Shown here piece by piece: positions 1 through 64,000 of a stretch of 64,000 nt of DNA (within the stretch, counting starts at the first letter, position 1; each line of letters begins with the position of its first letter). The notes under the pieces are model-generated. The model did not search any database. It was not told the origin of the DNA and worked only from the letters and a program-made list of their open reading frames with translations. This DNA comes from an uncultured bacterium (GTDB lineage: Bacteria; Elusimicrobiota; Elusimicrobia; Elusimicrobiales; Elusimicrobiaceae), in contig CASEVJ010000008.1 of NCBI GenBank assembly GCA_949291365.1, positions 1 to 64,000 of the forward strand. Reading direction: 5' to 3'. The translations under genes and the position numbers were made by a program.

Positions 1-94
1 AGATGCTTATGCTTAAAATAATCGATATTAGTTTGGTCATAGGGTTCTCTTTACTTTAGGATCTCTTTAACTTTATTTTCGTTTTTTAAGGCAT

Positions 95-355
95 ATAAAG
101 AAAGGGCCAAAAGTCCTATTGGAAAGAGACTTTTGGCCCTATTTTTAAAGCCGGTAAAATATGTATCAAAAACAGATTTTATGCAAACAGCATGTACAGG
201 AAAAACAAAAGGCAAGTCAGATGCAATACAACAATTAGCCGGATAGGTAAAAAGAAGAGCACGCTTGCTAAACGGGGATTTTTTTCCCACCAGCAAGCCG
301 GAACGCAGACAACAAGTTGTTGTGCGGACCATACCGTCTCCTTTTAACCGTCTCC
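95..355 (-). ncRNA. Candidate structured small RNA (or short ORF)
   Basis: On the minus strand a promoter (TTGTGC, 18 nt, TATAAT) is followed by consecutive hairpins. The first is at 304-326 (CGCA/TGCG plus CAACA/TGTTG). The second is at 263-298 (GCTTGCT/AGCAAGC with an inner GGG/CCC). A 13-bp perfect terminator-like stem lies at 103-140. A nonamer GGAGACGGT is repeated directly near the 5' end. The same stretch can be read as a 93-aa ORF (51-332, with an AGGAGA site before the ATG), but its composition (Cys/Phe/Leu-rich, no domain) is unlike a normal protein and it reads through the terminator stem. I favour an RNA gene. No known RNA family was recognised. Confidence 0.4.
103..146. terminator. 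Bidirectional intrinsic terminator
   Basis: A 13-bp perfect stem (103-115 with 128-140) has a 12-nt loop. ATTTTT follows on the plus strand and TTTCTTT on the minus strand. It can end the minus-strand RNA at 95-355 and any plus-strand transcript entering from outside the window. Confidence 0.7.
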
Positions 356-361
356 GCATAT

Positions 362-391
362 ATTATAGAAAAAGCAACCCCTGCCGCACAA
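362..391 (-). promoter_or_regulatory. Sigma70-type promoter of the candidate RNA
   Basis: Minus-strand TTGTGC (386-391), an 18-nt spacer and a perfect TATAAT (362-367) lie directly downstream of the coaD terminator. Confidence 0.55.
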
Positions 392-393
392 AC

Positions 394-423
394 AGAAAAA
401 AGACCCACCTATAATGTGGGTCT
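394..423 (-). terminator. coaD terminator
   Basis: Stem AGACCCAC/GTGGGTCT (401-423) is followed on the minus strand by a run of T, 27 nt after the coaD stop. Confidence 0.8.
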
Positions 424-449
424 AAAGTCCTATATCCCGACGGAAAAAA

Positions 450-953
450 TTAAAAAATATGCAGAGAAGGATATTTTTTGCGCAGGGCCTGCACCACCGC
501 GGCAGGGGCCCAATTAGCCGGCAAACGCCCGGCTGCGCAGGCCGCTTTCAGCGCCGAAGAACTGATGTCTTGAAAAAGAGGATTACAAGGCAGCAGCCAC
601 GTCTGCAGTTCCGGATAAAACACCCGGCTTAACCGGTGGTTTTCCAATTCAAAATCCGTATCGCGCCCGTTGCGCACGCCGCGCACACAATGGACTAACC
701 CATGCTGCCGCATATAATCTGCCAGCAACCCTTCAAAGGCGTCCACCCGTACTCCTTCCAAGCCGGCTTCCTGCATGCTTGCGGCTATCAGCTGCATACG
801 CTCTGACAAAGTAAAGAGGGGCTGTTTGGCAGAGTTGACCAAGAGCAAGACCAGCACTTCGTCAAACAAACTCCGCGCCTGCCGTACGATATCCAAATGT
901 CCGCAGGTAAAAGGGTCGAAAGTGCCTTGATATACAACAATACGTTGCGCCAT
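450..953 (-). CDS. coaD: Phosphopantetheine adenylyltransferase
   Basis: Transfers AMP from ATP to 4'-phosphopantetheine, giving dephospho-CoA, the penultimate step of CoA synthesis in the cytosol. The 167-aa product has the nucleotidyltransferase signature GTFDPFTCGH at residues 10-19 (the T/HxGH motif is TCGH), the conserved VRGVRNGRDTDFE block near residue 90 and the C-terminal ISSSALK motif, all diagnostic of CoaD. Length is normal for the family. A GGGA-type ribosome site precedes the ATG. It diverges from dgt with only a 50-bp gap and has its own terminator. The window also encodes type II pantothenate kinase, so two CoA pathway steps are present. Confidence 0.96.
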   Translation of the reverse strand: MAQRIVVYQGTFDPFTCGHLDIVRQARSLFDEVLVLLLVNSAKQPLFTLSERMQLIAASMQEAGLEGVRVDAFEGLLADYMRQHGLVHCVRGVRNGRDTDFELENHRLSRVFYPELQTWLLPCNPLFQDISSSALKAACAAGRLPANWAPAAVVQALRKKYPSLHIF

Positions 954-991
954 ATTTTACGTTCCCGGTGGGAAGCTCCTTTATATTATGG

Positions 992-997
992 TATCAT
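992..997 (+). promoter_or_regulatory. dgt leaderless promoter (-10)
   Basis: Extended -10 TGG-TATCAT, then exactly 6 nt (aaattt) to the ATG at 1004. No Shine-Dalgarno sequence can fit. Confidence 0.5.
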
Positions 998-1003
998 AAA
1001 TTT

Positions 1004-2125
1004 ATGAACAGAAACCCGCTGACTAATGAAATTTACCACAAGCGCACCCGCAAACAGACGCCGGACGTGCGCGGCGAATATTTCCGGGATCAGACCAAAA
1101 TCATTCATTCGCTGCCCTTTCGCCGCTTAAAACACAAAACGCAAGTATTTTTCGCTCCGGACAACGACCACATCTGTACGCGCATAGAACATGTGCTGCA
1201 TGTGGCCACCATTGCCGCGGCCATTTGCCGCGGATTAAATCAAAGCAGGAATTGGGAACTGGATCAAGATTTAGCGTATGCTATTGGGCTAGGGCACGAT
1301 ATAGGCCATGCCCCGTTTGGGCATGAAGGGGAACGAGCGCTGGCGGCATGCAACGCGCCTACGCCTTTTTTACATGAGGTAAACAGCTACCGCGTGGTGG
1401 AGCACTTGGCAAACTACGGGGAAGGATTAAACCTGACCTACGCCGTCAAAGACGGCATTTTATGCCACTGCGGGGAAGATTTTGCCACCACCCAGCTGCG
1501 CCCCGCCACTACAGCCAATGATTTAGACGCTATACAAAGCCGCCGTTGCCTGCCCACCACCTACGAAGGGTGTATCGTGCGGGTGGCGGACAAAATTGCC
1601 TATTTGGGACGTGATATAGAGGACGCCGTCAAAGCCGGATTAATTACGGAAGCAGACATTCCTGCCATCGTCCAGCAGGAAATCGGCACCTCCAACGGAG
1701 AAATTATTAACACTCTGACGCTGGATTTGATTAATTATTCCAAAGACAAAGATTACATCGGCTTTTCCCCGGAAAAAACGGCCATTCTATCCGAACTTAA
1801 AAAGTTTAATTACGAACGCATTTATCACAATGAACAAATGCGCCAGCGCAAAGAAACAATAGACAAATGTATTGCCGATTTGTTTGACTATTTCCGCACC
1901 ATTTTTACCCGCTACCAGTTTGATTATGCCGCTTATGAACGGGAAGGCAAACAAACCGCGACCAGCTTTGCCAATTACATGGCGTCCATGACCAAGGCCT
2001 ACGCGGAAAACCCGGCTTTGCGCGACCAAATTATCACCGATTACATAGCCGGTATGACCGATTCCTACGCCTTAAGCGTTATGGAAGACGTAATATTGCC
2101 TAATTCCATCAAATTTTTCAGCTGA
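1004..2125 (+). CDS. dgt: dGTP triphosphohydrolase (HD domain)
   Basis: Predicted to hydrolyse dGTP (or other dNTPs) to the deoxynucleoside and triphosphate, controlling nucleotide pools. The 373-aa product has the HD-superfamily metal ligands in order: H63 (RIEH), H98-D99 in GHDIGHAPFGHEGE, and a later D in VRVADKIAYLGRDIED. The phospho-contact region LPFRRLKHKTQVF is present near residue 38. An upstream GTG at 968 would add 12 residues, but it overlaps the promoter, so ATG 1004 is preferred. The mRNA is probably leaderless. dGTPase and the broader dNTPase subfamilies cannot be separated by eye. Confidence 0.92.
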   Translation: MNRNPLTNEIYHKRTRKQTPDVRGEYFRDQTKIIHSLPFRRLKHKTQVFFAPDNDHICTRIEHVLHVATIAAAICRGLNQSRNWELDQDLAYAIGLGHDIGHAPFGHEGERALAACNAPTPFLHEVNSYRVVEHLANYGEGLNLTYAVKDGILCHCGEDFATTQLRPATTANDLDAIQSRRCLPTTYEGCIVRVADKIAYLGRDIEDAVKAGLITEADIPAIVQQEIGTSNGEIINTLTLDLINYSKDKDYIGFSPEKTAILSELKKFNYERIYHNEQMRQRKETIDKCIADLFDYFRTIFTRYQFDYAAYEREGKQTATSFANYMASMTKAYAENPALRDQIITDYIAGMTDSYALSVMEDVILPNSIKFFS

Positions 2126-2419
2126 CCGCACGCGGCCCTCTCTTTTTCCGCACTACAGTCTGCCTACCATGCCGGGGGCTCTTGCCGCCTGCCGGGAAAT
2201 TGTGGCTCTTGCTACGGGCGGGCATTTTGGGGCCGCCCCGCAAAACCCCTCCGAACATACTGTACAGCCACAGGGAAAGAATACCCTGTCACAAAGCAAA
2301 TTTTCTGACAAACAAACAGGGCCGGGGGGAATTGTCTGCCCTATACGCAGCTATCAAAATCCCATTGCTTACGCGGAGACCTTTTCTATATTCCTGTTCA
2401 CCAAGGCCCGCTTTTACAT
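2126..2419. other. Non-coding spacer, no gene seen
   Basis: The stretch between dgt and the tRNA terminator holds a GGGCGG/CCGCCC hairpin near 2217-2240 without a T-run, possibly a weak dgt terminator. The overlapping open frames are not supported by composition or start signals. Confidence 0.5.
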
Positions 2420-2449
2420 ACAAAAACCCCGGAACCATGTTCCGGGGTC
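2420..2449 (-). terminator. tRNA-Gly terminator
   Basis: Stem ACCCCGGAAC/TTCCGGGGT with T-run on the minus strand, 5 nt beyond the tRNA 3' end. Confidence 0.85.
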
Positions 2450-2453
2450 TAAA

Positions 2454-2527
2454 TGGAGCGGGCGAAGGGAATCGAACCCTCGTCTCAACCTTGGCAAGGT
2501 CGTGTTCTACCATTGAACCACGCCCGC
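2454..2527 (-). tRNA. tRNA-Gly(GCC)
   Basis: A 74-nt cloverleaf on the minus strand. The acceptor stem GCGGGCG pairs with CGCCCGC, the D-loop has GGTTCAATGGTAGAAC, the anticodon stem-loop CTTGCCAAG shows anticodon GCC, and the T-arm has GGTTCGATTCC. Discriminator T and an encoded CCA follow. It stands alone with its own terminator and reads GGC/GGT glycine codons. Confidence 0.97.
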
Positions 2528-2561
2528 ATAAATCTTTGCCGTAAAAAAATTATAGCAAATT

Positions 2562-3401
2562 TTATTTTAAAAGTGTAGCCGCAATATCTTTCAGATATCT
2601 GTTTTCCTGCACGGCTTTGCGCACGGCCGGATTTTTCTTCAAGGCGGACAAAGCCGGGCTGGCATTAATCAGCCGGGCCGCGGCGGCCGGATTGTCGCGG
2701 TAATGGCGGACGGCCGGGCTAATCAGCAAATAGGCAAACAGGCGGCTCCCTCCTATTACACTAACCAACTCCTGCGACGCCAACACCTGCTGTACCGTTT
2801 CATTGGAAAAGAAAGCGTTCAGCTTGTTTTGGTCTGCCGCCAGCTTGGCCAATGCCGCCGGGTCTGCCAGCAGCGGGGCGACATCCGCGCGCTGGGAGAA
2901 GGCCTTGGCGGTGGTGTCCTGATTAAACAGGTAACGCAATAAGTCCGGGTCATCTATATTAGAGGAAACGTTAATGGACAGCGCATAGGGAGCTTCACCG
3001 ATAATTTCATAACTGCGTGGCGTAAGCGCACGGTAATTATAGCGGCTGATAACCGGCAGAGTAGTGCCCAGTTCGCGCACGCTTACGTTGCGGTCTTGTC
3101 CTTCCGAAATTTGCACCACACGCTGTCCTGTGTTGGGATTAAACGTAGCATCCACCACCAAGCCCTTTAATACGGACGGATCCAGCGCCGCTGTAATATT
3201 TTCGGCCCGGTTGCTTGACGTCATAATAAACAGCAGCGTAATAATTACCAGCACAAATACCGCGCCGCCCGCCCACACCAACAGCCGGTCTGACTGCTTT
3301 TTCTCCGGTTGTTGCTGTGTTTGCTGCTGCGCGGGCTGCTGTGCATTTTTGCGAAATTTTTGAGGGTTGCGCAAAAGCGCCATTAGCTTCTCTTTATCCA
3401 T
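2562..3401 (-). CDS. Single-pass membrane protein of unknown function
   Basis: The 279-aa product was not recognised. Residues 1-35 are basic and Gln-rich (cytosolic side). A transmembrane helix (LLVWAGGAVFVLVIITLLFIM) spans about 40-60. The remaining 215 residues would be outside the inner membrane, with an alanine-rich helical C-terminal half. A much longer open frame extends upstream, but ATG 3401 is chosen because an extended -10 TGT-TACAAT sits exactly 6 nt before it and the upstream frame is low quality. It is monocistronic and divergent from yjbQ. Topology suggests a periplasmic envelope role, which is inference only. Confidence 0.7.
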   Translation of the reverse strand: MDKEKLMALLRNPQKFRKNAQQPAQQQTQQQPEKKQSDRLLVWAGGAVFVLVIITLLFIMTSSNRAENITAALDPSVLKGLVVDATFNPNTGQRVVQISEGQDRNVSVRELGTTLPVISRYNYRALTPRSYEIIGEAPYALSINVSSNIDDPDLLRYLFNQDTTAKAFSQRADVAPLLADPAALAKLAADQNKLNAFFSNETVQQVLASQELVSVIGGSRLFAYLLISPAVRHYRDNPAAAARLINASPALSALKKNPAVRKAVQENRYLKDIAATLLK

Positions 3402-3407
3402 ACCGAT

Positions 3408-3416
3408 ATTGTAACA
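3408..3416 (-). promoter_or_regulatory. Leaderless promoter of the 2562-3401 gene
   Basis: TGT-TACAAT then atcggt then ATG. Spacing from the -10 to the start codon is 6 nt. Confidence 0.55.
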
Positions 3417-3799
3417 AATAAACTCTGCCCGCGCGCAAGAGCGGCGGGAAATGAGCATTTGCTGCTGGGCAATCCCCTGCCGGGCCGAACTTTTGCTTCC
3501 CGGCGGGCACTGAAACACAAAAACTCCTGTTCCAAAGGGCCCGCCCCGCGTTGCCGCAAGCGGCATACAGCTGGCTTTCTTTATCCGCAGGCAGGCAGTT
3601 GCTGCACCGGCACGGAGCCAGACGGCGCTGCATGTTTCTCCGCCCGCGTGCAAGCAAAAATGGCCCGCCAGACAAAGCAAATAATCCAACAAACGCACGC
3701 ACGCCGCTGCACCCAACAGCAGGTACCGGCCCAAGTAAACTATCCTGTCGCTGCCACCGCCGCTTACTAGGGGCGGGCTTGGGACGCATGTGCCGGATT
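3417..3799. other. GC-rich non-coding spacer
   Basis: About 380 bp between two divergent leaderless promoters. Open frames exist on both strands, but none has a start signal or recognisable product. No tRNA or clear stem-loop was found. Confidence 0.45.
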
Positions 3800-3808
3800 T
3801 GCTATATT
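3800..3808 (+). promoter_or_regulatory. yjbQ leaderless promoter
   Basis: Extended -10 TGC-TATATT with 6 nt (ttaagt) to ATG 3815. Confidence 0.55.
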
Positions 3809-3814
3809 TTAAGT

Positions 3815-4231
3815 ATGAAATCATATACGCAATATCTGACGCTTTGCACAGAAGGACGATACGACATCGTCAACATTACGCCGCAGGTGGAACACGCCCT
3901 GCAAAAAAGCGGTATACGTGAGGGGCTGTGCTTGGTCAACTCCATGCACATTACCTCTTCTGTTTTTATTAATGACAATGAACCCGGGCTGCATGCTGAC
4001 TTTTTGAAATGGGCGGAAAAACTGGCCCCGTACGGCATAGACAAATACCAGCATAATCTGACCGGAGAAGACAACGGCGACGCCCATTTAAAACGCACTC
4101 TGCTGGGGCGAGAGGTGGTGGTAGCCGTAACGGAAGGCCGGCTGGACTTTGGCCCGTGGGAAACCATTTTCTACGGGGAATTTGACGGGCAGCGCAACAA
4201 ACGCATTTTAATTAAAATTATTGGGGAATGA
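3815..4231 (+). CDS. yjbQ: YjbQ family protein (UPF0047)
   Basis: The 138-aa product matches the compact YjbQ/UPF0047 fold. It has the conserved [14 protein letters not shown] segment, a central H-N[12 protein letters not shown] stretch with metal-binding histidines, and the C-terminal [19 protein letters not shown] signature. Family members have been linked to a secondary thiamine-phosphate synthase activity, but the physiological role is unsettled. The start is set by the leaderless promoter, and a longer upstream reading frame is rejected. Its stop is 1 nt before the ybgC start, so the two are co-transcribed. Confidence 0.9.
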
Positions 4232-4232
4232 C

Positions 4233-4613
4233 ATGAAAAAAACTATCTTTTACCATGACACCGACTGCGGCAACGTGGTCTATTATGCCAACTACTTAAA
4301 ATTTTTTGAAGAGGCCCGCACCCTCTATATGGCGGAAAAGGGCTTTTCCGTACCGGCGCTGATACAACAAGGGAAATACTTTGTAGTGGCACGGCAGGAA
4401 GTGGAATACAAATTCCCGGTGCGCTACGCTGACGTAATAGACGTAAGCACAAAAGTATTGGAAATTTCCGACATTAAAATTGTATTTGAAAACATCATCA
4501 CCAACCAAAACGGCCGCCTCTGCACCAAAGGAAAAACAACCTTGGTGTGTGTGGACGCGTCCGGCGTGCCCAGCTCTATGGGAGCCGAAGTCAAAAACGC
4601 CATGGCTGCCTAA
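4233..4613 (+). CDS. ybgC: Acyl-CoA thioesterase, YbgC/4HBT hotdog family
   Basis: A 126-aa hotdog-fold thioesterase. The active-site segment HDTDCGNVVYYANYLKFFEEAR (residues 7-28) contains the catalytic Asp of the 4-hydroxybenzoyl-CoA thioesterase-like family. YbgC proteins hydrolyse short or medium acyl-CoA and are linked to envelope phospholipid metabolism. ATG 4233 follows a GGGGA ribosome site that overlaps the end of yjbQ. A terminator follows. In many proteobacteria ybgC sits beside tol-pal, which is not the case here. Confidence 0.88.
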   Translation: MKKTIFYHDTDCGNVVYYANYLKFFEEARTLYMAEKGFSVPALIQQGKYFVVARQEVEYKFPVRYADVIDVSTKVLEISDIKIVFENIITNQNGRLCTKGKTTLVCVDASGVPSSMGAEVKNAMAA

Positions 4614-4647
4614 TCCGTCTTGGTAAGTGGGTTGTGTATCGCTACTT

Positions 4648-4692
4648 GCCGCCCCGTCCGGCCGCATTTCTGCGCAGGGGCGGCATTGTTTT
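4648..4692 (+). terminator. ybgC terminator
   Basis: GCCGCCCC/GGGGCGGC stem with a 21-nt loop, then a T-rich stretch. Confidence 0.65.
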
Positions 4693-4695
4693 ATA

Positions 4696-4701
4696 TATAA
4701 T
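4696..4701 (+). promoter_or_regulatory. glnA -10 element
   Basis: TATAAT lies 49 nt before the glnA ATG. The -35 is weak, and the short leader shows no obvious riboswitch. Confidence 0.45.
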
Positions 4702-4750
4702 AGAGCTTTGTTATTAGTTACCCTTTCTAAACTACTAACCCAGAGGTCTT

Positions 4751-6100
4751 ATGATTGGACGAAGCGAAGAAGAAAAACAGAAAATAAAACAAATTTTGGA
4801 GCTGACCCAGAAAAACGGCATTCAAATCATTAAACTGTGGTTTGTGGATATTTTGGGCAATTTAAAATCGCTCTCCCTCTCCCACCGGGAATTTGAGTAC
4901 GCCATGAACGAAGGCATGGGCTTTGACGGCTCTTCCGTGGAAGGGTTTGCCCGTATTTATGAGTCCGACTTGGTGGCGCTTCCGGATTTGGACACGTTTC
5001 AAATGTTCCCGCCGGAGCTGACTGGCGCGCCCATTGCCCGCTTTTTCTGCGACATTAAAAACACCGAAGGGGAACAGTTTGAAGGAGACCCGCGCTATAT
5101 TTTGAAAAAGAATTTAGCCGCCATGCGCAAAGCCGGCTTTGACGCGTTTATGGTGGGGCCGGAGCTGGAATATTTCTATTTCAAAGACAACAAACACCCC
5201 GAAACGCTGGATTTTGGCGGCTATTTTGACACCATTCCTTTAGACTCCTCTTACGCGGTGCGCCGTCAAACCATGCTGATGCTGGAAAAGCTGGGTATTC
5301 ACGTGGAATATTCCCACCATGAGGTGGCCCCCTCCCAGCATGAAATTGATTTGCGCTACGACGAAGCCATGAAAATGGCCGACCAGGTAATTACCTACAA
5401 AACCGTGGTCAAGCAAATCGCCGCCGCCAACGGCGTCTACGCTACGTTTATGCCTAAACCCATCACCGGCATTAACGGCAGCGGTATGCATGTGCACCAG
5501 TCGCTTTTCTACAAAGGCGAGAATAAATTTTACGATGCCAAAGACCCGCTCTTCCTCTCCGCTACGGCACGCCATTATATTGCGGGCATTTTGGCCCACG
5601 TCAAAGAAATCTGCGCCGTTACCAACCAGTGGGTCAATTCCTACAAACGCCTGGTGCCCGGTTATGAGGCCCCCTCTTATATTGCCTGGGGGCGCAAAAA
5701 CCGCAGTGCGCTGGTGCGCATTCCGCAGGCCAAAGAAGGCAAACCCAATGCCACCCGCCTGGAGTGCCGCTTCCCGGACCCGGCCTGCAACCCCTACTTG
5801 GCCTTTGCGGTTATGCTGGGAGCCGGCTTAGACGGCATAGAGAAAAAACTGCCCGCACCGGAAATGACGGAAGAAAACATTTTCCACATGGACGCGGCCG
5901 AAAGAGAACGCCGCGGCATTGGCACGCTGCCGGCCTATTTGTATGAGGCCGTCAACGAAACGCGCCATTCGGAGCTGGTCAAAAAAATCTTGGGTGAGCA
6001 TACGTTTGAAAAATTCATCGCCAACAAAGACATTGAATGGGACCTCTACCGCACGCACGTTTCCAGCTATGAGCTGGAAAAATACCTCTCCGTGCTGTAA
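4751..6100 (+). CDS. glnA: Glutamine synthetase type I (alpha class)
   Basis: Condenses ammonia and glutamate to glutamine with ATP, the main entry of ammonium into biosynthesis. The 449-aa product has the N-terminal beta-grasp domain, GFDGSSVEGFA near residue 57, the ATP/metal site GPELEYF near residue 137, and KPITGINGSGMHVHQSL near residue 235. Length and the ENIFHMDAAERERRGI segment fit the shorter GSI-alpha class. GSI-beta enzymes are longer (about 470 aa) and carry an adenylylation tyrosine loop, which I do not see, so regulation by adenylylation is unlikely. It is monocistronic with its own promoter and terminator. Confidence 0.96.
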   Translation: MIGRSEEEKQKIKQILELTQKNGIQIIKLWFVDILGNLKSLSLSHREFEYAMNEGMGFDGSSVEGFARIYESDLVALPDLDTFQMFPPELTGAPIARFFCDIKNTEGEQFEGDPRYILKKNLAAMRKAGFDAFMVGPELEYFYFKDNKHPETLDFGGYFDTIPLDSSYAVRRQTMLMLEKLGIHVEYSHHEVAPSQHEIDLRYDEAMKMADQVITYKTVVKQIAAANGVYATFMPKPITGINGSGMHVHQSLFYKGENKFYDAKDPLFLSATARHYIAGILAHVKEICAVTNQWVNSYKRLVPGYEAPSYIAWGRKNRSALVRIPQAKEGKPNATRLECRFPDPACNPYLAFAVMLGAGLDGIEKKLPAPEMTEENIFHMDAAERERRGIGTLPAYLYEAVNETRHSELVKKILGEHTFEKFIANKDIEWDLYRTHVSSYELEKYLSVL

Positions 6101-6227
6101 CTGCCGCAGGCCGGCTGTTAACAGGTCTTGGCAGGCCGGCCTTGGCCAAAATCTATAGGCACAGCCGGAACACCACAGCGGCGGTTTATGCTGGCACTCT
6201 GTTTTGCCGTCCGTTTGTCTTTTTCAC

Positions 6228-6256
6228 AAAGCCCCGCTCTGCAAGCGGGGCTTTTT
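6228..6256 (+). terminator. glnA terminator
   Basis: AGCCCCGC/GCGGGGCT stem followed by TTTTT. Confidence 0.85.
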
Positions 6257-6327
6257 GCGGCAAAATCTAACAAACATTATTATATTTCCCCGCCAGCCCC
6301 TAATAATAAAGTAAAATATAGATACTT

Positions 6328-7374
6328 ATGAACCTACAGCAATTTAAAGAACTTTGCGCCCAAATTGAGCGCGATTACACCAACAAAATTACCTCTGCGG
6401 CTGACCTGAACTCCGTAGAAGAACTGCGCGTGGCCTGTTTGGGGCGCAAAGGCGCATTGACCGAACTTTTAAAAAATCTGAAAGATTTTTCCATTGAGGA
6501 TAAAAAAGCCGCCGGCCCTATGGGTAACGCGTTAAAAGCCGCCTTGACCCAAACGCTGGAAGAAAAGACCGCCGCACTTGCCGCCCAGGCCTTAAACGAA
6601 GAGTTAAATCGCGTGAACCTGGATTTGACGCTGCCGGCCCGCCCGGTGGCCCAAGGCAGACGGCACCCCCTTTCCATTGCACAAAAACGCATGACGGACA
6701 TTTTGTCCAAGCTGGGTTTTACCTGGGCCGAAGGGCCTTGGGTGGAAGATGAAAAACATAATTTTGATATGCTCAACATTCCCAAACACCACCCGGCACG
6801 CGACGCGCAGGACACCTTTTTTGCCGAAACCGGCTCCCCGCTTTCTCTGGTACTGCGCACGCATACGTCCAATGTGCAAAGCCGCTTTATGGAAAAGCAT
6901 AAACCGCCCATACGCATTATGGCGCCGGGGCGCGTGTTTCGCAACGACAGTTTGGACGCTACCCACAGCCCCGTATTCCACCAAATTGAAGGGCTGTATG
7001 TGGACAAAAACGTCAGCATGGCGGATTTAAAGCGCGACCTGACGGCTTTTATGAAAGGGTTGCTAGGCGACAAAACGGAAATCCGCTTCCGGCCATCGTT
7101 TTTCCCTTTTACAGAGCCCAGCGCGGAAGTGGACGTCAAATGCGTATTCTGCGGCGGCAAGGGCTGCAACATCTGCAAAGGTACGGGCTGGATAGAAATG
7201 CTCGGTTCCGGTGTGGTCAATCCGCACGTGCTTAAAAACTGCGGCATAGACCCGGAAATCCACAGCGGCTACGCCTTTGGTATGGGTGTGGAACGCCTGG
7301 CCATGATGATGATGGACATCAACGACATCCGCACGTTTTACGAAAACGACCTGCGCATTTTAAACCAGTTTTAA
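6328..7374 (+). CDS. pheS: Phenylalanyl-tRNA synthetase alpha subunit
   Basis: The catalytic subunit of the (alpha-beta)2 enzyme charging tRNA-Phe. The 348-aa product has the N-terminal coiled-coil arm (1-90), motif 2 (RVFRNDSLDATHSPVFHQIEG near residue 205) and motif 3 (GYAFGMGVERLAMM near residue 312). The four-Cys insertion CVFCGGKGCNICKGTGW is typical of bacterial PheS. No Shine-Dalgarno sequence is visible, and an AT-rich -10-like TAAAATATAGAT lies 5-10 nt before the ATG, so the message may be leaderless or nearly so. First gene of the operon through tlyA. Confidence 0.97.
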   Translation: MNLQQFKELCAQIERDYTNKITSAADLNSVEELRVACLGRKGALTELLKNLKDFSIEDKKAAGPMGNALKAALTQTLEEKTAALAAQALNEELNRVNLDLTLPARPVAQGRRHPLSIAQKRMTDILSKLGFTWAEGPWVEDEKHNFDMLNIPKHHPARDAQDTFFAETGSPLSLVLRTHTSNVQSRFMEKHKPPIRIMAPGRVFRNDSLDATHSPVFHQIEGLYVDKNVSMADLKRDLTAFMKGLLGDKTEIRFRPSFFPFTEPSAEVDVKCVFCGGKGCNICKGTGWIEMLGSGVVNPHVLKNCGIDPEIHSGYAFGMGVERLAMMMMDINDIRTFYENDLRILNQF

Positions 7375-7383
7375 GGACAGTGT

Positions 7384-9768
7384 ATGAAGATATTACAAAG
7401 TTGGCTACAGGATTTTATTGATATAGACTTAACGCCGGAAGAACTGGCGCAGAAATTTACGCAGCTGGGGATAGAGGTGGCCTCGGTGGAGAAAAAAGGC
7501 GCCGATTTTGAGGGCGTCACCGTGGCGCAAATCACCCATATTGAAGACCACCCCAACTCCGACCACCTACACCTGGTAGATTTGGATTTAGGCAATGGCA
7601 AAAGCCAGCGCGTGGTGTGCGGCGCACCCAATGTGGCTGTCGGGCAGAAAGTGCCGCTGGCCCATGTGGGGGCGCGGCTGGGAAAAGTGGTGCTGACCCC
7701 GGCCAAAATACGCGGCGTTGTAAGCGAAGGCATGATTTGCTCTTCCGATGAGCTGGGGCTGACCAATACCCGCGCGCGCGGTATTTTGGTGCTGGATGAA
7801 AATATTCCGCTGGGCACCGATGTACGCACCCTCTACGGCAAAGCTGACGCTTTGTTTGACCTGGAAATTACCTCCAACCGCCCGGATTTGCTGTCCCATT
7901 TAGGGGTGGCGCGTGAACTGGCGGTACTGCTAAACAAACCCGTCAAAATGCCGCAGCCGAAAGAATTTGCCGGCGAAGGCGAAAGCTTGCAGGTGGACAT
8001 ACGCGCCCCGCAGGGCTGCCAGCGCTATACCTCCCGCTTAATACGCGGGGTAAAAAATGCCGAGTCACCAGATTTTATCAAAGAACGCTTGGCAGCCATG
8101 GGGCTCAACCCCAAAAACGCGCTGGTGGACGTGACCAACTATGTCATGTTTGAGCTGGGCCAGCCGCTGCACGCGTTTGACCGCAACGAAATTGACGGCG
8201 ATACCGTGGTAGTGCGCTGGGCGCAAAACGGCGAAAAATTCACCCTTTTGGACGGGCGTGAACTGACGCTGGACGAACAGGCGCTGATGATTGGCGATGA
8301 ACACAAAGCCACCGCGCTGGCCGGCATTATGGGCGGAAAAAATTCCGGCATTAAAGACGACACGACCGACATTTTTATTGAGTCTGCCTACTTTGACGCA
8401 CCGGTAACTAACAAAACCTCTAAAAAATACGCCGTTTCTTCCGACTCGTCCCAGCGCTTTGAGCGCGGGGCCGATATTGGCATGACGGAGCTGGCCTTAA
8501 AGCGTGCCACAGAGCTGTTTATAGCCGCCTGCGGCGGCACGCCCAGCCAAATACGCGACGTATATCCGCAGCCGTATCAAAACCCGGTGGTCTCTTTTAC
8601 CCCGGCGCAGATTAACAGCATTTTGGGCGCGGACATTGAAGAGCCCAAACTCAAGGATATTTTTGCGCGCCTGGCCTTGCATTTTGACGCTGCGGGCGAC
8701 AACTGGTCTTTCCAAGCCCCCACCCACCGGCGCGATTTGAACCACCGCTGGGATTTGGCCGAAGAGGCGGCCCGCTTTGCCGGATTTGACTGCATTCCGG
8801 CTGGGGAGTCACGCGCGTTTGTCGGCTTTAGCGAAAACCCCAAAGGCGTAGACCTGCTAGAAATTTTCAGCCAAAAGCTGGCCGGGCTGGGCTTTTACGA
8901 ATGTAAAAATATTGACTTTTTAGGGGAAAAAGAACTCAAAGACTTTGGCTTTTCCCCCAAAAATGCCGTCAAAATCAAAAACGCCATGGCCAAGGGCTGG
9001 GACTATCTGCGCCCGACGCTGCTGCCCGCTTTGCTCAAAAATATTTCCTTTAACCAAAGCCGCGGCAACCACGACCTGGCCTTGTTTGAAGCCACGCGCA
9101 CGTTTGGGCTTATCAAGGGCTTCCCGGCGGAAACTTATACCGTTTCCGGCGTGCAGTGCGGGCGCATGACACCGGCCCCGTTCTTTAAAGCCAACGGAGA
9201 TAAACCCGACTTTTATTTCTTAAAAGGCGTGATGCAGGATTTGCTGGGCGCTTTTGACGGGGTCAGTTTCGTCCCTTCCAAAGACGTGCCGGTGTATATG
9301 CACCCCAAAATTTGCATGGACATTTTAGTCAATGGCAAAAAAGCCGGCGTATTTGGCGCCGTGCACCCGCTGACGCTTAAGGCCTGTGACGTGAAAGAAA
9401 ACGAAGTATGGGCTTTTGAGCTGTCTTTAAAGCCGCTTGAGAAAAACTTCTCCGCACAACAGTTTAAACCCGCCAAAGCGGTGGCGGCTTTCCCGCCGTC
9501 TTTGCGCGATTTGTCTGTGCTGTTGGATAAAACGGTGCCCTATGCCCAAGTGCAGGAAGTGTTGCAAAACACCCCCTTGCCGGTGCAGCTGCATTTTGAT
9601 TTAATAGACCTTTACGAAGGAGACCGCCTGCCCGCAGGCAAAAAGAGCGTAACGTTTACGCTGGCCTTCTCTGCACCAGACCGCACCTTAAAAGACGCGG
9701 AAACAGACGCGGCTTTTAAGGCGTTGCTTGAAAATTTGCACGCCAAAACCGGAGCCGAGCTGCGCTAG
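7384..9768 (+). CDS. pheT: Phenylalanyl-tRNA synthetase beta subunit
   Basis: The 794-aa non-catalytic partner of PheS, which holds the editing site that removes mis-charged Tyr. Domains in order: B1/tRNA-binding OB fold (about 40-150, EDHPNSDHLHLVDLDLG), B3/B4 editing module (about 205-385, with TNYVMFELGQPLHAFD), B5, a catalytic-like core and a C-terminal ferredoxin-fold anticodon-binding domain (about 700-794, FPPSLRDLSVLLDKTVPYAQV). The start is 9 nt after pheS and translation is probably coupled. Full length. Confidence 0.97.
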   Translation: MKILQSWLQDFIDIDLTPEELAQKFTQLGIEVASVEKKGADFEGVTVAQITHIEDHPNSDHLHLVDLDLGNGKSQRVVCGAPNVAVGQKVPLAHVGARLGKVVLTPAKIRGVVSEGMICSSDELGLTNTRARGILVLDENIPLGTDVRTLYGKADALFDLEITSNRPDLLSHLGVARELAVLLNKPVKMPQPKEFAGEGESLQVDIRAPQGCQRYTSRLIRGVKNAESPDFIKERLAAMGLNPKNALVDVTNYVMFELGQPLHAFDRNEIDGDTVVVRWAQNGEKFTLLDGRELTLDEQALMIGDEHKATALAGIMGGKNSGIKDDTTDIFIESAYFDAPVTNKTSKKYAVSSDSSQRFERGADIGMTELALKRATELFIAACGGTPSQIRDVYPQPYQNPVVSFTPAQINSILGADIEEPKLKDIFARLALHFDAAGDNWSFQAPTHRRDLNHRWDLAEEAARFAGFDCIPAGESRAFVGFSENPKGVDLLEIFSQKLAGLGFYECKNIDFLGEKELKDFGFSPKNAVKIKNAMAKGWDYLRPTLLPALLKNISFNQSRGNHDLALFEATRTFGLIKGFPAETYTVSGVQCGRMTPAPFFKANGDKPDFYFLKGVMQDLLGAFDGVSFVPSKDVPVYMHPKICMDILVNGKKAGVFGAVHPLTLKACDVKENEVWAFELSLKPLEKNFSAQQFKPAKAVAAFPPSLRDLSVLLDKTVPYAQVQEVLQNTPLPVQLHFDLIDLYEGDRLPAGKKSVTFTLAFSAPDRTLKDAETDAAFKALLENLHAKTGAELR

Positions 9769-9779
9769 GATAAAATACC

Positions 9780-10043
9780 ATGCAGGAAAAACTCAAACAG
9801 CTGGAATTATTGGTCTCGCAGGCAGTGGCCCGCCTCCAAACCCAGGAGAGCCAAGCCGCCGCCCTGCGCCAAAAAATCCGCCAGCAAGAGGAACACCTGC
9901 AGCGGCTGAAAGAAACCGAAAATGAACTCAAAGCCCTGCGCGAATGGAAGAAAAACGTCGTCAGCGTGCTCAAGAAATTAGAAGCGCGGCTGGACAAAGA
10001 AATTGCCCGGGCCCAACAGCAAAAAAAAGACGGCTTTGAGTAA
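9780..10043 (+). CDS. Small coiled-coil protein (ZapB-like)
   Basis: 87 aa, almost entirely one predicted coiled coil (Leu/Gln/Glu heptads from residue 3 to 80) with no domain signature. It lies 11 nt after pheT and 5 nt before the zapA-like gene, in the same operon. Size, all-coil character and pairing with zapA suggest a ZapB-like divisome partner. Sequence alone cannot prove homology, because coiled coils converge. Confidence 0.65.
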   Translation: MQEKLKQLELLVSQAVARLQTQESQAAALRQKIRQQEEHLQRLKETENELKALREWKKNVVSVLKKLEARLDKEIARAQQQKKDGFE

Positions 10044-10048
10044 AAACT

Positions 10049-10348
10049 ATGGCTAAAAATACGGTAACAGTAGAAATCAAAGGCATTCCCCTAGAGGTGG
10101 AAATGAAAGAGCTGGGCTATGTGGAGCTGGCGGATTTGGCCGCGAAAGTGGAAAAAGAAATGCGCCGCCTGCAAGACGAAGAGGACATTATTGACACCTT
10201 GAAGCAGGCGCTTACCGTCGCGCTGGAGTTTGCCGCGCAGGCCTATTTAAAAGGGCTGGCCGAAGGCGGCAAACAAAAAGAGGACGAAGCCCGTGCCGAC
10301 CAGCTGATCAGCAAACTGCAAAATGCCTTGCACAAACCTAACAGTTAG
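10049..10348 (+). CDS. zapA: Cell division protein ZapA-like
   Basis: 99 aa. The N-terminal half (NTVTVEIKGIPLEVEMKE) matches the ZapA beta-alpha domain that follows a short strand, and the C-terminal half is a long helix suited to the tetrameric coiled coil. ZapA cross-links FtsZ protofilaments at midcell. Location downstream of pheT is a recurrent setting for zapA in several phyla, which supports the call. The typical Asp/Arg pattern of the family is only partly visible, so this is a moderate-confidence assignment. Confidence 0.65.
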   Translation: MAKNTVTVEIKGIPLEVEMKELGYVELADLAAKVEKEMRRLQDEEDIIDTLKQALTVALEFAAQAYLKGLAEGGKQKEDEARADQLISKLQNALHKPNS

Positions 10349-10362
10349 CCCGCAGGAGCCCT

Positions 10363-11643
10363 ATGCAAGATGATTTTATGCCATTGGCCGCGCGCCAAGC
10401 ACCCAAAACCATAGAAGATTTTGCCGGCCAGCCCCACCTGCTGGGGCCAGGCAAAATGTTGCGCCGCCTGCTGGAAACGGACACCTTAAAATCTGCCGTA
10501 TTTTTCGGCCCGCCGGGCTGCGGCAAAACGGCTACTGCACGCTATGTAGCCAGCCGCACGCAGGCACACGTGGTGGAACTTAACGCCGCCGCTGCCGGCG
10601 TGGCAGACCTTAAAAAGGTGTTGTCTGAAGCCAAAGAGCGCGCCCGCACGCCTACCTTTGAGGAGCGGCGCACACTGGTGATTTTAGATGAAATCCATCA
10701 TTTCAACAAAACCCAGCAGGACGTCCTGCTGCCCAGCGTGGAACGCGGGGACATTATTTTAATCGGCATTACCACCGAAAATCCGTATTTTTACATTAAC
10801 AATGCGCTTTTGTCGCGCTTTTCCGTTTTTGAATTTAAACCGCTCTCCGAACAAGATCTGCGCAAAATTTTAGACCGCGCCGCGCAAAAAGAGCACGTTA
10901 CTTTGACCGAAGACGCCGCCCAATATTTCATTACCCAGGCCAACGGCGACGGGCGCAAAATGCTAAACGCGCTGGAAATTGCCTCTTTGACCACCGAACC
11001 GGATGAACACGGGCTCAAACCCGTCAACCTGACTATTGCGCAGGAATGTATTCAAAAACGCCACCTTAACTACGACAAAAAAGGTGACGAACATTACGAT
11101 ATCATTTCCGCCTTTATCAAATCCATGCGCGGATCTGACCCTGACGCCGCCGTCTATTGGCTGGCGCGCATGCTGGAAAGCGGGGAAGACCCGCGCTTTA
11201 TAGCGCGGCGCATTTTAATCTGCGCCAGTGAAGACGTGGGGCTAGCAGAGCCCGCCGCGCTGATGATAGCCCAAGCCGCTTTTAAAGCCGCCGAAGTGCT
11301 GGGTATGCCCGAGGTACGCATACCGCTAGCTCATGCGGCTATTTATGTGGCGTGCGCGCCCAAGAGCAATTCCGCCTATTTAGCCATAGACGCCGCTTTA
11401 AAAGAAGTACGCGAAGGCCGCCTGCGCCGCGTGCCCGACCATTTGCGATCCGGCATGAAAAATGTGGGCTATAAATACGCTCACGATTTTCCCAACCATT
11501 ACGTCAAACAGCAGTATATGCCTAACCCGGTGCAGTTTTTCCACCCCACCCGCCAAGGCAAAGAGGCCCCGCTGGTGGAACGCTGGAAAAGAACCCGCGG
11601 CGAGCTGCCCCCCGCGGCCGATAAACCCAAAACTGACCAATAG
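10363..11643 (+). CDS. rarA: Replication-associated recombination protein A (MgsA/RarA)
   Basis: A 426-aa AAA+ clamp-loader-like ATPase acting at stalled forks and SSB-coated gaps. Walker [10 protein letters not shown] is near residue 49, Walker [17 protein letters not shown] near residue 105, sensor 1 is [12 protein letters not shown], and the arginine-finger region is [13 protein letters not shown]. The C-terminal tetramerisation domain contains [28 protein letters not shown], a hallmark of RarA. A GCAGGAG ribosome site precedes the ATG. Replication and recombination genes (xseA, xseB) follow. Confidence 0.95.
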
Positions 11644-11663
11644 TTTTGTCCCCGGAGAACACT

Positions 11664-12869
11664 ATGGAGCCCGAAGCCCCCTTTAGAGGACAAGTTTTCA
11701 CCGTTACCGCCATCACGCTGGCTATTAAGCAGATGATGGAAGGGGTGTTCCGCGGGATTTTTGTAGAAGGTGAGGTGGGCCAATTGCGTGAGGCCGCCAG
11801 CGGGCATTTGTATTTTAATTTAAAAGACCGCGACGCGCTGCTGGCCGCCGTAATGTTTAAATGGGACGCGCGCAAAAACAGGCTGGATTTGCAAGAGGGC
11901 ATGCAAGTGCGCGTTTTTGGAGATTTAACTTGCTATGCTAAACAGGGCAAATACCAAATAGCGGTCAAAAATGTAGAGGCCTTGCACAAAGGCAATTTAT
12001 TTTTAGAATTTGAAAAACTCAAAAAGAAACTGCAGACAGAAGGGCTCTTTGACGAAAGCCGCAAACGCCCCATTCCGGCGTTCCCGCGGCGCATTGGGGT
12101 CGTCACTTCCCCCACCGGAGCGGCTATACGCGATATTTTGTCCGTACTGCGGCGCAGAAGCCCCAATTTAGAAGTAATATTGGCCCCGGCTTTGGTGCAG
12201 GGGGAAGAGGCCGCGGCACAAATCGCCCAGGCCATAGCGGATTTAAACCGCCTAACCCCTGCGCCCGACGTACTTTTGGTAGGCCGCGGCGGCGGCAGTA
12301 TGGAAGATTTATGGGCGTTTAATGAAGAGCCCGTCGCGCGGGCCATTTATCAGAGCAAAATTCCGGTCATTTCCTGTGTGGGACACGAGATAGACTTTAC
12401 GATAGCGGATTTTGTGGCGGACCTGCGCGCACCGACCCCTTCCGCCGCGGCGGAGCTGGTGGTGCAAAATGCAGAAGGGGTAACTGCCCATATCCAGCAA
12501 CTGCAAAAACGGCTCTTTCAGGCCGTCAGCCTGTTTTATGAACGGGCCCAGGCGCGCCTGGAGCTGGCGCTAAACAGCCGCCTTTTTAAACACCCCGAAT
12601 ATTTAACACAGGACAAAGAACAACAGGTAGACGAGCTGTCTTTGCGCCTGGAAGACGCACTGGAAAAACAACTCTTGGCCCAACAAACGCGGCTGGAACT
12701 CTTAAGCCAAAAGCTGGCGGCTTTAAGCCCGTTTGCCGTATTGGGGCGCGGCTACAGCATTACGCGCAACGCCCAGGGGCAGATTATTTCCCGCGTAAAC
12801 CAAACGCAGGAAAAAGAAACCATTTATATTCAGGTCAAAGACGGCATGATACATGCGGAGGTCAAATGA
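11664..12869 (+). CDS. xseA: Exodeoxyribonuclease VII large subunit
   Basis: The catalytic subunit of ExoVII, which degrades single-stranded DNA from both ends to acid-insoluble oligonucleotides. 401 aa: N-terminal OB fold (about 8-105), catalytic domain with RIGVVTSPTGAAIRDIL, VGRGGGSMEDLWAFN and CVGHEIDFTIADFVADLRAPTPSAAAE, then a long helical arm and the C-terminal GYSITR segment. ATG 11664 is chosen because GGAGA lies 7 nt upstream; a TTG at 11646 is also in frame. It overlaps xseB by 4 nt. Confidence 0.96.
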   Translation: MEPEAPFRGQVFTVTAITLAIKQMMEGVFRGIFVEGEVGQLREAASGHLYFNLKDRDALLAAVMFKWDARKNRLDLQEGMQVRVFGDLTCYAKQGKYQIAVKNVEALHKGNLFLEFEKLKKKLQTEGLFDESRKRPIPAFPRRIGVVTSPTGAAIRDILSVLRRRSPNLEVILAPALVQGEEAAAQIAQAIADLNRLTPAPDVLLVGRGGGSMEDLWAFNEEPVARAIYQSKIPVISCVGHEIDFTIADFVADLRAPTPSAAAELVVQNAEGVTAHIQQLQKRLFQAVSLFYERAQARLELALNSRLFKHPEYLTQDKEQQVDELSLRLEDALEKQLLAQQTRLELLSQKLAALSPFAVLGRGYSITRNAQGQIISRVNQTQEKETIYIQVKDGMIHAEVK

Positions 12870-13123
12870 AAAAAGGTTTTGAAAGCCAATTAACCCGGCT
12901 GGAAGAAATTGTAGCCAAGCTGGAAGAAGAACAGACCGATTTGGACGCGTCAGTGAAACTTTTTGAAGAAGGGGTGGCCCTGTCTAAAGAATTGTCGCAA
13001 AAATTACAGGAAGTAAAATTTACGGTTATGGCCCTTAAGAAAAAAGGTGCCCAGTTGCTGACGGAACCATTTGACGCTTCTTCAGACACCTCTAGCGAAA
13101 CGGATAAGTCCGATGGCGAATAA
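12866..13123 (+). CDS. xseB: Exodeoxyribonuclease VII small subunit
   Basis: An 85-aa helical subunit that wraps the XseA arm. The sequence FESQLTRLEEIVAKLEEEQTDLDASVKLFEEGVAL is the canonical XseB signature. The ATG overlaps the xseA stop (ATGA), indicating coupled translation and fixed stoichiometry. The Ser/Asp-rich tail is poorly conserved. Confidence 0.95.
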   Translation: MKKGFESQLTRLEEIVAKLEEEQTDLDASVKLFEEGVALSKELSQKLQEVKFTVMALKKKGAQLLTEPFDASSDTSSETDKSDGE

Positions 13124-13874
13124 AAAGCTGCGTTTAGACATGGCTTTAGTGGAGCAGGGCTTTTTCTCAAGCCGCACCCGCGCACAGGCCTCTATCATGG
13201 CGGGGGAAGTGCTGGTCAACGGCCAGACAGACACCCGCGCCGACCGCACCATTTTGACGCAGGACGTCATTACCCTCAAAGAAAAGTCCTGCCCTTATGT
13301 ATCGCGCGGCGGGCTTAAACTGGCCGGCGCGCTTAAAGCGTGGAACATATCCGTCAAGGATAAAGTATGCGTAGACATTGGTGTAGCCACCGGCGGATTT
13401 AGCGACTGCATGATACAGGCCGGCGCCAGCGAAGTGTACGGCGTAGACGTGGGCAAAGGCCAGCTGGCCAGCGAAATGCTGCGCTATAAAAACTTCCATT
13501 TTAAGCCCGAAACCAATGCCCGCTACATGACGGCGGATTTGTTTGAGCACGCCCCACAGTTTGCGGCGGTAGATGTGTCTTTTATTTCGCTTAAAATGAT
13601 TATGGAGCCGCTGTTTAAAGTGATGGCGCCGCAGGCAGAAATTGTCTTTCTCATTAAACCGCAGTTTGAGCTCACCCCCAAGCAAGTGCCGCACGGCATT
13701 GTCAAAACGGAAGAAAACCGCCAGGAGGCCATCCGCCTGGTACAAACTTTCTTTGAAGAAAATTTAAAAGAAAAATACGGCGGGCAGTCTTTGGGCCTTA
13801 TGGAAAGCCCGATTAAAGGTACCCACGGCAATACCGAATATCTTTGGCACGTGAAACTAAATAAAACCATTTAA
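13113..13874 (+). CDS. tlyA: TlyA family rRNA (cytidine-2'-O)-methyltransferase
   Basis: A 253-aa protein with an N-terminal S4 RNA-binding domain (about 5-65, LRLDMALVEQGFFSSRTRAQASI) and an RrmJ/FtsJ-type Rossmann methyltransferase domain. The SAM site is VCVDIGVATGGFSDCMIQAGA near residue 88. The IKPQFE segment near residue 190 carries the catalytic-type Lys. Family members 2'-O-methylate 16S and/or 23S rRNA and influence capreomycin susceptibility; some were called hemolysins. The start at 13113 overlaps xseB by 11 nt. Last gene of the pheS operon. Confidence 0.93.
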   Translation: MANKKLRLDMALVEQGFFSSRTRAQASIMAGEVLVNGQTDTRADRTILTQDVITLKEKSCPYVSRGGLKLAGALKAWNISVKDKVCVDIGVATGGFSDCMIQAGASEVYGVDVGKGQLASEMLRYKNFHFKPETNARYMTADLFEHAPQFAAVDVSFISLKMIMEPLFKVMAPQAEIVFLIKPQFELTPKQVPHGIVKTEENRQEAIRLVQTFFEENLKEKYGGQSLGLMESPIKGTHGNTEYLWHVKLNKTI

Positions 13875-14221
13875 ATGCCCTTATAATAAGCAAAAGCATC
13901 GCCCGCAGCAAGCCCGCCCCAGCCATATATTTTTGCACGCGCGGGTGCTTTGGGGCAGGGATTAGAAACTGCTACCCTGTTTTCGGCAGAGACATCCCCC
14001 TTATTTTGTTGCGCCAAGATGTTTTGTAATGTGGTTTTTGCTATACAGAGGAGCACATAATCTATTAGTAAACTGCGGCTTATTTGCCCTCATTTTCGTT
14101 TGCGGGCTGGGCTCGGCCGTTCACAGACAAATATTTTACCCTCATTTATGCCCGGGCTTATGCCTAGGATTTTATACTTTAAGCACACACTTCTGCGCAG
14201 CAGACAAAAATCTTCAGCTAT
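13875..14221. other. Non-coding spacer between convergent genes
   Basis: About 350 bp between tlyA (+) and the pth terminator (-). Short open frames on both strands lack ribosome sites. I see no tRNA or repeat here. Confidence 0.5.
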
Positions 14222-14254
14222 AAATAAAACACCCGCTCGTAAGAGCGAGTGTTC
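14222..14254 (-). terminator. pth terminator
   Basis: Stem with AACACYCGCTC/GAGCGRGTGTT arms and GTAA loop, T-rich on the minus strand. It ends the glmU-prs-rplY-pth operon. Confidence 0.8.
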
Positions 14255-14268
14255 ATAGATAAAACAAA

Positions 14269-14832
14269 TCAGTTAAAGCGGTTCATCGCCTTTTCCAGCC
14301 CGTCTATCAGGTATACGTCCAGGGCTTCTGCAGCTTTAGCCACTGCCTCTTGCAGCACAGGCAGCTGCTCTTTGGAAAAGCGCGACAGTACAAAGTCCGC
14401 CGCGTCAAAGCGCTCCGGTTTGGGGCCAATGCCTAGGCGCAGGCGGGCAATTTTGTCCGTGCCGGAAAGCTCAATAATGTTTTTTATGCCCTTTTGCCCG
14501 CCGGCAGAACCCTGCGCGCGCAGGCGGATATCGCCCAGGTTTAAAGACATATCATCAAAGCAGATGAGCCAATTAGTGGTGGGAATTTTGTAGAAACGGG
14601 CCAGCGCGCACACCAGCTGGCCCGAAAGGTTCATATAGGTCATCGGTTTTACCAGAAAAACCGTCTTTCCGGATACCCATAGTTTGGCGTACTCTCCCAA
14701 ATTCTGCCAGGGCTGGAAATCCGCGCCGTGTTTCTCGGCGTAAGCGTCAGCCACCATAAACCCGGCATTATGCCGCGTTTGCTGATATTGCGCGCCCGGA
14801 TTTCCAAGTCCGGCAATGAGAAAGTTTTCCAA
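14269..14832 (-). CDS. pth: Peptidyl-tRNA hydrolase
   Basis: Recycles peptidyl-tRNA that falls off ribosomes by cleaving the ester bond. The 187-aa product has the N-terminal GLGNPGAQYQQTRHNAGFMV block (catalytic His in TRHN) and the LVKPMTYMNLSG segment plus DDMSLNLGDIRLRAQGSAGGQKGIK. The start is TTG at 14832: the family N-terminus (xxLIAGLGNPG) begins there and no ATG is available upstream. It follows the Ctc-type L25 gene, a classical gene pair. Confidence 0.95.
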   Translation of the reverse strand: MENFLIAGLGNPGAQYQQTRHNAGFMVADAYAEKHGADFQPWQNLGEYAKLWVSGKTVFLVKPMTYMNLSGQLVCALARFYKIPTTNWLICFDDMSLNLGDIRLRAQGSAGGQKGIKNIIELSGTDKIARLRLGIGPKPERFDAADFVLSRFSKEQLPVLQEAVAKAAEALDVYLIDGLEKAMNRFN

Positions 14833-14845
14833 ACGTCAACCCGCT

Positions 14846-15517
14846 TTATTTTTTGTCGGCGGGGGCGGCATTCTTGGTCAGATTGCCGTCTTCGTCTTTT
14901 TTGCCTTTGGTGGAAGAGCTTTCCGGTTCAGCCGGGGTAGCAGCCGCAGCCGGGGTTTCTTCTTCCTTGAGGATGGTCAAGTGCACCACCGGCGCCTGCG
15001 GATCGGTCAGCAGTTCTACGCCTTCGGGCAGTTTGATGTCTCCGGCGACAATACCGGTGTTGATGGTCATCGGGGTCATATCCACTTCAATTTCATGCGG
15101 GATTTTGCTGACCAAAGCGCGCACTTCCAGCTCGCGCAAGATGTGTTCCACCATAGCGCCGTAGGCCTTTTCGTCCGGGGACTGGCCCACCAATTTAATA
15201 GGCACGACCACGTCCATTTTGTCTTTCAAGGACACACGCTGAAAATCCGCGTGAATGGGCAAATCCGTCACCACGTGGTACTGGATTTCTTTGACCAAGG
15301 CCTGTTCTTTGCCTTCGGGCAGGTTGATTTCCACTACGGTGTTTTTACCGGCCTTGACGATTTTTTCCAAATCTTTTAGGCTGACCGTGATGCTCACGGG
15401 GTCTTTGTGTCCGCCGTAAATAACGGCCGGCACTTTTTTCTCGGCCCGGATTTTGCTCAGGGCCCCTTTGACACCTTCACCGGTTCTGACGGTGGCGGTG
15501 ATGTTCAATTCTTCCAT
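14846..15517 (-). CDS. rplY: Ribosomal protein bL25, CTC form
   Basis: A 223-aa long-form L25 that binds 5S rRNA. The N-terminal L25 domain (about 1-95, with KVPAVIYGG near 30) is followed by the TL5/CTC beta domain (about 100-190, PIKLVGQSPDEKAYGAMVEHILRELEVRA). A Lys/Asp-rich tail is disordered. A good AAGGAGT ribosome site lies before the ATG. It is transcribed with prs and pth, as in many bacteria where ctc follows prs. Confidence 0.95.
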   Translation of the reverse strand: MEELNITATVRTGEGVKGALSKIRAEKKVPAVIYGGHKDPVSITVSLKDLEKIVKAGKNTVVEINLPEGKEQALVKEIQYHVVTDLPIHADFQRVSLKDKMDVVVPIKLVGQSPDEKAYGAMVEHILRELEVRALVSKIPHEIEVDMTPMTINTGIVAGDIKLPEGVELLTDPQAPVVHLTILKEEETPAAAATPAEPESSSTKGKKDEDGNLTKNAAPADKK

Positions 15518-15546
15518 GTTACTTTCACTCCTTAATTTATAAAAAA

Positions 15547-16491
15547 CTAATTAAACATATCGCTGATTGAGCGCCCGTCGTGGTTGCGCTTAATGGCGTC
15601 TGCCAGGATATAGGACACGGAGAGCACTTCCGTCTTCGGCCCCAAATCCCGCATCGGCAGAGAGTCTGTAATGATTAGTTTTTTGATAGCGGATTTATTA
15701 ATTCTGTCTACGGCATTGCGCGACAAAAGCCCATGCGAGCAGGCGGCATACACTTCCCGCGCGCCATGCTCCTTAATTTTAGCGGCCACGGTGGTAAGCG
15801 TGCCGGCGGTGTCTACAATATCATCAAAAATAATAGCCACTTTGTCCTTTACATCGCCGATGACATTATACACCACGGCTTCGTTGGGTTTGGGGCGGCG
15901 TTTATCAATGATGACCAGCCCAGCATCCATACGGGCGGCAAATTTGCGGGCGCGTTCCACCCCGCCCACATCCGGCGAAATAACCACCAGGTCTTTGCGG
16001 TCAAAATCTTTAAAATAATCCAAAAACACGCTGCGCGCACGCAGGTGATCTACCGGGATATCAAAAAATCCCTGTATTTGCCCGGCGTGCAAGTCCAGCG
16101 TCATAATGCGGTCGGCGCCGGCTTTGGTAATGAGGTTGCTGGCCAATTTGGCGGTGATGGGCACGCGAGCGGCGGCTTTGCGGTCGGCGCGGGCATAGCC
16201 AAAATACGGGATAACAACCGTAATCTTGCCGGCGCTGGCGCGCTTAAAAGCGTCCACCATAATCAGCAGCTCCATCAAATTTTCATTGACGGGCGGGCAG
16301 GTGCTTTGAATGAGGTAACAGTCATGCGCGCGGACAGATTCCAAAATTTGAACGTCAATTTCGCCGTCAGCGAAACGTTCCACGCGGATTTTGCCTAAAT
16401 CCATATTCAAATGACCCGCTATTTTTTGGGCCAACGACAGATTGGAGTTGCCGGAGAAGATGCGTAAATCTCCGTTTACGCTTTTAGTCAT
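15547..16491 (-). CDS. prs: Ribose-phosphate pyrophosphokinase
   Basis: Makes PRPP from ribose 5-phosphate and ATP for nucleotide, His and Trp synthesis. 314 aa with two phosphoribosyltransferase-like domains. Recognised blocks: FADGEIDVQI near 41, YFGYARADRKAAARVPITAKL near 96, DLHAGQIQGFFDIPVDHL near 129 and the PRPP-binding loop IIFDDIVDTAGTL near 218. Class I length. The start overlaps the glmU stop by 8 nt, linking PRPP and UDP-GlcNAc supply in one operon. Confidence 0.97.
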   Translation of the reverse strand: MTKSVNGDLRIFSGNSNLSLAQKIAGHLNMDLGKIRVERFADGEIDVQILESVRAHDCYLIQSTCPPVNENLMELLIMVDAFKRASAGKITVVIPYFGYARADRKAAARVPITAKLASNLITKAGADRIMTLDLHAGQIQGFFDIPVDHLRARSVFLDYFKDFDRKDLVVISPDVGGVERARKFAARMDAGLVIIDKRRPKPNEAVVYNVIGDVKDKVAIIFDDIVDTAGTLTTVAAKIKEHGAREVYAACSHGLLSRNAVDRINKSAIKKLIITDSLPMRDLGPKTEVLSVSYILADAIKRNHDGRSISDMFN

Positions 16492-17887
16492 GTTTTTTTA
16501 TACCTTTTTTTTCCAGAACAACCTGACGCGCGCGCGCAATAGCCAAAGAGCCCTCGGGCACTTCTTTGGTAATGGTGGAGCCCGCGCCGATTTTACTGTA
16601 TGGTTTTATTTCTACAGGTGCTACAAAATTGACATTGGAGCCCACAAAACAATGGTCTCCTATGATCGTGCGGTGTTTCTTTTCTCCGTCATAGTTGCAG
16701 GTAATCGTTCCCGCGCCGATATTCACCCCTTTGCCCATGTCCGTATCGCCGATATAGGTCAGGTGATTGACTTTAGACCCTTCTCCAATGACGGAGTTTT
16801 TAATTTCGCAGAAATTGCCCACTTTGGCCTTGCTTTTCAAGGTGGTATTGGGGCGCAAATGCGCATAGGGGCCCACTTCGCAGTCGCTTTCAATCACGCT
16901 TTTTTCAATATAGGTGCCCAATTTGATAAATACATTGTCGCCCACTACGGAGTCCGTAATAAACACCGTGCCGTCCAAACGGCAGTTTTTGCCAATAACC
17001 GTTTTCCCTTTCAAATAGCAGCCCGGACAAATAATAGTATCGGCCCCCACTTCCACATCTTCATCAATATACACTTCATTGGGGCGCACCAAACGCACGC
17101 CTTTGTCCATCAGTTTTTTGGCAATGCGCGCACGCATTAAATCTTCGGCATGGGCCAAATCGGCCTGGCTGTTTACACCCAGTGCCTGCTCATAATCATC
17201 CGAGTTAAACACCAACACCTGATCCTGGAAATCCCGTATGGCGCTCAAGGCATCGGTTAAATAGTATTCTTTTTTGGGCCCTTGGGGTTTAAGCAAAGCC
17301 AACGCCGAAACCAATGCCTGCGCATTAAATACATACATGCCGCCGTTGACTTCACGGATAGAGGCCGTTTGGCTGTTTGTTTCCGTCTCTTCCACAATGC
17401 GGTCAAAACCGCCGTTTTCCGTGCGTATAATGCGTCCGTATCCTTTGGGATCGGGCACATTTACCCCCAACACCAAGGCACCGGCAGCGCCTGCTTCAAA
17501 AGCGCTATACATTTTTTGCAGTGTTTCGGGGCGGATCATCGGTGCGTCCCCGTTAAGCACCATTACGACCTGAAATTTATCAAAAAGCGGCAGCGCCGCA
17601 CGCACTGCGCCGGCGGAACCGTTTAATTCTTTCTGTTCGGCAAATACAATAGGCGCTGTTACACGCCAAGAGGACAAATTCTGTTTAATTTCTTCCACTA
17701 CGCGGGCCGATTCATGCCCGACTACCACGCAAATAGCACCCGGATTTAAACTTTGGGCGGCGCGCAAGCTGTGCGCAATCATAGGGAGGCCGCACACGCG
17801 GTGCAGCGGTTTGGGAAGGGTGGATTTCATCCGGGTGCCTTTGCCGGCCGCCAGGATGAGCACGCAAAGATTTTTTTGGGCTACCAT
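16484..17887 (-). CDS. glmU: Bifunctional GlcN-1-P acetyltransferase / GlcNAc-1-P uridyltransferase
   Basis: Carries out the last two steps to UDP-GlcNAc, precursor of peptidoglycan and lipid A. 467 aa. The N-terminal uridyltransferase domain begins LILAAGKGTRMKS (residues 9-21) with NGDAPMI metal/nucleotide contacts. The C-terminal left-handed beta helix (about 260-460) has hexapeptide repeats, the catalytic region HLRPNTTLKSKAKVGNFCEIKNS, and NHLTYIGDTDMGKGVNIGAGTITCNYDG. First gene of the operon, with a strong extended -10 about 70 nt upstream. Confidence 0.96.
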   Translation of the reverse strand: MVAQKNLCVLILAAGKGTRMKSTLPKPLHRVCGLPMIAHSLRAAQSLNPGAICVVVGHESARVVEEIKQNLSSWRVTAPIVFAEQKELNGSAGAVRAALPLFDKFQVVMVLNGDAPMIRPETLQKMYSAFEAGAAGALVLGVNVPDPKGYGRIIRTENGGFDRIVEETETNSQTASIREVNGGMYVFNAQALVSALALLKPQGPKKEYYLTDALSAIRDFQDQVLVFNSDDYEQALGVNSQADLAHAEDLMRARIAKKLMDKGVRLVRPNEVYIDEDVEVGADTIICPGCYLKGKTVIGKNCRLDGTVFITDSVVGDNVFIKLGTYIEKSVIESDCEVGPYAHLRPNTTLKSKAKVGNFCEIKNSVIGEGSKVNHLTYIGDTDMGKGVNIGAGTITCNYDGEKKHRTIIGDHCFVGSNVNFVAPVEIKPYSKIGAGSTITKEVPEGSLAIARARQVVLEKKGIKKHD

Positions 17888-17958
17888 TTTGTTTAACTCT
17901 TGCCTAAAAGAATCTAACTTGTTAGTGCATACATCACAAGAACAAATTAAGTATCTAT

Positions 17959-17967
17959 ATTATACCA
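17959..17967 (-). promoter_or_regulatory. glmU operon promoter
   Basis: Extended -10 TGG-TATAAT on the minus strand, about 70 nt before the glmU ATG. No clear -35. Confidence 0.55.
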
Positions 17968-18435
17968 AAATAAGGACGCGCTGGCGACCCCGAGGCATAA
18001 TACACCTGCTCTAGGCCCAAGCATTAATTATATAGTAGCAATTTTTACCGGCTATTTGCCCGGCAAATTAAGCGGAAAAACAGGGGGAAACAGGCCCGCG
18101 CGCCATACCAGGGCTGGAAGCCCTTTCTGCGGGACCGCATGGGGGAATGGTGCTTGGAAGGGCTTCCCCAGAGGAGGCCAGAGCCCGCCGGCCCTTTTAC
18201 CCCAATTAACCGGCCGCAGGTAAAGCGGGATTGGCTGCAGTGGGCCCGCGGCGCGGGCCTATTGGACGACTTTTATAGAATATCCAGCACGGCCCATACC
18301 CGTCCGTTTAGCCCCACGGGGGGTTTATTGGGCTGCTGTTACAGAGGGCTTTGCGTTAGAGAGAGGAGAAAGCAGCCCAGCCGGCCTGCCTGGTACACAG
18401 CCCGGGCTGTCTCTGGCAGGGCCGGCGCCCCAAGA
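17968..18435. other. Non-coding region dense in GC-rich inverted repeats
   Basis: Four stem candidates occur in about 320 bp: GGAAGCCCTT/AAGGGCTTCC (18117-18126 with 18158-18167), GGCCCGC/GCGGGCC (18243-18259, 3-nt loop), GGGCTGCT/AGCAGCCC (18330-18337 with 18371-18378), and a long GCCGGCCTGCC/GGCAGGGCCGGC stem enclosing the 14-bp palindrome ACAGCCCGGGCTGT (18397-18410). The last may terminate the gene ending at 18436, although its T-run is weak. No convincing ORF. Confidence 0.5.
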
Positions 18436-18837
18436 CTATTTTTTATGTATATGAATAGGGAAAAATTCCAGAAAAATAAGCAGAAAAAACAAAATCCACC
18501 ACAAGAGCAAAAAGGGCCCTTCTGCCGCTGTCTGCCCCCGTTTAAGAAGCACAAAAATCACAACCGCATAGCCAAAAAGGCGCACCACCCAGATTGCGCG
18601 CCACCCTGTCAGGTATAACAGACATGCACTAAAATGAACAGCAAAGTATACCGCCACCGCCCCCAGTAACAATGCGGCAACGGAAACAAAATTCCATTTC
18701 CCCGGGAAGAAAAACAGCCCCAACCATACGGAAATTCCACAAATAAGCAATAAAAGCCCTAAAAGCGAGGCCGTCAGCAGGGAAATGCGTTTCTTCTTGC
18801 AGCCGGAAGTTTTAGAGGAAGACAAAGGATTTTTCAT
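18436..18837 (-). CDS. Small polytopic membrane protein, unknown
   Basis: 133 aa with about four hydrophobic segments (near 19-41, 48-75, 81-97 and 106-125), a basic N-terminus (KKKR) and a basic C-terminus. No family recognised. The ATG lies 2 nt after the mtaB stop, so it is probably translated from the rsmE-mtaB message. The opposite-strand open frame over the same region is rejected because this one has coherent membrane-protein composition. Confidence 0.6.
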   Translation of the reverse strand: MKNPLSSSKTSGCKKKRISLLTASLLGLLLLICGISVWLGLFFFPGKWNFVSVAALLLGAVAVYFAVHFSACLLYLTGWRAIWVVRLFGYAVVIFVLLKRGQTAAEGPFLLLWWILFFLLIFLEFFPIHIHKK

Positions 18838-18839
18838 AG

Positions 18840-20084
18840 TTATTTTTTCGGGCTATCCAAGAGGGCCGCATAGCACAAAGCCCCTTCCGCGCGCACAATA
18901 CGCACACGCAGCAGACCCTGCAGCCCCTGGGGGGCGTTTTGCAGCATGACCTGCTGGAAATTAGACGTTACCGCACGCAGACCCTGCGGGCTGTGCTCTT
19001 CTACAAATACTTCCTGCTCCGTGCCCACTAAAGAAGCAGCAAAACTAGCACGCAAGACACTGTCTAAAGCACGCAGACGCTCGGCCCGGGCCTTGATAAC
19101 AGCCGCGTCCAGCTGCGGCCAAGCGGCGGCTTTGGTCAGCGGACGGGGCGAATAGCTAAACACATGCAACCCGCATAGCTTCTGCTGTTCTATAAACTGA
19201 TAGGTAGTTTCAAAATCAGCGTCCGTTTCGGTAGGGAAACCGGCTATCACGTCTGCAAAAATAGATATCCCCGGCACCCGTGCGCGCAGCTGGGCCACTT
19301 TTTGGGCATATTGGGCAGTATCATAATGGCGGTTCATGGCTTTAAGCACGCTGTCACAGCCGCTTTGCAGCGGCAGATGCAGGTAGTTGCAAAACCGGTC
19401 TGGCCGGGCGGACATGGCCTCTACAATCCCCTCCGAAACCGTTTGCAATTCTATAGAGGAGAAACGAATGCGAAAACGCCCCGGCAGCTTTTCCAGCTCC
19501 CGGCACAAGCCAGCTAAATCTTGACCGCTTTGGGGACAGCGGTAATTGCCAATATTAATGCCGGTCAGCACAATCTCCCCAAACCCTTTCTGCACCAGGG
19601 CCGCCACTTCTGCCACCACGTCCAGCACGGGTTTGGAGCGTTTGACATTGCGGGCAAAGGGCACTATGCAATAGGAGCAAAAACAATCGCACCCGTCCTG
19701 TATTTTGACAAAAGCGCGGCTGTGTCCCTCATGACCCGACACCGTCCAACACACATCTTCTTTTTGAAAAAGCGTTTTACCCAGCTCATACTTGCCCACT
19801 ATTTGCGACTGCGGAAAAGTTTGGCGAATATGGTCTTGGTGGGCAGCGGCGTAACAGCCGGTCAGCACCAAGCGGGCCGATGGGTTGCGGCGCAGGATTT
19901 GGCGGATTAATTTTTCCACATCTTTATCGGCCTGGTGGGTGACGGTGCAAGTATTAAGCAGGCACAAATCGGCTTCTTCCAAATGAAACGTCTGCGTCCA
20001 GCCGGCCCGCAGAAATTCTTCAAACAGGGCTTGGCTTTCCACTTGGTTTACGCGGCAGCCGAACGTTTTTAAGAAAAATTTCAT
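18840..20084 (-). CDS. mtaB: tRNA threonylcarbamoyladenosine methylthiotransferase MtaB
   Basis: A radical-SAM enzyme that converts t6A37 to ms2t6A37 in tRNAs reading ANN codons. 414 aa. The N-terminal MTTase domain has three cluster cysteines (FGCRVNQVES, LLNTCTVTHQAD, LTGCYAA). The radical-SAM core has C-x3-C-x2-C in CDCFCSYCIVPFAR near residue 126, followed by GEIVLTGINIGNY. A C-terminal TRAM domain closes it. ATG 20084 overlaps the rsmE stop (ATGA); an upstream in-frame extension into rsmE is rejected. MtaB is preferred over MiaB because of the N-terminal KTFGCRVNQ(V/A)ES form. Confidence 0.92.
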   Translation of the reverse strand: MKFFLKTFGCRVNQVESQALFEEFLRAGWTQTFHLEEADLCLLNTCTVTHQADKDVEKLIRQILRRNPSARLVLTGCYAAAHQDHIRQTFPQSQIVGKYELGKTLFQKEDVCWTVSGHEGHSRAFVKIQDGCDCFCSYCIVPFARNVKRSKPVLDVVAEVAALVQKGFGEIVLTGINIGNYRCPQSGQDLAGLCRELEKLPGRFRIRFSSIELQTVSEGIVEAMSARPDRFCNYLHLPLQSGCDSVLKAMNRHYDTAQYAQKVAQLRARVPGISIFADVIAGFPTETDADFETTYQFIEQQKLCGLHVFSYSPRPLTKAAAWPQLDAAVIKARAERLRALDSVLRASFAASLVGTEQEVFVEEHSPQGLRAVTSNFQQVMLQNAPQGLQGLLRVRIVRAEGALCYAALLDSPKK

Positions 20085-20779
20085 AACAGTTTGGCGCAGG
20101 CGGCTATACAGGCCGTTTCTGCCCGCAAAATATGCGGCCCTAATGTAACCGGCAAAATGCCGCATTCGGCGGCGATGACCACTTCTTCATCGGCCCAGCC
20201 GCCGGCCGGCCCAATATAAATACGCAACGAAGCGGGGTGCCCCAGTTTTTCCATTCCCCAAGAGAGGGTGCGGGTGTCTTCAGCTTCATAGGCCAACAGA
20301 GACGGCTGCTCTTTGTGGGCCGCGCAAACTGGAAAAGGCAGCGGCTCTTTTAACACAGGCACGTCCCCGCGGTCGCACTGTTTGCAGGCGGAAAGAATAA
20401 TCTGCCGCCAACGCGCTGCTTTTGTTTCCCATTTTTTGAGTAAATCATATTCACTGCGCTGGGTGGAAAGGGGCTGAAAGGACACCACCCCCAGCTGGGT
20501 ACATTTGTCCAGCACATCCTCAAAGGTCTGGCGGGAGGTAGGGGCAAAGCACAGCTCCAGCTCCAGGGCCGATTTGCGCACTTCCACGGCAGAGAGCAGC
20601 GTGCCGCGCACAAAATTTTTCTGCACCCGTTCTATACGGCCCTTGTATTGCTTACCTTTGCCGTCAAAAACGGTAATTTGTTCACCCTCGGCGTGGCGTA
20701 CCACTACGGTAAGGTGGCGGGCTTCTTCGCCTTCAATAAAAAATTCTTTTTCTTTAATATCGGCCAAATACTGGGGCAT
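20081..20779 (-). CDS. rsmE: 16S rRNA m3U1498 methyltransferase
   Basis: A SPOUT-class enzyme methylating U1498 of 16S rRNA. 232 aa: N-terminal PUA-like domain (about 1-70, EEARHLTVVVRHAEGEQITVFDG) and C-terminal trefoil-knot domain with the SAM site IYIGPAGGWADEEV and LGPHILRAETA, both diagnostic. AAGGAG lies 9 nt before the ATG. It overlaps mtaB, so two translation-fidelity modification enzymes are coupled. Confidence 0.95.
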   Translation of the reverse strand: MPQYLADIKEKEFFIEGEEARHLTVVVRHAEGEQITVFDGKGKQYKGRIERVQKNFVRGTLLSAVEVRKSALELELCFAPTSRQTFEDVLDKCTQLGVVSFQPLSTQRSEYDLLKKWETKAARWRQIILSACKQCDRGDVPVLKEPLPFPVCAAHKEQPSLLAYEAEDTRTLSWGMEKLGHPASLRIYIGPAGGWADEEVVIAAECGILPVTLGPHILRAETACIAACAKLL

Positions 20780-20836
20780 AGTGTGTTGCTCCTTATTCTA
20801 ACAATACCATATTGTAATAAATTTCCAGCCCCCAAC

Positions 20837-20868
20837 AAAAAAGCCGCCCCAAAGGGCGGCTTTTTAAA
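20837..20868. terminator. rplT terminator (bidirectional shape)
   Basis: AAGCCGCCC/GGGCGGCTT stem flanked by A-run and T-run. It follows rplT on the minus strand. Confidence 0.85.
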
Positions 20869-20879
20869 ACAGCGCGCAA

Positions 20880-21233
20880 TTAGGCCTGCGCTTGCTTGGC
20901 TACGTCTACCAACTGTTTGAAAGACACGGGGTCTTTAATCGCCATTTCAGAGAGCATCTTGCGGTTAAGCGTGATGCCGGCTTTGGTCAAACCGTTGATG
21001 AATTTGGAGTAGCTGATACCGTCTTCACGCACGGCGGCGTTGATACGGGTAATCCACAGCTGGCGGTAGGTGTGTTTTTTATCGCGGCGGTCTACATAAG
21101 AATGCACCCACGATTTGCCCAGCTGCTGGGTAGCCATGCGCAAACGGCGGGATTTATCACCGTAATAGCCGCTGGCGGCTTTCAAAAGTTTTTTCTTTCT
21201 GGCGTGTCTGGGAACGCTAAATTTAATTCTCAT
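20880..21233 (-). CDS. rplT: Ribosomal protein bL20
   Basis: 117 aa, full length. The N-terminal basic extension [21 protein letters not shown] and [23 protein letters not shown] are family signatures. Binds 23S rRNA early in 50S assembly and, in characterised bacteria, represses its own operon. Third gene of infC-rpmI-rplT. Confidence 0.98.
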
Positions 21234-21246
21234 TTTGCTTCACCTC

Positions 21247-21453
21247 TTATTTCGCTACGGGCAGTTGTTTCTGTAAAATGCGTCCGTTAAGGGAGTTCTT
21301 TTCAATCACTCCGGTAGCGCGCATGTCGTGTTTGCGGGAAGCAGAAACAGGTGTAAGCAAATGTTTTCTGCCGGCTTTGCGGTGGGTATATTTACCCTTG
21401 GCGGTAACGCGGAAGCGTTTTTTGGCACCGCTATGGTTTTTCATTTTAGGCAT
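21247..21453 (-). CDS. rpmI: Ribosomal protein bL35
   Basis: 68 aa. [21 protein letters not shown] and the [21 protein letters not shown] region match bL35. It has AAGAGG before the ATG. The 90-nt gap to infC holds a CGCGCC/GGCGCG hairpin near 21483-21498, a possible L20-responsive element by analogy with other phyla (inference). Confidence 0.96.
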
Positions 21454-21543
21454 TTGTTTTCCTCTTATATAATTTCGCGCCGTCAGGCGCGCCCTCCCCT
21501 ACGCAAACCGTGCGCGGGCAGGCGTTTTAGTTAAAAAGAAAGG

Positions 21544-22083
21544 TTACGCTTTGGGCACAAACATCATGGACATACGGTTACCCTGCTGCTGCAGGCCGCC
21601 GTCCACATTGGCCAAGGGCTCCAGCCGTTTGGCGGCGTCTTGGAGCATCTGGATACCAATATCCTTGTGCTGGTTTTCGCGCCCGTGAAATACGACCACG
21701 AGCCGCACCATATCTTTCTTTTTAAGAAATCCTTCTATTTGTCTGAGTTTGACGTCCAAGTCGTGCGGAGCAATGCGCGATTTAATGCGCAGCTCTTTGA
21801 GCGTTACTTTGCTCTGTTTTTTCTTGGCGTCTTTGCTCTTTTTGCTCTGTTCGAAAACATACTTGTTGTAATCGAGTATCTTGCAAACAGGCGGCTGGGC
21901 GTTGGGTGAAATTTCCACCAGGTCCAGCTCTTGTTCTTTGGCCATCGCCACGGCTTGTGCGGTGGGCAGGACGCCTACCATAGTGCCGTCGGAATTAATC
22001 ACTCTTACTTCCGAAGCGCGTATATTGCCGTTGCGGTTGTACAAATCTTTTTTAAAGGTTCTTCTGTTATCAAATCGGGCCAT
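21544..22083 (-). CDS. infC: Translation initiation factor IF-3
   Basis: Prevents 50S joining and proofreads the start codon on the 30S subunit. 179 aa: N-terminal domain (IRASEVRVINSDGTMVGVLPTAQAVAMA), Lys-rich linker near 80-95, and C-terminal domain (VTLKELRIKSRIAPHDLDVKLRQIEGFLKKKDMVRLVVVFHGREN). The start is ATG rather than the rare AUU used for autocontrol in enterobacteria. Only a weak ribosome site is present. The leader contains a small attenuator-like hairpin. Confidence 0.97.
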   Translation of the reverse strand: MARFDNRRTFKKDLYNRNGNIRASEVRVINSDGTMVGVLPTAQAVAMAKEQELDLVEISPNAQPPVCKILDYNKYVFEQSKKSKDAKKKQSKVTLKELRIKSRIAPHDLDVKLRQIEGFLKKKDMVRLVVVFHGRENQHKDIGIQMLQDAAKRLEPLANVDGGLQQQGNRMSMMFVPKA

Positions 22084-22097
22084 TCTATTTTCTTTGC

Positions 22098-22121
22098 AAA
22101 AAAAATCGTCCTTTTTAGGAC
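22098..22121 (-). promoter_or_regulatory. Attenuator-like hairpin in the infC leader
   Basis: Stem GTCCT/AGGAC with an AAAA loop (22108-22121), then GA and eight T (22098-22105), 15 nt before the infC ATG and starting at about +1 of the predicted transcript. Confidence 0.45.
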
Positions 22122-22127
22122 ACTTTT

Positions 22128-22157
22128 ATTATACCAAGTTGCGCTAAAAGGTGTCAA
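22128..22157 (-). promoter_or_regulatory. infC-rpmI-rplT promoter
   Basis: Consensus TTGACA (22152-22157), 18-nt spacer and extended TGG-TATAAT (22128-22133) on the minus strand. The -35 overlaps the stop codon of the upstream lipoprotein gene. Confidence 0.85.
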
Positions 22158-22585
22158 TTTACCTCTGCAGGCGGGTTATCGGCTTGGAAAAGCAACCGCT
22201 CCTTTTTATATAACCGCCAGCCCTGCGGCAGGCGCTCCAAACGCACGCCGTCCTTTTGCCAATATGGCCCCTGCGGGGTAAACGCCCGCTCCAGCATCAT
22301 AGCCGGCCCCAGCGCCCAAAACAGTTCCGCCTGGGTGCCGTCATCAGACAAAAGCACATAGGCCCCAGACGCCAGCGGCACGCCTTCTGCTCCCGTCGCA
22401 GCGAGGCGAATGCCGCCTTCCCACGGGCGCAGACATTGCCGGCGCAGCTGGCTGTAGGTATATCCGGCAGAGGTAATGCAGCCATGCTCATCGGCTGTTC
22501 CGCCGACCAGCGGGGAATCCAGCTGTTTTACCCCGCCGCAGCCGCTTACAAACAGTGCCGCCAATAAAATATAAAACGGTTTCAT
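22154..22585 (-). CDS. Small lipoprotein of unknown function
   Basis: 143 aa. The signal peptide MKPFYILLAALFVSGC ends in a lipobox (VSGC, lipidated Cys at 16), so it is membrane-anchored on the outer face of the inner membrane or in the outer membrane. The mature part is short and mostly beta with several Trp/Arg/Leu residues. No family recognised. A longer in-frame start is rejected because the TGT-TACAAT promoter ends 6 nt before ATG 22585. It is monocistronic. Confidence 0.75.
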   Translation of the reverse strand: MKPFYILLAALFVSGCGGVKQLDSPLVGGTADEHGCITSAGYTYSQLRRQCLRPWEGGIRLAATGAEGVPLASGAYVLLSDDGTQAELFWALGPAMMLERAFTPQGPYWQKDGVRLERLPQGWRLYKKERLLFQADNPPAEVN

Positions 22586-22591
22586 ATTTGT

Positions 22592-22600
22592 ATTGTAACA
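22592..22600 (-). promoter_or_regulatory. Leaderless promoter of the lipoprotein gene
   Basis: TGT-TACAAT, then acaaat, then ATG 22585. No ribosome site. Confidence 0.55.
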
Positions 22601-22711
22601 AAATAATCCTTCTTTTTTTGCAGAAACACCGGCCCATATCCGCTTTGCCGGCATTTCTTGCCCGCACGCAAAAGCCCGGGGCTTCTGCCGGAGCGGTTCC
22701 TTGTAAGAAAA

Positions 22712-22741
22712 TAAAAAGCCCCGCCTTTGAGGCGGGGCTTG
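22712..22741 (-). terminator. Terminator of the DUF2807 gene
   Basis: AAGCCCCGCC/GGCGGGGCTT stem with T-run on the minus strand. Confidence 0.85.
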
Positions 22742-22755
22742 TGGACGCAAGCAAA

Positions 22756-23673
22756 TTAGCGGCTTAAATGAGGCCGGATATTGGACTCTTTGCCGTGGCG
22801 GACGATTTGCTGGGGGTACCCTTTGTAAATCACCTGCCCGCGTTTAGAGGCATCTGCCGTCAGCGCAGAAGAAGCATACACTTTAATGCGCGCCGAATCA
22901 GAGGCCGTTGCATTGACTGTTTGGGCCAGGGCGTCATCGGCATCTATTTCTGCAGCATCTGCCGCCTTCAAATCCGCCGTCAGCACAGAACCTTTCAGCT
23001 CCACTTCGGCATAATTGCGCGCTGTTGCGTTAACACTGCGTCCCGAAAGACCTTCTGCAGACGCTTCCGCCCGGTCAGAGGCATACAGGGTCACGCTGTC
23101 GCAAGCTGTGCGGTCAGACTCAAAGGAAGCGGTATCGCGCGCATCGGCCTGTAAGCTTTGGCAGGACAAGCTGTCAAAATCCACACTGGAATCTCCGGAT
23201 AAAGTAGCGGTTACTTTGGCGGCATTGACCGATTGAAAAGAAACCTCTCCTTCTTCGGAAGCCGTTACCGTTAAGTCTGTGGTGCTCAACAGCCCTTTCA
23301 CGTCCACCTCCCCGCTCTGGCGCACATCTACGCGCTCCAAGGCAGGCGCCACTACCGTCACTTTGAGACGGCCCTCTCCCGTAATCAGCAGCGGTTCTTT
23401 ATAGCTTACCGTCAAGGTTTTGCCGTCACTGGCAACATTCACCAAGCTGACCAAATTGTCGGAACCGTAAATAACCACAAAAGGTTCTGCTTCCGTCCCC
23501 TGGCGGAAGTCCACTTCCGCTTGTCCGTCCACAGACAAAGCGGTAAACGGCGCCAATCCGGGAACTTCCTGGGTGATGTAGTTCTGGCTGGCGTTCACAT
23601 ACACGGGTTTGGCTTGGACGGGCCAAGCAGAAACCAGCGTCAGCGCGCAAAGCGCAAGTATCATTTTTTTCAT
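22756..23673 (-). CDS. Exported DUF2807 (GIN domain) protein
   Basis: 305 aa. Signal peptide MKKMILALCALTLVSAWPVQA (cleavage near 21). The mature part begins PGLAPFTALSVDGQAEVDFRQG and has the head GIN/DUF2807 pattern. A repetitive parallel beta-helix-like stretch (about 120-285) follows, with repeating units of the S/A-V-x-A-T/S-A-x-D-x-A kind. Family members are predicted secreted or surface proteins of unknown role. It has an AAGGAG site 8 nt before the ATG and is monocistronic with its own terminator. Confidence 0.8.
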   Translation of the reverse strand: MKKMILALCALTLVSAWPVQAKPVYVNASQNYITQEVPGLAPFTALSVDGQAEVDFRQGTEAEPFVVIYGSDNLVSLVNVASDGKTLTVSYKEPLLITGEGRLKVTVVAPALERVDVRQSGEVDVKGLLSTTDLTVTASEEGEVSFQSVNAAKVTATLSGDSSVDFDSLSCQSLQADARDTASFESDRTACDSVTLYASDRAEASAEGLSGRSVNATARNYAEVELKGSVLTADLKAADAAEIDADDALAQTVNATASDSARIKVYASSALTADASKRGQVIYKGYPQQIVRHGKESNIRPHLSR

Positions 23674-23965
23674 GTTTTATCTCCTTGGGGTCTTTTACAA
23701 GACCGTTGTTTTCTTCCGGTGCCGTATCAGAGAGGCAGTGGCGATGCTCTGAGCCCTTCCGCCGCCAGGCCTGCCCGCGCGGGCCGAAAGTAATTTATTG
23801 TAACAAAAAAGTACTGAAAAACAACAGGAATTTTTCTTATTAAATTTTTCTTACAGATGCTCCGTCTGGAAAGGGACTTCTTTTCCCCCGGCGGCACAAA
23901 GCAGGCGTCCGGGCAGAAAAAGCCGCCAAACTCCTTTTATCTGTTTTCGCCGGTGCGCGTGCGGC
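23674..23965. other. Non-coding spacer between divergent genes
   Basis: About 290 bp between the DUF2807 gene and the nusB promoter region. It is AT-rich in the middle and GC-rich near 23880-23960. No supported gene or RNA seen. Confidence 0.45.
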
Positions 23966-23982
23966 TATAAATATAGTAAAAT
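23966..23982 (+). promoter_or_regulatory. nusB promoter region
   Basis: Overlapping -10 candidates TATAAA (23966-23971) and TAAAAT (23977-23982) precede a short leader with GAGGT before the ATG. The exact -10 is undecided. Confidence 0.35.
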
Positions 23983-24009
23983 AAAATAACTTCACACGAG
24001 GTAAAACCT

Positions 24010-24420
24010 ATGAGCAACCGCAGAATGGCCAGAGAATGTGCTTTGCAGTGTTTATATTATGCAGACAGCGCTAAAATGTTAGACGGCGCCAAAGTGGCTC
24101 CGTACGCCGCTGATTTCCAGCGGGAACTGGGGGAAAATTTCCCTTTCTGCCAAGACCTCGTAACCGGCACCACAGACCACCTGCCCGAAATAGACAAGCT
24201 GGTCTCCAAATATGCCAAAAATTGGACAATAGGCCGTATGTCGGTGGTAGACCGCTCTATTCTGCGCATGGCGGCCTATGAACTGGTGTTCAGCCCGGAA
24301 AAAACGCCGGTGCCCGCCGTCATAGATGAAGCCATTGAACTGGCCAAAAAATATTCTACCGACAATTCCGGCAAATTTATCAACGGGCTGTTAGACCAGC
24401 TGAAAAAAGAACGCAAATAA
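24010..24420 (+). CDS. nusB: Transcription antitermination factor NusB
   Basis: 136 aa, all-helical. It binds boxA RNA with NusE/S10 in rRNA antitermination. N-terminal RRMARECALQCLYYAD is the Arg-rich boxA-binding helix. RMSVVDRSILRMAAYEL and VPAVIDEAIELAKKYSTDNSGKFINGLLDQL are the family signatures. Followed 12 nt later by ligA. Confidence 0.96.
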   Translation: MSNRRMARECALQCLYYADSAKMLDGAKVAPYAADFQRELGENFPFCQDLVTGTTDHLPEIDKLVSKYAKNWTIGRMSVVDRSILRMAAYELVFSPEKTPVPAVIDEAIELAKKYSTDNSGKFINGLLDQLKKERK

Positions 24421-24432
24421 GCGGAGGACGCC

Positions 24433-26424
24433 ATGTCCGTAAATCCCGCCGAAGAAATTGCCAAACTGCGCAAAGAAATAGAATACCACAATCATTTGTA
24501 TTATGATTTGGACGACCCTGTTCTCTCTGATACCCAATATGATGAGCTGTACCAAAAGCTCAAGACTTTGGAAGCGCAGTACCCGCAGTTTGCCACGGCC
24601 GATTCCCCCACCCAGAAAATAGGCGGTCGGGCCAGTTCTTCCTTTGCCCCGGTTACACACCGCACGCCGATGATGAGTTTGGACAATTCCTACAATGCCG
24701 AAGATGTGCGCGCCTGGCATGAGCGTTGCGCAAAGATATTGTCCTCTTCCTCTTTTGATATGGTGCTGGAAGCCAAAATTGACGGGGTATCCTGTTCTCT
24801 GACCTATACGGACGGCGTACTGACCACCGCCGCCAGCCGTGGAGACGGCAAAACCGGAGAAGATATTACCGCCAATGTCTGGACCATACAAGACATTCCT
24901 CACCGCTTGTCCGGCGCGCCTAGCGGCGTGCTGGAAATACGCGGGGAAATCTATTTAAACAAAGCCGATTTAGCCGCTTTAAATGAAAAACAGGCCTCTC
25001 AAAACCAACTTATTTTTGCCAATACCCGCAACGCTGCCGCCGGCTCCCTGCGCCAAAAAGACCCTGCTGTCACAGCGCAAAGGCCGCTGCATTTTTTTGC
25101 ACATTCTTTTGGGTTTGGTGCTATATCGGCAGACAGCTTCAGCGGCTTTGTGGCCGACTGCCGGCGGTGGGGCTTTGCCGTTTCGCCGGTGCGGCTGCAG
25201 AGCTCGTCCATAGATGAAATCATTCGTTTTTACAATGACTTTGATAACAAAAGACATCAGCTCCCTTTTGATACAGACGGGCTGGTCATTAAAGTAAACC
25301 ATTTTACCCAACAGCACATTTTAGGGGCCACCGCCAAAAGCCCGCGCTGGGCCATTGCCTTTAAATACCCTGCCGAACAAGCCACCACCACCGTACGAAA
25401 CGTGTTGTTTTCTGTGGGGCGCTCCGGCGTGATTACGCCGGTGGCACAGGTGGATCCGGTGTCTTGCGCAGGGGTAGTGATTTCCAACGCCACCCTGCAT
25501 AATTTTGACGAAATCAAACGGCTGGGGCTGCGCGTGGGAGACAAAATTATCATAGAGCGGGCGGGAGAAGTAATCCCCAAGGTGGTAAAAGTAGTGGAAC
25601 ATTTGGGACAGCAGGAACTGTTGCCGCCCCGCACCTGTCCTTCCTGCTCCAGGCCTGTTTATCAGGCGGAAGGGGAAGTGGGATATTATTGCGTAAACCC
25701 CTCCTGCCCGGCGCAAATCAAAGGCCGCATCCTGCATTATGCCAGCCGCGGAGCCATGGATATTGAAGGCATGGGGGAAGGGGTGGTCAATGAGCTGGTG
25801 GAAAGACAGTTCGTCACTAATTTTTCCGACTTATACAATTTGAATTTCTTTCATCTTCTTTCTTTGGAAAACTTCAAAGAAAAGAAATCCCAAAATTTAT
25901 TAGACGGCTTGGAAGCGAGCAAAAAGCGGCCTCTTTCGCGCCTGCTTTTTGCGCTGGGGATAGCATTTGTCGGGGCAAAAACCGCCGAAGTGCTGGCAGA
26001 CCGCTTCCATACGCTTGACGCACTGATGCAGGCCTCTATGGAAGACTTGCAGGCCGTGCCGGACGTAGGGGCGGCCGTGTCCCAAAGCGTATACGACTTT
26101 TTCCACGACCCGGCGGCCCGGGAACAAATAGAGTTGCTGCGGCAAACCGGTTTAAATTTCACCCAGCCCGAAAAGAAGATGGCGTCCCGCGTGCTGGAAG
26201 GGAAAACCGTCGTCTTTACCGGGGAAATGGAAGGCATGACCCGCACCCAGGCCGAGCTGCTGGCCCGGCAGCACGGGGCCAAAACCAGCGGCAGCGTCTC
26301 GGCCAAAACCTCGTTTGTCGTAGCGGCCAAAGCAGCCGGCAGCAAACTAAACAAAGCACAGGAATTGGGCATTAAAATCCTGACGCCGGAAGAATTTTTG
26401 GCTTTAATCGGACAAAGCAAATAA
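24433..26424 (+). CDS. ligA: NAD-dependent DNA ligase LigA
   Basis: Seals nicks during replication and repair using NAD+. 663 aa. Domain Ia (1-70, YYDLDDPVLSDTQYDELY) and the adenylation domain with nucleophile K115 in EAKIDG. The OB fold has VSCAGVVISNATLHNFDEI. The four-Cys zinc finger is CPSCSRPVYQAEGEVGYYCVNPSCPAQ. Tandem helix-hairpin-helix motifs precede a BRCT domain (about 588-660, EGKTVVFTGEMEGMTR). All domains are complete. Co-transcribed with nusB. Confidence 0.97.
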   Translation: MSVNPAEEIAKLRKEIEYHNHLYYDLDDPVLSDTQYDELYQKLKTLEAQYPQFATADSPTQKIGGRASSSFAPVTHRTPMMSLDNSYNAEDVRAWHERCAKILSSSSFDMVLEAKIDGVSCSLTYTDGVLTTAASRGDGKTGEDITANVWTIQDIPHRLSGAPSGVLEIRGEIYLNKADLAALNEKQASQNQLIFANTRNAAAGSLRQKDPAVTAQRPLHFFAHSFGFGAISADSFSGFVADCRRWGFAVSPVRLQSSSIDEIIRFYNDFDNKRHQLPFDTDGLVIKVNHFTQQHILGATAKSPRWAIAFKYPAEQATTTVRNVLFSVGRSGVITPVAQVDPVSCAGVVISNATLHNFDEIKRLGLRVGDKIIIERAGEVIPKVVKVVEHLGQQELLPPRTCPSCSRPVYQAEGEVGYYCVNPSCPAQIKGRILHYASRGAMDIEGMGEGVVNELVERQFVTNFSDLYNLNFFHLLSLENFKEKKSQNLLDGLEASKKRPLSRLLFALGIAFVGAKTAEVLADRFHTLDALMQASMEDLQAVPDVGAAVSQSVYDFFHDPAAREQIELLRQTGLNFTQPEKKMASRVLEGKTVVFTGEMEGMTRTQAELLARQHGAKTSGSVSAKTSFVVAAKAAGSKLNKAQELGIKILTPEEFLALIGQSK

Positions 26425-26564
26425 ACGGCTCTCCACATTCACCGCAACAGCGACACCGAACTAGTATGGCTCTGTTTCCCGGGCCAGGTTCCCTCTCCAC
26501 ATAAACCGAAAAAGCAGTGCCCGCTTGGCACGGGCTCGCCAGCATGCCCTATATCAAAAGCAAG

Positions 26565-26588
26565 ACCCCTGCTGCCGCCGGGGTTTAT
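26565..26588 (+). terminator. Possible ligA terminator
   Basis: Short ACCCC/GGGGT stem with a 10-nt loop and TTATCT. Weak. Confidence 0.35.
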
Positions 26589-26589
26589 C

Positions 26590-26626
26590 TAATAAAAACC
26601 CCGGAAAGGAACGTTCTTTCCGGGGT
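26590..26626 (-). terminator. Terminator of the M3 peptidase-TPR operon
   Basis: ACCCCGGAAAG/CTTTCCGGGGT stem (26598-26626) with T-run on the minus strand, 18 nt after the TPR gene stop. Confidence 0.85.
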
Positions 26627-26643
26627 CAAAACCAAACAAAATT

Positions 26644-27984
26644 TTACATTTCCAACAATTGCCCGTCTACCGAACTGCAAATTTTATACCCATACGAATC
26701 ATAAGACTGAGCCAAAGTATTGCGGGGGATGACCACCTTGGGATCGCGCTGGGCCCGGGCACGGGCCACATAGTAATAAGCCGCGCCTTTTTTAGGGTCG
26801 GTGGTTTCCCCTTGCGGGATAAAATAGCGCTTTTCATTTTTAGAAACCACCAGCACATACAGCCCCATATACTGGTGCAGCGTATCTTCCGAGCAATTGG
26901 TCTGCTTTTGCACCAGGGCCAGCTCCGCGCGGGAAATTTCCGTATAACCGTTCTTTTTCAAATCGGAAATACGTTCAGCTATTTTGTTTAAATCGTCTTG
27001 TGTAGGGGGCACATCCTCTTTGGGCAGCAAGAACGCTTTGCGCCCCTGCAAGGCCTCATTATAGACGGCAAACCCGCTGTCGGTTAAGGTGCTGTCCGGC
27101 AAGAAAATTTTATTGCCCTGCAAATCCCGCAAATCAAACACGTCCTGGGTGCGGACATTCATTTTCTGAAACACGGAAACAGCGTCCTGCCCCACCTGTT
27201 TTTGCAGAGCATTATAACCGCCCACCGTCAGCACTTCGCGGGCAAAATCCGTATCTTTAAACAGCGTCACCGTGTAATCAGCCGGCAAGACGGAATATTT
27301 GCTTTTCAAATATTCTATGCCGCCGCGCTGTTCGGCCGAATGCATTTTGGCAAACAGCTCCCGGTCTGCCGCAGAAAGCTCCTTTTTGTCCGGCAGGGCC
27401 GCATAGCGCTGTTTTAAGGCAGAGAGCATTTCTTCATCGGAAAAATAAAGCGGCTCCAGCGCCGTCAGCCGTTTGCGCGCCACAACGTTTAACGGCTCCA
27501 CCGCCAAGGCCGTTTCATAGAGCTTGGCGGCTGTTTTGACGTCTCCCTGATTTTCGGTAATGACCGCTTTGCCCACCAGTGAATTGACGTTGGCGCGGTT
27601 GTACCCCAGCGACCGTTCGTAATAGCGCAAAGCATTTTGGGGCTGCTGCTGCTTAAACGCAATGTCCCCCAGCATGGAATAGGTATATGAAAAATACGGA
27701 GAAGTGCGCTCCATATTGCCAATAGCCCGTAAAAAATAGCGGCGCGCTTCGTCCAATTTATCCTGCGTCAGCGCCACTCCGCCCAAACTCAATAAAGTGT
27801 CCACATTCTGGGAATCCATTTTCAAACACCGCTCAAATGTACTGCGCGCGTGGATATAGTCGCGCCCGGCAAACTCTTTTTTGCCCTGTTCCAGACAAGC
27901 GGCAAGCTGGCCCTGCGCCCACGAAAAAGAGGGGCACAGCACCAAAAACGCACTAAAAAGCAAAGTCGGTTTTACATAATGCAT
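26644..27984 (-). CDS. Exported TPR-repeat protein
   Basis: 446 aa. Signal peptide MHYVKPTLLFSAFLVLCPSFSWA (cleavage near AQG). At least four TPR motifs lie in residues 28-185 (for example DYIHARSTFERCLKMDSQNVDTLLSLGGVAL and QNALRYYERSLGYNRANVNSLVGKAVI). A 250-residue C-terminal region was not recognised. The start overlaps the end of the upstream prenyl-synthase gene by 32 nt. TACAGT sits 6 nt before the ATG, so an internal leaderless promoter is possible. A periplasmic scaffold role is inferred. Confidence 0.75.
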   Translation of the reverse strand: MHYVKPTLLFSAFLVLCPSFSWAQGQLAACLEQGKKEFAGRDYIHARSTFERCLKMDSQNVDTLLSLGGVALTQDKLDEARRYFLRAIGNMERTSPYFSYTYSMLGDIAFKQQQPQNALRYYERSLGYNRANVNSLVGKAVITENQGDVKTAAKLYETALAVEPLNVVARKRLTALEPLYFSDEEMLSALKQRYAALPDKKELSAADRELFAKMHSAEQRGGIEYLKSKYSVLPADYTVTLFKDTDFAREVLTVGGYNALQKQVGQDAVSVFQKMNVRTQDVFDLRDLQGNKIFLPDSTLTDSGFAVYNEALQGRKAFLLPKEDVPPTQDDLNKIAERISDLKKNGYTEISRAELALVQKQTNCSEDTLHQYMGLYVLVVSKNEKRYFIPQGETTDPKKGAAYYYVARARAQRDPKVVIPRNTLAQSYDSYGYKICSSVDGQLLEM

Positions 27985-28777
27985 AAATACACTGTAATGC
28001 TTTTTCCGGTTTGGAAAGTTTCACAGGCCGGGAAAACACAAAGCCCGTTTTTTCTATTTTAGCAAGATTTTCTCTATAAACCAAACCCATCACCCGGCAA
28101 GGCAGCATTTTGCGCGCCGGCAAGGAGTACATAATCTGTCCGGCCTGACGGTAAAACTCTTTAGAGCGGCCGGCCAGCTGGGCCAGCGCCGCCGCTAAAC
28201 GAGCGGGGGCGGCATTTTGCAGTACGTCCTGGCGGGTCAGCCCGTGCGCGTCCAGCAAATCCTGCGGCAAATACACCCTGCCCAAAGCGGCGTCTTCATG
28301 CACGTCGCGCACGATGTTGGTAGTTTGTACGGCAAAGCCCAAAGCCCGCGCCAGCGCCTGGGCCTGCGGGCCCTTTATGCCCAAAATATCCAGCGTAGCC
28401 AGCCCTACAATGCCCGCCACCCGCCACAGATACCATTCTAATTCTTCAAAATTGGCATAGCTGCGGCCCTGCACATCGGCCTGCATGCCTTCCAGCAACA
28501 ATAAAAAACGGTCGGGTTTCATATTGTAAGCCGCCGCTACACGTTGCAACTGCTGTCCAAGCGGCGTTTGCGGGGCGGTGGAAAACACCCGCCCAATTTC
28601 TTCCCGCCACAAGGCAAGCTCTCCCAAGCGGTCTGTTACGCCGGGTTCATCGGCTATATCGTCCGCCAGACGGCAAAAAGCATAATAGGCCGCCAGCGCC
28701 TGGCGGCGGGATTTGTCTAAAAACAAAAAGGCCGGGCCGAAACTGGATTTTTTATAAGCCGTATCAGATACTGTCAT
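27953..28777 (-). CDS. Squalene/phytoene synthase family protein
   Basis: 274 aa of the trans-isoprenyl diphosphate head-to-head synthase fold. Both Mg-binding Asp motifs are present: DDIAD (39-43) and NIVRDVHED (154-162), plus ALGRVYLP after it, as in squalene, presqualene (HpnD-like) and phytoene synthases. Such enzymes join two FPP or GGPP in the membrane interface. No hpn, crt or squalene-hopene cyclase gene is in the window, so the product is unknown. The start is 7 nt after the coaW stop. A longer reading frame starting inside coaW is rejected. Confidence 0.85.
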   Translation of the reverse strand: MTVSDTAYKKSSFGPAFLFLDKSRRQALAAYYAFCRLADDIADEPGVTDRLGELALWREEIGRVFSTAPQTPLGQQLQRVAAAYNMKPDRFLLLLEGMQADVQGRSYANFEELEWYLWRVAGIVGLATLDILGIKGPQAQALARALGFAVQTTNIVRDVHEDAALGRVYLPQDLLDAHGLTRQDVLQNAAPARLAAALAQLAGRSKEFYRQAGQIMYSLPARKMLPCRVMGLVYRENLAKIEKTGFVFSRPVKLSKPEKALQCIYALCKTDFAF

Positions 28778-28784
28778 AAACCGG

Positions 28785-29624
28785 TTATTTTTTCTTTCCT
28801 TTCTGGTAAATATACGACAACGCCGCCCCCGTGGCCGTGGCATAAATGGAATGGGGCGGGATAGTAAATTTGATTTTATACAAACGTTCCACTTGTTTAA
28901 ACAGCACTTTGGCGCAGGGCACCGTACTCAAGGTGCCGGTAATAATAACATCTTTTACATTGTCGTTGCGGCAGGCAAACACCGCCAGCATGCCAATCGT
29001 TTGGAACACCATATTCAGCACGCCGCGGGCCAAATCTTCCGCACTTAAGCCGTCTGCCATTTTGCCAAAGTTAGAGGCGGTCACTTCCGGGGAGAGGGTG
29101 GCAATGTCTCCGGGGCAAATGTCACAAATATTTAAATCCACTTTTTTCAAATCCCCACGGTGCGCCAGCTCCACCACCGTCTCAAAAGAGCGCGCATTGC
29201 ACAGCTGCCCGCACAGCCCCAGCACCGTCCCGCCACCCACGCCAGAACCGCCGATATGGCGTATGCCGGTTTTATCGGCGCGGACAAACGCGGTGCCTGT
29301 ACCCATACTTACAATCAGCCCCTCTTTCTTTTTAGACAAGGCCAGCCCTCCCAGCCCAATGGCCTGAAATTCGTCCACTTTGCGGGCGGGAATGCCGTAA
29401 ATGTCCCCTTTAAAAAGAGAAGATCCCACCCCGGTGAGCACAATTTGTTTGACTTGGGGCAAGGCCAATTTGTTTTCATTGATAAATTTGCCCAACGCCC
29501 CATAGGCAGAGGTAAGCGGGTCGGCCGCTTCCACCTTTAGCCGGCCGATTAATTTGCCGTCGGTGGAATAACCCACGATTTTGGTGGTGGAGCCGCCCAC
29601 GTCTATCCCAATAATGACGTTCAT
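28785..29624 (-). CDS. coaW: Type II pantothenate kinase
   Basis: Phosphorylates pantothenate, the first step of CoA synthesis. 279 aa, ASKHA fold. Phosphate-1 loop GIDVGGSTTKIVG (residues 6-18), VSMGTGTAFVRAD, the glycine cluster HIGGSGVGGGTVLGL, and FACRNDNVKDVIITGTLSTVP are all typical of bacterial CoaW. Type II enzymes are known mainly from staphylococci and some other bacteria and are usually resistant to CoA feedback. The start overlaps the M3 peptidase stop by 4 nt. coaD is 28 kb away. Confidence 0.88.
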   Translation of the reverse strand: MNVIIGIDVGGSTTKIVGYSTDGKLIGRLKVEAADPLTSAYGALGKFINENKLALPQVKQIVLTGVGSSLFKGDIYGIPARKVDEFQAIGLGGLALSKKKEGLIVSMGTGTAFVRADKTGIRHIGGSGVGGGTVLGLCGQLCNARSFETVVELAHRGDLKKVDLNICDICPGDIATLSPEVTASNFGKMADGLSAEDLARGVLNMVFQTIGMLAVFACRNDNVKDVIITGTLSTVPCAKVLFKQVERLYKIKFTIPPHSIYATATGAALSYIYQKGKKK

Positions 29625-31660
29625 TTCTTTTCCTCCAAACCAATAGACTGGAGAAAGGGGGTGATGTCTTCTTTGCGGCCCAGGAAGTTTTGCACCATTT
29701 GTTCTTCCTCCACCGTACCGCCTTTTTCCAAAATTTCGCGGCGGAATTTGCGGCCCATATCAGGGTTAAAAATACCGTTCTTTTCAAATTCATTAAAGAA
29801 ATCTTCCGCGATGACTTCCGACCACAAATAGCCATAATATCCGGCGTCATAGCCGCCCATAATATGCCCAAAAGCGGCCTGCGGATAGGTGCCTTTGGTC
29901 AGCGGCAAACCGCGGATCTTTTTGGTCAATGAAAAATACGTTTTCGTGGTATCTGGCGTTTTGTTTTTGGTGTGCAGCATCATGTCATACTGGGCGAAAA
30001 AATCCTGACGCAAATAACTGCCCGCCGCGCCAAAGTTTTTGGCGGCAATCATTTTTTCAATCATCTCATCTGGCAGCGGCTGTCCGGTTTTATAATGTTT
30101 GCTGATTTTTTTAAGCACCTGCGGGTTCCACGCCCAGCGCTCCAGCATTTGGCTGGGGGTTTCCACAAAGTCCCAGCTGACACTGGTGCCGGACTGGGAC
30201 GAATAGCGCGCTTTGGTAAGCGCATTGTGCAAGACATGTCCAAATTCATGGAACAGGGTGCTGACTTCGCCGTGTTTTAATAAAGACGGAGCGTCGGCAG
30301 AGGGTTTGTTCATATTGGCCACAATGGCCACAAAAGGAATTTGGTAGGTGCCGTCTTCTTTTTCTTTCCCTTCCACCAAATCAAAGCAGGCGGCGTGTTT
30401 GTATTTGCCTTCACGCGGATACAAATCCATATAGAAATACGCCACCAAAGCGCCGTCGTCTTTGTTGACGATTTTAAAGGCCTTTACGTCCGGGTGCCAC
30501 ACGGGGATATCCGCCGGCTCAAATGTAATGCCAAACAAATCGCCAAACAGCTCCAGCATACCGTTAATGACCACATCGGAAGGGAAATATTCTTTAATCA
30601 CTTCCGGGTCTACATCCAGATTTTCTTTTTTGTATTTATTGCCCCAGTAGCCGCTTTCATAGGGATAGAGGGTGCGGCTTTTGGTGCCCTTCTTTTCATT
30701 TTTGTAAGCGATTAAATTTTTGTCCTCTTGTTTTGCCATTGGCTGCAGCCGCTTTTGCAAGTCTTTTAAAAACTTTTCCACCGTTTCTGGGTTTTTGGCC
30801 ATGCGGTTTTCCAGCTTTAACTGGGCGTGGTTTTTGTATCCCAACAGTTGGGCAATCTGGCGGCGCAGGGTCAATGTTTTTTCCAGCAATTCCACATTTT
30901 CTTCGCCGCCGCGGCGGTTGTATTTAAATTCCAGCTCTTTGCGCGCTTCGTCGCTCTCGGAATTAAGCATAAAAGGCACATAGTCTGGGTAGTCCAGCGT
31001 CACGCGGTATTTGCCTTGCGGCGTTTTTTGCAGTTTGGAAATGTAATCGGTTCCCAGCCCTTGTAGCTGGGCTTCGTCCACGTCCAGATAATCTTTATAC
31101 TCCTGCACATTTTTATCAAACTGGATAATATATTGGGCTTTTTCTTTATTGAGTTTTTTAAACGTTTCCAGCTCTTCATCATTAAGTTCCATACCGCTGT
31201 TTTTAAAGCCAATCATCATGTCTTTAAGCAAAAGCGCCTGGTCCGGCTCCAGCTGGGGCTTTGTATCGGCATACGCTTTGATGGCGCGGTACACGTCGCG
31301 CCGGGTGGCCACGTCTACCATATATTGGCTCATTTGCATTTGCAGGGCCAGGGCCGCGTCGCGAAAGTTTTTATCCGTAGACACATAAGACAAAAACCCG
31401 CTCATGCCCAGCGCGTCGCCATAACGTTCAAAAGCACGCTCATAGCCCAGCACGGTATTGTCAAACGTACGCTGGCTGTCCGGAATGGCCACCAACTCGG
31501 CCAAATCTTTTTCCAGCTGCTGCCGGGCAGCTGCTTCGGCGGGGGCTAGATCCTCCGCTTTATAGTCAAAATGCAAAACGCCGTTTCTAAACATGTTTTC
31601 CATGCCGTTCACTCCCGCCGCAAGGGCTAACATAAAAATAAAAGCTATCCATTTTTTCAT
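29621..31660 (-). CDS. Exported M3 family metallopeptidase (oligopeptidase)
   Basis: 679 aa. The zinc-binding HEFGH lies at 471-475 with the third ligand E499 in WDFVETPSQMLERW, the thimet oligopeptidase/Dcp/OpdA signature. An N-terminal signal sequence (MKKWIAFIFMLALAAGVNG) indicates export to the periplasm, as for Dcp-like dipeptidyl carboxypeptidases, while most M3 enzymes are cytosolic. Predicted to degrade short peptides. First gene of an operon with coaW, the prenyl-synthase-like gene and a TPR gene. No clear ribosome site lies before the ATG. Confidence 0.9.
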   Translation of the reverse strand: MKKWIAFIFMLALAAGVNGMENMFRNGVLHFDYKAEDLAPAEAAARQQLEKDLAELVAIPDSQRTFDNTVLGYERAFERYGDALGMSGFLSYVSTDKNFRDAALALQMQMSQYMVDVATRRDVYRAIKAYADTKPQLEPDQALLLKDMMIGFKNSGMELNDEELETFKKLNKEKAQYIIQFDKNVQEYKDYLDVDEAQLQGLGTDYISKLQKTPQGKYRVTLDYPDYVPFMLNSESDEARKELEFKYNRRGGEENVELLEKTLTLRRQIAQLLGYKNHAQLKLENRMAKNPETVEKFLKDLQKRLQPMAKQEDKNLIAYKNEKKGTKSRTLYPYESGYWGNKYKKENLDVDPEVIKEYFPSDVVINGMLELFGDLFGITFEPADIPVWHPDVKAFKIVNKDDGALVAYFYMDLYPREGKYKHAACFDLVEGKEKEDGTYQIPFVAIVANMNKPSADAPSLLKHGEVSTLFHEFGHVLHNALTKARYSSQSGTSVSWDFVETPSQMLERWAWNPQVLKKISKHYKTGQPLPDEMIEKMIAAKNFGAAGSYLRQDFFAQYDMMLHTKNKTPDTTKTYFSLTKKIRGLPLTKGTYPQAAFGHIMGGYDAGYYGYLWSEVIAEDFFNEFEKNGIFNPDMGRKFRREILEKGGTVEEEQMVQNFLGRKEDITPFLQSIGLEEKK

Positions 31661-31749
31661 ATAGAATAAGTCCGCTTAATTTGTTACACTAAAAGCACCA
31701 GCCGGTTTGGTAAGGCGGGCCGTATAAATATAACAAAGCGCTGTGTATT

Positions 31750-31758
31750 TGTTATAAT
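31750..31758 (+). promoter_or_regulatory. pdaD-speB promoter
   Basis: Extended -10 TGT-TATAAT, about 38 nt before the pdaD ATG. GAGGA (31779-31783) is an unusually distant ribosome site (13 nt). Confidence 0.55.
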
Positions 31759-31796
31759 TTATATTATATTAATTCACGAGGAATTAAGAACCCAAA

Positions 31797-32348
31797 ATGT
31801 ACGAACCGTTTGTTCCCAAAGAAATATTCCTTACCAAAGGAATCGGCAGACACAAAGAAAAACTGGCGAGCTTTGAAGAAGCCCTGCGCGATGCCAAAAT
31901 CGCCCCGTTTAACATTGTGCCTGTATCCAGCATTTTCCCTCCGGGATGCAAAACCATCCCCATAGCCAAAGGTGTCAGCCAGTTGCGCACGGGCCAGATT
32001 TTGCACTGCGTCATCAGCCGCAATACCAGCAACGAATACCGCCGCCTGATCTCCGCATCGGTCGGTTTGGCTATTCCGAAAGACAAAAAAACCCACGGCT
32101 ACATTTCCGAACACCATAGCTTCGGCGAAACAGACAAACAAGCCGGCGACTATGCCGAAGACTTGGCTGCGCTGATGCTGTCCACCACCCTGGGCATTGA
32201 GTTTGACAACAACACCACCTGGGACCAGAAAGAAGAAATCTGGAAAATGAGCGGCAAAATCGTGCGCACGACCAACATCACGCAGTCTGCTATCTGCGTG
32301 GAAGGATTATGGACGACGGTTATCGCCGCCGCGGTGTTCGTTAAATAA
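31797..32348 (+). CDS. pdaD: Pyruvoyl-dependent arginine decarboxylase
   Basis: Decarboxylates arginine to agmatine with a self-generated pyruvoyl cofactor instead of PLP. 183 aa. The autocleavage site is Ser44-Ser45 within VPVSSIFPPG, as in the archaeal and chlamydial enzymes. Cleavage would give a beta chain of 44 residues and a pyruvoyl-capped alpha chain. The conserved Glu-rich GYISEHHSFGETDKQAG region follows. Adjacent to agmatinase, so arginine goes to putrescine. It might also serve acid resistance, but no arginine/agmatine antiporter is seen nearby. Confidence 0.94.
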   Translation: MYEPFVPKEIFLTKGIGRHKEKLASFEEALRDAKIAPFNIVPVSSIFPPGCKTIPIAKGVSQLRTGQILHCVISRNTSNEYRRLISASVGLAIPKDKKTHGYISEHHSFGETDKQAGDYAEDLAALMLSTTLGIEFDNNTTWDQKEEIWKMSGKIVRTTNITQSAICVEGLWTTVIAAAVFVK

Positions 32349-32360
32349 TCAGGACTTGTT

Positions 32361-33248
32361 GTGAGCGATAACGTACAAACTGATAAGTTTATGGGGCTAG
32401 AGAGCAAAAACAGCTCTCTGGCCCTTTGTAAATTCGCCGTCGTGCCGGTGCCGTTTGAAAAAACGGTCTGCTACGGGCATGGCACGGCTAAAGGCCCCGA
32501 AGCCATTATAGAGGCCTCCACTCAAATTGAACTGTGGGACGAAGAAACCAAAACCGAAACCTGGCAGGAAGGCATACACACCTGCCCGGCGGTCAAATGT
32601 TCCGGCCCGACCTCTAAAGTTTTCAGGGAAATAGACAAAACCGTGCGCGAAATGATGACGCACAAACAGTGTATCCCGTTCTATATCGGCGGGGAGCACA
32701 CCGTCACGCAGGCGCTGGCACAGCCGTATATTGATGCGTATAAAAATTTAAGCATTTTGCACTTTGACGCCCACGCCGATTTGCGCGAAACCTTTGAAGG
32801 CACGCCCAAAAGTCACGCCTGCGCGCTCTACCCGGCTTCGCGCCAGGTGCCTGTGGTGCAGGTGGGCATACGCAGCGTAGCCAGCGAAGAAAAACAATAC
32901 TGCAATGCCGGCAAAGTAACCACATTTTTTATGCACGAACACCGCGACGTCAACAAACTTATCCCGCAAGTGCTTAAAAAATTGACTGATACGGTCTATA
33001 TTACCATTGACGTGGACGGCTTTGACCCTTCCGTCATTCCGGCCACCGGCACGCCGCAGCCCGGCGGCTTTGGCTGGTATGAAGCGCTGGATTTGTTCCG
33101 CGCCGTCATTGAAAAGAAACACATTGTGGCTATAGACGTAGTGGAGGCCTGCCAAAGAAAGGCAGACCCCATTACGGAATTTAATACAGCCAAACTTATT
33201 TACCGCCTCATGGGATATTTAACCGTCAAAACTCCCAAGAAAAAATAA
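32361..33248 (+). CDS. speB: Agmatinase
   Basis: Hydrolyses agmatine to putrescine and urea. 295 aa, ureohydrolase fold with the binuclear Mn ligands in GGEHTV, HFDAHADLR and TIDVDGFDPSVIPATGTPQPGGF. The start is GTG 32361 with AGGA upstream. Lies 12 nt after pdaD and forms the two-gene putrescine operon. No speE/nspC-type gene for spermidine is in the window. Guanidinobutyrase or arginase activity is less likely given the pdaD pairing. Confidence 0.93.
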   Translation: MSDNVQTDKFMGLESKNSSLALCKFAVVPVPFEKTVCYGHGTAKGPEAIIEASTQIELWDEETKTETWQEGIHTCPAVKCSGPTSKVFREIDKTVREMMTHKQCIPFYIGGEHTVTQALAQPYIDAYKNLSILHFDAHADLRETFEGTPKSHACALYPASRQVPVVQVGIRSVASEEKQYCNAGKVTTFFMHEHRDVNKLIPQVLKKLTDTVYITIDVDGFDPSVIPATGTPQPGGFGWYEALDLFRAVIEKKHIVAIDVVEACQRKADPITEFNTAKLIYRLMGYLTVKTPKKK

Positions 33249-33261
33249 GTTTTAACTGCAC

Positions 33262-33290
33262 AAAAAGCCCCGGCTAATCCGGGGCTTTTT
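33262..33290 (+). terminator. speB terminator
   Basis: AAAAAGCCCCGG/CCGGGGCTTTTT stem, 5-nt loop. Confidence 0.9.
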
Positions 33291-33300
33291 GTATATAAGA

Positions 33301-33327
33301 ACCCCCGCTTGTTAGAGCGGGGGTTTT
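33301..33327. terminator. Second terminator hairpin
   Basis: ACCCCCGCT/AGCGGGGGT stem with TTTT on the plus strand, in tandem with the speB terminator. May also stop the convergent OMP gene. Confidence 0.65.
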
Positions 33328-33387
33328 AAAATGACCGGCAACTGCCTTGTTCTTCCCGGTGAAGAGGGTGAGGTACCGCTGGCGGCA

Positions 33388-34050
33388 TTAAAACTTATAG
33401 GCCGCTTTGAGCATCAAAGATATAAATGAATAATTTTCGTCCCCGCCGCCTCTGACCAGTTTGCTGGTGTTAAACGTAAAGTTGCTGTAGCGAAACTCCA
33501 GCCCTACCAGCCAGTGATTGCTTACATCTCCCTCCAATCCCATGCCCAGGTAATACATAAACGAATTATCCGTATCGCTGCCGCTGTCATGTTCTCCGGC
33601 TACCGTAGCGGAAACAGAACTTTTGGCAAAGGCCCAGCCCACGCCAAACGGGATATAAAAGCGAAATCCGCTTTTGGGATTGGTCGTTAGACGTCCTGCG
33701 GCCAGCAAGCTGTATACATCCATTTTACTCTCAACCGTTTCTTCGTACCCGTAGCCCCAAACAGTGTCTGTGGTGGCCTCAAAATTATTGGCGTTAAATT
33801 CCGCTCCTACGGCAATATACGGATTAAGCGCATATAAATACTGCTGCCCGTACGAGACAGCCCCTTCGCCCCAGTCGACTGCATTTGCTTCCCCCCAGGA
33901 CACATCTATGTCTATCCCCGAACCGCCGGCAGACAAAGACGCCCCGACAAAGCCCGACATCATTTGATCTCCTTTTTCTATCCCTTGTGCCAACAAAGAA
34001 ATAGGAAAGCAACACATAAACAGCCCTGCCCACAGAAAAAGCTTTTGCAT
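33388..34050 (-). CDS. Outer-membrane beta-barrel protein
   Basis: 220 aa. Signal peptide MQKLFLWAGLFMCCFPISLLAQG, then alternating amphipathic strands ending in the aromatic C-terminus (KAAYKF), the usual OMP insertion signal. Resembles small 8-strand OmpA/OmpW-like barrels. ATG 34050 is selected by AAGGAG 8 nt upstream; a longer open frame is rejected. Function unknown. A paralogue-like gene follows on the same strand upstream. Confidence 0.8.
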   Translation of the reverse strand: MQKLFLWAGLFMCCFPISLLAQGIEKGDQMMSGFVGASLSAGGSGIDIDVSWGEANAVDWGEGAVSYGQQYLYALNPYIAVGAEFNANNFEATTDTVWGYGYEETVESKMDVYSLLAAGRLTTNPKSGFRFYIPFGVGWAFAKSSVSATVAGEHDSGSDTDNSFMYYLGMGLEGDVSNHWLVGLEFRYSNFTFNTSKLVRGGGDENYSFISLMLKAAYKF

Positions 34051-34184
34051 ATTCTTACTCCTTGCTGACAGCCCAAGATATCTTATCATAGCAAAAAAGA
34101 AAGTTTTTGCCACAGAATCCTGCCGCGTATACACAGATGCACTTTTTTGCCAAAACTCCTATCCTGCCCATAATAGCCATATAC

Positions 34185-34216
34185 AAAAAACCCCGCTCAA
34201 AAGAGCGGGGTTTTTT
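34185..34216. terminator. Terminator of the 34230-34832 gene
   Basis: AACCCCGCTC/GAGCGGGGTT stem with A-run and T-run on the two sides. Confidence 0.85.
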
Positions 34217-34229
34217 ATCTGACATAAGT

Positions 34230-34832
34230 TTAGAAATAGAAACGTCCCGTCAAAGCACCGCTAAAACCGGAACGGTCAGACAGCACCACACCGTCTTTTT
34301 TCACCTTAGCGCTGATGTTGTATTTAGCTTCCACACCCAAGGCAAACACTTGCGTAAAGCGGTATTCTGCCCCAACAAAAATGTGCGGAAAGATTTTGCT
34401 CTTGTCTACAGAATATCCTTCATTATCCTCCAACTCGGTAGAAATCCACGTTGCGCCCAACCCACCAAAGTAGCTTAGTTTCTTAACTCCGTTATCTTTT
34501 TTATAATACACGCTAAGAGGCAAGGCAAAGGTAGTTTCCGTATCTTTGGAATAATCGCCAAGCCAATCATACTCGTGTTCATTTTCTCCATATCCTTCAA
34601 AGCCCAGTTTCACACCGATTTTATCTAAGCCACTTAAGTTCCATTCGTGCATTACTTCTATACCAACAATTCCGTCAGACTCACTCAGCTTCCCGCCATA
34701 GTCATTAAAATCAGCTTTCAGCGGTTTGGGGTCGTTTTCGCCCATACCCAATTTCACACCGACGCCCCAGTTATCAGAAAACGCAACAGGGGAAAGACAC
34801 AAAAGCCCCAACAACAGACATAACTTTTTCAT
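34230..34832 (-). CDS. Outer-membrane beta-barrel protein
   Basis: 200 aa. Signal peptide MKKLCLLLGLLCLSPVAFS, then about eight amphipathic strands (WGVGVKLGMGE, GIVGIEVMHEW, KIGVKLGFEGY, TFALPLSVYYKK, LSYFGGLGATWIST, PHIFVGAEYRFT, FALGVEAKYNIS) and a terminal Phe (ALTGRFYF). Small porin or OmpW-like barrel of unknown ligand. GGAGA site before the ATG. Own terminator. Confidence 0.8.
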   Translation of the reverse strand: MKKLCLLLGLLCLSPVAFSDNWGVGVKLGMGENDPKPLKADFNDYGGKLSESDGIVGIEVMHEWNLSGLDKIGVKLGFEGYGENEHEYDWLGDYSKDTETTFALPLSVYYKKDNGVKKLSYFGGLGATWISTELEDNEGYSVDKSKIFPHIFVGAEYRFTQVFALGVEAKYNISAKVKKDGVVLSDRSGFSGALTGRFYF

Positions 34833-34949
34833 TTACACTCTCCTTTTCCTTTTTTGTCTCTTTTCAACGAAAGAGGGGGATCCCTACAAAGACTAAAAAA
34901 TTATACTAAATTACTTCCAAATCAATGTACCTAAGATTATTCCTTTGTT

Positions 34950-34981
34950 CCAAAAAAACGGGCCCAAAGCCCGTTTTTGTC
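34950..34981. terminator. Terminator of the serS-TPR operon
   Basis: ACGGGC/GCCCGT stem (34958-34974) with A-run and T-run on the two sides. It ends the minus-strand operon that stops at 34999. Confidence 0.8.
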
Positions 34982-34998
34982 TTAAAACTGCCAACTAT

Positions 34999-36192
34999 TT
35001 ACAGCGGCGGCAAAGGCCCGACATCATGCCCGGGCTGGGGCTGCCAAGGATTTTTCAGCCCTTCTTTGGCTGCTTCGTCAAAGCCCCATTTGTCTTTAAA
35101 AGAAAGTACTTTTTTATACTGCTCTACTGCCTGTCCCCGCTGGCCCAGCATATCATACACCTGGCCCAAGCGGTATTCATTCCACACGCCCCAGCGGCTG
35201 GGGGCCTGGTCTTTAAGCGCTTTCTGCCCCTCTTCAAAAGCCGTGCGGGCCTGCTCCCACTCTCCGCGCGACATCAGCGACGTGCCGATAGCCGTATACG
35301 CGCGAGAGATATAAATGTCTTTATAAAACGGGTCTTTGCCTATCAATCCCAAAAATTCCCGCCCGCCTTTTTCCACCTCTTCATAATGACCGGTTTCATA
35401 AAGGCAAATCAGCTCCACATAATGCATCAGCGGATTGTTGGGGTATTTGGCACGCAGCTGGCGGATGTATTGCAAGGATTTGGCCGGGTCGTAATACTTG
35501 CCGCCGCGGGTGTTTTGCACTTCTATTAAAATAAGCTTGGAGCTGTCTGATGTAAACATGGCCTTCTCACGCGAGAGGTTAAGCTGCTCTACCCCTTTGT
35601 CCGGATTGCCTTTAATAGCCACAATAGCGGCCAAAATTTTAATCACGCTGGGCAGCGTGCCGGCATAATAATTGTAAATGCCCAGCCCAAAATAAGCGTC
35701 ATAATAGGTAGGATCCAGCTCCAGCGATTTTTCCAAATTGCCAATGGCTTTGCGCCCAGCAAAATAGGCCGTAATCCAGCTGCGGTTGCGCATGGAAAAC
35801 ATAGCCCGCAGTCCATACAAAGCGCCTATGCCCATATATGCGTTGGGGTCGTCCGGGTTTTGCTTTATCCAGCGCTTAATGCCTTTAATGGAATCGTCCA
35901 GCGTTTTTTCAAACACTTTGCGCTGCTCGTCATCGCTGGTTTCAAATTCATATTCATAGCGTGACCAGGCAATCATCGCATTGCCAAAATGCGCAAACGG
36001 ATGATCCGGATACAGGGCAAATACTTTTTCTATATTTTCCTGCGCGGTGGCAAAATCCAAGCTGTACACCCCGTTTATGCCTACCGTGGCATATTCCATA
36101 ACATCTGGAGGCAGCTTAATTTCCGCCGCAGACGGCAGGGCCGCTGTCACGGTAAACAGCAGCGCGGCAAACAGAGAAAAAAGCTTTTGCAT
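34999..36192 (-). CDS. Exported TPR-repeat protein
   Basis: 397 aa. Signal peptide MQKLFSLFAALLFTVTAALPSAAE, then several TPR-like helical pairs (EYATVGINGVYSLDFATAQENIEKVFALYPDHPFAHFG, KAIGNLEKSLELDPTYYDAYFGLGIYNYYAG, WEQARTAFEEGQKALKD, YRLGQVYDMLGQRGQAVEQYKKVL). The C-terminus is Pro-rich. The ATG overlaps the serS stop by 1 nt (TAATG). No specific family; a periplasmic protein-interaction role is inferred. Confidence 0.75.
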   Translation of the reverse strand: MQKLFSLFAALLFTVTAALPSAAEIKLPPDVMEYATVGINGVYSLDFATAQENIEKVFALYPDHPFAHFGNAMIAWSRYEYEFETSDDEQRKVFEKTLDDSIKGIKRWIKQNPDDPNAYMGIGALYGLRAMFSMRNRSWITAYFAGRKAIGNLEKSLELDPTYYDAYFGLGIYNYYAGTLPSVIKILAAIVAIKGNPDKGVEQLNLSREKAMFTSDSSKLILIEVQNTRGGKYYDPAKSLQYIRQLRAKYPNNPLMHYVELICLYETGHYEEVEKGGREFLGLIGKDPFYKDIYISRAYTAIGTSLMSRGEWEQARTAFEEGQKALKDQAPSRWGVWNEYRLGQVYDMLGQRGQAVEQYKKVLSFKDKWGFDEAAKEGLKNPWQPQPGHDVGPLPPL

Positions 36193-37481
36193 TATTTCTG
36201 GGCCTCTATTTTATCCTTGCCGAAATACGGGCGCAAGGCCGGGGGAATCACAACAGAGCCGTCTGCTTGCTGGAAATTTTCCAAAATAGCGGCAAACGTG
36301 CGGCCTACCGCCAGCCCGCTGCCGTTTAAGGTATGCACATATTCCAGTTTGCCTTGCGCGTTTTTGTAGCGCAGCCCCATACGGCGGGCCTGGAAGTCCA
36401 AACAGTTGGAGCAGGAAGAAATCTCCCGGAAGCGGTTCTCACTGGGCATCCAAACCTCAATATCATAGGTTTTGGCGGAAGAAAAACCGATATCGCCCGA
36501 GCACAGCTCCACCACATGGTAAGGCAGCCCCAGCTCTTTGAGCACTTCCTGTGCGTCAGAGACCATAATCTCCAGCATTTGGTAGGAATTTTCCGGCTTG
36601 GAAATCATCACCAGTTCCACTTTATTAAACTGATGATTGCGGATTAAACCGCGCGTATCTTTGCCGTAGGTGCCGGACTCTTTGCGAAAGCACGGCGTCC
36701 ACGCCGTCAGCTTAATGGGCAGTTCCGCCTCGGCAATCACGCGCCCGCGGTTTAAATTAGTCAGCGGGATTTCCGCCGTAGAGATTAAAAATTGCTTCGG
36801 CTCCCCGGTCAGCTCATACATATCTTCGCGGAATTTGGGCAGCTGGCCCGTGCCGTATAAAATTTCTTCATTGACAATAACCGGCGGCAAAATCTCCGTA
36901 TATCCTTTGCGCGCGTGCATGTCCAGCATAAAGGAAATAATAGCGCGCTCCAAACGGGCGCCGTCCCCTTTGTACAAAGCAAAGCGGCTGCCGGAAAGCG
37001 TGGCCGCGGCGGCAAAATCCAAAATGCCCAATTTCTCTCCTATGGCCTGATGATCCAACGGCTTAAAATCAAATTTCGGACGCGGCAGCGTACAGGGCAA
37101 ATATTCCGGATTATCTGCATCAGAAGCGCCCACCGGGATATTTTCATTGGGCAGGTTGGGTATGCTCAAAAGCAAATCGTCTATTTGTTTTTTCAGTGGC
37201 TCCATCTGCGCTTCTTTCTGTGCCATTTCTTCTTTCAAACGGCCCACCTGCGCCATGACTTCCTGGGCGGCAGCGTCGCCTTTTTCTTTTTTAATCTGGC
37301 CGATTTGTTTAGACAAACTGTTGCGCTGTGCGCGTAATTCTTCTACAGAGCCCAACACTTTTTTGTAATTTTCATATAAAGAAAGCACTTCGTCTATTTG
37401 CGCAGCCAAAGCGCTTTTGCGCAAAGACAGGCGGCGTTTCACTTCTTCCGGGTTTGCCAAAATCAGTTTCATGTCCAACAT
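36192..37481 (-). CDS. serS: Seryl-tRNA synthetase
   Basis: Charges tRNA-Ser (and tRNA-Sec where present). 429 aa: N-terminal antiparallel coiled-coil arm (about 27-105) and class II core with motif 1, motif 2 (TPCFRKESGTYGKDTRGLIRNHQFNKVEL near 255) and motif 3 (TLNGSGLAVGRTFAAILEN near 383). MLDMKLILANPEEV is the standard N-terminus. It sits inside an operon with a CsgG-like lipoprotein and a TPR protein, an unusual context for a synthetase. Confidence 0.97.
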   Translation of the reverse strand: MLDMKLILANPEEVKRRLSLRKSALAAQIDEVLSLYENYKKVLGSVEELRAQRNSLSKQIGQIKKEKGDAAAQEVMAQVGRLKEEMAQKEAQMEPLKKQIDDLLLSIPNLPNENIPVGASDADNPEYLPCTLPRPKFDFKPLDHQAIGEKLGILDFAAAATLSGSRFALYKGDGARLERAIISFMLDMHARKGYTEILPPVIVNEEILYGTGQLPKFREDMYELTGEPKQFLISTAEIPLTNLNRGRVIAEAELPIKLTAWTPCFRKESGTYGKDTRGLIRNHQFNKVELVMISKPENSYQMLEIMVSDAQEVLKELGLPYHVVELCSGDIGFSSAKTYDIEVWMPSENRFREISSCSNCLDFQARRMGLRYKNAQGKLEYVHTLNGSGLAVGRTFAAILENFQQADGSVVIPPALRPYFGKDKIEAQK

Positions 37482-37484
37482 ATA

Positions 37485-37742
37485 TTACCTCGTTTGTTCT
37501 TCTTCAAAATTAACCATATACGGCTGCGGAAATAAATGACGGTACGGCTTAATCGTCTGCGCGGCATATTGCATGGCATATACGCCCAGCAAACGCGTGC
37601 TTACGGGCGCTACTGCGCTTTGGCTCACCACCAGCACGGCCGCCAACACCAAGAGTGCCGCGGTCAGGGTTTTGACGATAAAAAAGAATCCGCCCAATAG
37701 CAGTCCCATTAATGTTTTTTGCGGCTGTGTAACCGGCTGCAT
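37485..37742 (-). CDS. Small single-pass membrane protein
   Basis: 85 aa with one long hydrophobic helix (LMGLLLGGFFFIVKTLTAALLVLAAVLVV, about 11-40) and a soluble tail of about 40 residues. No family recognised. The ATG overlaps the stop of the upstream lipoprotein gene (TAATG) and its stop is 3 nt before serS, so it is a genuine operon member. Confidence 0.65.
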   Translation of the reverse strand: MQPVTQPQKTLMGLLLGGFFFIVKTLTAALLVLAAVLVVSQSAVAPVSTRLLGVYAMQYAAQTIKPYRHLFPQPYMVNFEEEQTR

Positions 37743-38419
37743 TATTCGCCCCGCAGTTTGGCCAGCTCTTTGGTAAAGCTTTTTACCAAGCTGCGCGCAA
37801 TATAGTCAGCCGCGTCCAATGCGCTGGAGCTCTCTTCAGACAAAGAGCCAATCCACACGATTTCCGCCGTTTCCACATCTACCAGTTTGGCAATAATGCC
37901 CACCTGGGCATTAATGGTGTATTGGCTGGGGCGTACATCGGTGCTGTGGGAATACTGTGTGCCTACCTGCTGGGTATAGGCCGCATAGCTGCCGTCGGGC
38001 AGCTTCATCACGTTTTGCGAATAGACCGGACGCGATTCTGTGCGGCGCGAAGACACCATTGTAACGCCCGTGCGGGTGGGCGTATAGGAGGTAACTTCGC
38101 CAATAAGCAATACATCTACACCTAAAATTTCGCCTATTTTGCGGGTAGTCTGCGGGGAGAGATACCCCGACACGGAAATATTGTGCTCCTCAAGCACCTG
38201 TTCCAGCTGGGCGCGTTCCACTACTTTAAAGCCGGACTCTATCAAATATTTGGCAAATAAATTCTCCACGCCCGACAGCCCGCTGTACGGGCTGGAAAAC
38301 CCCATAATGCCAATGCGGTTCATTTGGTCAAAATCATAACTTTGACTAATGACCGTTTTGGGCGTGCAGCCCGCGCCAAACAGCGCAAAAGCTGCTAAAA
38401 GAAAGAAAATTTTTTTCAT
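37742..38419 (-). CDS. CsgG/LpoB-like lipoprotein
   Basis: 225 aa. Lipoprotein signal MKKIFFLLAAFALFGAGC with lipidated Cys at 18. The mature part has the CsgG-type alpha/beta fold (RIGIMGFSSP, GFKVVERAQLEQVLEEHNI, KIGEILGVDVLLIGEVTSY, AKLVDVETAEIVWIGSLSEE). CsgG proteins form outer-membrane export channels for curli, but this one is shorter than E. coli CsgG (about 277 aa) and no curli genes are nearby, so a LpoB/FlgT-like periplasmic adaptor is equally possible. Confidence 0.75.
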   Translation of the reverse strand: MKKIFFLLAAFALFGAGCTPKTVISQSYDFDQMNRIGIMGFSSPYSGLSGVENLFAKYLIESGFKVVERAQLEQVLEEHNISVSGYLSPQTTRKIGEILGVDVLLIGEVTSYTPTRTGVTMVSSRRTESRPVYSQNVMKLPDGSYAAYTQQVGTQYSHSTDVRPSQYTINAQVGIIAKLVDVETAEIVWIGSLSEESSSALDAADYIARSLVKSFTKELAKLRGE

Positions 38420-38425
38420 AGTTTC

Positions 38426-38431
38426 ATTATA
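38426..38431 (-). promoter_or_regulatory. Leaderless promoter of the CsgG-like operon
   Basis: TATAAT, 6 nt (gaaact), ATG 38419. It is divergent from the kdsC promoter within a 70-bp gap. Confidence 0.6.
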
Positions 38432-38474
38432 TAATTTTTACACGATATCTATCTGTAGGTATAACACGGGCAAA

Positions 38475-38483
38475 TGCTATAAT
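38475..38483 (+). promoter_or_regulatory. kdsC leaderless promoter
   Basis: TGC-TATAAT, 6 nt (tattac), ATG 38490. Confidence 0.6.
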
Positions 38484-38489
38484 TATTAC

Positions 38490-39086
38490 ATGAAAAAAGC
38501 GTTTATCCAAAAAGCCAAAACCCTCAAACTGCTGCTGACCGACATAGACGGCGTGATGACCGACAGCAAACTGGTCTGGTACACCGACGGACAAGGCAAT
38601 CACATTGAAGTCAAAAATTTTGAGTCTTTAGACGGAATGGGCATGATTTTCCTGCGTGCCTGCGGCATACGCACGGGTATTATTTCGCGCGGGTCGGCCC
38701 CGGTACTGCAGCATTGGGCCAAACTGCTGGGCATGGATATTCTATATTACTCCACGCTCAATAAATCCGCCGCACTTTTAGACGCTTGCGCCCGCTTTGG
38801 TGCTAATCCCGAAGAAGCGGCCTTTATCGGAGATGACATTATTGACCTGGGCGTATTAAAAACAGCCGGCCTGCCGCTGACGGTGGCCAACGGCGTGGAA
38901 GAGGTAAAACGCATTGCGCTCTACACCTCGCCCAAACACGGCGGCTTTGGGGCGATGCGTGACATTTGCGAGCAAATTTTAAAAGCGCGCGGGCAGTGGG
39001 AAGAGGTGGTACGCGCTGTAGAGGCCGGGACGTTTCATGACCCGCAAAGCCAGTTAATTATTGTCAAAAACGATTGGAAAAAATAA
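38490..39086 (+). CDS. kdsC: KdsC-type HAD phosphatase (KDO 8-phosphate phosphatase)
   Basis: Removes phosphate from KDO-8-P in LPS inner-core synthesis. 198 aa, HAD superfamily C0 class without a cap. Motif I is LLLTDIDGVMTD (nucleophile Asp), motif II is near GIISRGSAP, motif III is a Lys in LNKSAALLDAC, and motif IV is FIGDDIIDLGVL. Followed by the KHGGFGAMRDICEQIL segment typical of KdsC. The start is fixed by the leaderless promoter. Presence implies a KDO-containing envelope; the other kds genes are not in the window. Confidence 0.88.
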   Translation: MKKAFIQKAKTLKLLLTDIDGVMTDSKLVWYTDGQGNHIEVKNFESLDGMGMIFLRACGIRTGIISRGSAPVLQHWAKLLGMDILYYSTLNKSAALLDACARFGANPEEAAFIGDDIIDLGVLKTAGLPLTVANGVEEVKRIALYTSPKHGGFGAMRDICEQILKARGQWEEVVRAVEAGTFHDPQSQLIIVKNDWKK

Positions 39087-39127
39087 AATAATAAGTGGAT
39101 ACGCGCATTTTAACAACAAGGAGCTTT

Positions 39128-39787
39128 ATGAAAAAACTATTTATTTTGGCCGCTTTGGTTTGTGCCCCCGCACTCTACGCGGCAGAGCAGTACGCTTGCT
39201 GCTCCTATGAGGATACCCCTAAATACGGTTTACAGACCAACACCACCCGTGTGGAATTCTACGGCGGAGTGGCTTTGCCCGAAGAAGACTGGAGCGAAAA
39301 CGGTCAAACCCTGCAGCTGGGCGACACCGGCTTTACCGCCGGCGTGGCTTTTGTGCGCAACCTGCTGCCGTGGCTGACCCTGGGCTTGGACGGCAATTAT
39401 GCCGGCTTAAGCAAGGGCGATGACCTCACCACCGCAGGAGGAGACACCGTCAACTACCGCTCCGGCATCGCTACCGGCATGGTGGCCGGCCGTGTGTATC
39501 TGTTCCCGGCGTCCATGACGCGTATTTACGGCACCGCCGGCATCGGCGCGGGCTATATGTACGCCAAAGAAAAGAACACCACCGCCGATACCAGCCACAC
39601 CTACGACAGCACAGACATCGCTTGGATGTTGGGCGCGGGGTTGGAATTTGACATTGACGAAACCGTCGTGTTCGGCGCAGAAGGCCGCTACAACTGGGTT
39701 GGCCTGCGCGGCGACATGAAAGACCGCTTCGGCAAAGACGATTACGGTTATTGGACGCTGATGTTAAAGCTGGGCGTTAAATTTTAA
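39128..39787 (+). CDS. Outer-membrane beta-barrel protein
   Basis: 219 aa. Signal peptide MKKLFILAALVCAPALYAAEQ, then amphipathic strands (TRVEFYGGVAL, TAGVAFVRNLLPWLTLGLDGNYAG, GMVAGRVYLFP, MTRIYGTAGIGAGYMYA, AWMLGAGLEFDI, VVFGAEGRYNWV) and a C-terminal aromatic (LMLKLGVKF). Similar in size to OmpA-like 8-strand barrels. AAGGAG precedes ATG 39128. Third such protein in about 6 kb. Confidence 0.8.
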   Translation: MKKLFILAALVCAPALYAAEQYACCSYEDTPKYGLQTNTTRVEFYGGVALPEEDWSENGQTLQLGDTGFTAGVAFVRNLLPWLTLGLDGNYAGLSKGDDLTTAGGDTVNYRSGIATGMVAGRVYLFPASMTRIYGTAGIGAGYMYAKEKNTTADTSHTYDSTDIAWMLGAGLEFDIDETVVFGAEGRYNWVGLRGDMKDRFGKDDYGYWTLMLKLGVKF

Positions 39788-39800
39788 CCGCATGCTTTTC

Positions 39801-39837
39801 AAAAACCGCCGTCCGAATTAAGACGGCGGTTTTTTTA
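39801..39837 (+). terminator. Terminator of the OMP gene
   Basis: AACCGCCGTC/GACGGCGGTT stem followed by T7. Confidence 0.9.
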
Positions 39838-39875
39838 TAATCTGTTTTCCGCAGGACAAAAAGACGCATAACAAG

Positions 39876-39881
39876 TAAAAT
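39876..39881 (+). promoter_or_regulatory. Leaderless promoter of the DUF1646 gene
   Basis: TAAAAT, 6 nt (aaaatc), ATG 39888. Confidence 0.45.
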
Positions 39882-39887
39882 AAAATC

Positions 39888-40937
39888 ATGACAACTCCCT
39901 TGGCCCTATGGCAAATGCTGTCTCTGTCCGCCCTGGTACTGGCGGCGTTGTTTGTGCCGTTTGTATGGAAAAAAGTGGAAGAAGAACTGGAATTGTTCCT
40001 CTTTGTCTGCGGTGCGGCCGCCGTAAGCGTTTCAAAAATATGGAGTGCTCACTTGGTATGGGAGGCGCTCAAAGAACCTTTGCTCATCTCCTCTGCGGTG
40101 CTGGTGTTGGGACTGCTCTTTAAACGTTTTGGCGCAGGGCTGCCGGGCTGGGTACACCGGCTGGAAGAAAAAACCGGCCCCAAATGGTTTTTGTTTTTAT
40201 TTGTTTTGGTGTTGGGGATTACGTCCAGTATCATTACAGCCATTATTGCGGCGTTAATCGGCGCGGAAGTAATTAAATCGCTGCGGCTTTCGGACAAACA
40301 AAAAATTCGTCTGACGGTATACCTATGTTTTGCCATTGGCTTGGGCGCCGTGCTGACCCCGGTGGGGGAACCGCTGTCCACCATAGTCATTGCCCGGCTG
40401 CGCGGGGAGCCGTATCACGCAGGATTTTTCTTTTTACTGAATAGAGTGGGGATTTGGGTGTTGCCCGGGCTGCTGCTGTTTGCCGCCTGGGCCGCCCGGC
40501 TGGGGCAGGCCGCTTTGTCAGACGGGAAACGCTCCGCATCCACAGAGACCTACGCCACCGTGTGGGGTCGCGCAGGCAAAGTATATTTATTTGTTGCGGC
40601 GCTGATTTTGCTGGGAGAAGGGCTAAAGCCCTTGGCCCAGCGTACCATAGGGCAGCTTTCCGCGGAGGCGCTGTATTGGATTAATACCCTCTCTGCCGTA
40701 TTAGACAACGCTACACTGGCCAGCATAGAAATACACTCTTCTCTGGCGGCAGACACGCTGGTCTTTCTGCTGGTGTCGCTAGTGCTGGCGGGGGGGCTGT
40801 TAATCCCCGGGAATATCCCCAATATTATCTGCTCTTCCAAACTGGACATCAAAAGCCGCGACTGGGCACGCGCCGCACTGCCTATCGGGCTGGGCTGTAT
40901 GATAATTTACTTTTTTGCCTTGCTGCTGCTGTATTAG
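39888..40937 (+). CDS. DUF1646 family membrane transporter
   Basis: 349 aa with about nine to ten transmembrane helices. Signature stretches ITSSIITAIIAALIG, GLGAVLTPVGEPLSTIV, LSAVLDNATLASIEI and GGLLIPGNIPNIICSSKL match DUF1646 proteins of the ion-transporter superfamily (predicted cation/anion transporters, related to ArsB/NhaD). The Asn-Pro-type re-entrant hairpins (PGNIPN, VLDNATLA) suggest Na+/H+ antiport, but the substrate is unknown. It is monocistronic or read with mgtC. Confidence 0.85.
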   Translation: MTTPLALWQMLSLSALVLAALFVPFVWKKVEEELELFLFVCGAAAVSVSKIWSAHLVWEALKEPLLISSAVLVLGLLFKRFGAGLPGWVHRLEEKTGPKWFLFLFVLVLGITSSIITAIIAALIGAEVIKSLRLSDKQKIRLTVYLCFAIGLGAVLTPVGEPLSTIVIARLRGEPYHAGFFFLLNRVGIWVLPGLLLFAAWAARLGQAALSDGKRSASTETYATVWGRAGKVYLFVAALILLGEGLKPLAQRTIGQLSAEALYWINTLSAVLDNATLASIEIHSSLAADTLVFLLVSLVLAGGLLIPGNIPNIICSSKLDIKSRDWARAALPIGLGCMIIYFFALLLLY

Positions 40938-40962
40938 TCCCGCTTGTGCTGTTGACGGGTTT

Positions 40963-40971
40963 TGCTATAAT
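40963..40971 (+). promoter_or_regulatory. mgtC leaderless promoter
   Basis: TGC-TATAAT, 6 nt (agagct), ATG 40978. A TTGTGC lies 16 nt upstream of the -10. Confidence 0.65.
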
Positions 40972-40977
40972 AGAGCT

Positions 40978-41607
40978 ATGGAAGATTTTATCGTAAAAGT
41001 CTTTTTGGCGTTGGTATTGGGCGGCATTATGGGGCTGGAGCGGGAATACAATGAAAAACCCGCCGGTTACGCCACCAACTCCATCATCTGTTTGGGTGCT
41101 GCGCTGTTTACCATGCTTTCATTGTATATGTCTGAAATGGGCGGCGACCCTGGACGGATTGCGGCGCAAATTGTTTCCGGTGTGGGGTTTCTGGGTGCCG
41201 GGGCGATTTTGCGGGAAGGCAATAAAATTTCCGGGCTGACTACAGCCGCCGCCGTATGGTTGGTGGCCGCCGTCGGCATGGCGGTGGGGTTTGGCCAATA
41301 TTTGCTGGCCTCCACGGCTTGCGCGGCTGCGATTTTGCTGCAGCTGGGCGTGCGCCGCACGCTGGGCCTTTTGGAACAGCTGCGCCGATATGACACCATT
41401 TTTCTGACCTGTGCCCCCAGCTGGGAAGTGGTGGATAAAATTTGTCAGGAAATAGAAAAACAAAACGTACAAATTTTAAAGAAAGTGGTCACCAAACACG
41501 ATAAGCAATTTTCCGTGGCGATTGTTGCCACATTTACCGGACGGGAATTTCAGAGAATCACCAAAGAAGTTTTAGAAATGCCCGACGTGTATAGCTTGTA
41601 CAAATAA
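40978..41607 (+). CDS. MgtC/SapB family membrane protein
   Basis: 209 aa. Four to five N-terminal transmembrane helices carry the MgtC motif [31 protein letters not shown], then [38 protein letters not shown] soluble ACT-like C-terminal domain (about 140-209) follows. MgtC proteins are linked to Mg2+ limitation and membrane potential rather than transport. The start is fixed by the promoter. A frame beginning inside the DUF1646 gene is rejected. Confidence 0.9.
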
Positions 41608-41627
41608 AAGGAGTCATACGGATACTT

Positions 41628-42752
41628 ATGTCTCAAACCCCTATACCGCTGTTTAATCTGCAAAAGCAACATGAATCTCTCAAACCCGAGCTCAACGCCG
41701 CCGCCTTGGAAGCGCTTAACTCCATGCATTGGCTGCTGGGCCCTCAAACAGAAGCGTTTGAAAAAGAATTTGCCGAGACTATCGGCGTCAAACATTGCAT
41801 TTCCTGCTCTTCCGGCGCCAGCGCCATTCAAATTGCGCTGGGCGCGGCAGGCATTGGCCCGGGAGATGAGGTAATTACCACCCCTTTTACGTTCATCGCC
41901 ACCACTTCGTCTATTTCTCTGACGGGAGCCAAATTTGTTTTTGCCGATATTGACCCCCGCACCTACAACATTGACCCACAGGATATTGAACGCAAAATCA
42001 CCAAAAAAACCAAAGCCATTTTGCCGGTGCATTTGTATGGATTTCCGGCCAATATGGACGCTATTATGAACCTGGCACGCGAACATGATTTGCGCGTAAT
42101 AGAAGACTGCGCCCAGGCCCATTTGGCCACTGCCGACGGCGTAAAAGTAGGCGGTATTGGCGACGCGGGGGCCTTTAGCTTTTACCCGAGCAAAAATTTA
42201 GGCGCCTGCGGAGACGCGGGTGCCATTACCACCAACGACGACGAAATTGCCGACCGCTGCCGCAGCTTGCGCCACAGCGGCCGCGCCAAAGACAAAGCGT
42301 ACGAATATGATTTGGAGGGGTCTACCCTGCGTATGGACGAAGTGCAGGCCGCTATTCTGCGCGTGAAACTGCGCCACCTGCAAACATGGACGGACGCCCG
42401 CCAAAAAGTGGCCGCTTTGTATGAAGAAGGATTGCAAGGACTGCCTGTAGTCACCCCGCCGACACCGCCGGCCGGTTATTCCCAGTCTTATTATGTGTAC
42501 ACGATCCGCGCCGAACGCCGCGACGAGCTGCAGCAATACCTCAAAGACCACGGCATTGGCTGTGCCGTTTATTATCCGGTACCGCTGTATAAACAGCCGG
42601 CGTATAAACATTTGGGCTTCCAAACCGCCGACTATCCCAACGCGGAAAAAGCAGCCAAAGAAGTATTGTCTATCCCTATGTTTCCGGAGCTGACACAGGA
42701 ACAGGTAAGCCGCGTGTGCGACACCATACGGGACTTCTACGAAGGTAAATAG
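41628..42752 (+). CDS. DegT/DnrJ/EryC1 family aminotransferase
   Basis: A 374-aa PLP-dependent fold-type I enzyme of nucleotide-sugar modification. The PLP lysine is K189 in [25 protein letters not shown] carries the ring-stacking and N1-contacting residues, and [12 protein letters not shown] binds phosphate. It transfers an amino group to a keto-sugar for LPS, glycan or S-layer decoration. No partner dehydratase or acyltransferase lies next to it. AAGGAG lies upstream, near the mgtC stop. Strong terminator behind. Confidence 0.9.
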
Positions 42753-42756
42753 TTTT

Positions 42757-42787
42757 AAAACCCCGGGCTGTGCACCCGGGGTTTTTT
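42757..42787 (+). terminator. Terminator of the DegT gene
   Basis: ACCCCGGG/CCCGGGGT stem and T6. Confidence 0.9.
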
Positions 42788-43642
42788 ATGTCCAAATCTA
42801 CCCCCGCAACGAAAGACACCCCCCTATCAAACGCCTCTAAAAAATTTATTTTTCAAACGGATTTTATGTTCCACCCTCGGACGTGCTTTTGGAAAGCATG
42901 GAGAAATTTTATAAATTAGAAAAACTAACTTTTGTCTTTATATTTCTAAAAGTAAGTTTAACTAACTTATAAAGTACCCATCCTACATGCTTTCTTCACT
43001 AGGCCTGTCATATGCTCTGTTCGCATGTTTGCATTCTTTGCTCTGTCCGTGTGCGCCCTCTACTCTCCCCCACACGGCCTCTGCTTTGCCTGTCTGTGCC
43101 CTCTGCTCTGCCTACCCGCCCCCCTTTGCTTTGCTCCACATGTTCTCTGTTTTCCCCGCGCGTCCACTGCTCTGCCCGCGCGCGCACGGCTGCAAACCGC
43201 CCCCGCCGCCAGGCAACCGCATGCCGCCAAAACCTGTTAGGGTCTTAACCAGAAAGCTTTTGGCTGATGCGCAAACAGCAAAAACTTTTCTTTAGAAATT
43301 CAGACCATTTTTAGGTTTCCCGGCCCCGGGAGGCCCTTTTTATCCATTTTTAGGCACTTTCAAGAGAAAAGAGGGGTTTTTATCCGACGGAGAATTTAGA
43401 TTTCTTCCAAAAATATGCTTTTAAAGCGTTTTTAAAATAAAAACAAGCAAGGACTGCCGAAGGCCCCAAAAACGCCTCTTTTGGCCCATTATGGGCCAAA
43501 TCCCTCATTTTAAAGGTTTTATGCCTGTTTTTAAACATATAAAAAGTTTTCACATGAAAACCGGGCCTAAAACAAGCTGTTTTCTTTGCAAATAAAATTT
43601 TTTAAAATTTATAAAATAGTGTCTTTTATAAAAGCATAAAAA
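42788..43642. other. 855-bp non-coding region before parB
   Basis: Contents: an imperfect inverted repeat AAACTAACTTTT/AAAAGTAAGTTT (about 42923-42961); an A-poor C/T-rich block (about 43011-43190) with seven degenerate YTGCTYTG-type units about 20-26 bp apart (one gap of about 42 bp); a 21-bp near-perfect palindrome TTTGGCCCAT-n-ATGGGCCAAA (43480-43500); and a parS-like site (43546-43561). Open frames through the C/T block arise from its lack of A and are not believed. Confidence 0.55.
43546..43561. promoter_or_regulatory. parS-like site (degenerate)
   Basis: GTTTTCACATGAAAAC, one change (G to A) from the 16-bp palindrome GTTTTCACGTGAAAAC found three more times nearby. Confidence 0.5.
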
Positions 43643-43673
43643 AAGCGGGCCTGCAAACAAGCCCGCTTTAAAA
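43636..43673 (-). terminator. parB terminator
   Basis: AAGCGGGC/GCCCGCTT stem (43643-43668) with T-run on the minus strand. Confidence 0.9.
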
Positions 43674-43682
43674 AACAATCCT

Positions 43683-44576
43683 TTATAAAAGTTTTGTTTT
43701 TAAACGGCTGGCCAAATTGTCCAACTCTTCCAGCGAATGATATTGGATTATCAAAACGCCTTTAGACATTTTCTTCCCATAGCGCACTTCTACCTTGGTG
43801 CCCAAAGCGGCCTGCAATTCATTTTCAAAAGAAGCCACTTCCGGCGGTTTGGGCAGTTTCTGCGCGCCGGCGGGCTGTAAGAGCGCACGGGCGGCGTCTT
43901 CGGCCTGGCGGACGGACATTCTGGTCTTTTTCATACGCTGGAAAAGCGTTTCTTTTTTGGCAGGGTCTGTCAGCATTAAAAGGGCTCTGCCGTGCCCTTC
44001 CGTAATAGTGCCGTCCTGCAGTGCGTCCTGTATATGCTGTGGCAGTTCCAATAAGCGAAGGGAATTGGAAACAGCCCCCTTGGACTTGCCGCAATATTGC
44101 GCCAAATCCGTTTGGGAAATGCCAAATTTATTCATTAAATTGCGGTAGCCCAAAGCGGTTTCTATAGGGTTTAAATCTTCCCGCTGTATATTTTCTATCA
44201 AGGCCAGCGCGCACATCTGTTGGTCGGTTAGTGCTTTGTGCACAATGGCGTCAATTTCCGTCAGCCCTGCCAGCTGGCTGGCACGGAAGCGGCGCTCTCC
44301 CACCACAATTTCATATTTGTCTAATCCGGCATCATAGACCACTACTATCGGCTGCGTCAGGCCGTGTTCCTGTATAGACTGGGCCAGCTCCTGCAGTTTG
44401 CTCTCATCAAATACACGCCGGGGCTGGAACCGGTTAGGGATAATTTTATCTAAAGCGATTTGCTGCACCACCGGGCCGGAAGCATTCTCCGGGCGGGGGC
44501 CGGTGGGATTATTTAAGACATCTTGGGTTTGTTTTAGCAAAGCGTCTAATCCTTTGCCTAATGCTTGTCTGGCCAT
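43683..44576 (-). CDS. parB: Chromosome partitioning protein ParB (CTPase)
   Basis: Binds parS, spreads as a CTP-dependent clamp and loads SMC. 297 aa. An N-terminal ParA-stimulating stretch (MARQALGKGLDALL) is followed by the CTP-binding ParB/Srx domain with GERRFRAS (93-100) and ENIQREDLNPIE (128-139). The HTH is at about 153-180 (GISQTDLAQYCGKSKGAVSNSLRLLELP) and a C-terminal dimer domain closes it. The recognition segment has GKSKGAVSN where GKSR-type sequences are common. Perfect GGAGG before the ATG, within the parA stop region. Confidence 0.96.
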   Translation of the reverse strand: MARQALGKGLDALLKQTQDVLNNPTGPRPENASGPVVQQIALDKIIPNRFQPRRVFDESKLQELAQSIQEHGLTQPIVVVYDAGLDKYEIVVGERRFRASQLAGLTEIDAIVHKALTDQQMCALALIENIQREDLNPIETALGYRNLMNKFGISQTDLAQYCGKSKGAVSNSLRLLELPQHIQDALQDGTITEGHGRALLMLTDPAKKETLFQRMKKTRMSVRQAEDAARALLQPAGAQKLPKPPEVASFENELQAALGTKVEVRYGKKMSKGVLIIQYHSLEELDNLASRLKTKLL

Positions 44577-44578
44577 TT

Positions 44579-45412
44579 TTATCCTCCAAAATCGTAATTA
44601 TAGCTAACGGAAGCGGCTTCTTCCGGTTTAACAAAATCTGCCACGTTAGCCCCGCGCCTGGCTAAAAACTCCACTGCCAGCTGCACATAGGCATTGGCTC
44701 CGCGGCAGGCCGGGTCATAATCAAAAATAGACTGGCCAAAGCTGGGAGCTTCGGCTAAACGGATATTGCGGGGAATGGGGGTTTTATATACTTTATCCCC
44801 AAAAAAACGGCTCACTTCCGCAAAAACCTGTTTGGAAAGATTCATGCGGGCGTCGTACATCGTCAGCAATCCCCCGTCTAATTTGAGGTTATCGTTCAGA
44901 AATTGCTTTATTTTAGAAATAGTAGTCATAAAATGTGCCAGCCCTTCCATGGCATAATATTCACACTGTACCGGGGTGATAACACTATCAGCTGCCATCA
45001 GCGCATTTAAAGTCAAAAGTCCTAAAGAAGGAGGACAATCTATAATAATATAGCGGTACATTTTGCGCAGAGGTGCCAGAGCTTCCTTCAGCATATTCTC
45101 ACGCCCGCGTATATTGACCAGTTCCACTTCTGCCCCGGCTAAATTCTTGCAGGTGGGGATAACGTCCAACATCTCATTTGAGGTTTGCCGGACTACTTCT
45201 TCAAAGGTGGCATTCTTTGTCAACAGATGATAAACCGATTTTTCTCCATCTGTCAAGCTAATGCCCAACCCCGACCCGGCATTGCCTTGCGGGTCAAAAT
45301 CTACTAATAGCACTTCTTGGTCTAAATAGGCCAAGGCATAGGCCAGATTGATAGCCGTCGTGGTCTTGCCTACACCGCCTTTTTGGTTTGCGATGGCAAT
45401 TATTTCACCCAT
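44579..45412 (-). CDS. parA: Chromosome partitioning ATPase ParA/Soj
   Basis: 277-aa deviant-Walker ATPase. The Walker A is QKGGVGKTT (residues 10-18), A' is VLLVDFDPQGNAGSGLG near 35, and Walker B is YIIIDCPPSLG near 122. It forms dynamic DNA-bound dimers that move ParB-parS; in Bacillus the homologue Soj also controls DnaA. GGAGG before the ATG. Translationally coupled to parB. Confidence 0.96.
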   Translation of the reverse strand: MGEIIAIANQKGGVGKTTTAINLAYALAYLDQEVLLVDFDPQGNAGSGLGISLTDGEKSVYHLLTKNATFEEVVRQTSNEMLDVIPTCKNLAGAEVELVNIRGRENMLKEALAPLRKMYRYIIIDCPPSLGLLTLNALMAADSVITPVQCEYYAMEGLAHFMTTISKIKQFLNDNLKLDGGLLTMYDARMNLSKQVFAEVSRFFGDKVYKTPIPRNIRLAEAPSFGQSIFDYDPACRGANAYVQLAVEFLARRGANVADFVKPEEAASVSYNYDFGG

Positions 45413-45429
45413 AAATCCTCCGTTAAAAT

Positions 45430-45458
45430 ATTAAATCATAAATAAATAGGAAACGCAA
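45430..45458 (-). promoter_or_regulatory. Probable parAB promoter
   Basis: TTGCGT (45453-45458), 17-nt spacer, TTTAAT (45430-45435) on the minus strand. A parS-like palindrome lies 7 bp upstream of the -35. Confidence 0.45.
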
Positions 45459-45464
45459 GCCGTA

Positions 45465-45480
45465 GTTTTCACGTGAAAAC
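45465..45480. promoter_or_regulatory. parS-like site
   Basis: Perfect 16-bp palindrome GTTTTCACGTGAAAAC immediately upstream of the parAB promoter. Confidence 0.8.
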
Positions 45481-45498
45481 AAAAGGACATTTATTCCA

Positions 45499-45528
45499 CT
45501 TATCCACAGCTTATAAACTGTGGATAAG
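45499..45528. promoter_or_regulatory. Inverted pair of DnaA boxes
   Basis: CTTATCCACAG, 8-nt spacer, CTGTGGATAAG: two perfect TTATCCACA boxes (45500-45508 plus, 45519-45527 minus) forming an 11-bp inverted repeat. No T-run follows, so this is not a terminator. Confidence 0.8.
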
Positions 45529-45543
45529 TTTTCACGTGGAAAC
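45528..45543. promoter_or_regulatory. parS-like site abutting a DnaA box
   Basis: GTTTTCACGTGGAAAC, one mismatch from perfect symmetry. Its first base is the last base of the DnaA-box inverted repeat. Confidence 0.7.
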
Positions 45544-45574
45544 AATTTTCCTTTCTGGACAGCTTGTTAATTGG

Positions 45575-45583
45575 TGTGGATAA
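45575..45583 (-). promoter_or_regulatory. Third DnaA box
   Basis: TGTGGATAA, perfect on the minus strand, followed by an A-rich tract (45583-45600). Confidence 0.7.
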
Positions 45584-45619
45584 AAAACAAAGAAAAAAGA
45601 TTTTCCCCTATACAAGGGT

Positions 45620-46597
45620 TTATTTTATCAGACGGATACGGTTTAAAGGCCAGTGGATAAACCAAGCTGTACCCTTAATATTTTCCCGGGGAACCGGGCC
45701 CCAAAAACGGGAGTCACAAGAGTTGTCTCTGTTATCACCCATTGCGAAATAACTGCCTTCCGGCACTATAACCGGGCCAAAATTATCCCGCAGAGACAAG
45801 CCCTCTATGTCTTCCAATTTACGGTCTTCCCATATCGCTTGGTATACTTCCGGCTCCAGCGTATTATGAGAAGGAATACGTTGGACGGATTCAAATATTT
45901 CATATCCTTGTAGCGGGGCCTGGGCGTCATTGATGTATAAAGCACCGTCTTTTACTTCCACTTTGTCTCCGGGCATAGCAACTACGCGTTTGACATAATC
46001 ACGGCCGTATTGATACCCGCCGCAATTGATTTGATCCGGGCTGTCTGCTGGAAACGTGAAAACAATAATATCACCCGGTTTGATTTGGCGGAACTCCCCA
46101 AAACGGATTTGGGTTAACGGGATACGAAAGCCATAAGCGGCTTTGTTCACAAACAAGTGATCTCCTATCAGCAATGTATTTTGCATAGAAGCAGAGGGGA
46201 TTTTAAAGGCCTGTATAAAGAAGAACATGACAACAGAGGCCACAAATCCGGCAAAATATACTGTATTTGCCCAATCCAAATCGGCTTTGATTAATGGCTG
46301 GCGCCCGTTTTTTGTTTTCCCCTTGGCGCAAAAAAATCCATATACGGCAACAGCAGCAATAGCAATATAGGCAAAAACCGCTTTGGCAGATATGCCCTCT
46401 TGAGGGAAAGCTGCAGCCGAACTATTTAATATAAAACTAAAGATATAATAAGCACAACCTAAAATTAATGCCAAAAACCCAGCATGCCACAGGCCGAAAT
46501 GAACCTGTTTATCCAGTTTATTCTTACGCAACAGGCGTTTACTGGCCCAAGAAAACAAATACATAATACAAGCGGCAATAAAAAGTCTCTGTTCCAT
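45620..46597 (-). CDS. lepB: Signal peptidase I with extra N-terminal membrane domain
   Basis: 325 aa. Cleaves Sec/Tat signal peptides on the outer face of the inner membrane. Catalytic Ser137 in IPSASMQN and Lys203 in GRDYVKRVVAMPGD, and the box E motif GDNRDNSCDSRFWG. The N-terminal 130 residues carry about four hydrophobic segments, more than the one or two of typical LepB. ATG 46597 lies 5 nt after GGAG; a GTG at 46603 is also in frame. A parS-like site sits just upstream. Confidence 0.94.
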   Translation of the reverse strand: MEQRLFIAACIMYLFSWASKRLLRKNKLDKQVHFGLWHAGFLALILGCAYYIFSFILNSSAAAFPQEGISAKAVFAYIAIAAVAVYGFFCAKGKTKNGRQPLIKADLDWANTVYFAGFVASVVMFFFIQAFKIPSASMQNTLLIGDHLFVNKAAYGFRIPLTQIRFGEFRQIKPGDIIVFTFPADSPDQINCGGYQYGRDYVKRVVAMPGDKVEVKDGALYINDAQAPLQGYEIFESVQRIPSHNTLEPEVYQAIWEDRKLEDIEGLSLRDNFGPVIVPEGSYFAMGDNRDNSCDSRFWGPVPRENIKGTAWFIHWPLNRIRLIK

Positions 46598-46608
46598 AGA
46601 CACTCCGG

Positions 46609-46624
46609 GTTTTCACGTGAAAAC
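46609..46624. promoter_or_regulatory. parS-like site between glycosyltransferase and lepB
   Basis: Perfect 16-bp palindrome GTTTTCACGTGAAAAC overlapping the last base of the glycosyltransferase stop codon. Confidence 0.75.
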
Positions 46625-47727
46625 TATTTTATTTCTTTGTAAATCTTCAAATATATTTTTTCTGGGGCCGGATAATAATGTCCCATACGCTGGCGGGCAG
46701 CACGGCCCATTTGTTGGCACAAAGGTCGATTCTCTATCATTTCTGCCATCAGAGCACTGACCACAACCGGGTCTTGCGCATTGCAGACAAACCCGGTCTC
46801 CCCGTGCAAGACAACCCGAGGCATATCTCCTACTTTACTAACTATGCAAGGAAGCCCGGATGAACAAGCTTCCAGCAAAGACATGGGCAAGCTCTCAATA
46901 GAAGATAGCAGGATAAAGACATCAGACGCTAACAGAAATTGGCTCACATCGCTTACTTCTCCTGCTAAAAAGACCGCTTTTCCCAGCCCTTTTTGGCGGA
47001 CAAATTCCTGTATTCTTTCCTTTTCCGGCCCATCGCCAACCAAAACCAATTTGGCTTTTTTCTCCCGCACATACACCGGCGCAAAGGCCTTTAATAGAGA
47101 AAGATGATTTTTTTCCGCCGACAGGCGCGCCACACAGACAAAAATTACCTCATCTTCTGCCCAGCCAAACTGTTTGCGGACGGCTTGCCGGGAAGCGGCG
47201 TCCGGACGGAACTGGGACAAATCTACCCCGTTGGCTACCAGGCGCAGTTTATCGGGATTATATTTTTGCTTTTTTTCCAAAAAATCCGCTGTGAAGCGGG
47301 ATTCGGCGCAAGACACATCATCGGCGTCTTTTAATGCCCGATCTATTAGCCGCAGAAAACAATTTTTTCGGGATAAATCATAATGCGGGGTGGTAATTAA
47401 AGGGAAAAAAATCCTTCTTTTAGCCAGCCGGCACAGCATAATAGCGCGGTATAAGAACGCATGTACAATATCGGGTCGGAACGCCTCTATTTCCTGCACC
47501 AACCGCGCCAATACGCCGGCTGTTTCCAGCGGGCGCCACTTGCCGGCCAAATCCAAAGAACTCACTTCTAATCCGCACGACTGCATTTCCCGCCCGATAC
47601 TGCCCAGCGGTTTTAAAGAAATAATTTTGACGGTATGGCCTTCTTGTTCCACCGCCCTGGCCAAAGAGAGCAACGCCCTCTCCGCTCCACCCATATCGGT
47701 AGTCGTGCAAACATATAAAACTTTCAT
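46624..47727 (-). CDS. Glycosyltransferase family 4 protein
   Basis: 367 aa, GT-B fold. N-terminal acceptor domain with GGAERALLSLARAVEQEGHTV (12-32). C-terminal nucleotide-sugar domain with CVARLSAEKNHLSLLKAF near 200, LVGDGPEKERI near 232 and the retaining-enzyme EX7E-type region SSIESLPMSLLEACSSGLPCIVS near 287. Likely transfers a sugar to an envelope glycan or lipid; the acceptor is unknown. It precedes lepB on the same strand. The promoter predicts a leaderless mRNA. Confidence 0.9.
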   Translation of the reverse strand: MKVLYVCTTTDMGGAERALLSLARAVEQEGHTVKIISLKPLGSIGREMQSCGLEVSSLDLAGKWRPLETAGVLARLVQEIEAFRPDIVHAFLYRAIMLCRLAKRRIFFPLITTPHYDLSRKNCFLRLIDRALKDADDVSCAESRFTADFLEKKQKYNPDKLRLVANGVDLSQFRPDAASRQAVRKQFGWAEDEVIFVCVARLSAEKNHLSLLKAFAPVYVREKKAKLVLVGDGPEKERIQEFVRQKGLGKAVFLAGEVSDVSQFLLASDVFILLSSIESLPMSLLEACSSGLPCIVSKVGDMPRVVLHGETGFVCNAQDPVVVSALMAEMIENRPLCQQMGRAARQRMGHYYPAPEKIYLKIYKEIK

Positions 47728-47733
47728 GTTCTC

Positions 47734-47742
47734 ATTATAGCA
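47734..47742 (-). promoter_or_regulatory. Leaderless promoter of the glycosyltransferase gene
   Basis: TGC-TATAAT, 6 nt (gagaac), ATG 47727. Confidence 0.65.
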
Positions 47743-48114
47743 AAGTTAGCAAGGCCAACCAACGGGAAAACCCTGTAAAAATACCCACAAATCCGTCTCC
47801 GTGCCGGGCAGAAACGCCCCTAACACACGGCTCAAACATAACCGGAAGGCCCTTATTGGGACGAATTTGCCAGCCAGACGGTCTGCCCTTCATTAACTGC
47901 CAAATACACCGGCACACGGCCGGCCTGGGCCGCACACAGCAAAGGGCTCGTCCAATCCCTGTATTCAAAAACCATTTTTCCTTATCTCATGAATTTCCCA
48001 GCCCGGAGTTTTGTGCATAAATGATTTTCTGCCGGCTCTTCTTTGGCGTACATACGCTTCCTGCATGGGCTGGCCCCGGGCCGTCTGCGGAAAACCCAAC
48101 AAGTACTACCTAAA
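47743..48114. other. Non-coding spacer
   Basis: About 370 bp between the glycosyltransferase promoter and the rubredoxin terminators. A 77-aa open frame here has atypical composition and no start signal. Nothing else recognised. Confidence 0.45.
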
Positions 48115-48137
48115 ACCCCCGGGGAGACACCGGGGGT
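48111..48137 (-). terminator. Second terminator after rubredoxin
   Basis: ACCCCCGG/CCGGGGGT stem with TTTTA on the minus strand. Confidence 0.65.
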
Positions 48138-48154
48138 ATAACAAAAAATATACC

Positions 48155-48188
48155 TAAAAAAAACCGCCCCGGTGCAAAACCGGGGCGG
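48155..48188 (-). terminator. Rubredoxin terminator
   Basis: CCGCCCCGG/CCGGGGCGG stem (48164-48188) with a long T-run on the minus strand. Confidence 0.9.
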
Positions 48189-48200
48189 AGAGATAATCTG

Positions 48201-48359
48201 TTATTCAGCCGGTTTAAACTGGTCTTTGCCTACGCCGCAGACGGGACACGTCCAATCTGCCGGCAAATCTTCAAATTTCGTGCCGGCGGCAATGCCGTGC
48301 TCCGGGTCTCCGGCGGCAGGGTCATAAGTATAGCCACAAATCTCACAAACGTATTTCAT
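48201..48359 (-). CDS. Rubredoxin
   Basis: 52-aa iron protein, one Fe bound by four Cys: C5 and C8 (CEICGY) and C38 and C41 (CPVCGVGK). Typical short rubredoxin with the conserved [12 protein letters not shown] and [11 protein letters not shown] segments. An excellent GGGAGG lies 8 nt before the ATG. It is the electron donor expected for the flavodiiron protein and superoxide reductase encoded upstream on the same strand. Two tandem terminators end the cluster here. Confidence 0.97.
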
Positions 48360-48459
48360 AAAACTACCTCCCTTGGATTTTTAAAATTTCTTCAGGCCGC
48401 TCTTCGTAGAAGATACGCTCCTTTCTGTACGCAACAACCGCCTATGCACGCCGTGGTGA

Positions 48460-48975
48460 TTAGGCGTGGGTGGCGCCTTTGGGCGCTTTGCCTTTAATGA
48501 CCGTATGATAATACTCGTAGGTCATCGGGGCCGGCTTTTCCGTATGGAAACACACGCCGTCTTTGACCGTGCCAATAAACAGGGTGTGGGTGCCCACGTC
48601 CAGCGTTTGTTCCACCTGCACTTCCAAGAAACTCAATGTATGGTCTTTGACGATAGGGGAACCCAGCGCCCCGCGCTCTATAGACAGCCCAGCAAATTTG
48701 TCAAAAGTCCGCCCACTGCGAAAGCCAAAACGTCCGATAAACACCAAATCGGCGCTTTGGGCCAGCGGCATAGCGGCAAATACGCGACTTTGGCTGATCA
48801 GTTCATGCGAAAGACTTTCTTTATTAACCGAAATCGCCACCCGTGCCGGCTGGGCCGTGACTTGGAAAACGGTATTGACAATCATGCCGTTGTCGCGTCC
48901 TTGCCAAGACGATGTAACAATATACAGCCCGTAGGTAATAAAATGCAATCCTTCCGCAATTTCCTGTTCAGACAT
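48460..48975 (-). CDS. Flavin reductase-like FMN-binding protein
   Basis: 171 aa, split-barrel flavin reductase domain (LHFITYGLYIVTSSWQGRDNGMIVNTVFQVTAQPARVAISVNKES) as in flavoredoxin and the N-terminal part of high-molecular-weight rubredoxin. In clostridia such domains pass electrons from NADH to rubredoxin and flavodiiron proteins. The gene lies 12 nt after the flavodiiron gene and 100 nt before rubredoxin, which supports that role. Cofactor (FMN) is inferred from family. Confidence 0.85.
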   Translation of the reverse strand: MSEQEIAEGLHFITYGLYIVTSSWQGRDNGMIVNTVFQVTAQPARVAISVNKESLSHELISQSRVFAAMPLAQSADLVFIGRFGFRSGRTFDKFAGLSIERGALGSPIVKDHTLSFLEVQVEQTLDVGTHTLFIGTVKDGVCFHTEKPAPMTYEYYHTVIKGKAPKGATHA

Positions 48976-48987
48976 AGGCCCCCTCTT

Positions 48988-50178
48988 TTACAGTTTTTCC
49001 GCTATTTTTTTGCTTACCGCCAGGCCTAATTCCGTACACGCCTGCAACACTTTATCGTCGGGCACGAATTTAGACGTTACCACCGGGGCCACCTGTTCCA
49101 CATTCATGGCTTTGAGCATATCGGAAAGTGTATTGACCGGGCCCGGATTCCAGCCGTAAGAGCCAAACGCACCGCCGACCAAATTCTTTTTCTTTAGTCC
49201 TTTCAGATAGCACAGTACGTCGGCCATGGCCGGGAAAATTTCCGAATTAAGCACTGGAGAGCCGATTAACAGGCCTCTGCTGTCCAAAAGCTCCGTCGCT
49301 ACGTCGCTGCGGTGGCAGGAATGCATGGAGAGCTGTTTGACTTCCGTGCCGCCCTGGCGCAGCCCTTCCACCACATATTCCGCCATTTTCTGGGTGCTTC
49401 CCCACATTGTATCATAGACGACAATGGCCTTGTTTTTAGGCGCCTGGGCCGCCCATTTGGCGTACAAATTGACGATTTTAGACGGGTCTTTGCGCCAAAT
49501 AAAGCCATGATCGGGCGCAATAATTTTTGGAGAAAGCCCCATTTTTTGCACGCTGTCTAAAAAGCGCAGCACAATGTCAGAATAGGGCAGCACAATATTG
49601 GCATAGTATTTTTCCGCCTCATAGAGCCAGAGGCGTTCTTCATTCTCATCATCAAAGAGTTTGCTGGTGGCATAATGCATGCCAAATACGTCATTGGTAA
49701 ACAGAACATTTTCTTTTTCCAGATAAGAAAACATACTGTCAGGCCAATGCAGCATGCGCGCTTCCACAAAAGAAATCGTATCGCCCCCGACGTCAATGCG
49801 GTCGCCGGTTTTGACCACTTTCATTTCAAAGTTAGGATACAGCTGGGCGGTTAAATTTTTAAGCCCCATATCGGAGCAATAAATTTCTTTGGGCTCTATG
49901 GCAGCCACGGCCTGGGGCAGTGCGCCGGAATGATCCATTTCTGAATGGTTGGAAATAATAATTTCTATTTTTTTGGGGTCTATCACGCTGGCAATACGCG
50001 CCATCATTTCGGGATAGAATTCTTTTTTTACCGTATCAATCAGCGTAGGTTTGTCGCTTAAAATTAAAAAAGCGTTATAAGTGGTGCCGCGTTTGGTGGA
50101 ATAGCCGTGAAAATCCCGTATGTTCCAGTCAATAGCCCCTACCCAGTATACTTTATCTGTAATTTGAACCGCCTTCAT
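48988..50178 (-). CDS. Class A flavodiiron protein (O2/NO reductase)
   Basis: 396 aa. N-terminal metallo-beta-lactamase-like diiron domain with ligands in HSEMDH (H78, E80, D82, H83), MLHWPDS (H144), D163 in FTNDVFGMH and DHG (H224). C-terminal flavodoxin domain (about 253-396) with FMN loop YDTMWGSTQKMA. Reduces O2 to water (or NO to N2O) using rubredoxin electrons. AAGGAG before the ATG and a possible TATTAT -10 just after the dfx terminator, so it may be transcribed both from dfx and on its own. Confidence 0.94.
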   Translation of the reverse strand: MKAVQITDKVYWVGAIDWNIRDFHGYSTKRGTTYNAFLILSDKPTLIDTVKKEFYPEMMARIASVIDPKKIEIIISNHSEMDHSGALPQAVAAIEPKEIYCSDMGLKNLTAQLYPNFEMKVVKTGDRIDVGGDTISFVEARMLHWPDSMFSYLEKENVLFTNDVFGMHYATSKLFDDENEERLWLYEAEKYYANIVLPYSDIVLRFLDSVQKMGLSPKIIAPDHGFIWRKDPSKIVNLYAKWAAQAPKNKAIVVYDTMWGSTQKMAEYVVEGLRQGGTEVKQLSMHSCHRSDVATELLDSRGLLIGSPVLNSEIFPAMADVLCYLKGLKKKNLVGGAFGSYGWNPGPVNTLSDMLKAMNVEQVAPVVTSKFVPDDKVLQACTELGLAVSKKIAEKL

Positions 50179-50216
50179 AGTTTCTCCTTGGCATGCAGTC
50201 TATAATATTCGAAAAA

Positions 50217-50243
50217 CCGTCCCCCGTATAAAGCGGGGGACGG
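50217..50243 (-). terminator. dfx terminator (internal to cluster)
   Basis: CCGTCCCCCG/CGGGGGACGG stem with TTTTT on the minus strand, between dfx and the flavodiiron gene. Confidence 0.85.
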
Positions 50244-50250
50244 AAAGAAA

Positions 50251-50634
50251 TTAGTTTTCTTTTTCCCACAATCCATGCAAATTGCAGTATTCGCGAGCGG
50301 TCACTTTTTCAGCGTCACATTTAAAAACGGCTTCCGGGGCTTCGCCGGGTTTTAAATACTTGCGCTGTACCCGGCCGCAGGAGGTCACCAACTCAATCCA
50401 TTCAATCCAGTGTGCTTCCAGCATCGGGTGCGGCACGGAGCCCACTTTTACTTTATAGCCGCCCTCTATTTTTTCAATTACCGGAACATGTTTTTCCGTA
50501 GCTCCGTCCGTCGTTCCGGCAGTCTGTTTTTCCATCGGTTGGCCGCAGCATACCAGCTCCCCCGCTCCGGCATGCACCACTTCCACCATATTTCCGCAGA
50601 TTTTGCATTTATAAATTTCGTTGATTTTCGTCAT
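50251..50634 (-). CDS. dfx: Desulfoferrodoxin (superoxide reductase, two-centre type)
   Basis: 127 aa. Centre I (desulforedoxin-like) has C10, C13, C29 and C30. Centre II, the catalytic Fe(His)4Cys site, has H49 (EKHVP), H69 (PHPM), H75 (AHWIEWI), C117 and H120 (YCNLHG). Reduces superoxide to hydrogen peroxide without making O2, suited to anaerobes. GGGAG precedes the ATG. Next to flavodiiron protein, flavin reductase and rubredoxin, which form its electron supply and companion O2 sink. Confidence 0.97.
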
Positions 50635-50887
50635 AATACGCTCCCTTATTGGTAAAAGATATATTGCCTAATGACCTCTTTTCCTCATCACGCAAGATAT
50701 CTATACCGTATTATACATTGTTTATTACTAAAAAGACATTTCCGGTATTTTTTACGGAATAGTCCTGTATAAAGATATAAATAAGAATTTTTCTTATTTA
50801 TTATATCATATCTATACGGTTTTATTATAAAACCTTTCCAAGACAACAGCAAGCCCAAAAAAATATTAGTAGACCACTTATAAAACC

Positions 50888-50896
50888 TGTGGATAA
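50888..50896 (-). promoter_or_regulatory. DnaA box upstream of dnaA
   Basis: TGTGGATAA, a perfect match to TTATCCACA on the minus strand. Confidence 0.65.
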
Positions 50897-51034
50897 CTCT
50901 ATTTTTTAATTTTTTCGGTTTAAAAGTTAAAAATTTACGTTTTATAGTGCTATAAGGGGGAGGTAGCGGTTTTTTTAAAAAACGCCTCTGTCGCGCTTTT
51001 ATCAGGTTTAAACGCAAAAATGGCTTTTTTTAGG

Positions 51035-51063
51035 TTGACGCTGGGGGCAATAATTAGTAAGAT
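51035..51063 (+). promoter_or_regulatory. Probable dnaA promoter
   Basis: TTGACG (51035-51040), 17-nt spacer, TAAGAT (51058-51063). Confidence 0.45.
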
Positions 51064-51095
51064 TAAATATATCTTACATCAATGGCGGCACAGAA

Positions 51096-52460
51096 GTGGA
51101 AACTCTTTCAAACAACGATAGTCTTACCCCTATATTCTCTGAAATAGAAACCATTTTAGGAAAAGATAGCTATGAAATATGGCTGAGGCCTGTTTCGTTT
51201 GATTTTACAGACCAAACGCTTACTATACAAATTCCTAACCAGATTTGGCAGAAAACCATACAAACCCGTTATGAACATATTATAAAGGATACTTTTTTAA
51301 AACATACGGGTACAGAGATTACAGTTTCTTATATTATAAAGGAAGTAAAAGACCCTGTACAAGCCGTACTGGAGAACGCACCGCAAACTCCGGCTGCAGC
51401 GCCGGTGATTAAAAAAAGCCCCTTTCCGGCCCGGTTAAATTCTTCCTATCGGTTTGATAATTTCATTGAATCTCCTTCCAACCGCTTTGCTTATAAAGCG
51501 GCGCAGGCCGTCGTGAACAAAATGGGTAACCGTGAAAATAACCCTCTGGTTATTTATTCTACCCCGGGGCTAGGTAAAACACATTTACTGCATGCAATTG
51601 GAAATCAAATTCTGCAGCAAAATCCGGGAGCGCGCGTACTCTATATGTCCGGAGAAGAATTTGTAGGGGAATATATAGAGGCACTGCAAAATAAATCTTC
51701 GGAAAGTTTCCGCAAAAAATACCGCTCTTTGGATTGTTTTTTAATGGACGATATTCAGTTTGTGGCCGGGAAATCCGCCAGCGAGCTGGAGTTTTTCTAT
51801 ACCTTTAATGCGTTGTTTGAAAGCCGCAAACAAATTGTACTTTCATCAGACCGAACGCCGCAACAATTGGATTTGGACGAACGTCTGTCGTCCCGTTTGC
51901 TATCGGGTATTATTACAGAAATTAAAAAACCGAATTTGGAAACGCGTATTGCTATTCTGCGCCAGAAAAGAGATTCTATTCATTTTGACATTGGAGATGA
52001 TGTTATTTCTTTTATTGCAGAAGGCATACAAACTAATATCCGCGAGCTGGAAGGTTCTTTGTTCCGGCTGGTCTCTTACTGCAGCACGCACGGCGTAATT
52101 CCTACCATTCCTATAGCCAAAGAATTATTGTCTGACATCTTGACGCAAGAAGAACAACGTTTGGCTATCAATGTAAACGCAATTAAAAAAGTAGTCGGCA
52201 AACATTTTAAAATCAATACGGAAGATTTTGTTTCCAAACGCAAGACGCAATCCGTCGCGTGGCCGCGCCAAATAGCCATGTTTTTATGCACGGAACTAAC
52301 GGATCTGTCTTTGCCAGAAATAGGACGTGAATTTAACCGTGATCACAGCACTGTGGTACATGCGCGGGATTTGGTAAAAGAGAAAATTAAGGCAGACCCT
52401 TTCTTTTCTGCGGAAATCAATCAAATTATCAGTGATATCCGGGCTGTGGATAAAAAGTAA
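51096..52460 (+). CDS. dnaA: Chromosomal replication initiator DnaA
   Basis: Binds DnaA boxes and opens oriC. 454 aa, GTG start. Domain I (about 1-85) binds DnaB/DciA-type partners; domain II is a short Ala/Pro linker (86-112). AAA+ domain III has Walker A GLGKTH (158-163), Walker [12 protein letters not shown] and sensor LSSRLLSGI. Domain IV is a DNA-binding helix-turn-helix with [17 protein letters not shown]. No strong ribosome site precedes the GTG. A DnaA box lies across its last codons, so autoregulation or origin function is likely. Confidence 0.98.
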
Positions 52461-52552
52461 AAAACAGTGTATAAACGGAGTATAAATATTTAAAACAGGG
52501 CATACTAAAAATCAGTGTGTATACTGTGCATAAAAAATAAGAGTTATGCACA
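52445..52552. promoter_or_regulatory. DnaA-box cluster between dnaA and dnaN (oriC element)
   Basis: Perfect boxes: TGTGGATAA (52445-52453), TGTGCATAA (52525-52533) and TTATGCACA (52544-52552). One-mismatch boxes: AGTGTATAA (52466-52474) and TGTGTATAC near 52516. AT-rich sequence lies between them, suitable for unwinding. Confidence 0.7.
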
Positions 52553-52607
52553 AGAATACCGGAAAATTTGTATTGGGAAATAAACTAAATCCACATCATT
52601 AACACCC

Positions 52608-52613
52608 TATAAT
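52608..52613 (+). promoter_or_regulatory. dnaN -10 element
   Basis: TATAAT 15 nt before the dnaN ATG, with AGGA between. A very short leader is predicted. Confidence 0.5.
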
Positions 52614-52628
52614 AACAGGATTAATAAC

Positions 52629-53738
52629 ATGAAGATAAATATTACTAAAGAAACCCTTTTGGAAGGGATACAGGTAATTTCCGCAGGAGTGGCCTCCCGC
52701 ACCACGATGCCTATTCTGCATAATTTCTTAATAGAGACCCAAGGCAATAAATTGAAATTAGTCCGTACGGATATGGAAATGGCCGTAGTGCATTATATTC
52801 CCGCTGAAGTGGAAGAAGAAGGAAGCTTAACTATCCCAACCAAAGAATTTTCTGAAATTATTAAAAATTTGCCCGACGGTAAAGAAATTAACTTGTTTAC
52901 CGGAGAAAATAATAAATTTCATATTAAATCCGGCAAGAGTAAATTTTGGGTGATTGGTATGCCCAAAACGGAATATCCGCCCATTCCGGAAATTGAAAAA
53001 ACAAACAGTATTACCTTAAGCCCGCTGGCTCTGCAGAATATGATAGACAAGACGGCTTTTTCTGCTTCCACCCAGGAAACGCGCTATATTTTGAACGGGT
53101 TATTGTGGAATAATACGGCTGACACGTTTGAAGTGGTGGCGACGGACGGAGGCCGCTTGGCGGTGGCCCGTCATCCGGCACTGGCTAATTCCGGCGAATT
53201 TAAGATTATTATTCCTACGAAAATTTTAAATGAAGTGGTGCGTTTTATTTCTCTTTCTAAACCGGATAAAGATGCTACTATCCAGGTAAACGTCGCGTCC
53301 AATCAAGTAAGCTTTGAGTTAAACGAAACAACGTTTATTTCCCGCTTGATTGAAGGAAACTTTCCAAACTATAACCAAGTTATTCCGACAAAGAAAAATA
53401 TTTCGTTTGAAGTGTTTACCAAAGAACTGTTGGCTTCCACCCGGCGCGCGGCTTTGTGCTCCGGGGAATTTGGAAGCACGGTGAAATTTCATATAGAAGA
53501 CAATAGCATGACTGTTTCTTCCACGTCCCAAAATATGGAATTTACCGATGAACTGCCTATTGATTATACGCAGGAAGCATTTGACTGCGCGTTTAATCCT
53601 CAATTTATTATTGATGTATTAAAAAATGTAGGCAGTGAAAAAGTGGCGTTTTCTTTTGTAAACGCTTCCCAGCCGGTCTTGATTGAGCCGGTGGGCAGCG
53701 ATGAATTGAAATACGTTATTATGCCGGTGCGGATTTAA
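52629..53738 (+). CDS. dnaN: DNA polymerase III beta subunit (sliding clamp)
   Basis: Ring-shaped processivity clamp. 369 aa with three similar domains: N-terminal ITKETLLEGIQVISAGVASRTTMPILHNFLIE, middle ALQNMIDKTAFSASTQETRYILNGLLW, and C-terminal domain ending in VIMPVRI, the usual M-P-(M/V)-R-(L/I) terminus. Full length. Followed 2 nt later by dciA. Confidence 0.98.
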   Translation: MKINITKETLLEGIQVISAGVASRTTMPILHNFLIETQGNKLKLVRTDMEMAVVHYIPAEVEEEGSLTIPTKEFSEIIKNLPDGKEINLFTGENNKFHIKSGKSKFWVIGMPKTEYPPIPEIEKTNSITLSPLALQNMIDKTAFSASTQETRYILNGLLWNNTADTFEVVATDGGRLAVARHPALANSGEFKIIIPTKILNEVVRFISLSKPDKDATIQVNVASNQVSFELNETTFISRLIEGNFPNYNQVIPTKKNISFEVFTKELLASTRRAALCSGEFGSTVKFHIEDNSMTVSSTSQNMEFTDELPIDYTQEAFDCAFNPQFIIDVLKNVGSEKVAFSFVNASQPVLIEPVGSDELKYVIMPVRI

Positions 53739-53740
53739 GC

Positions 53741-56522
<2,782 letters not shown>

Positions 56523-56526
56523 CCTA

Positions 56527-56555
56527 TTCCCCGCGCCGCATGGGTGCGCGGGGAA
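56527..56555 (+). other. gyrB-gyrA intergenic hairpin
   Basis: TCCCCGCGC/GCGCGGGGA stem without T-run in the 66-nt gap. Likely an mRNA stability or processing element rather than a terminator. Confidence 0.4.
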
Positions 56556-56588
56556 ACGATTTGAACGGTTTAACAGGAGTTGAACATC

Positions 56589-59120
56589 ATGAGCGAAGAA
56601 TTGACGGGCGCGGCCCAAGAGCCGCAGCAAAACAACGTGGATTTGTTTGGCAATATCCAACAGCGCGATATCGCCAACGAAATGCGTTCCTACTATATTG
56701 ACTACGCGATGAGCGTGATTGTCGGGCGTGCTTTGCCCGACGTGCGCGACGGTCTAAAACCGGTGCACCGCCGCGTGTTGTATTCTATGAACGAAATGGG
56801 GCTCAAATACAATAAGCCCTACAAAAAATCCGCCCGCGTGGTCGGCGACGTGTTGGGTAAATACCACCCACACGGCGATACCGCCGTGTACGATACGTTG
56901 GTGCGCATGGTGCAGGATTTCTCTTTGCGCCAGCCGCTCATTGACGGACAGGGTAACTTTGGTTCTATTGACGGAGACTCCGCCGCCGCCATGCGTTACA
57001 CCGAGTGCCGCCTACAGCGCATTTCAGATGAAATGCTGGATGATTTGGACAAAGATACCGTCAAAATGATCCCCAACTACGACGGCTCTTTGCAGGAGCC
57101 CTCCGTCCTGCCGGCCAAACTGCCGGCCCTGCTGGTCAACGGTTCCTCCGGTATCGCGGTCGGTATGGCTACCAACATTCCCACCCATAACCTGGGCGAA
57201 GTGTGCGACGGGATTATCGCCTATATTAAAAACCCGGCCATTACCACTAAAGAGATGATGAAAATCATCAAAGGGCCCGACTTTCCGACAGGCGCCTGGA
57301 TCCGCGGCACCAAAGGCATTTATGAATATTTTGAAACAGGCCGCGGCAGCGTCAAAGTGCAGGCGTCCACTGAAATTGAAGAAAGAAAAGGCGGACGGGA
57401 AGCCATTGTCGTCACTGCTATTCCGTACCAGGTAAACAAAACCGCGCTGATTGAAAGCATTGTGGCGTTGGTGCGCGACAAAAAGATTACCGATATCTCC
57501 GATATCCGCGATGAGTCGGACCGCCGCGGTATGCGCCTGGTCATTGAAATCAAGCGCGACGGCAATGCCCAGGTGGTGCTCAATCACCTGTTTAAACATA
57601 CGCAGCTGCAGACGTCTTTTGCGGTCAATATGCTGGCTATTGTGGACGGACGGCCCCGCGTACTGTCCTTGAAAGACGTGATGAAGGCGTATGTCAAACA
57701 CCGCCAGGAAGTGGTGACCAATCGCACCAAGTTTGACCTCAATAAAGCCCAGCGCAGGGAACACATCTTGTCCGGCTTGCTTATTGCTATTGCGCATATG
57801 GACGAAGTGGTGGCTATTATTCGCAACAGCCAGGACGTCCCGGCGGCCAAGCTGGCCTTGATGAACAAGTTTTCCCTTTCGGAAGTGCAGGCCCAGGCCA
57901 TTTTGGATATGCGCTTGCACCAGCTGACGCAGCTGTCTTCTGCGGCCATTGAGCAGGAACAGAAAGAGCTGCTCAAACTCATTGCCGAATTGCAGGGAAT
58001 TTTGGCTGATCCGCAGAAAATTTTGGATATCATCGTCAATGAACTGGCGGAGCTGAAAAAGAATTACGGCGACGCGCGCCGCACGCAAATCGGCCCGGAC
58101 ATGACGGATTTCTCTATGGAAGACCTCATTGAAAAGGAAGACGTGGTCATCACCATTTCCAACGACGGCTACGCCAAACGCATTCCGCTCTCTACTTATA
58201 AGAGCCAGAACCGCGGCGGCAAAGGCATTATCGGCGGAAAAACCAAAGAAGAAGACTTTATGGAGCATTTGTTCATCACGTCTTCGCACTCCACGATTTT
58301 GATGTTCACCAACCGCGGCCGCGTCTTTGCGCTGCGCGCCTTTGAAATACCGGAAGGGACGCGTATGTCCAAAGGCAAAGCGATTGTCAATCTCTTGCAG
58401 CTGACCGGTGAAGAGAAAGTAACTTCTGCGCTGGCGATAGAAGACTTTGACCCCAAGAAGCACGACGCGGAAAAAGAAAAAGCATATCTGACCATGTGTA
58501 CCCGCATGGGCAGTATCAAACGCGTGGAACTCATTGAGTTTGCCAATATCCGCAAGACGGGCATTATTGCCATCGGGCTGGAAGAAGGCGACGTGCTTAT
58601 CAGCGTGCAGATGACGTTTGGCAAGAGCGACATTATTATCGCCACTAAACACGGCAAATCTATTCGCTTTGATGAAAACGAAGTGCGCGCCATGGGCCGC
58701 CCGGCCAAAGGAGTACGCGGTATTGCGCTGGCTAAAGGCGATGAGGTGGTGGGCATGGAACACGCCCCCAACGACGGCGAACAGCCCGACGTGCTCTCCG
58801 TGTGTGAAAACGGCTTTGGCAAACGCACGGAATTTAGCGAATACAAACGCCAGCACCGCGGCGGCATGGGCGTTATTACCATTAAGACCAGCGAGCGCAA
58901 TGGCGCAGTCGTAGGTATTAAACTGGTCGACGAAAGCAAAGACCTTATGGTGGTAACGGAAAAAGGCATGACTATCCGCACCCGCTGCGAAGAAATCCGC
59001 TCCGTCGGCCGCAACGCCCAGGGCGTGCGTCTGGTAAAGCTGGAAGAAGGCGACAAAATCGCCCGTATCGCTCCCGTTGTCAAAGACGAAGCGGACGAAG
59101 CAGTAACTGAAGGGAATTAA
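56589..59120 (+). CDS. gyrA: DNA gyrase subunit A
   Basis: DNA breakage-reunion subunit. 843 aa: winged-helix/tower domain with [24 protein letters not shown] (about 35-58) and the catalytic Tyr in [10 protein letters not shown]. The quinolone region [18 protein letters not shown] is unaltered in form. The C-terminal beta-pinwheel has a GyrA-box variant QNRGGKG (usual form QRRGGKG) near 540, supporting gyrase over topoisomerase IV. ATG 56589 follows AGGAG by 9 nt. Confidence 0.97.
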
Positions 59121-59135
59121 TTCCCCTTTCCTTTC

Positions 59136-59167
59136 AAAACCCCGGCCCGCAAAGCCGGGGTTTTTTA
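59136..59167 (+). terminator. gyrA terminator
   Basis: AACCCCGGC/GCCGGGGTT stem with T6. Confidence 0.9.
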
Positions 59168-59527
59168 TGGCTGGCTGGAGGCGGTGTTGACCGGACTATG
59201 TGGTGTCAGCCGGTATATCTGGCTAATGGGAGCTCCGGCCTTGCCGCTGTATAGCTCATTTCAGGGCATTTCTTGGGGCGGGTTGTTCTTTGTTTACAGA
59301 ACGCTTGGAGATGACGGCGTTTTCTAATCTTGCTTGCCAATATCCACATATCCGGTATGGGCTTTTGCGGAGAGCAGGAGAGGGCGTTTTAGTGTTATCT
59401 GCAGGGATTTGCCCAGGGCTGGCGGGCAGCGAAAGGAGTTGTAGGGGACGGAAAAAAGGGCAAAATACTGGCATACAGCCAAGAAAAAATTTCTTTCTAA
59501 AAAAAGGTTTACAAGCGTGTCCCAAAG
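59168..59527. other. Non-coding spacer
   Basis: About 360 bp between gyrA and the GH13 gene with no supported ORF, tRNA or repeat. Confidence 0.5.
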
Positions 59528-59549
59528 TGCTATAAAATAACTAGGGGAG
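59528..59549 (+). promoter_or_regulatory. GH13 gene promoter and ribosome site
   Basis: Extended -10 TGC-TATAAA (59528-59536) followed by GGGGAG (59544-59549) and ATG 59554. The ribosome site sits within about 10 nt of the predicted transcript start. Confidence 0.5.
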
Positions 59550-59553
59550 TTCT

Positions 59554-61017
59554 ATGAGGACAAATCCGCACATCCTGGAAATAAACACGCGTGCGTGGCT
59601 GGCCCGTCTGGAGGCCAGACACGGGCGCCGTTTTACGTTGCAGGAAATCCCCGACAAATATTGGCAGGAATTTAAACAGCGCGGTTTTGACGCTGTGTGG
59701 CTAATGGGCGTGTGGAAACAAAGCCCCAAAGCCGGCGAAATCGCCCGCGCCAACCCAGATATTCAACAGCAAATCCGCCAAGTTTATCCCGATTTCAATA
59801 CACAAGATATTATTGCTTCCCCCTATGCGGTCTATGAGTACGAAGCCGCACCGGATTTGGGCGGAGAAAGTGCCCTGCGCCAATTGCATGAAAAACTAAA
59901 TGGCTTGGGCATGGAACTGTTTTTAGATTTTGTGGCCAACCACACCGCTATAGACAGCCCCTCTGTAGACGCAGAGCCGGATTTGTATATCAATACCGGC
60001 AAAGAGGAACCCCGGGCGCATAAAGATTGGTTTTTCCAAAACGCCAACGGCGTGTGGATTGCCCACGGGCGCGACCCGTATTTTGCCCCATGGACGGACA
60101 CGGCCCAGCTGAATTATTTCAATCCCAAGACCAAAGAGTTTATGCTTAAAAATCTGCTTAAAGTGGCGGATTTGTGTGACGGCGTGCGCTGTGATATGGC
60201 CATGCTGACGCTGAATAAAGTGCACCGCGATACCTGGTGGGAATTTATCGGCGGGAATTTGCCTAAAGAAGAATTTTGGTCGGCGGCTTTGCAAAAAGTG
60301 CGCGAGGCGCACCCGGATTTTAAATTTATAGCTGAAGTATATTGGGGATTAGAGTGGGAAATACAGGAACTGGGCTTTGATTATACCTACGACAAAATCC
60401 TCTATGACCGCCTGCGTTTTTCCAATTCTGAAAATATTAAAGGGCATCTGGGCGCAGAACATTTGTTCCAAATGCGCTCTATCCGTTTTACGGCTAACCA
60501 TGACGAAGAAGAAAGCTTAAAAGCATTCGGGCGGGAAAAATCCCTGGCGGCCAGTACCATTATTGCCACCCTGCCCGGCGCGCGTATGATTTATTTGTTT
60601 CAAATGATGGGGCACCCGGTGCGCGTGCCTATACAGTATGTGAAAGATTTCTTTAAAGAAGATGAGCCCATTCGTGACTATTACGTTAAACTGCTCAAAA
60701 TTTCCTCCAAACCGGCTTTCCACGGCGGACAATGGTCTTTGACCGAGGTGGGGCCTGCCGGTGGAGATGCCGTTTCCTGCCGCAATGTCTTGTGCTGGAC
60801 ATGGAAACAGATGAATACCGCCTCTACGGTGGTCATTAATTACAGCGACGCCCCTGCCAACTGCCGTTTGAAAATAAAAGCCGCCGCGGGGGAAGGGAAC
60901 AAACTGACGGAAGAATTTTCCGGCACTGTCCAAGACATCACCCCGCAGCTTCGCCAGCAGGGCTTTGAGATAGCGCTCAAGCCATTTGAAAGCAAAATTT
61001 TTACCTACGCCATTTAA
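59554..61017 (+). CDS. Glycoside hydrolase family 13 (alpha-amylase-like) enzyme
   Basis: 487 aa, TIM-barrel GH13. Conserved regions: I DFVANH (125-130), II DGVRCDMAM with nucleophile D214, III FIAEVYW with acid E261, and IV FTANHDEE with D317. A C-terminal beta domain follows (about 405-487). No signal peptide, so it is cytosolic and would act on intracellular alpha-glucan or maltodextrin. Exact specificity (amylase, glucanotransferase or trehalose-type) cannot be read by eye. It is monocistronic between gyrA and the atp operon. Confidence 0.88.
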   Translation: MRTNPHILEINTRAWLARLEARHGRRFTLQEIPDKYWQEFKQRGFDAVWLMGVWKQSPKAGEIARANPDIQQQIRQVYPDFNTQDIIASPYAVYEYEAAPDLGGESALRQLHEKLNGLGMELFLDFVANHTAIDSPSVDAEPDLYINTGKEEPRAHKDWFFQNANGVWIAHGRDPYFAPWTDTAQLNYFNPKTKEFMLKNLLKVADLCDGVRCDMAMLTLNKVHRDTWWEFIGGNLPKEEFWSAALQKVREAHPDFKFIAEVYWGLEWEIQELGFDYTYDKILYDRLRFSNSENIKGHLGAEHLFQMRSIRFTANHDEEESLKAFGREKSLAASTIIATLPGARMIYLFQMMGHPVRVPIQYVKDFFKEDEPIRDYYVKLLKISSKPAFHGGQWSLTEVGPAGGDAVSCRNVLCWTWKQMNTASTVVINYSDAPANCRLKIKAAAGEGNKLTEEFSGTVQDITPQLRQQGFEIALKPFESKIFTYAI

Positions 61018-61043
61018 AACCCCGGTGCATACCGGGGTTTTTG
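61015..61043 (+). terminator. GH13 gene terminator
   Basis: AACCCCGGT/ACCGGGGTT stem then T-run, starting at the stop codon. Confidence 0.85.
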
Positions 61044-61237
61044 GTATGCCCTTGCGGTCTGGCCGGGGGCTGTTTTTGGGGCTTGGGCTTTTCCTATATT
61101 TTTCTTTATGTATCTGACCGCTTGGAAAGAGAAATATTTTAATCATAAAAAAGGTTTCGCGTTGCCGCCGGATTTACTACAATAAAAAGAGAGCTTTTTG
61201 CCGGCAGAAAAAGTTCGCTTTTTGCGGTAAATTAATC

Positions 61238-61243
61238 TATAAT
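61238..61243 (+). promoter_or_regulatory. atp operon -10 element
   Basis: TATAAT 42 nt before the first atp gene. The leader has a TTACCG/CGGTAA inverted repeat (61256-61269) near the ribosome site CGGAGG. Confidence 0.5.
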
Positions 61244-61285
61244 ATAGGTAATAACTTACCGCCCGGTAAATAAACGGAGGCCGTT

Positions 61286-61540
61286 ATGTCTATCGGGCCC
61301 TTTACGCCCAAAGACCATTTGGTCATTACCACGCTGGGGCTGGAGTTTGCCGTAGCGGTGGCCTTGGGCACAGGTGCAGGATATTGGGCCGATCGCCGTT
61401 TTGGTACGGCCCCATGGGCTACAGTGGGCGGAGTGTTTGCCGGGTTTGCGCTGGGCATGTATATCCTGGTAAAAGAGGCCAGACGCATGGCCCGCACGGC
61501 AGAGCAGAATAAGGACGAGAAAAAAAATGGAAGTATCTGA
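61286..61540 (+). CDS. AtpI/AtpZ family ATP synthase assembly protein
   Basis: 84 aa with two transmembrane helices (about 14-34 and 43-62) and the GTGAGYWADRRFGTAPWATVGGVFAGFALGMYILVKEARR pattern of the AtpI/AtpZ (F0F1-ATPase subunit, putative) family. It helps c-ring assembly and/or Mg2+ supply in characterised bacteria. CGGAGG precedes the ATG. Overlaps atpB by 14 nt. First gene of the operon. Confidence 0.85.
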   Translation: MSIGPFTPKDHLVITTLGLEFAVAVALGTGAGYWADRRFGTAPWATVGGVFAGFALGMYILVKEARRMARTAEQNKDEKKNGSI

Positions 61541-62288
61541 AACGATAGCACATCATATTCTAGACCACGATTTTGGCGTCATGGTAGGTACGTTGCATTT
61601 ACCCGTTACGGCACATACGGTTACGATGGTGTGCATCAGCTTGGTGCTACTGCTAACCGGTATTTTGATGGCGCGGCGCGGCAAAAGCGTTTTTTCCCGC
61701 TTGCTGCACACCGCCGGAGAGGAATATGTGGCGTTTATGCGCGACGGCATTGTCGTACCCGGTATGGGGGTGGAAGGCAAGCAGTTCCTTTCTTATTTCT
61801 GCACGCTGTTTTTATTTATCCTTTTTTCTAACCTGGCGGGCTTGATCCCGCAAATGAAAACCATTACGTCCAATATTTCCGTCACCGGCGGGCTGGCGCT
61901 GTGCTCCGGCGCGCTGATAGTGTATTGCGGGCTTAAATTTCACGGCTTGTGGGGGTTTATTAAAACCTTTGTGCCCGGCGGGACGCCGTGGTGGCTGGTG
62001 CCGCTTATTTTCCCGCTGGAAGTGATTAGCTTGCTTATCCGCGTGTGCGTATTGGCTATCCGTTTGTTTGCCAATATGCTTTCGGGGCACATGGTGCTGC
62101 TTAGTTTGCTGCTGATTATTTTCATCATTGGCGGCATGAGCAAAATGGCCGGTACCGGCGCTGCCATTCCGGCCATGGGGCTTGAAATTTTTATGACGCT
62201 TTTGGAGTTGTTGGTGGCATTTTTGCAGGCCTATGTATTTACGCTGTTGACGTCTATTTATGTAGGATTAGTCATTCATTCACATTAA
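61527..62288 (+). CDS. atpB: ATP synthase F0 subunit a
   Basis: A 253-aa membrane stator half-channel with about five to six helices. The essential Arg is R179 in LAIRLFANMLSGHMV. SNLAGLIPQMKTITSNISVTGGLA is the second signature. Overlaps the assembly gene and precedes the c subunit. Confidence 0.95.
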   Translation: MEVSETIAHHILDHDFGVMVGTLHLPVTAHTVTMVCISLVLLLTGILMARRGKSVFSRLLHTAGEEYVAFMRDGIVVPGMGVEGKQFLSYFCTLFLFILFSNLAGLIPQMKTITSNISVTGGLALCSGALIVYCGLKFHGLWGFIKTFVPGGTPWWLVPLIFPLEVISLLIRVCVLAIRLFANMLSGHMVLLSLLLIIFIIGGMSKMAGTGAAIPAMGLEIFMTLLELLVAFLQAYVFTLLTSIYVGLVIHSH

Positions 62289-62325
62289 TTTAACGGGCGG
62301 GACTGCCCGCCAAAGGAGAAAAAGT

Positions 62326-62553
62326 ATGGAATTGGAAGTCTTGAAATTCATCGCTGCCGGTATCGGCGCCGGATTGACGGTTATTGGTGCTGCGTTGGGT
62401 TTAGGTAAAATCGGTAATGCCGCTTTGGAAGGCACCGCCCGCCAGCCCGAAGCTGCCAACGCACTGCGCACGACCATGATTATCATCGCCGCGCTGTTGG
62501 AAGGCGCTGCCATGTTGGGCTTGGTCATTTGTCTGTTGACGATGGTGATGTAA
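62326..62553 (+). CDS. atpE: ATP synthase F0 subunit c
   Basis: A 75-aa hairpin of two helices with the polar loop ARQPEA. The ion-binding carboxylate is E59. The Gln needed for Na+ coordination in helix 1 (Q32 in Ilyobacter) is Leu26 here, and the residue after the Glu is Gly rather than Ser/Thr, so the ring is predicted to be proton-coupled. AAAGGAG lies upstream. Confidence 0.96.
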   Translation: MELEVLKFIAAGIGAGLTVIGAALGLGKIGNAALEGTARQPEAANALRTTMIIIAALLEGAAMLGLVICLLTMVM

Positions 62554-62571
62554 TTTCCGTAAGAGGAAAGA

Positions 62572-63081
62572 ATGGATAAACTGTTAAATCCCGATTTCGG
62601 GGTCATGGCGTTGACGATAGTCAACTTTTTGCTGTTGGTATGGCTTTTGCACAAATTTGCGTGGAAAGGGCTTATCGGCGCGTTGGAAAAGCGCGAACAG
62701 CAAATAGCCGACGATAAAGCCGCCGCCGCCCAGGCCCGCCAGGAAGCGCAAGGGCTCAAGGCAGAGCTGGACGCGCGCCTGCAGCAAATAGCGCAAGAAG
62801 CCGCCAAGAAAATGCAGGAAGCGGTGGCGCTGGGCAATGCGCAGAAAGAGCAGCTGCTGAGCGAAACCAAACAACAGGCCGAGCGGCTGCTGGAGCAGGC
62901 CAAAGCGCAAATAGAGGCCGAAAAAAATCAAGCGCTTGCTGACGTGCGTGAGCAAGTGGTCAACACCGCGCTTTTAGCCGCGGTCAAGATTACGCAGCAG
63001 CAGGTAAACGCCCAGACGGCCCAACAGGCCGTGGACGAAGTGCTGCGTGAGGTAAGCGGGCAGGAATCCGCCCGCGCGTAA
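62572..63081 (+). CDS. atpF: ATP synthase F0 subunit b
   Basis: 169 aa: one N-terminal membrane helix (about 10-28, VMALTIVNFLLLVWLLHKF), then a long Ala/Gln/Glu-rich right-handed coiled coil (35-165) forming the peripheral stalk. EALEKRE-type dimer region present (GALEKREQQI). Confidence 0.95.
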   Translation: MDKLLNPDFGVMALTIVNFLLLVWLLHKFAWKGLIGALEKREQQIADDKAAAAQARQEAQGLKAELDARLQQIAQEAAKKMQEAVALGNAQKEQLLSETKQQAERLLEQAKAQIEAEKNQALADVREQVVNTALLAAVKITQQQVNAQTAQQAVDEVLREVSGQESARA

Positions 63082-63087
63082 AACAGT

Positions 63088-63615
63088 ATGAAAAGTGCAG
63101 ACCGTATTTTAGCCCGGCGTTATGCCCGCGCTTTTGACGCTTTAAGCCAAGACGGCACAGAAGCCGCGGCGCGCTTTGAGGCGCTGCAGCAGGCCGCCCA
63201 GGCCTTGCATGCGGTGCGCGCCTATATGCAGGATCCGGCGGTATCTTCGGCGGAGAAATCCGCTTGGGTTTGCCAGCTGTTGCAGGGGGATAAGGTTGTG
63301 TCGGGTTTTGTCTGCGCTTTGGTGCAGGCCAAGCGGTATTATTTACTGGACTGCTGTGTGGAAGAGGCCGGGCAGCTGCTGGACGCGCGGTTGGGCCGCG
63401 TGCGCGCCCGGGTGCGGACGGCGTTTGCACTCTCTGATGAACAGAAGCGGCGGGTGGAAGAAGCCCTGGGCCGTTTCAGCGGCAAACAAGCGTGCGTCCA
63501 ATACCAAACAGACCCTGCCCTGCTGGGCGGTTTGCGCGCGCAGCTGGGCGATGTGCTTATAGACGGCACGCTGAAAAGACAATTTGAAAAATTAAAACAA
63601 GAATTAACCAAATAA
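63088..63615 (+). CDS. atpH: ATP synthase F1 subunit delta
   Basis: 175 aa. N-terminal helical domain ([17 protein letters not shown]) and the C-terminal segment [34 protein letters not shown] are diagnostic. It joins the b stalk to the top of the alpha3-beta3 head. Confidence 0.95.
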
Positions 63616-63625
63616 CGGTGCAAAT

Positions 63626-64000
63626 ATGGCAATCAGACCGGAAGAAATAACAAGCATTATTAAAGAGAAAATAGAAAATTTTCAGACCAAAGCGGACTTG
63701 AGTGAAGTTGGCACCGTCATTCAAGTCGGCGACGGCATCGCCCGCGTATACGGGTTGAACCAGGTAAAGGCCTCTGAATTGGTGGACTTTGGCCATGGTG
63801 TTAAAGGCATGGCCATGAACTTGGAATACGACAACGTCGGCTGTGTGCTGATGGGGTCGGACGATTTGGTGCAGGAAGGCGGCACCGTCAAACGCACGGG
63901 CGAAGTAATCAGCGTGCCCGTGGGAGAAGGAATCATTGGCCGGGTGGTAGATCCGCTGGGCCGGCCCTTGGACGGAAAGGGTGAAATCAAAACCGATAAA
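63626..64000 (+). CDS. atpA: ATP synthase F1 subunit alpha (partial, runs off window)
   Basis: The first 125 residues are present. [19 protein letters not shown] is the delta-binding N-terminus, followed by the beta-barrel domain ([19 protein letters not shown]) and the start of the nucleotide domain ([16 protein letters not shown]). The rest, including Walker A, lies outside the window. Gene order a-c-b-delta-alpha is the standard one. Confidence 0.97.

Follow-up and report, generated by a model that had tools for sequence, protein, structure and literature searches.

In the 64,000-nt stretch of DNA that we analysed (hereafter, the window), the spacer between lepB and parA carries a non-random composite of parS-like palindromes and DnaA boxes. 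Its conserved part keeps its spacing among relatives and has its origin in a single clade. We read the element, with a confidence just short of even, as a parS centromere core to which a DnaA-binding module has been attached, which would couple DnaA to chromosome segregation. The pairing of parS and DnaA boxes suggests that replication and segregation may be wired together in a few related Elusimicrobia from animal guts.

The window comes from a 1.39-Mb assembly (G000) of 12 contigs. Its ParB is 74-96% identical to ParB of uncultured Elusimicrobiales/Elusimicrobiaceae genomes, Candidatus Avelusimicrobium included, and the source genome belongs to the Elusimicrobiaceae, Ca. Avelusimicrobium group. 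On the minus strand runs a series of genes made up of parB (43683..44576; PF17762, PF02195, PF23552), parA (44579..45412; PF13614), lepB, which encodes signal peptidase I and is the upstream neighbor of the element (45620..46603; PF10502), a glycosyltransferase gene, and then flavin reductase, flavodiiron, and desulfoferrodoxin genes; dnaA, dnaN, and a dciA-like gene follow on the plus strand. The adjacent parA and parB are of the chromosomal type expected of a ParABS system (Pfam ParB_N, HTH_ParB, ParB_C, and AAA_31). The element lies in the lepB-parA spacer, with dnaA 5.5 kb away. The DnaA encoded in the window has domain IV, and its signature helix takes the form D-H-S-T-V-V-H-A, which is common in the genus.

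Between lepB and parA, a stretch of 119 bp contains two parS-like palindromes and three perfect DnaA boxes, as the first-pass annotation had described; direct reading bears this out, together with its finer details. Two of the boxes (45500-45508, plus strand, and 45519-45527, minus strand) form an 11-bp inverted repeat at 45499..45528, with arms CTTATCCACAG (45499-45509) and CTGTGGATAAG (45518-45528) around an 8-nt spacer (CTTATAAA), and the last base of the repeat is the first G of the second palindrome. The third box, TGTGGATAA (45575..45583, minus strand), lies 39 nt past the start of the lepB stop codon and 32 nt from the second palindrome, and it is followed by the A-rich tract AAAAAACAAAGAAAAAAG. 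Exact TTATCCACA occurs five times in the window, three of them in the element, while shuffled windows average 0.41 occurrences and 0/100 shuffles reach five. The whole assembly holds 24 perfect boxes vs 12 matches to the reversed control pattern, so the background is about one per 100 kb; a first-order Markov model of the lepB-parA spacer expects 0.002 boxes. The three boxes observed, which in the window span 84 bp, form a cluster away from oriC (at least three boxes), and the composite upstream of parA is therefore real and not due to chance.

Based on their number and location, the palindromes are very probably the chromosome centromere, where we would predict ParB occupancy. The two in the element were read directly: palindrome 1, GTTTTCACGTGAAAAC (45465..45480), adjoins the putative parA -35 hexamer on its upstream side, and palindrome 2 is GTTTTCACGTGGAAAC (45528..45543). 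A search of the whole assembly, allowing at most one mismatch, added two others, GTTTTCACGTGAAAAC upstream of lepB (46609..46624) and GTTTTCACATGAAAAC downstream of parB (43546..43561), for only four in all (at 43546, 45465, 45528, and 46609). All four lie no more than 3.1 kb from parAB and 5-8 kb from dnaA; a palindrome with a CACGTG core, in low copy number and grouped near the origin, has the features of a centromere, and the confinement of all four to the surroundings of parAB is what makes this assignment very probable. The textbook parS 16-mer is TGTTTCACGTGAAACA. The sites here depart from it, reading GTTTTCACGTGAAAAC, which is likely still parS because other family members have this lineage variant too. 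A parS-like site upstream of parA was universal among the approximately 85 family loci examined.

While the parS-like sites are family-wide, the boxes are not. We retrieved and oriented the parA neighborhood of 85 relatives and found perfect DnaA boxes in 19 rows of the comparison, all within one 20-row clade that is fully supported on a ParA+ParB tree; the exception in the clade, L077, has near-boxes only. Beside parA, a perfect box was found in 0/44 genus loci outside the clade (44/64 genus loci are without one), so ParABS function does not generally depend on the box. Conservation of the boxes in close relatives, the test that the first-pass annotation had set in advance, thus came out positive inside the clade (19/20) and negative beyond it. 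Across 295 genomes of the phylum, the pattern of a parS core, 20-50 nt, and a box matched in 16 genomes, all of this clade and at this locus, and control patterns gave zero matches in the same genomes. The reverse pattern with 0-30 nt matched in three clade members and once in G032, where the pair lies inside a coding gene, apparently uppS, and was taken as chance. We also considered a dispersed repeat carrying the module and rejected it, since a motif search gave few strong matches and parS-box pairs occur at one locus.

The evolutionarily conserved box is the third one. All of its bases (9/9) are invariant in the 19 rows, against an average of about 0.55 for the flanking columns, and in the alignment a degenerate second box often lies next to it at a pitch of 9-10 bp. 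Only the window and L063 have the intact inverted pair next to parS; in L064 this pair is half-decayed. The exact interleaving to which the earlier description attached weight therefore loses significance: as to order and spacing, the third box keeps its place 28-38 bp from parS and the inverted pair does not. In most of the clade there are only one or two boxes, mostly a single perfect one, which is a weaker case than the window suggests. One assembly, G046, contains two different parA loci, both bearing boxes (C28 and C84; L147 and L067); this is probably two strains or species binned together.

Could the region contain no protein site, the inverted repeat being a hairpin or terminator or the boxes a matter of chance? 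The repeat would give an 11-bp perfect stem with an 8-nt loop, and lepB needs a terminator. However, no T-run follows the repeat in the lepB/parA direction, and a search of the window spacer for terminator hairpins found none. In 13/20 rows, box and parS are separated by a terminator-like hairpin (AACAGGCTTTAT..ATAAAGCCTGTT TTTG), so that 13 relatives keeping the box have their true terminator as a separate hairpin. The missing T-run, the separate terminator in relatives, and the lack of conservation of the inverted pair led us to reject it as an RNA hairpin or terminator. Since one box is invariant clade-wide and is kept where the inverted-repeat hairpin is absent, its conservation appears largely to refute this explanation, hairpin and chance alike, which we consider very improbable.

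The spacing of the conserved box carries the most weight in our preferred reading of a DnaA module at the centromere. The box lies 34.6 +/- 3.3 bp (28-38) from the nearest parS and a mean of 38 nt (range 20-44 nt) from the lepB stop, whereas its distance to the parA start is 175 +/- 66 bp (102-281), variable because extra parS copies lie between in some genomes. With a spacing fixed to parS and variable to parA, the box appears to follow parS, or the lepB end, rather than the promoter, and we take this as the main argument for a centromere function over a promoter function. The constant distance to the lepB stop also means that other causes may keep the length of the entire block from lepB to parS constant; the terminator hairpin, which separates box from parS in most of the clade, also counts against the centromere reading.

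DnaA might instead be a transcription factor for parAB, or act at the boundary between lepB and parA, either way activating transcription or blocking it in time with replication. The boxes lie upstream of a conserved, sigma70-like putative parA promoter (45430..45458, minus strand), which consists of a -35 hexamer TTGCGT (45458-45453), a 17-nt spacer, and an extended -10 TG-A-TTTAAT (45435-45430), with GGAGGA and then ATG downstream. This arrangement (TTGC.., 17 nt, TTTAAT, GGAGGA, ATG) is conserved in the clade, and in the 85 relatives the parS-like site usually adjoins a promoter-like sequence of this kind; we call the promoter because of this conservation, as a simple promoter scan of the window did not propose it. 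Several bacteria are known to use DnaA as a transcription factor (PMC10120649). Both the range of distances from box to parA start and the hairpin intervening in 13/20 members would be unusual for direct promoter control, and we regard this role as unlikely.

The first-pass annotation had also raised the possibility that the element is the second half of a bipartite origin. The element is AT-rich, has three boxes and an A-rich tract, and shares a motif with the dnaA-dnaN spacer, all of which would suit a bipartite or alternative origin. Yet cumulative GC skew in the window has its minimum and turns at dnaA, with no skew switch at the element, and in G014, a two-contig clade genome, skew turns at about 220 kb of C1, the site of parA and dnaA. 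Third-position skew of the genes between parA and dnaA is about +0.02/-0.01 vs -0.08 to -0.16 for lagging genes; these genes are leading-strand-like, and therefore replication starts on their dnaA side. On these three lines of skew evidence, we rejected the origin explanation, which is extremely unlikely. The boxes on both sides of dnaA already make a bipartite oriC, and the parA boxes, missing from 44/64 genus loci (0/44 outside the clade), are not a cluster at a position conserved genus-wide. An origin function at the parA element is not required.

The oriC itself probably uses the boxes of the dnaA 3' end and the dnaA-dnaN spacer (52445..52550; TGTGGATAA, TGTGCATAA, TTATGCACA), a group found genus-wide. 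To these, the clade origin probably adds a perfect box about 210 bp upstream of dnaA (50888..50896, minus strand; 208-213 bp), which is present in 14/16 clade rows vs 2/37 in the rest of the genus. Judging from this distribution, the clade that has the parA boxes gained this box too, in a coordinated change close to the origin. In most of the genus (e.g., L063-L114), a short conserved sequence, AAAARTAAYTAG, which is possibly part of the unwinding region, lies immediately upstream of the -210 position. A literature search on Elusimicrobia oriC returned nothing useful.

The gain of the dnaA-upstream box in this clade fits a wider rewiring of DnaA sites, or titration. In the latter case, the parA element would be a near-origin titration or regulatory site that holds DnaA away from oriC, its boxes being duplicated soon after initiation, like the Bacillus subtilis clusters or Escherichia coli datA, and its closeness to parS would be incidental. 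The element is only 5.5 kb from the origin, the new box hints at a changed distribution of DnaA boxes, and in B. subtilis, initiation is delayed by clusters located away from the origin (PMC5295017). The genus also has another, better-conserved non-origin cluster. At C3:25565-25699 of the window's assembly (about 9965-10099 of L153), between an OmpA-like lipoprotein gene and a 320-aa gene, five perfect DnaA boxes lie within 135 bp, and their order, positions, and spacing recur in the 30 genus loci examined (L157-L186), with individual boxes missing in some. Beside this five-box cluster, the one to three boxes at parA would offer little capacity, and titration does not predict a fixed spacing of 28-38 bp to parS. 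We therefore hold titration to be rather unlikely.

Under our preferred reading, a DnaA module attached to the centromere, ParB would load at the parS palindromes, and at a distance of about 35 bp DnaA would bind its box or boxes, of which there are one to three. DnaA bound there would influence the action of ParB and ParA at parS, either as DnaA activity rises or as the fork arrives from oriC, which lies 5.5 kb off. Initiation would in this way be linked to segregation of the origin region, a coupling that has been proposed for Caulobacter. Occupancy by DnaA and ParB and the effect on segregation are what we infer from the arrangement of sites, and a direct link between DnaA and ParABS at the level of DNA, which the first-pass annotation had called plausible, remains so on our evidence.

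The field has yet to settle how the initiation of replication and the segregation of the origin are coupled. To our knowledge, an initiator that binds a chromosomal centromere has one good chromosomal example, Caulobacter. According to PMC6399470, which describes the work of Mera et al. 2014, Caulobacter DnaA binds the parS region about 8 kb from the origin and is needed for its movement, and low DnaA levels allow parS movement without replication. Like Caulobacter crescentus, the window has a chromosomal ParABS on a single chromosome, parS several kb from the origin (5.5 kb here), and DnaA boxes within the parS region. The phyla are unrelated, however, and in Elusimicrobia the boxes are in the lepB-parA spacer, fixed about 35 bp from parS, and parS sits on the parA promoter. 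For Caulobacter, both DnaA binding and an effect on segregation have been shown, whereas the Elusimicrobia element is known from sequence.

Although the first-pass annotation knew of no described element with this interleaving, the Caulobacter parS region and two others precede it. Deinococcus radiodurans cisII/cisMP, upstream of parAB, bind DnaA and ParB (PMC7671480) and likewise combine DnaA boxes with a ParB-binding sequence, but these serve as origins for secondary replicons and carry iterons and non-canonical boxes, while the Elusimicrobia element is a parS of the main chromosome and lies apart from the origin that skew defines. In Vibrio cholerae, rctA/parS2 of chromosome II is bound by the initiator of that chromosome and by ParB2 (PMC6399470); it, too, is a centromere near par genes and an origin, and it binds a replication initiator, but the initiator is RctB, not DnaA, and the origin is plasmid-like, with iterons. 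The B. subtilis clusters and E. coli datA share with the element boxes clustered outside oriC, but they have no tie to parS, and the C3 cluster matches them better. As judged from its sequence, the element differs from these analogues in lineage, in its place on the parA-promoter side, and in the fixed distance between box and parS. It is conceivable, though we would wager somewhat against it, that a DnaA-loaded centromere arose independently in one Elusimicrobia clade, with a box about 35 bp from parS plus the new box upstream of dnaA. If so, this would be an independent case, gained once and absent in close sisters, of a coupling solution that recurs, and sister species with vs without the module would offer a natural comparison in which the link between initiation and segregation becomes testable.

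Skew around the C3 cluster is negative throughout, over 320 kb in G014 and 75 kb in the window's genome; the cluster is therefore not an origin, and we rejected it as the true oriC. By analogy, it is a probable DnaA control site of the datA/DBC type. The cluster is undescribed, and its genus-wide occurrence suggests a whole DnaA control network in the phylum; our literature search found no prior work on such networks in Elusimicrobia. A motif search linked the three regions through a motif of consensus TTTGTATAGGGAAAA, found in the parA element at 45602..45616 (minus strand), where it reads CTTGTATAGGGGAAA, in the dnaA-dnaN spacer at 52567-52581 (plus strand), and at C3:25707-25721 (L157-L186). 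It occupies fixed places in all three, as regards the parA element in most clade members; it is not a DnaA box, and it forms one arm of a hairpin in L065 and L079. A sister-genus genome (G067:C1:338843-338874; L241) has an array of box-like TTATCAACA/TGTTGATAA sites in the C3 spacing pattern, perhaps a variant of the C3-type control site.
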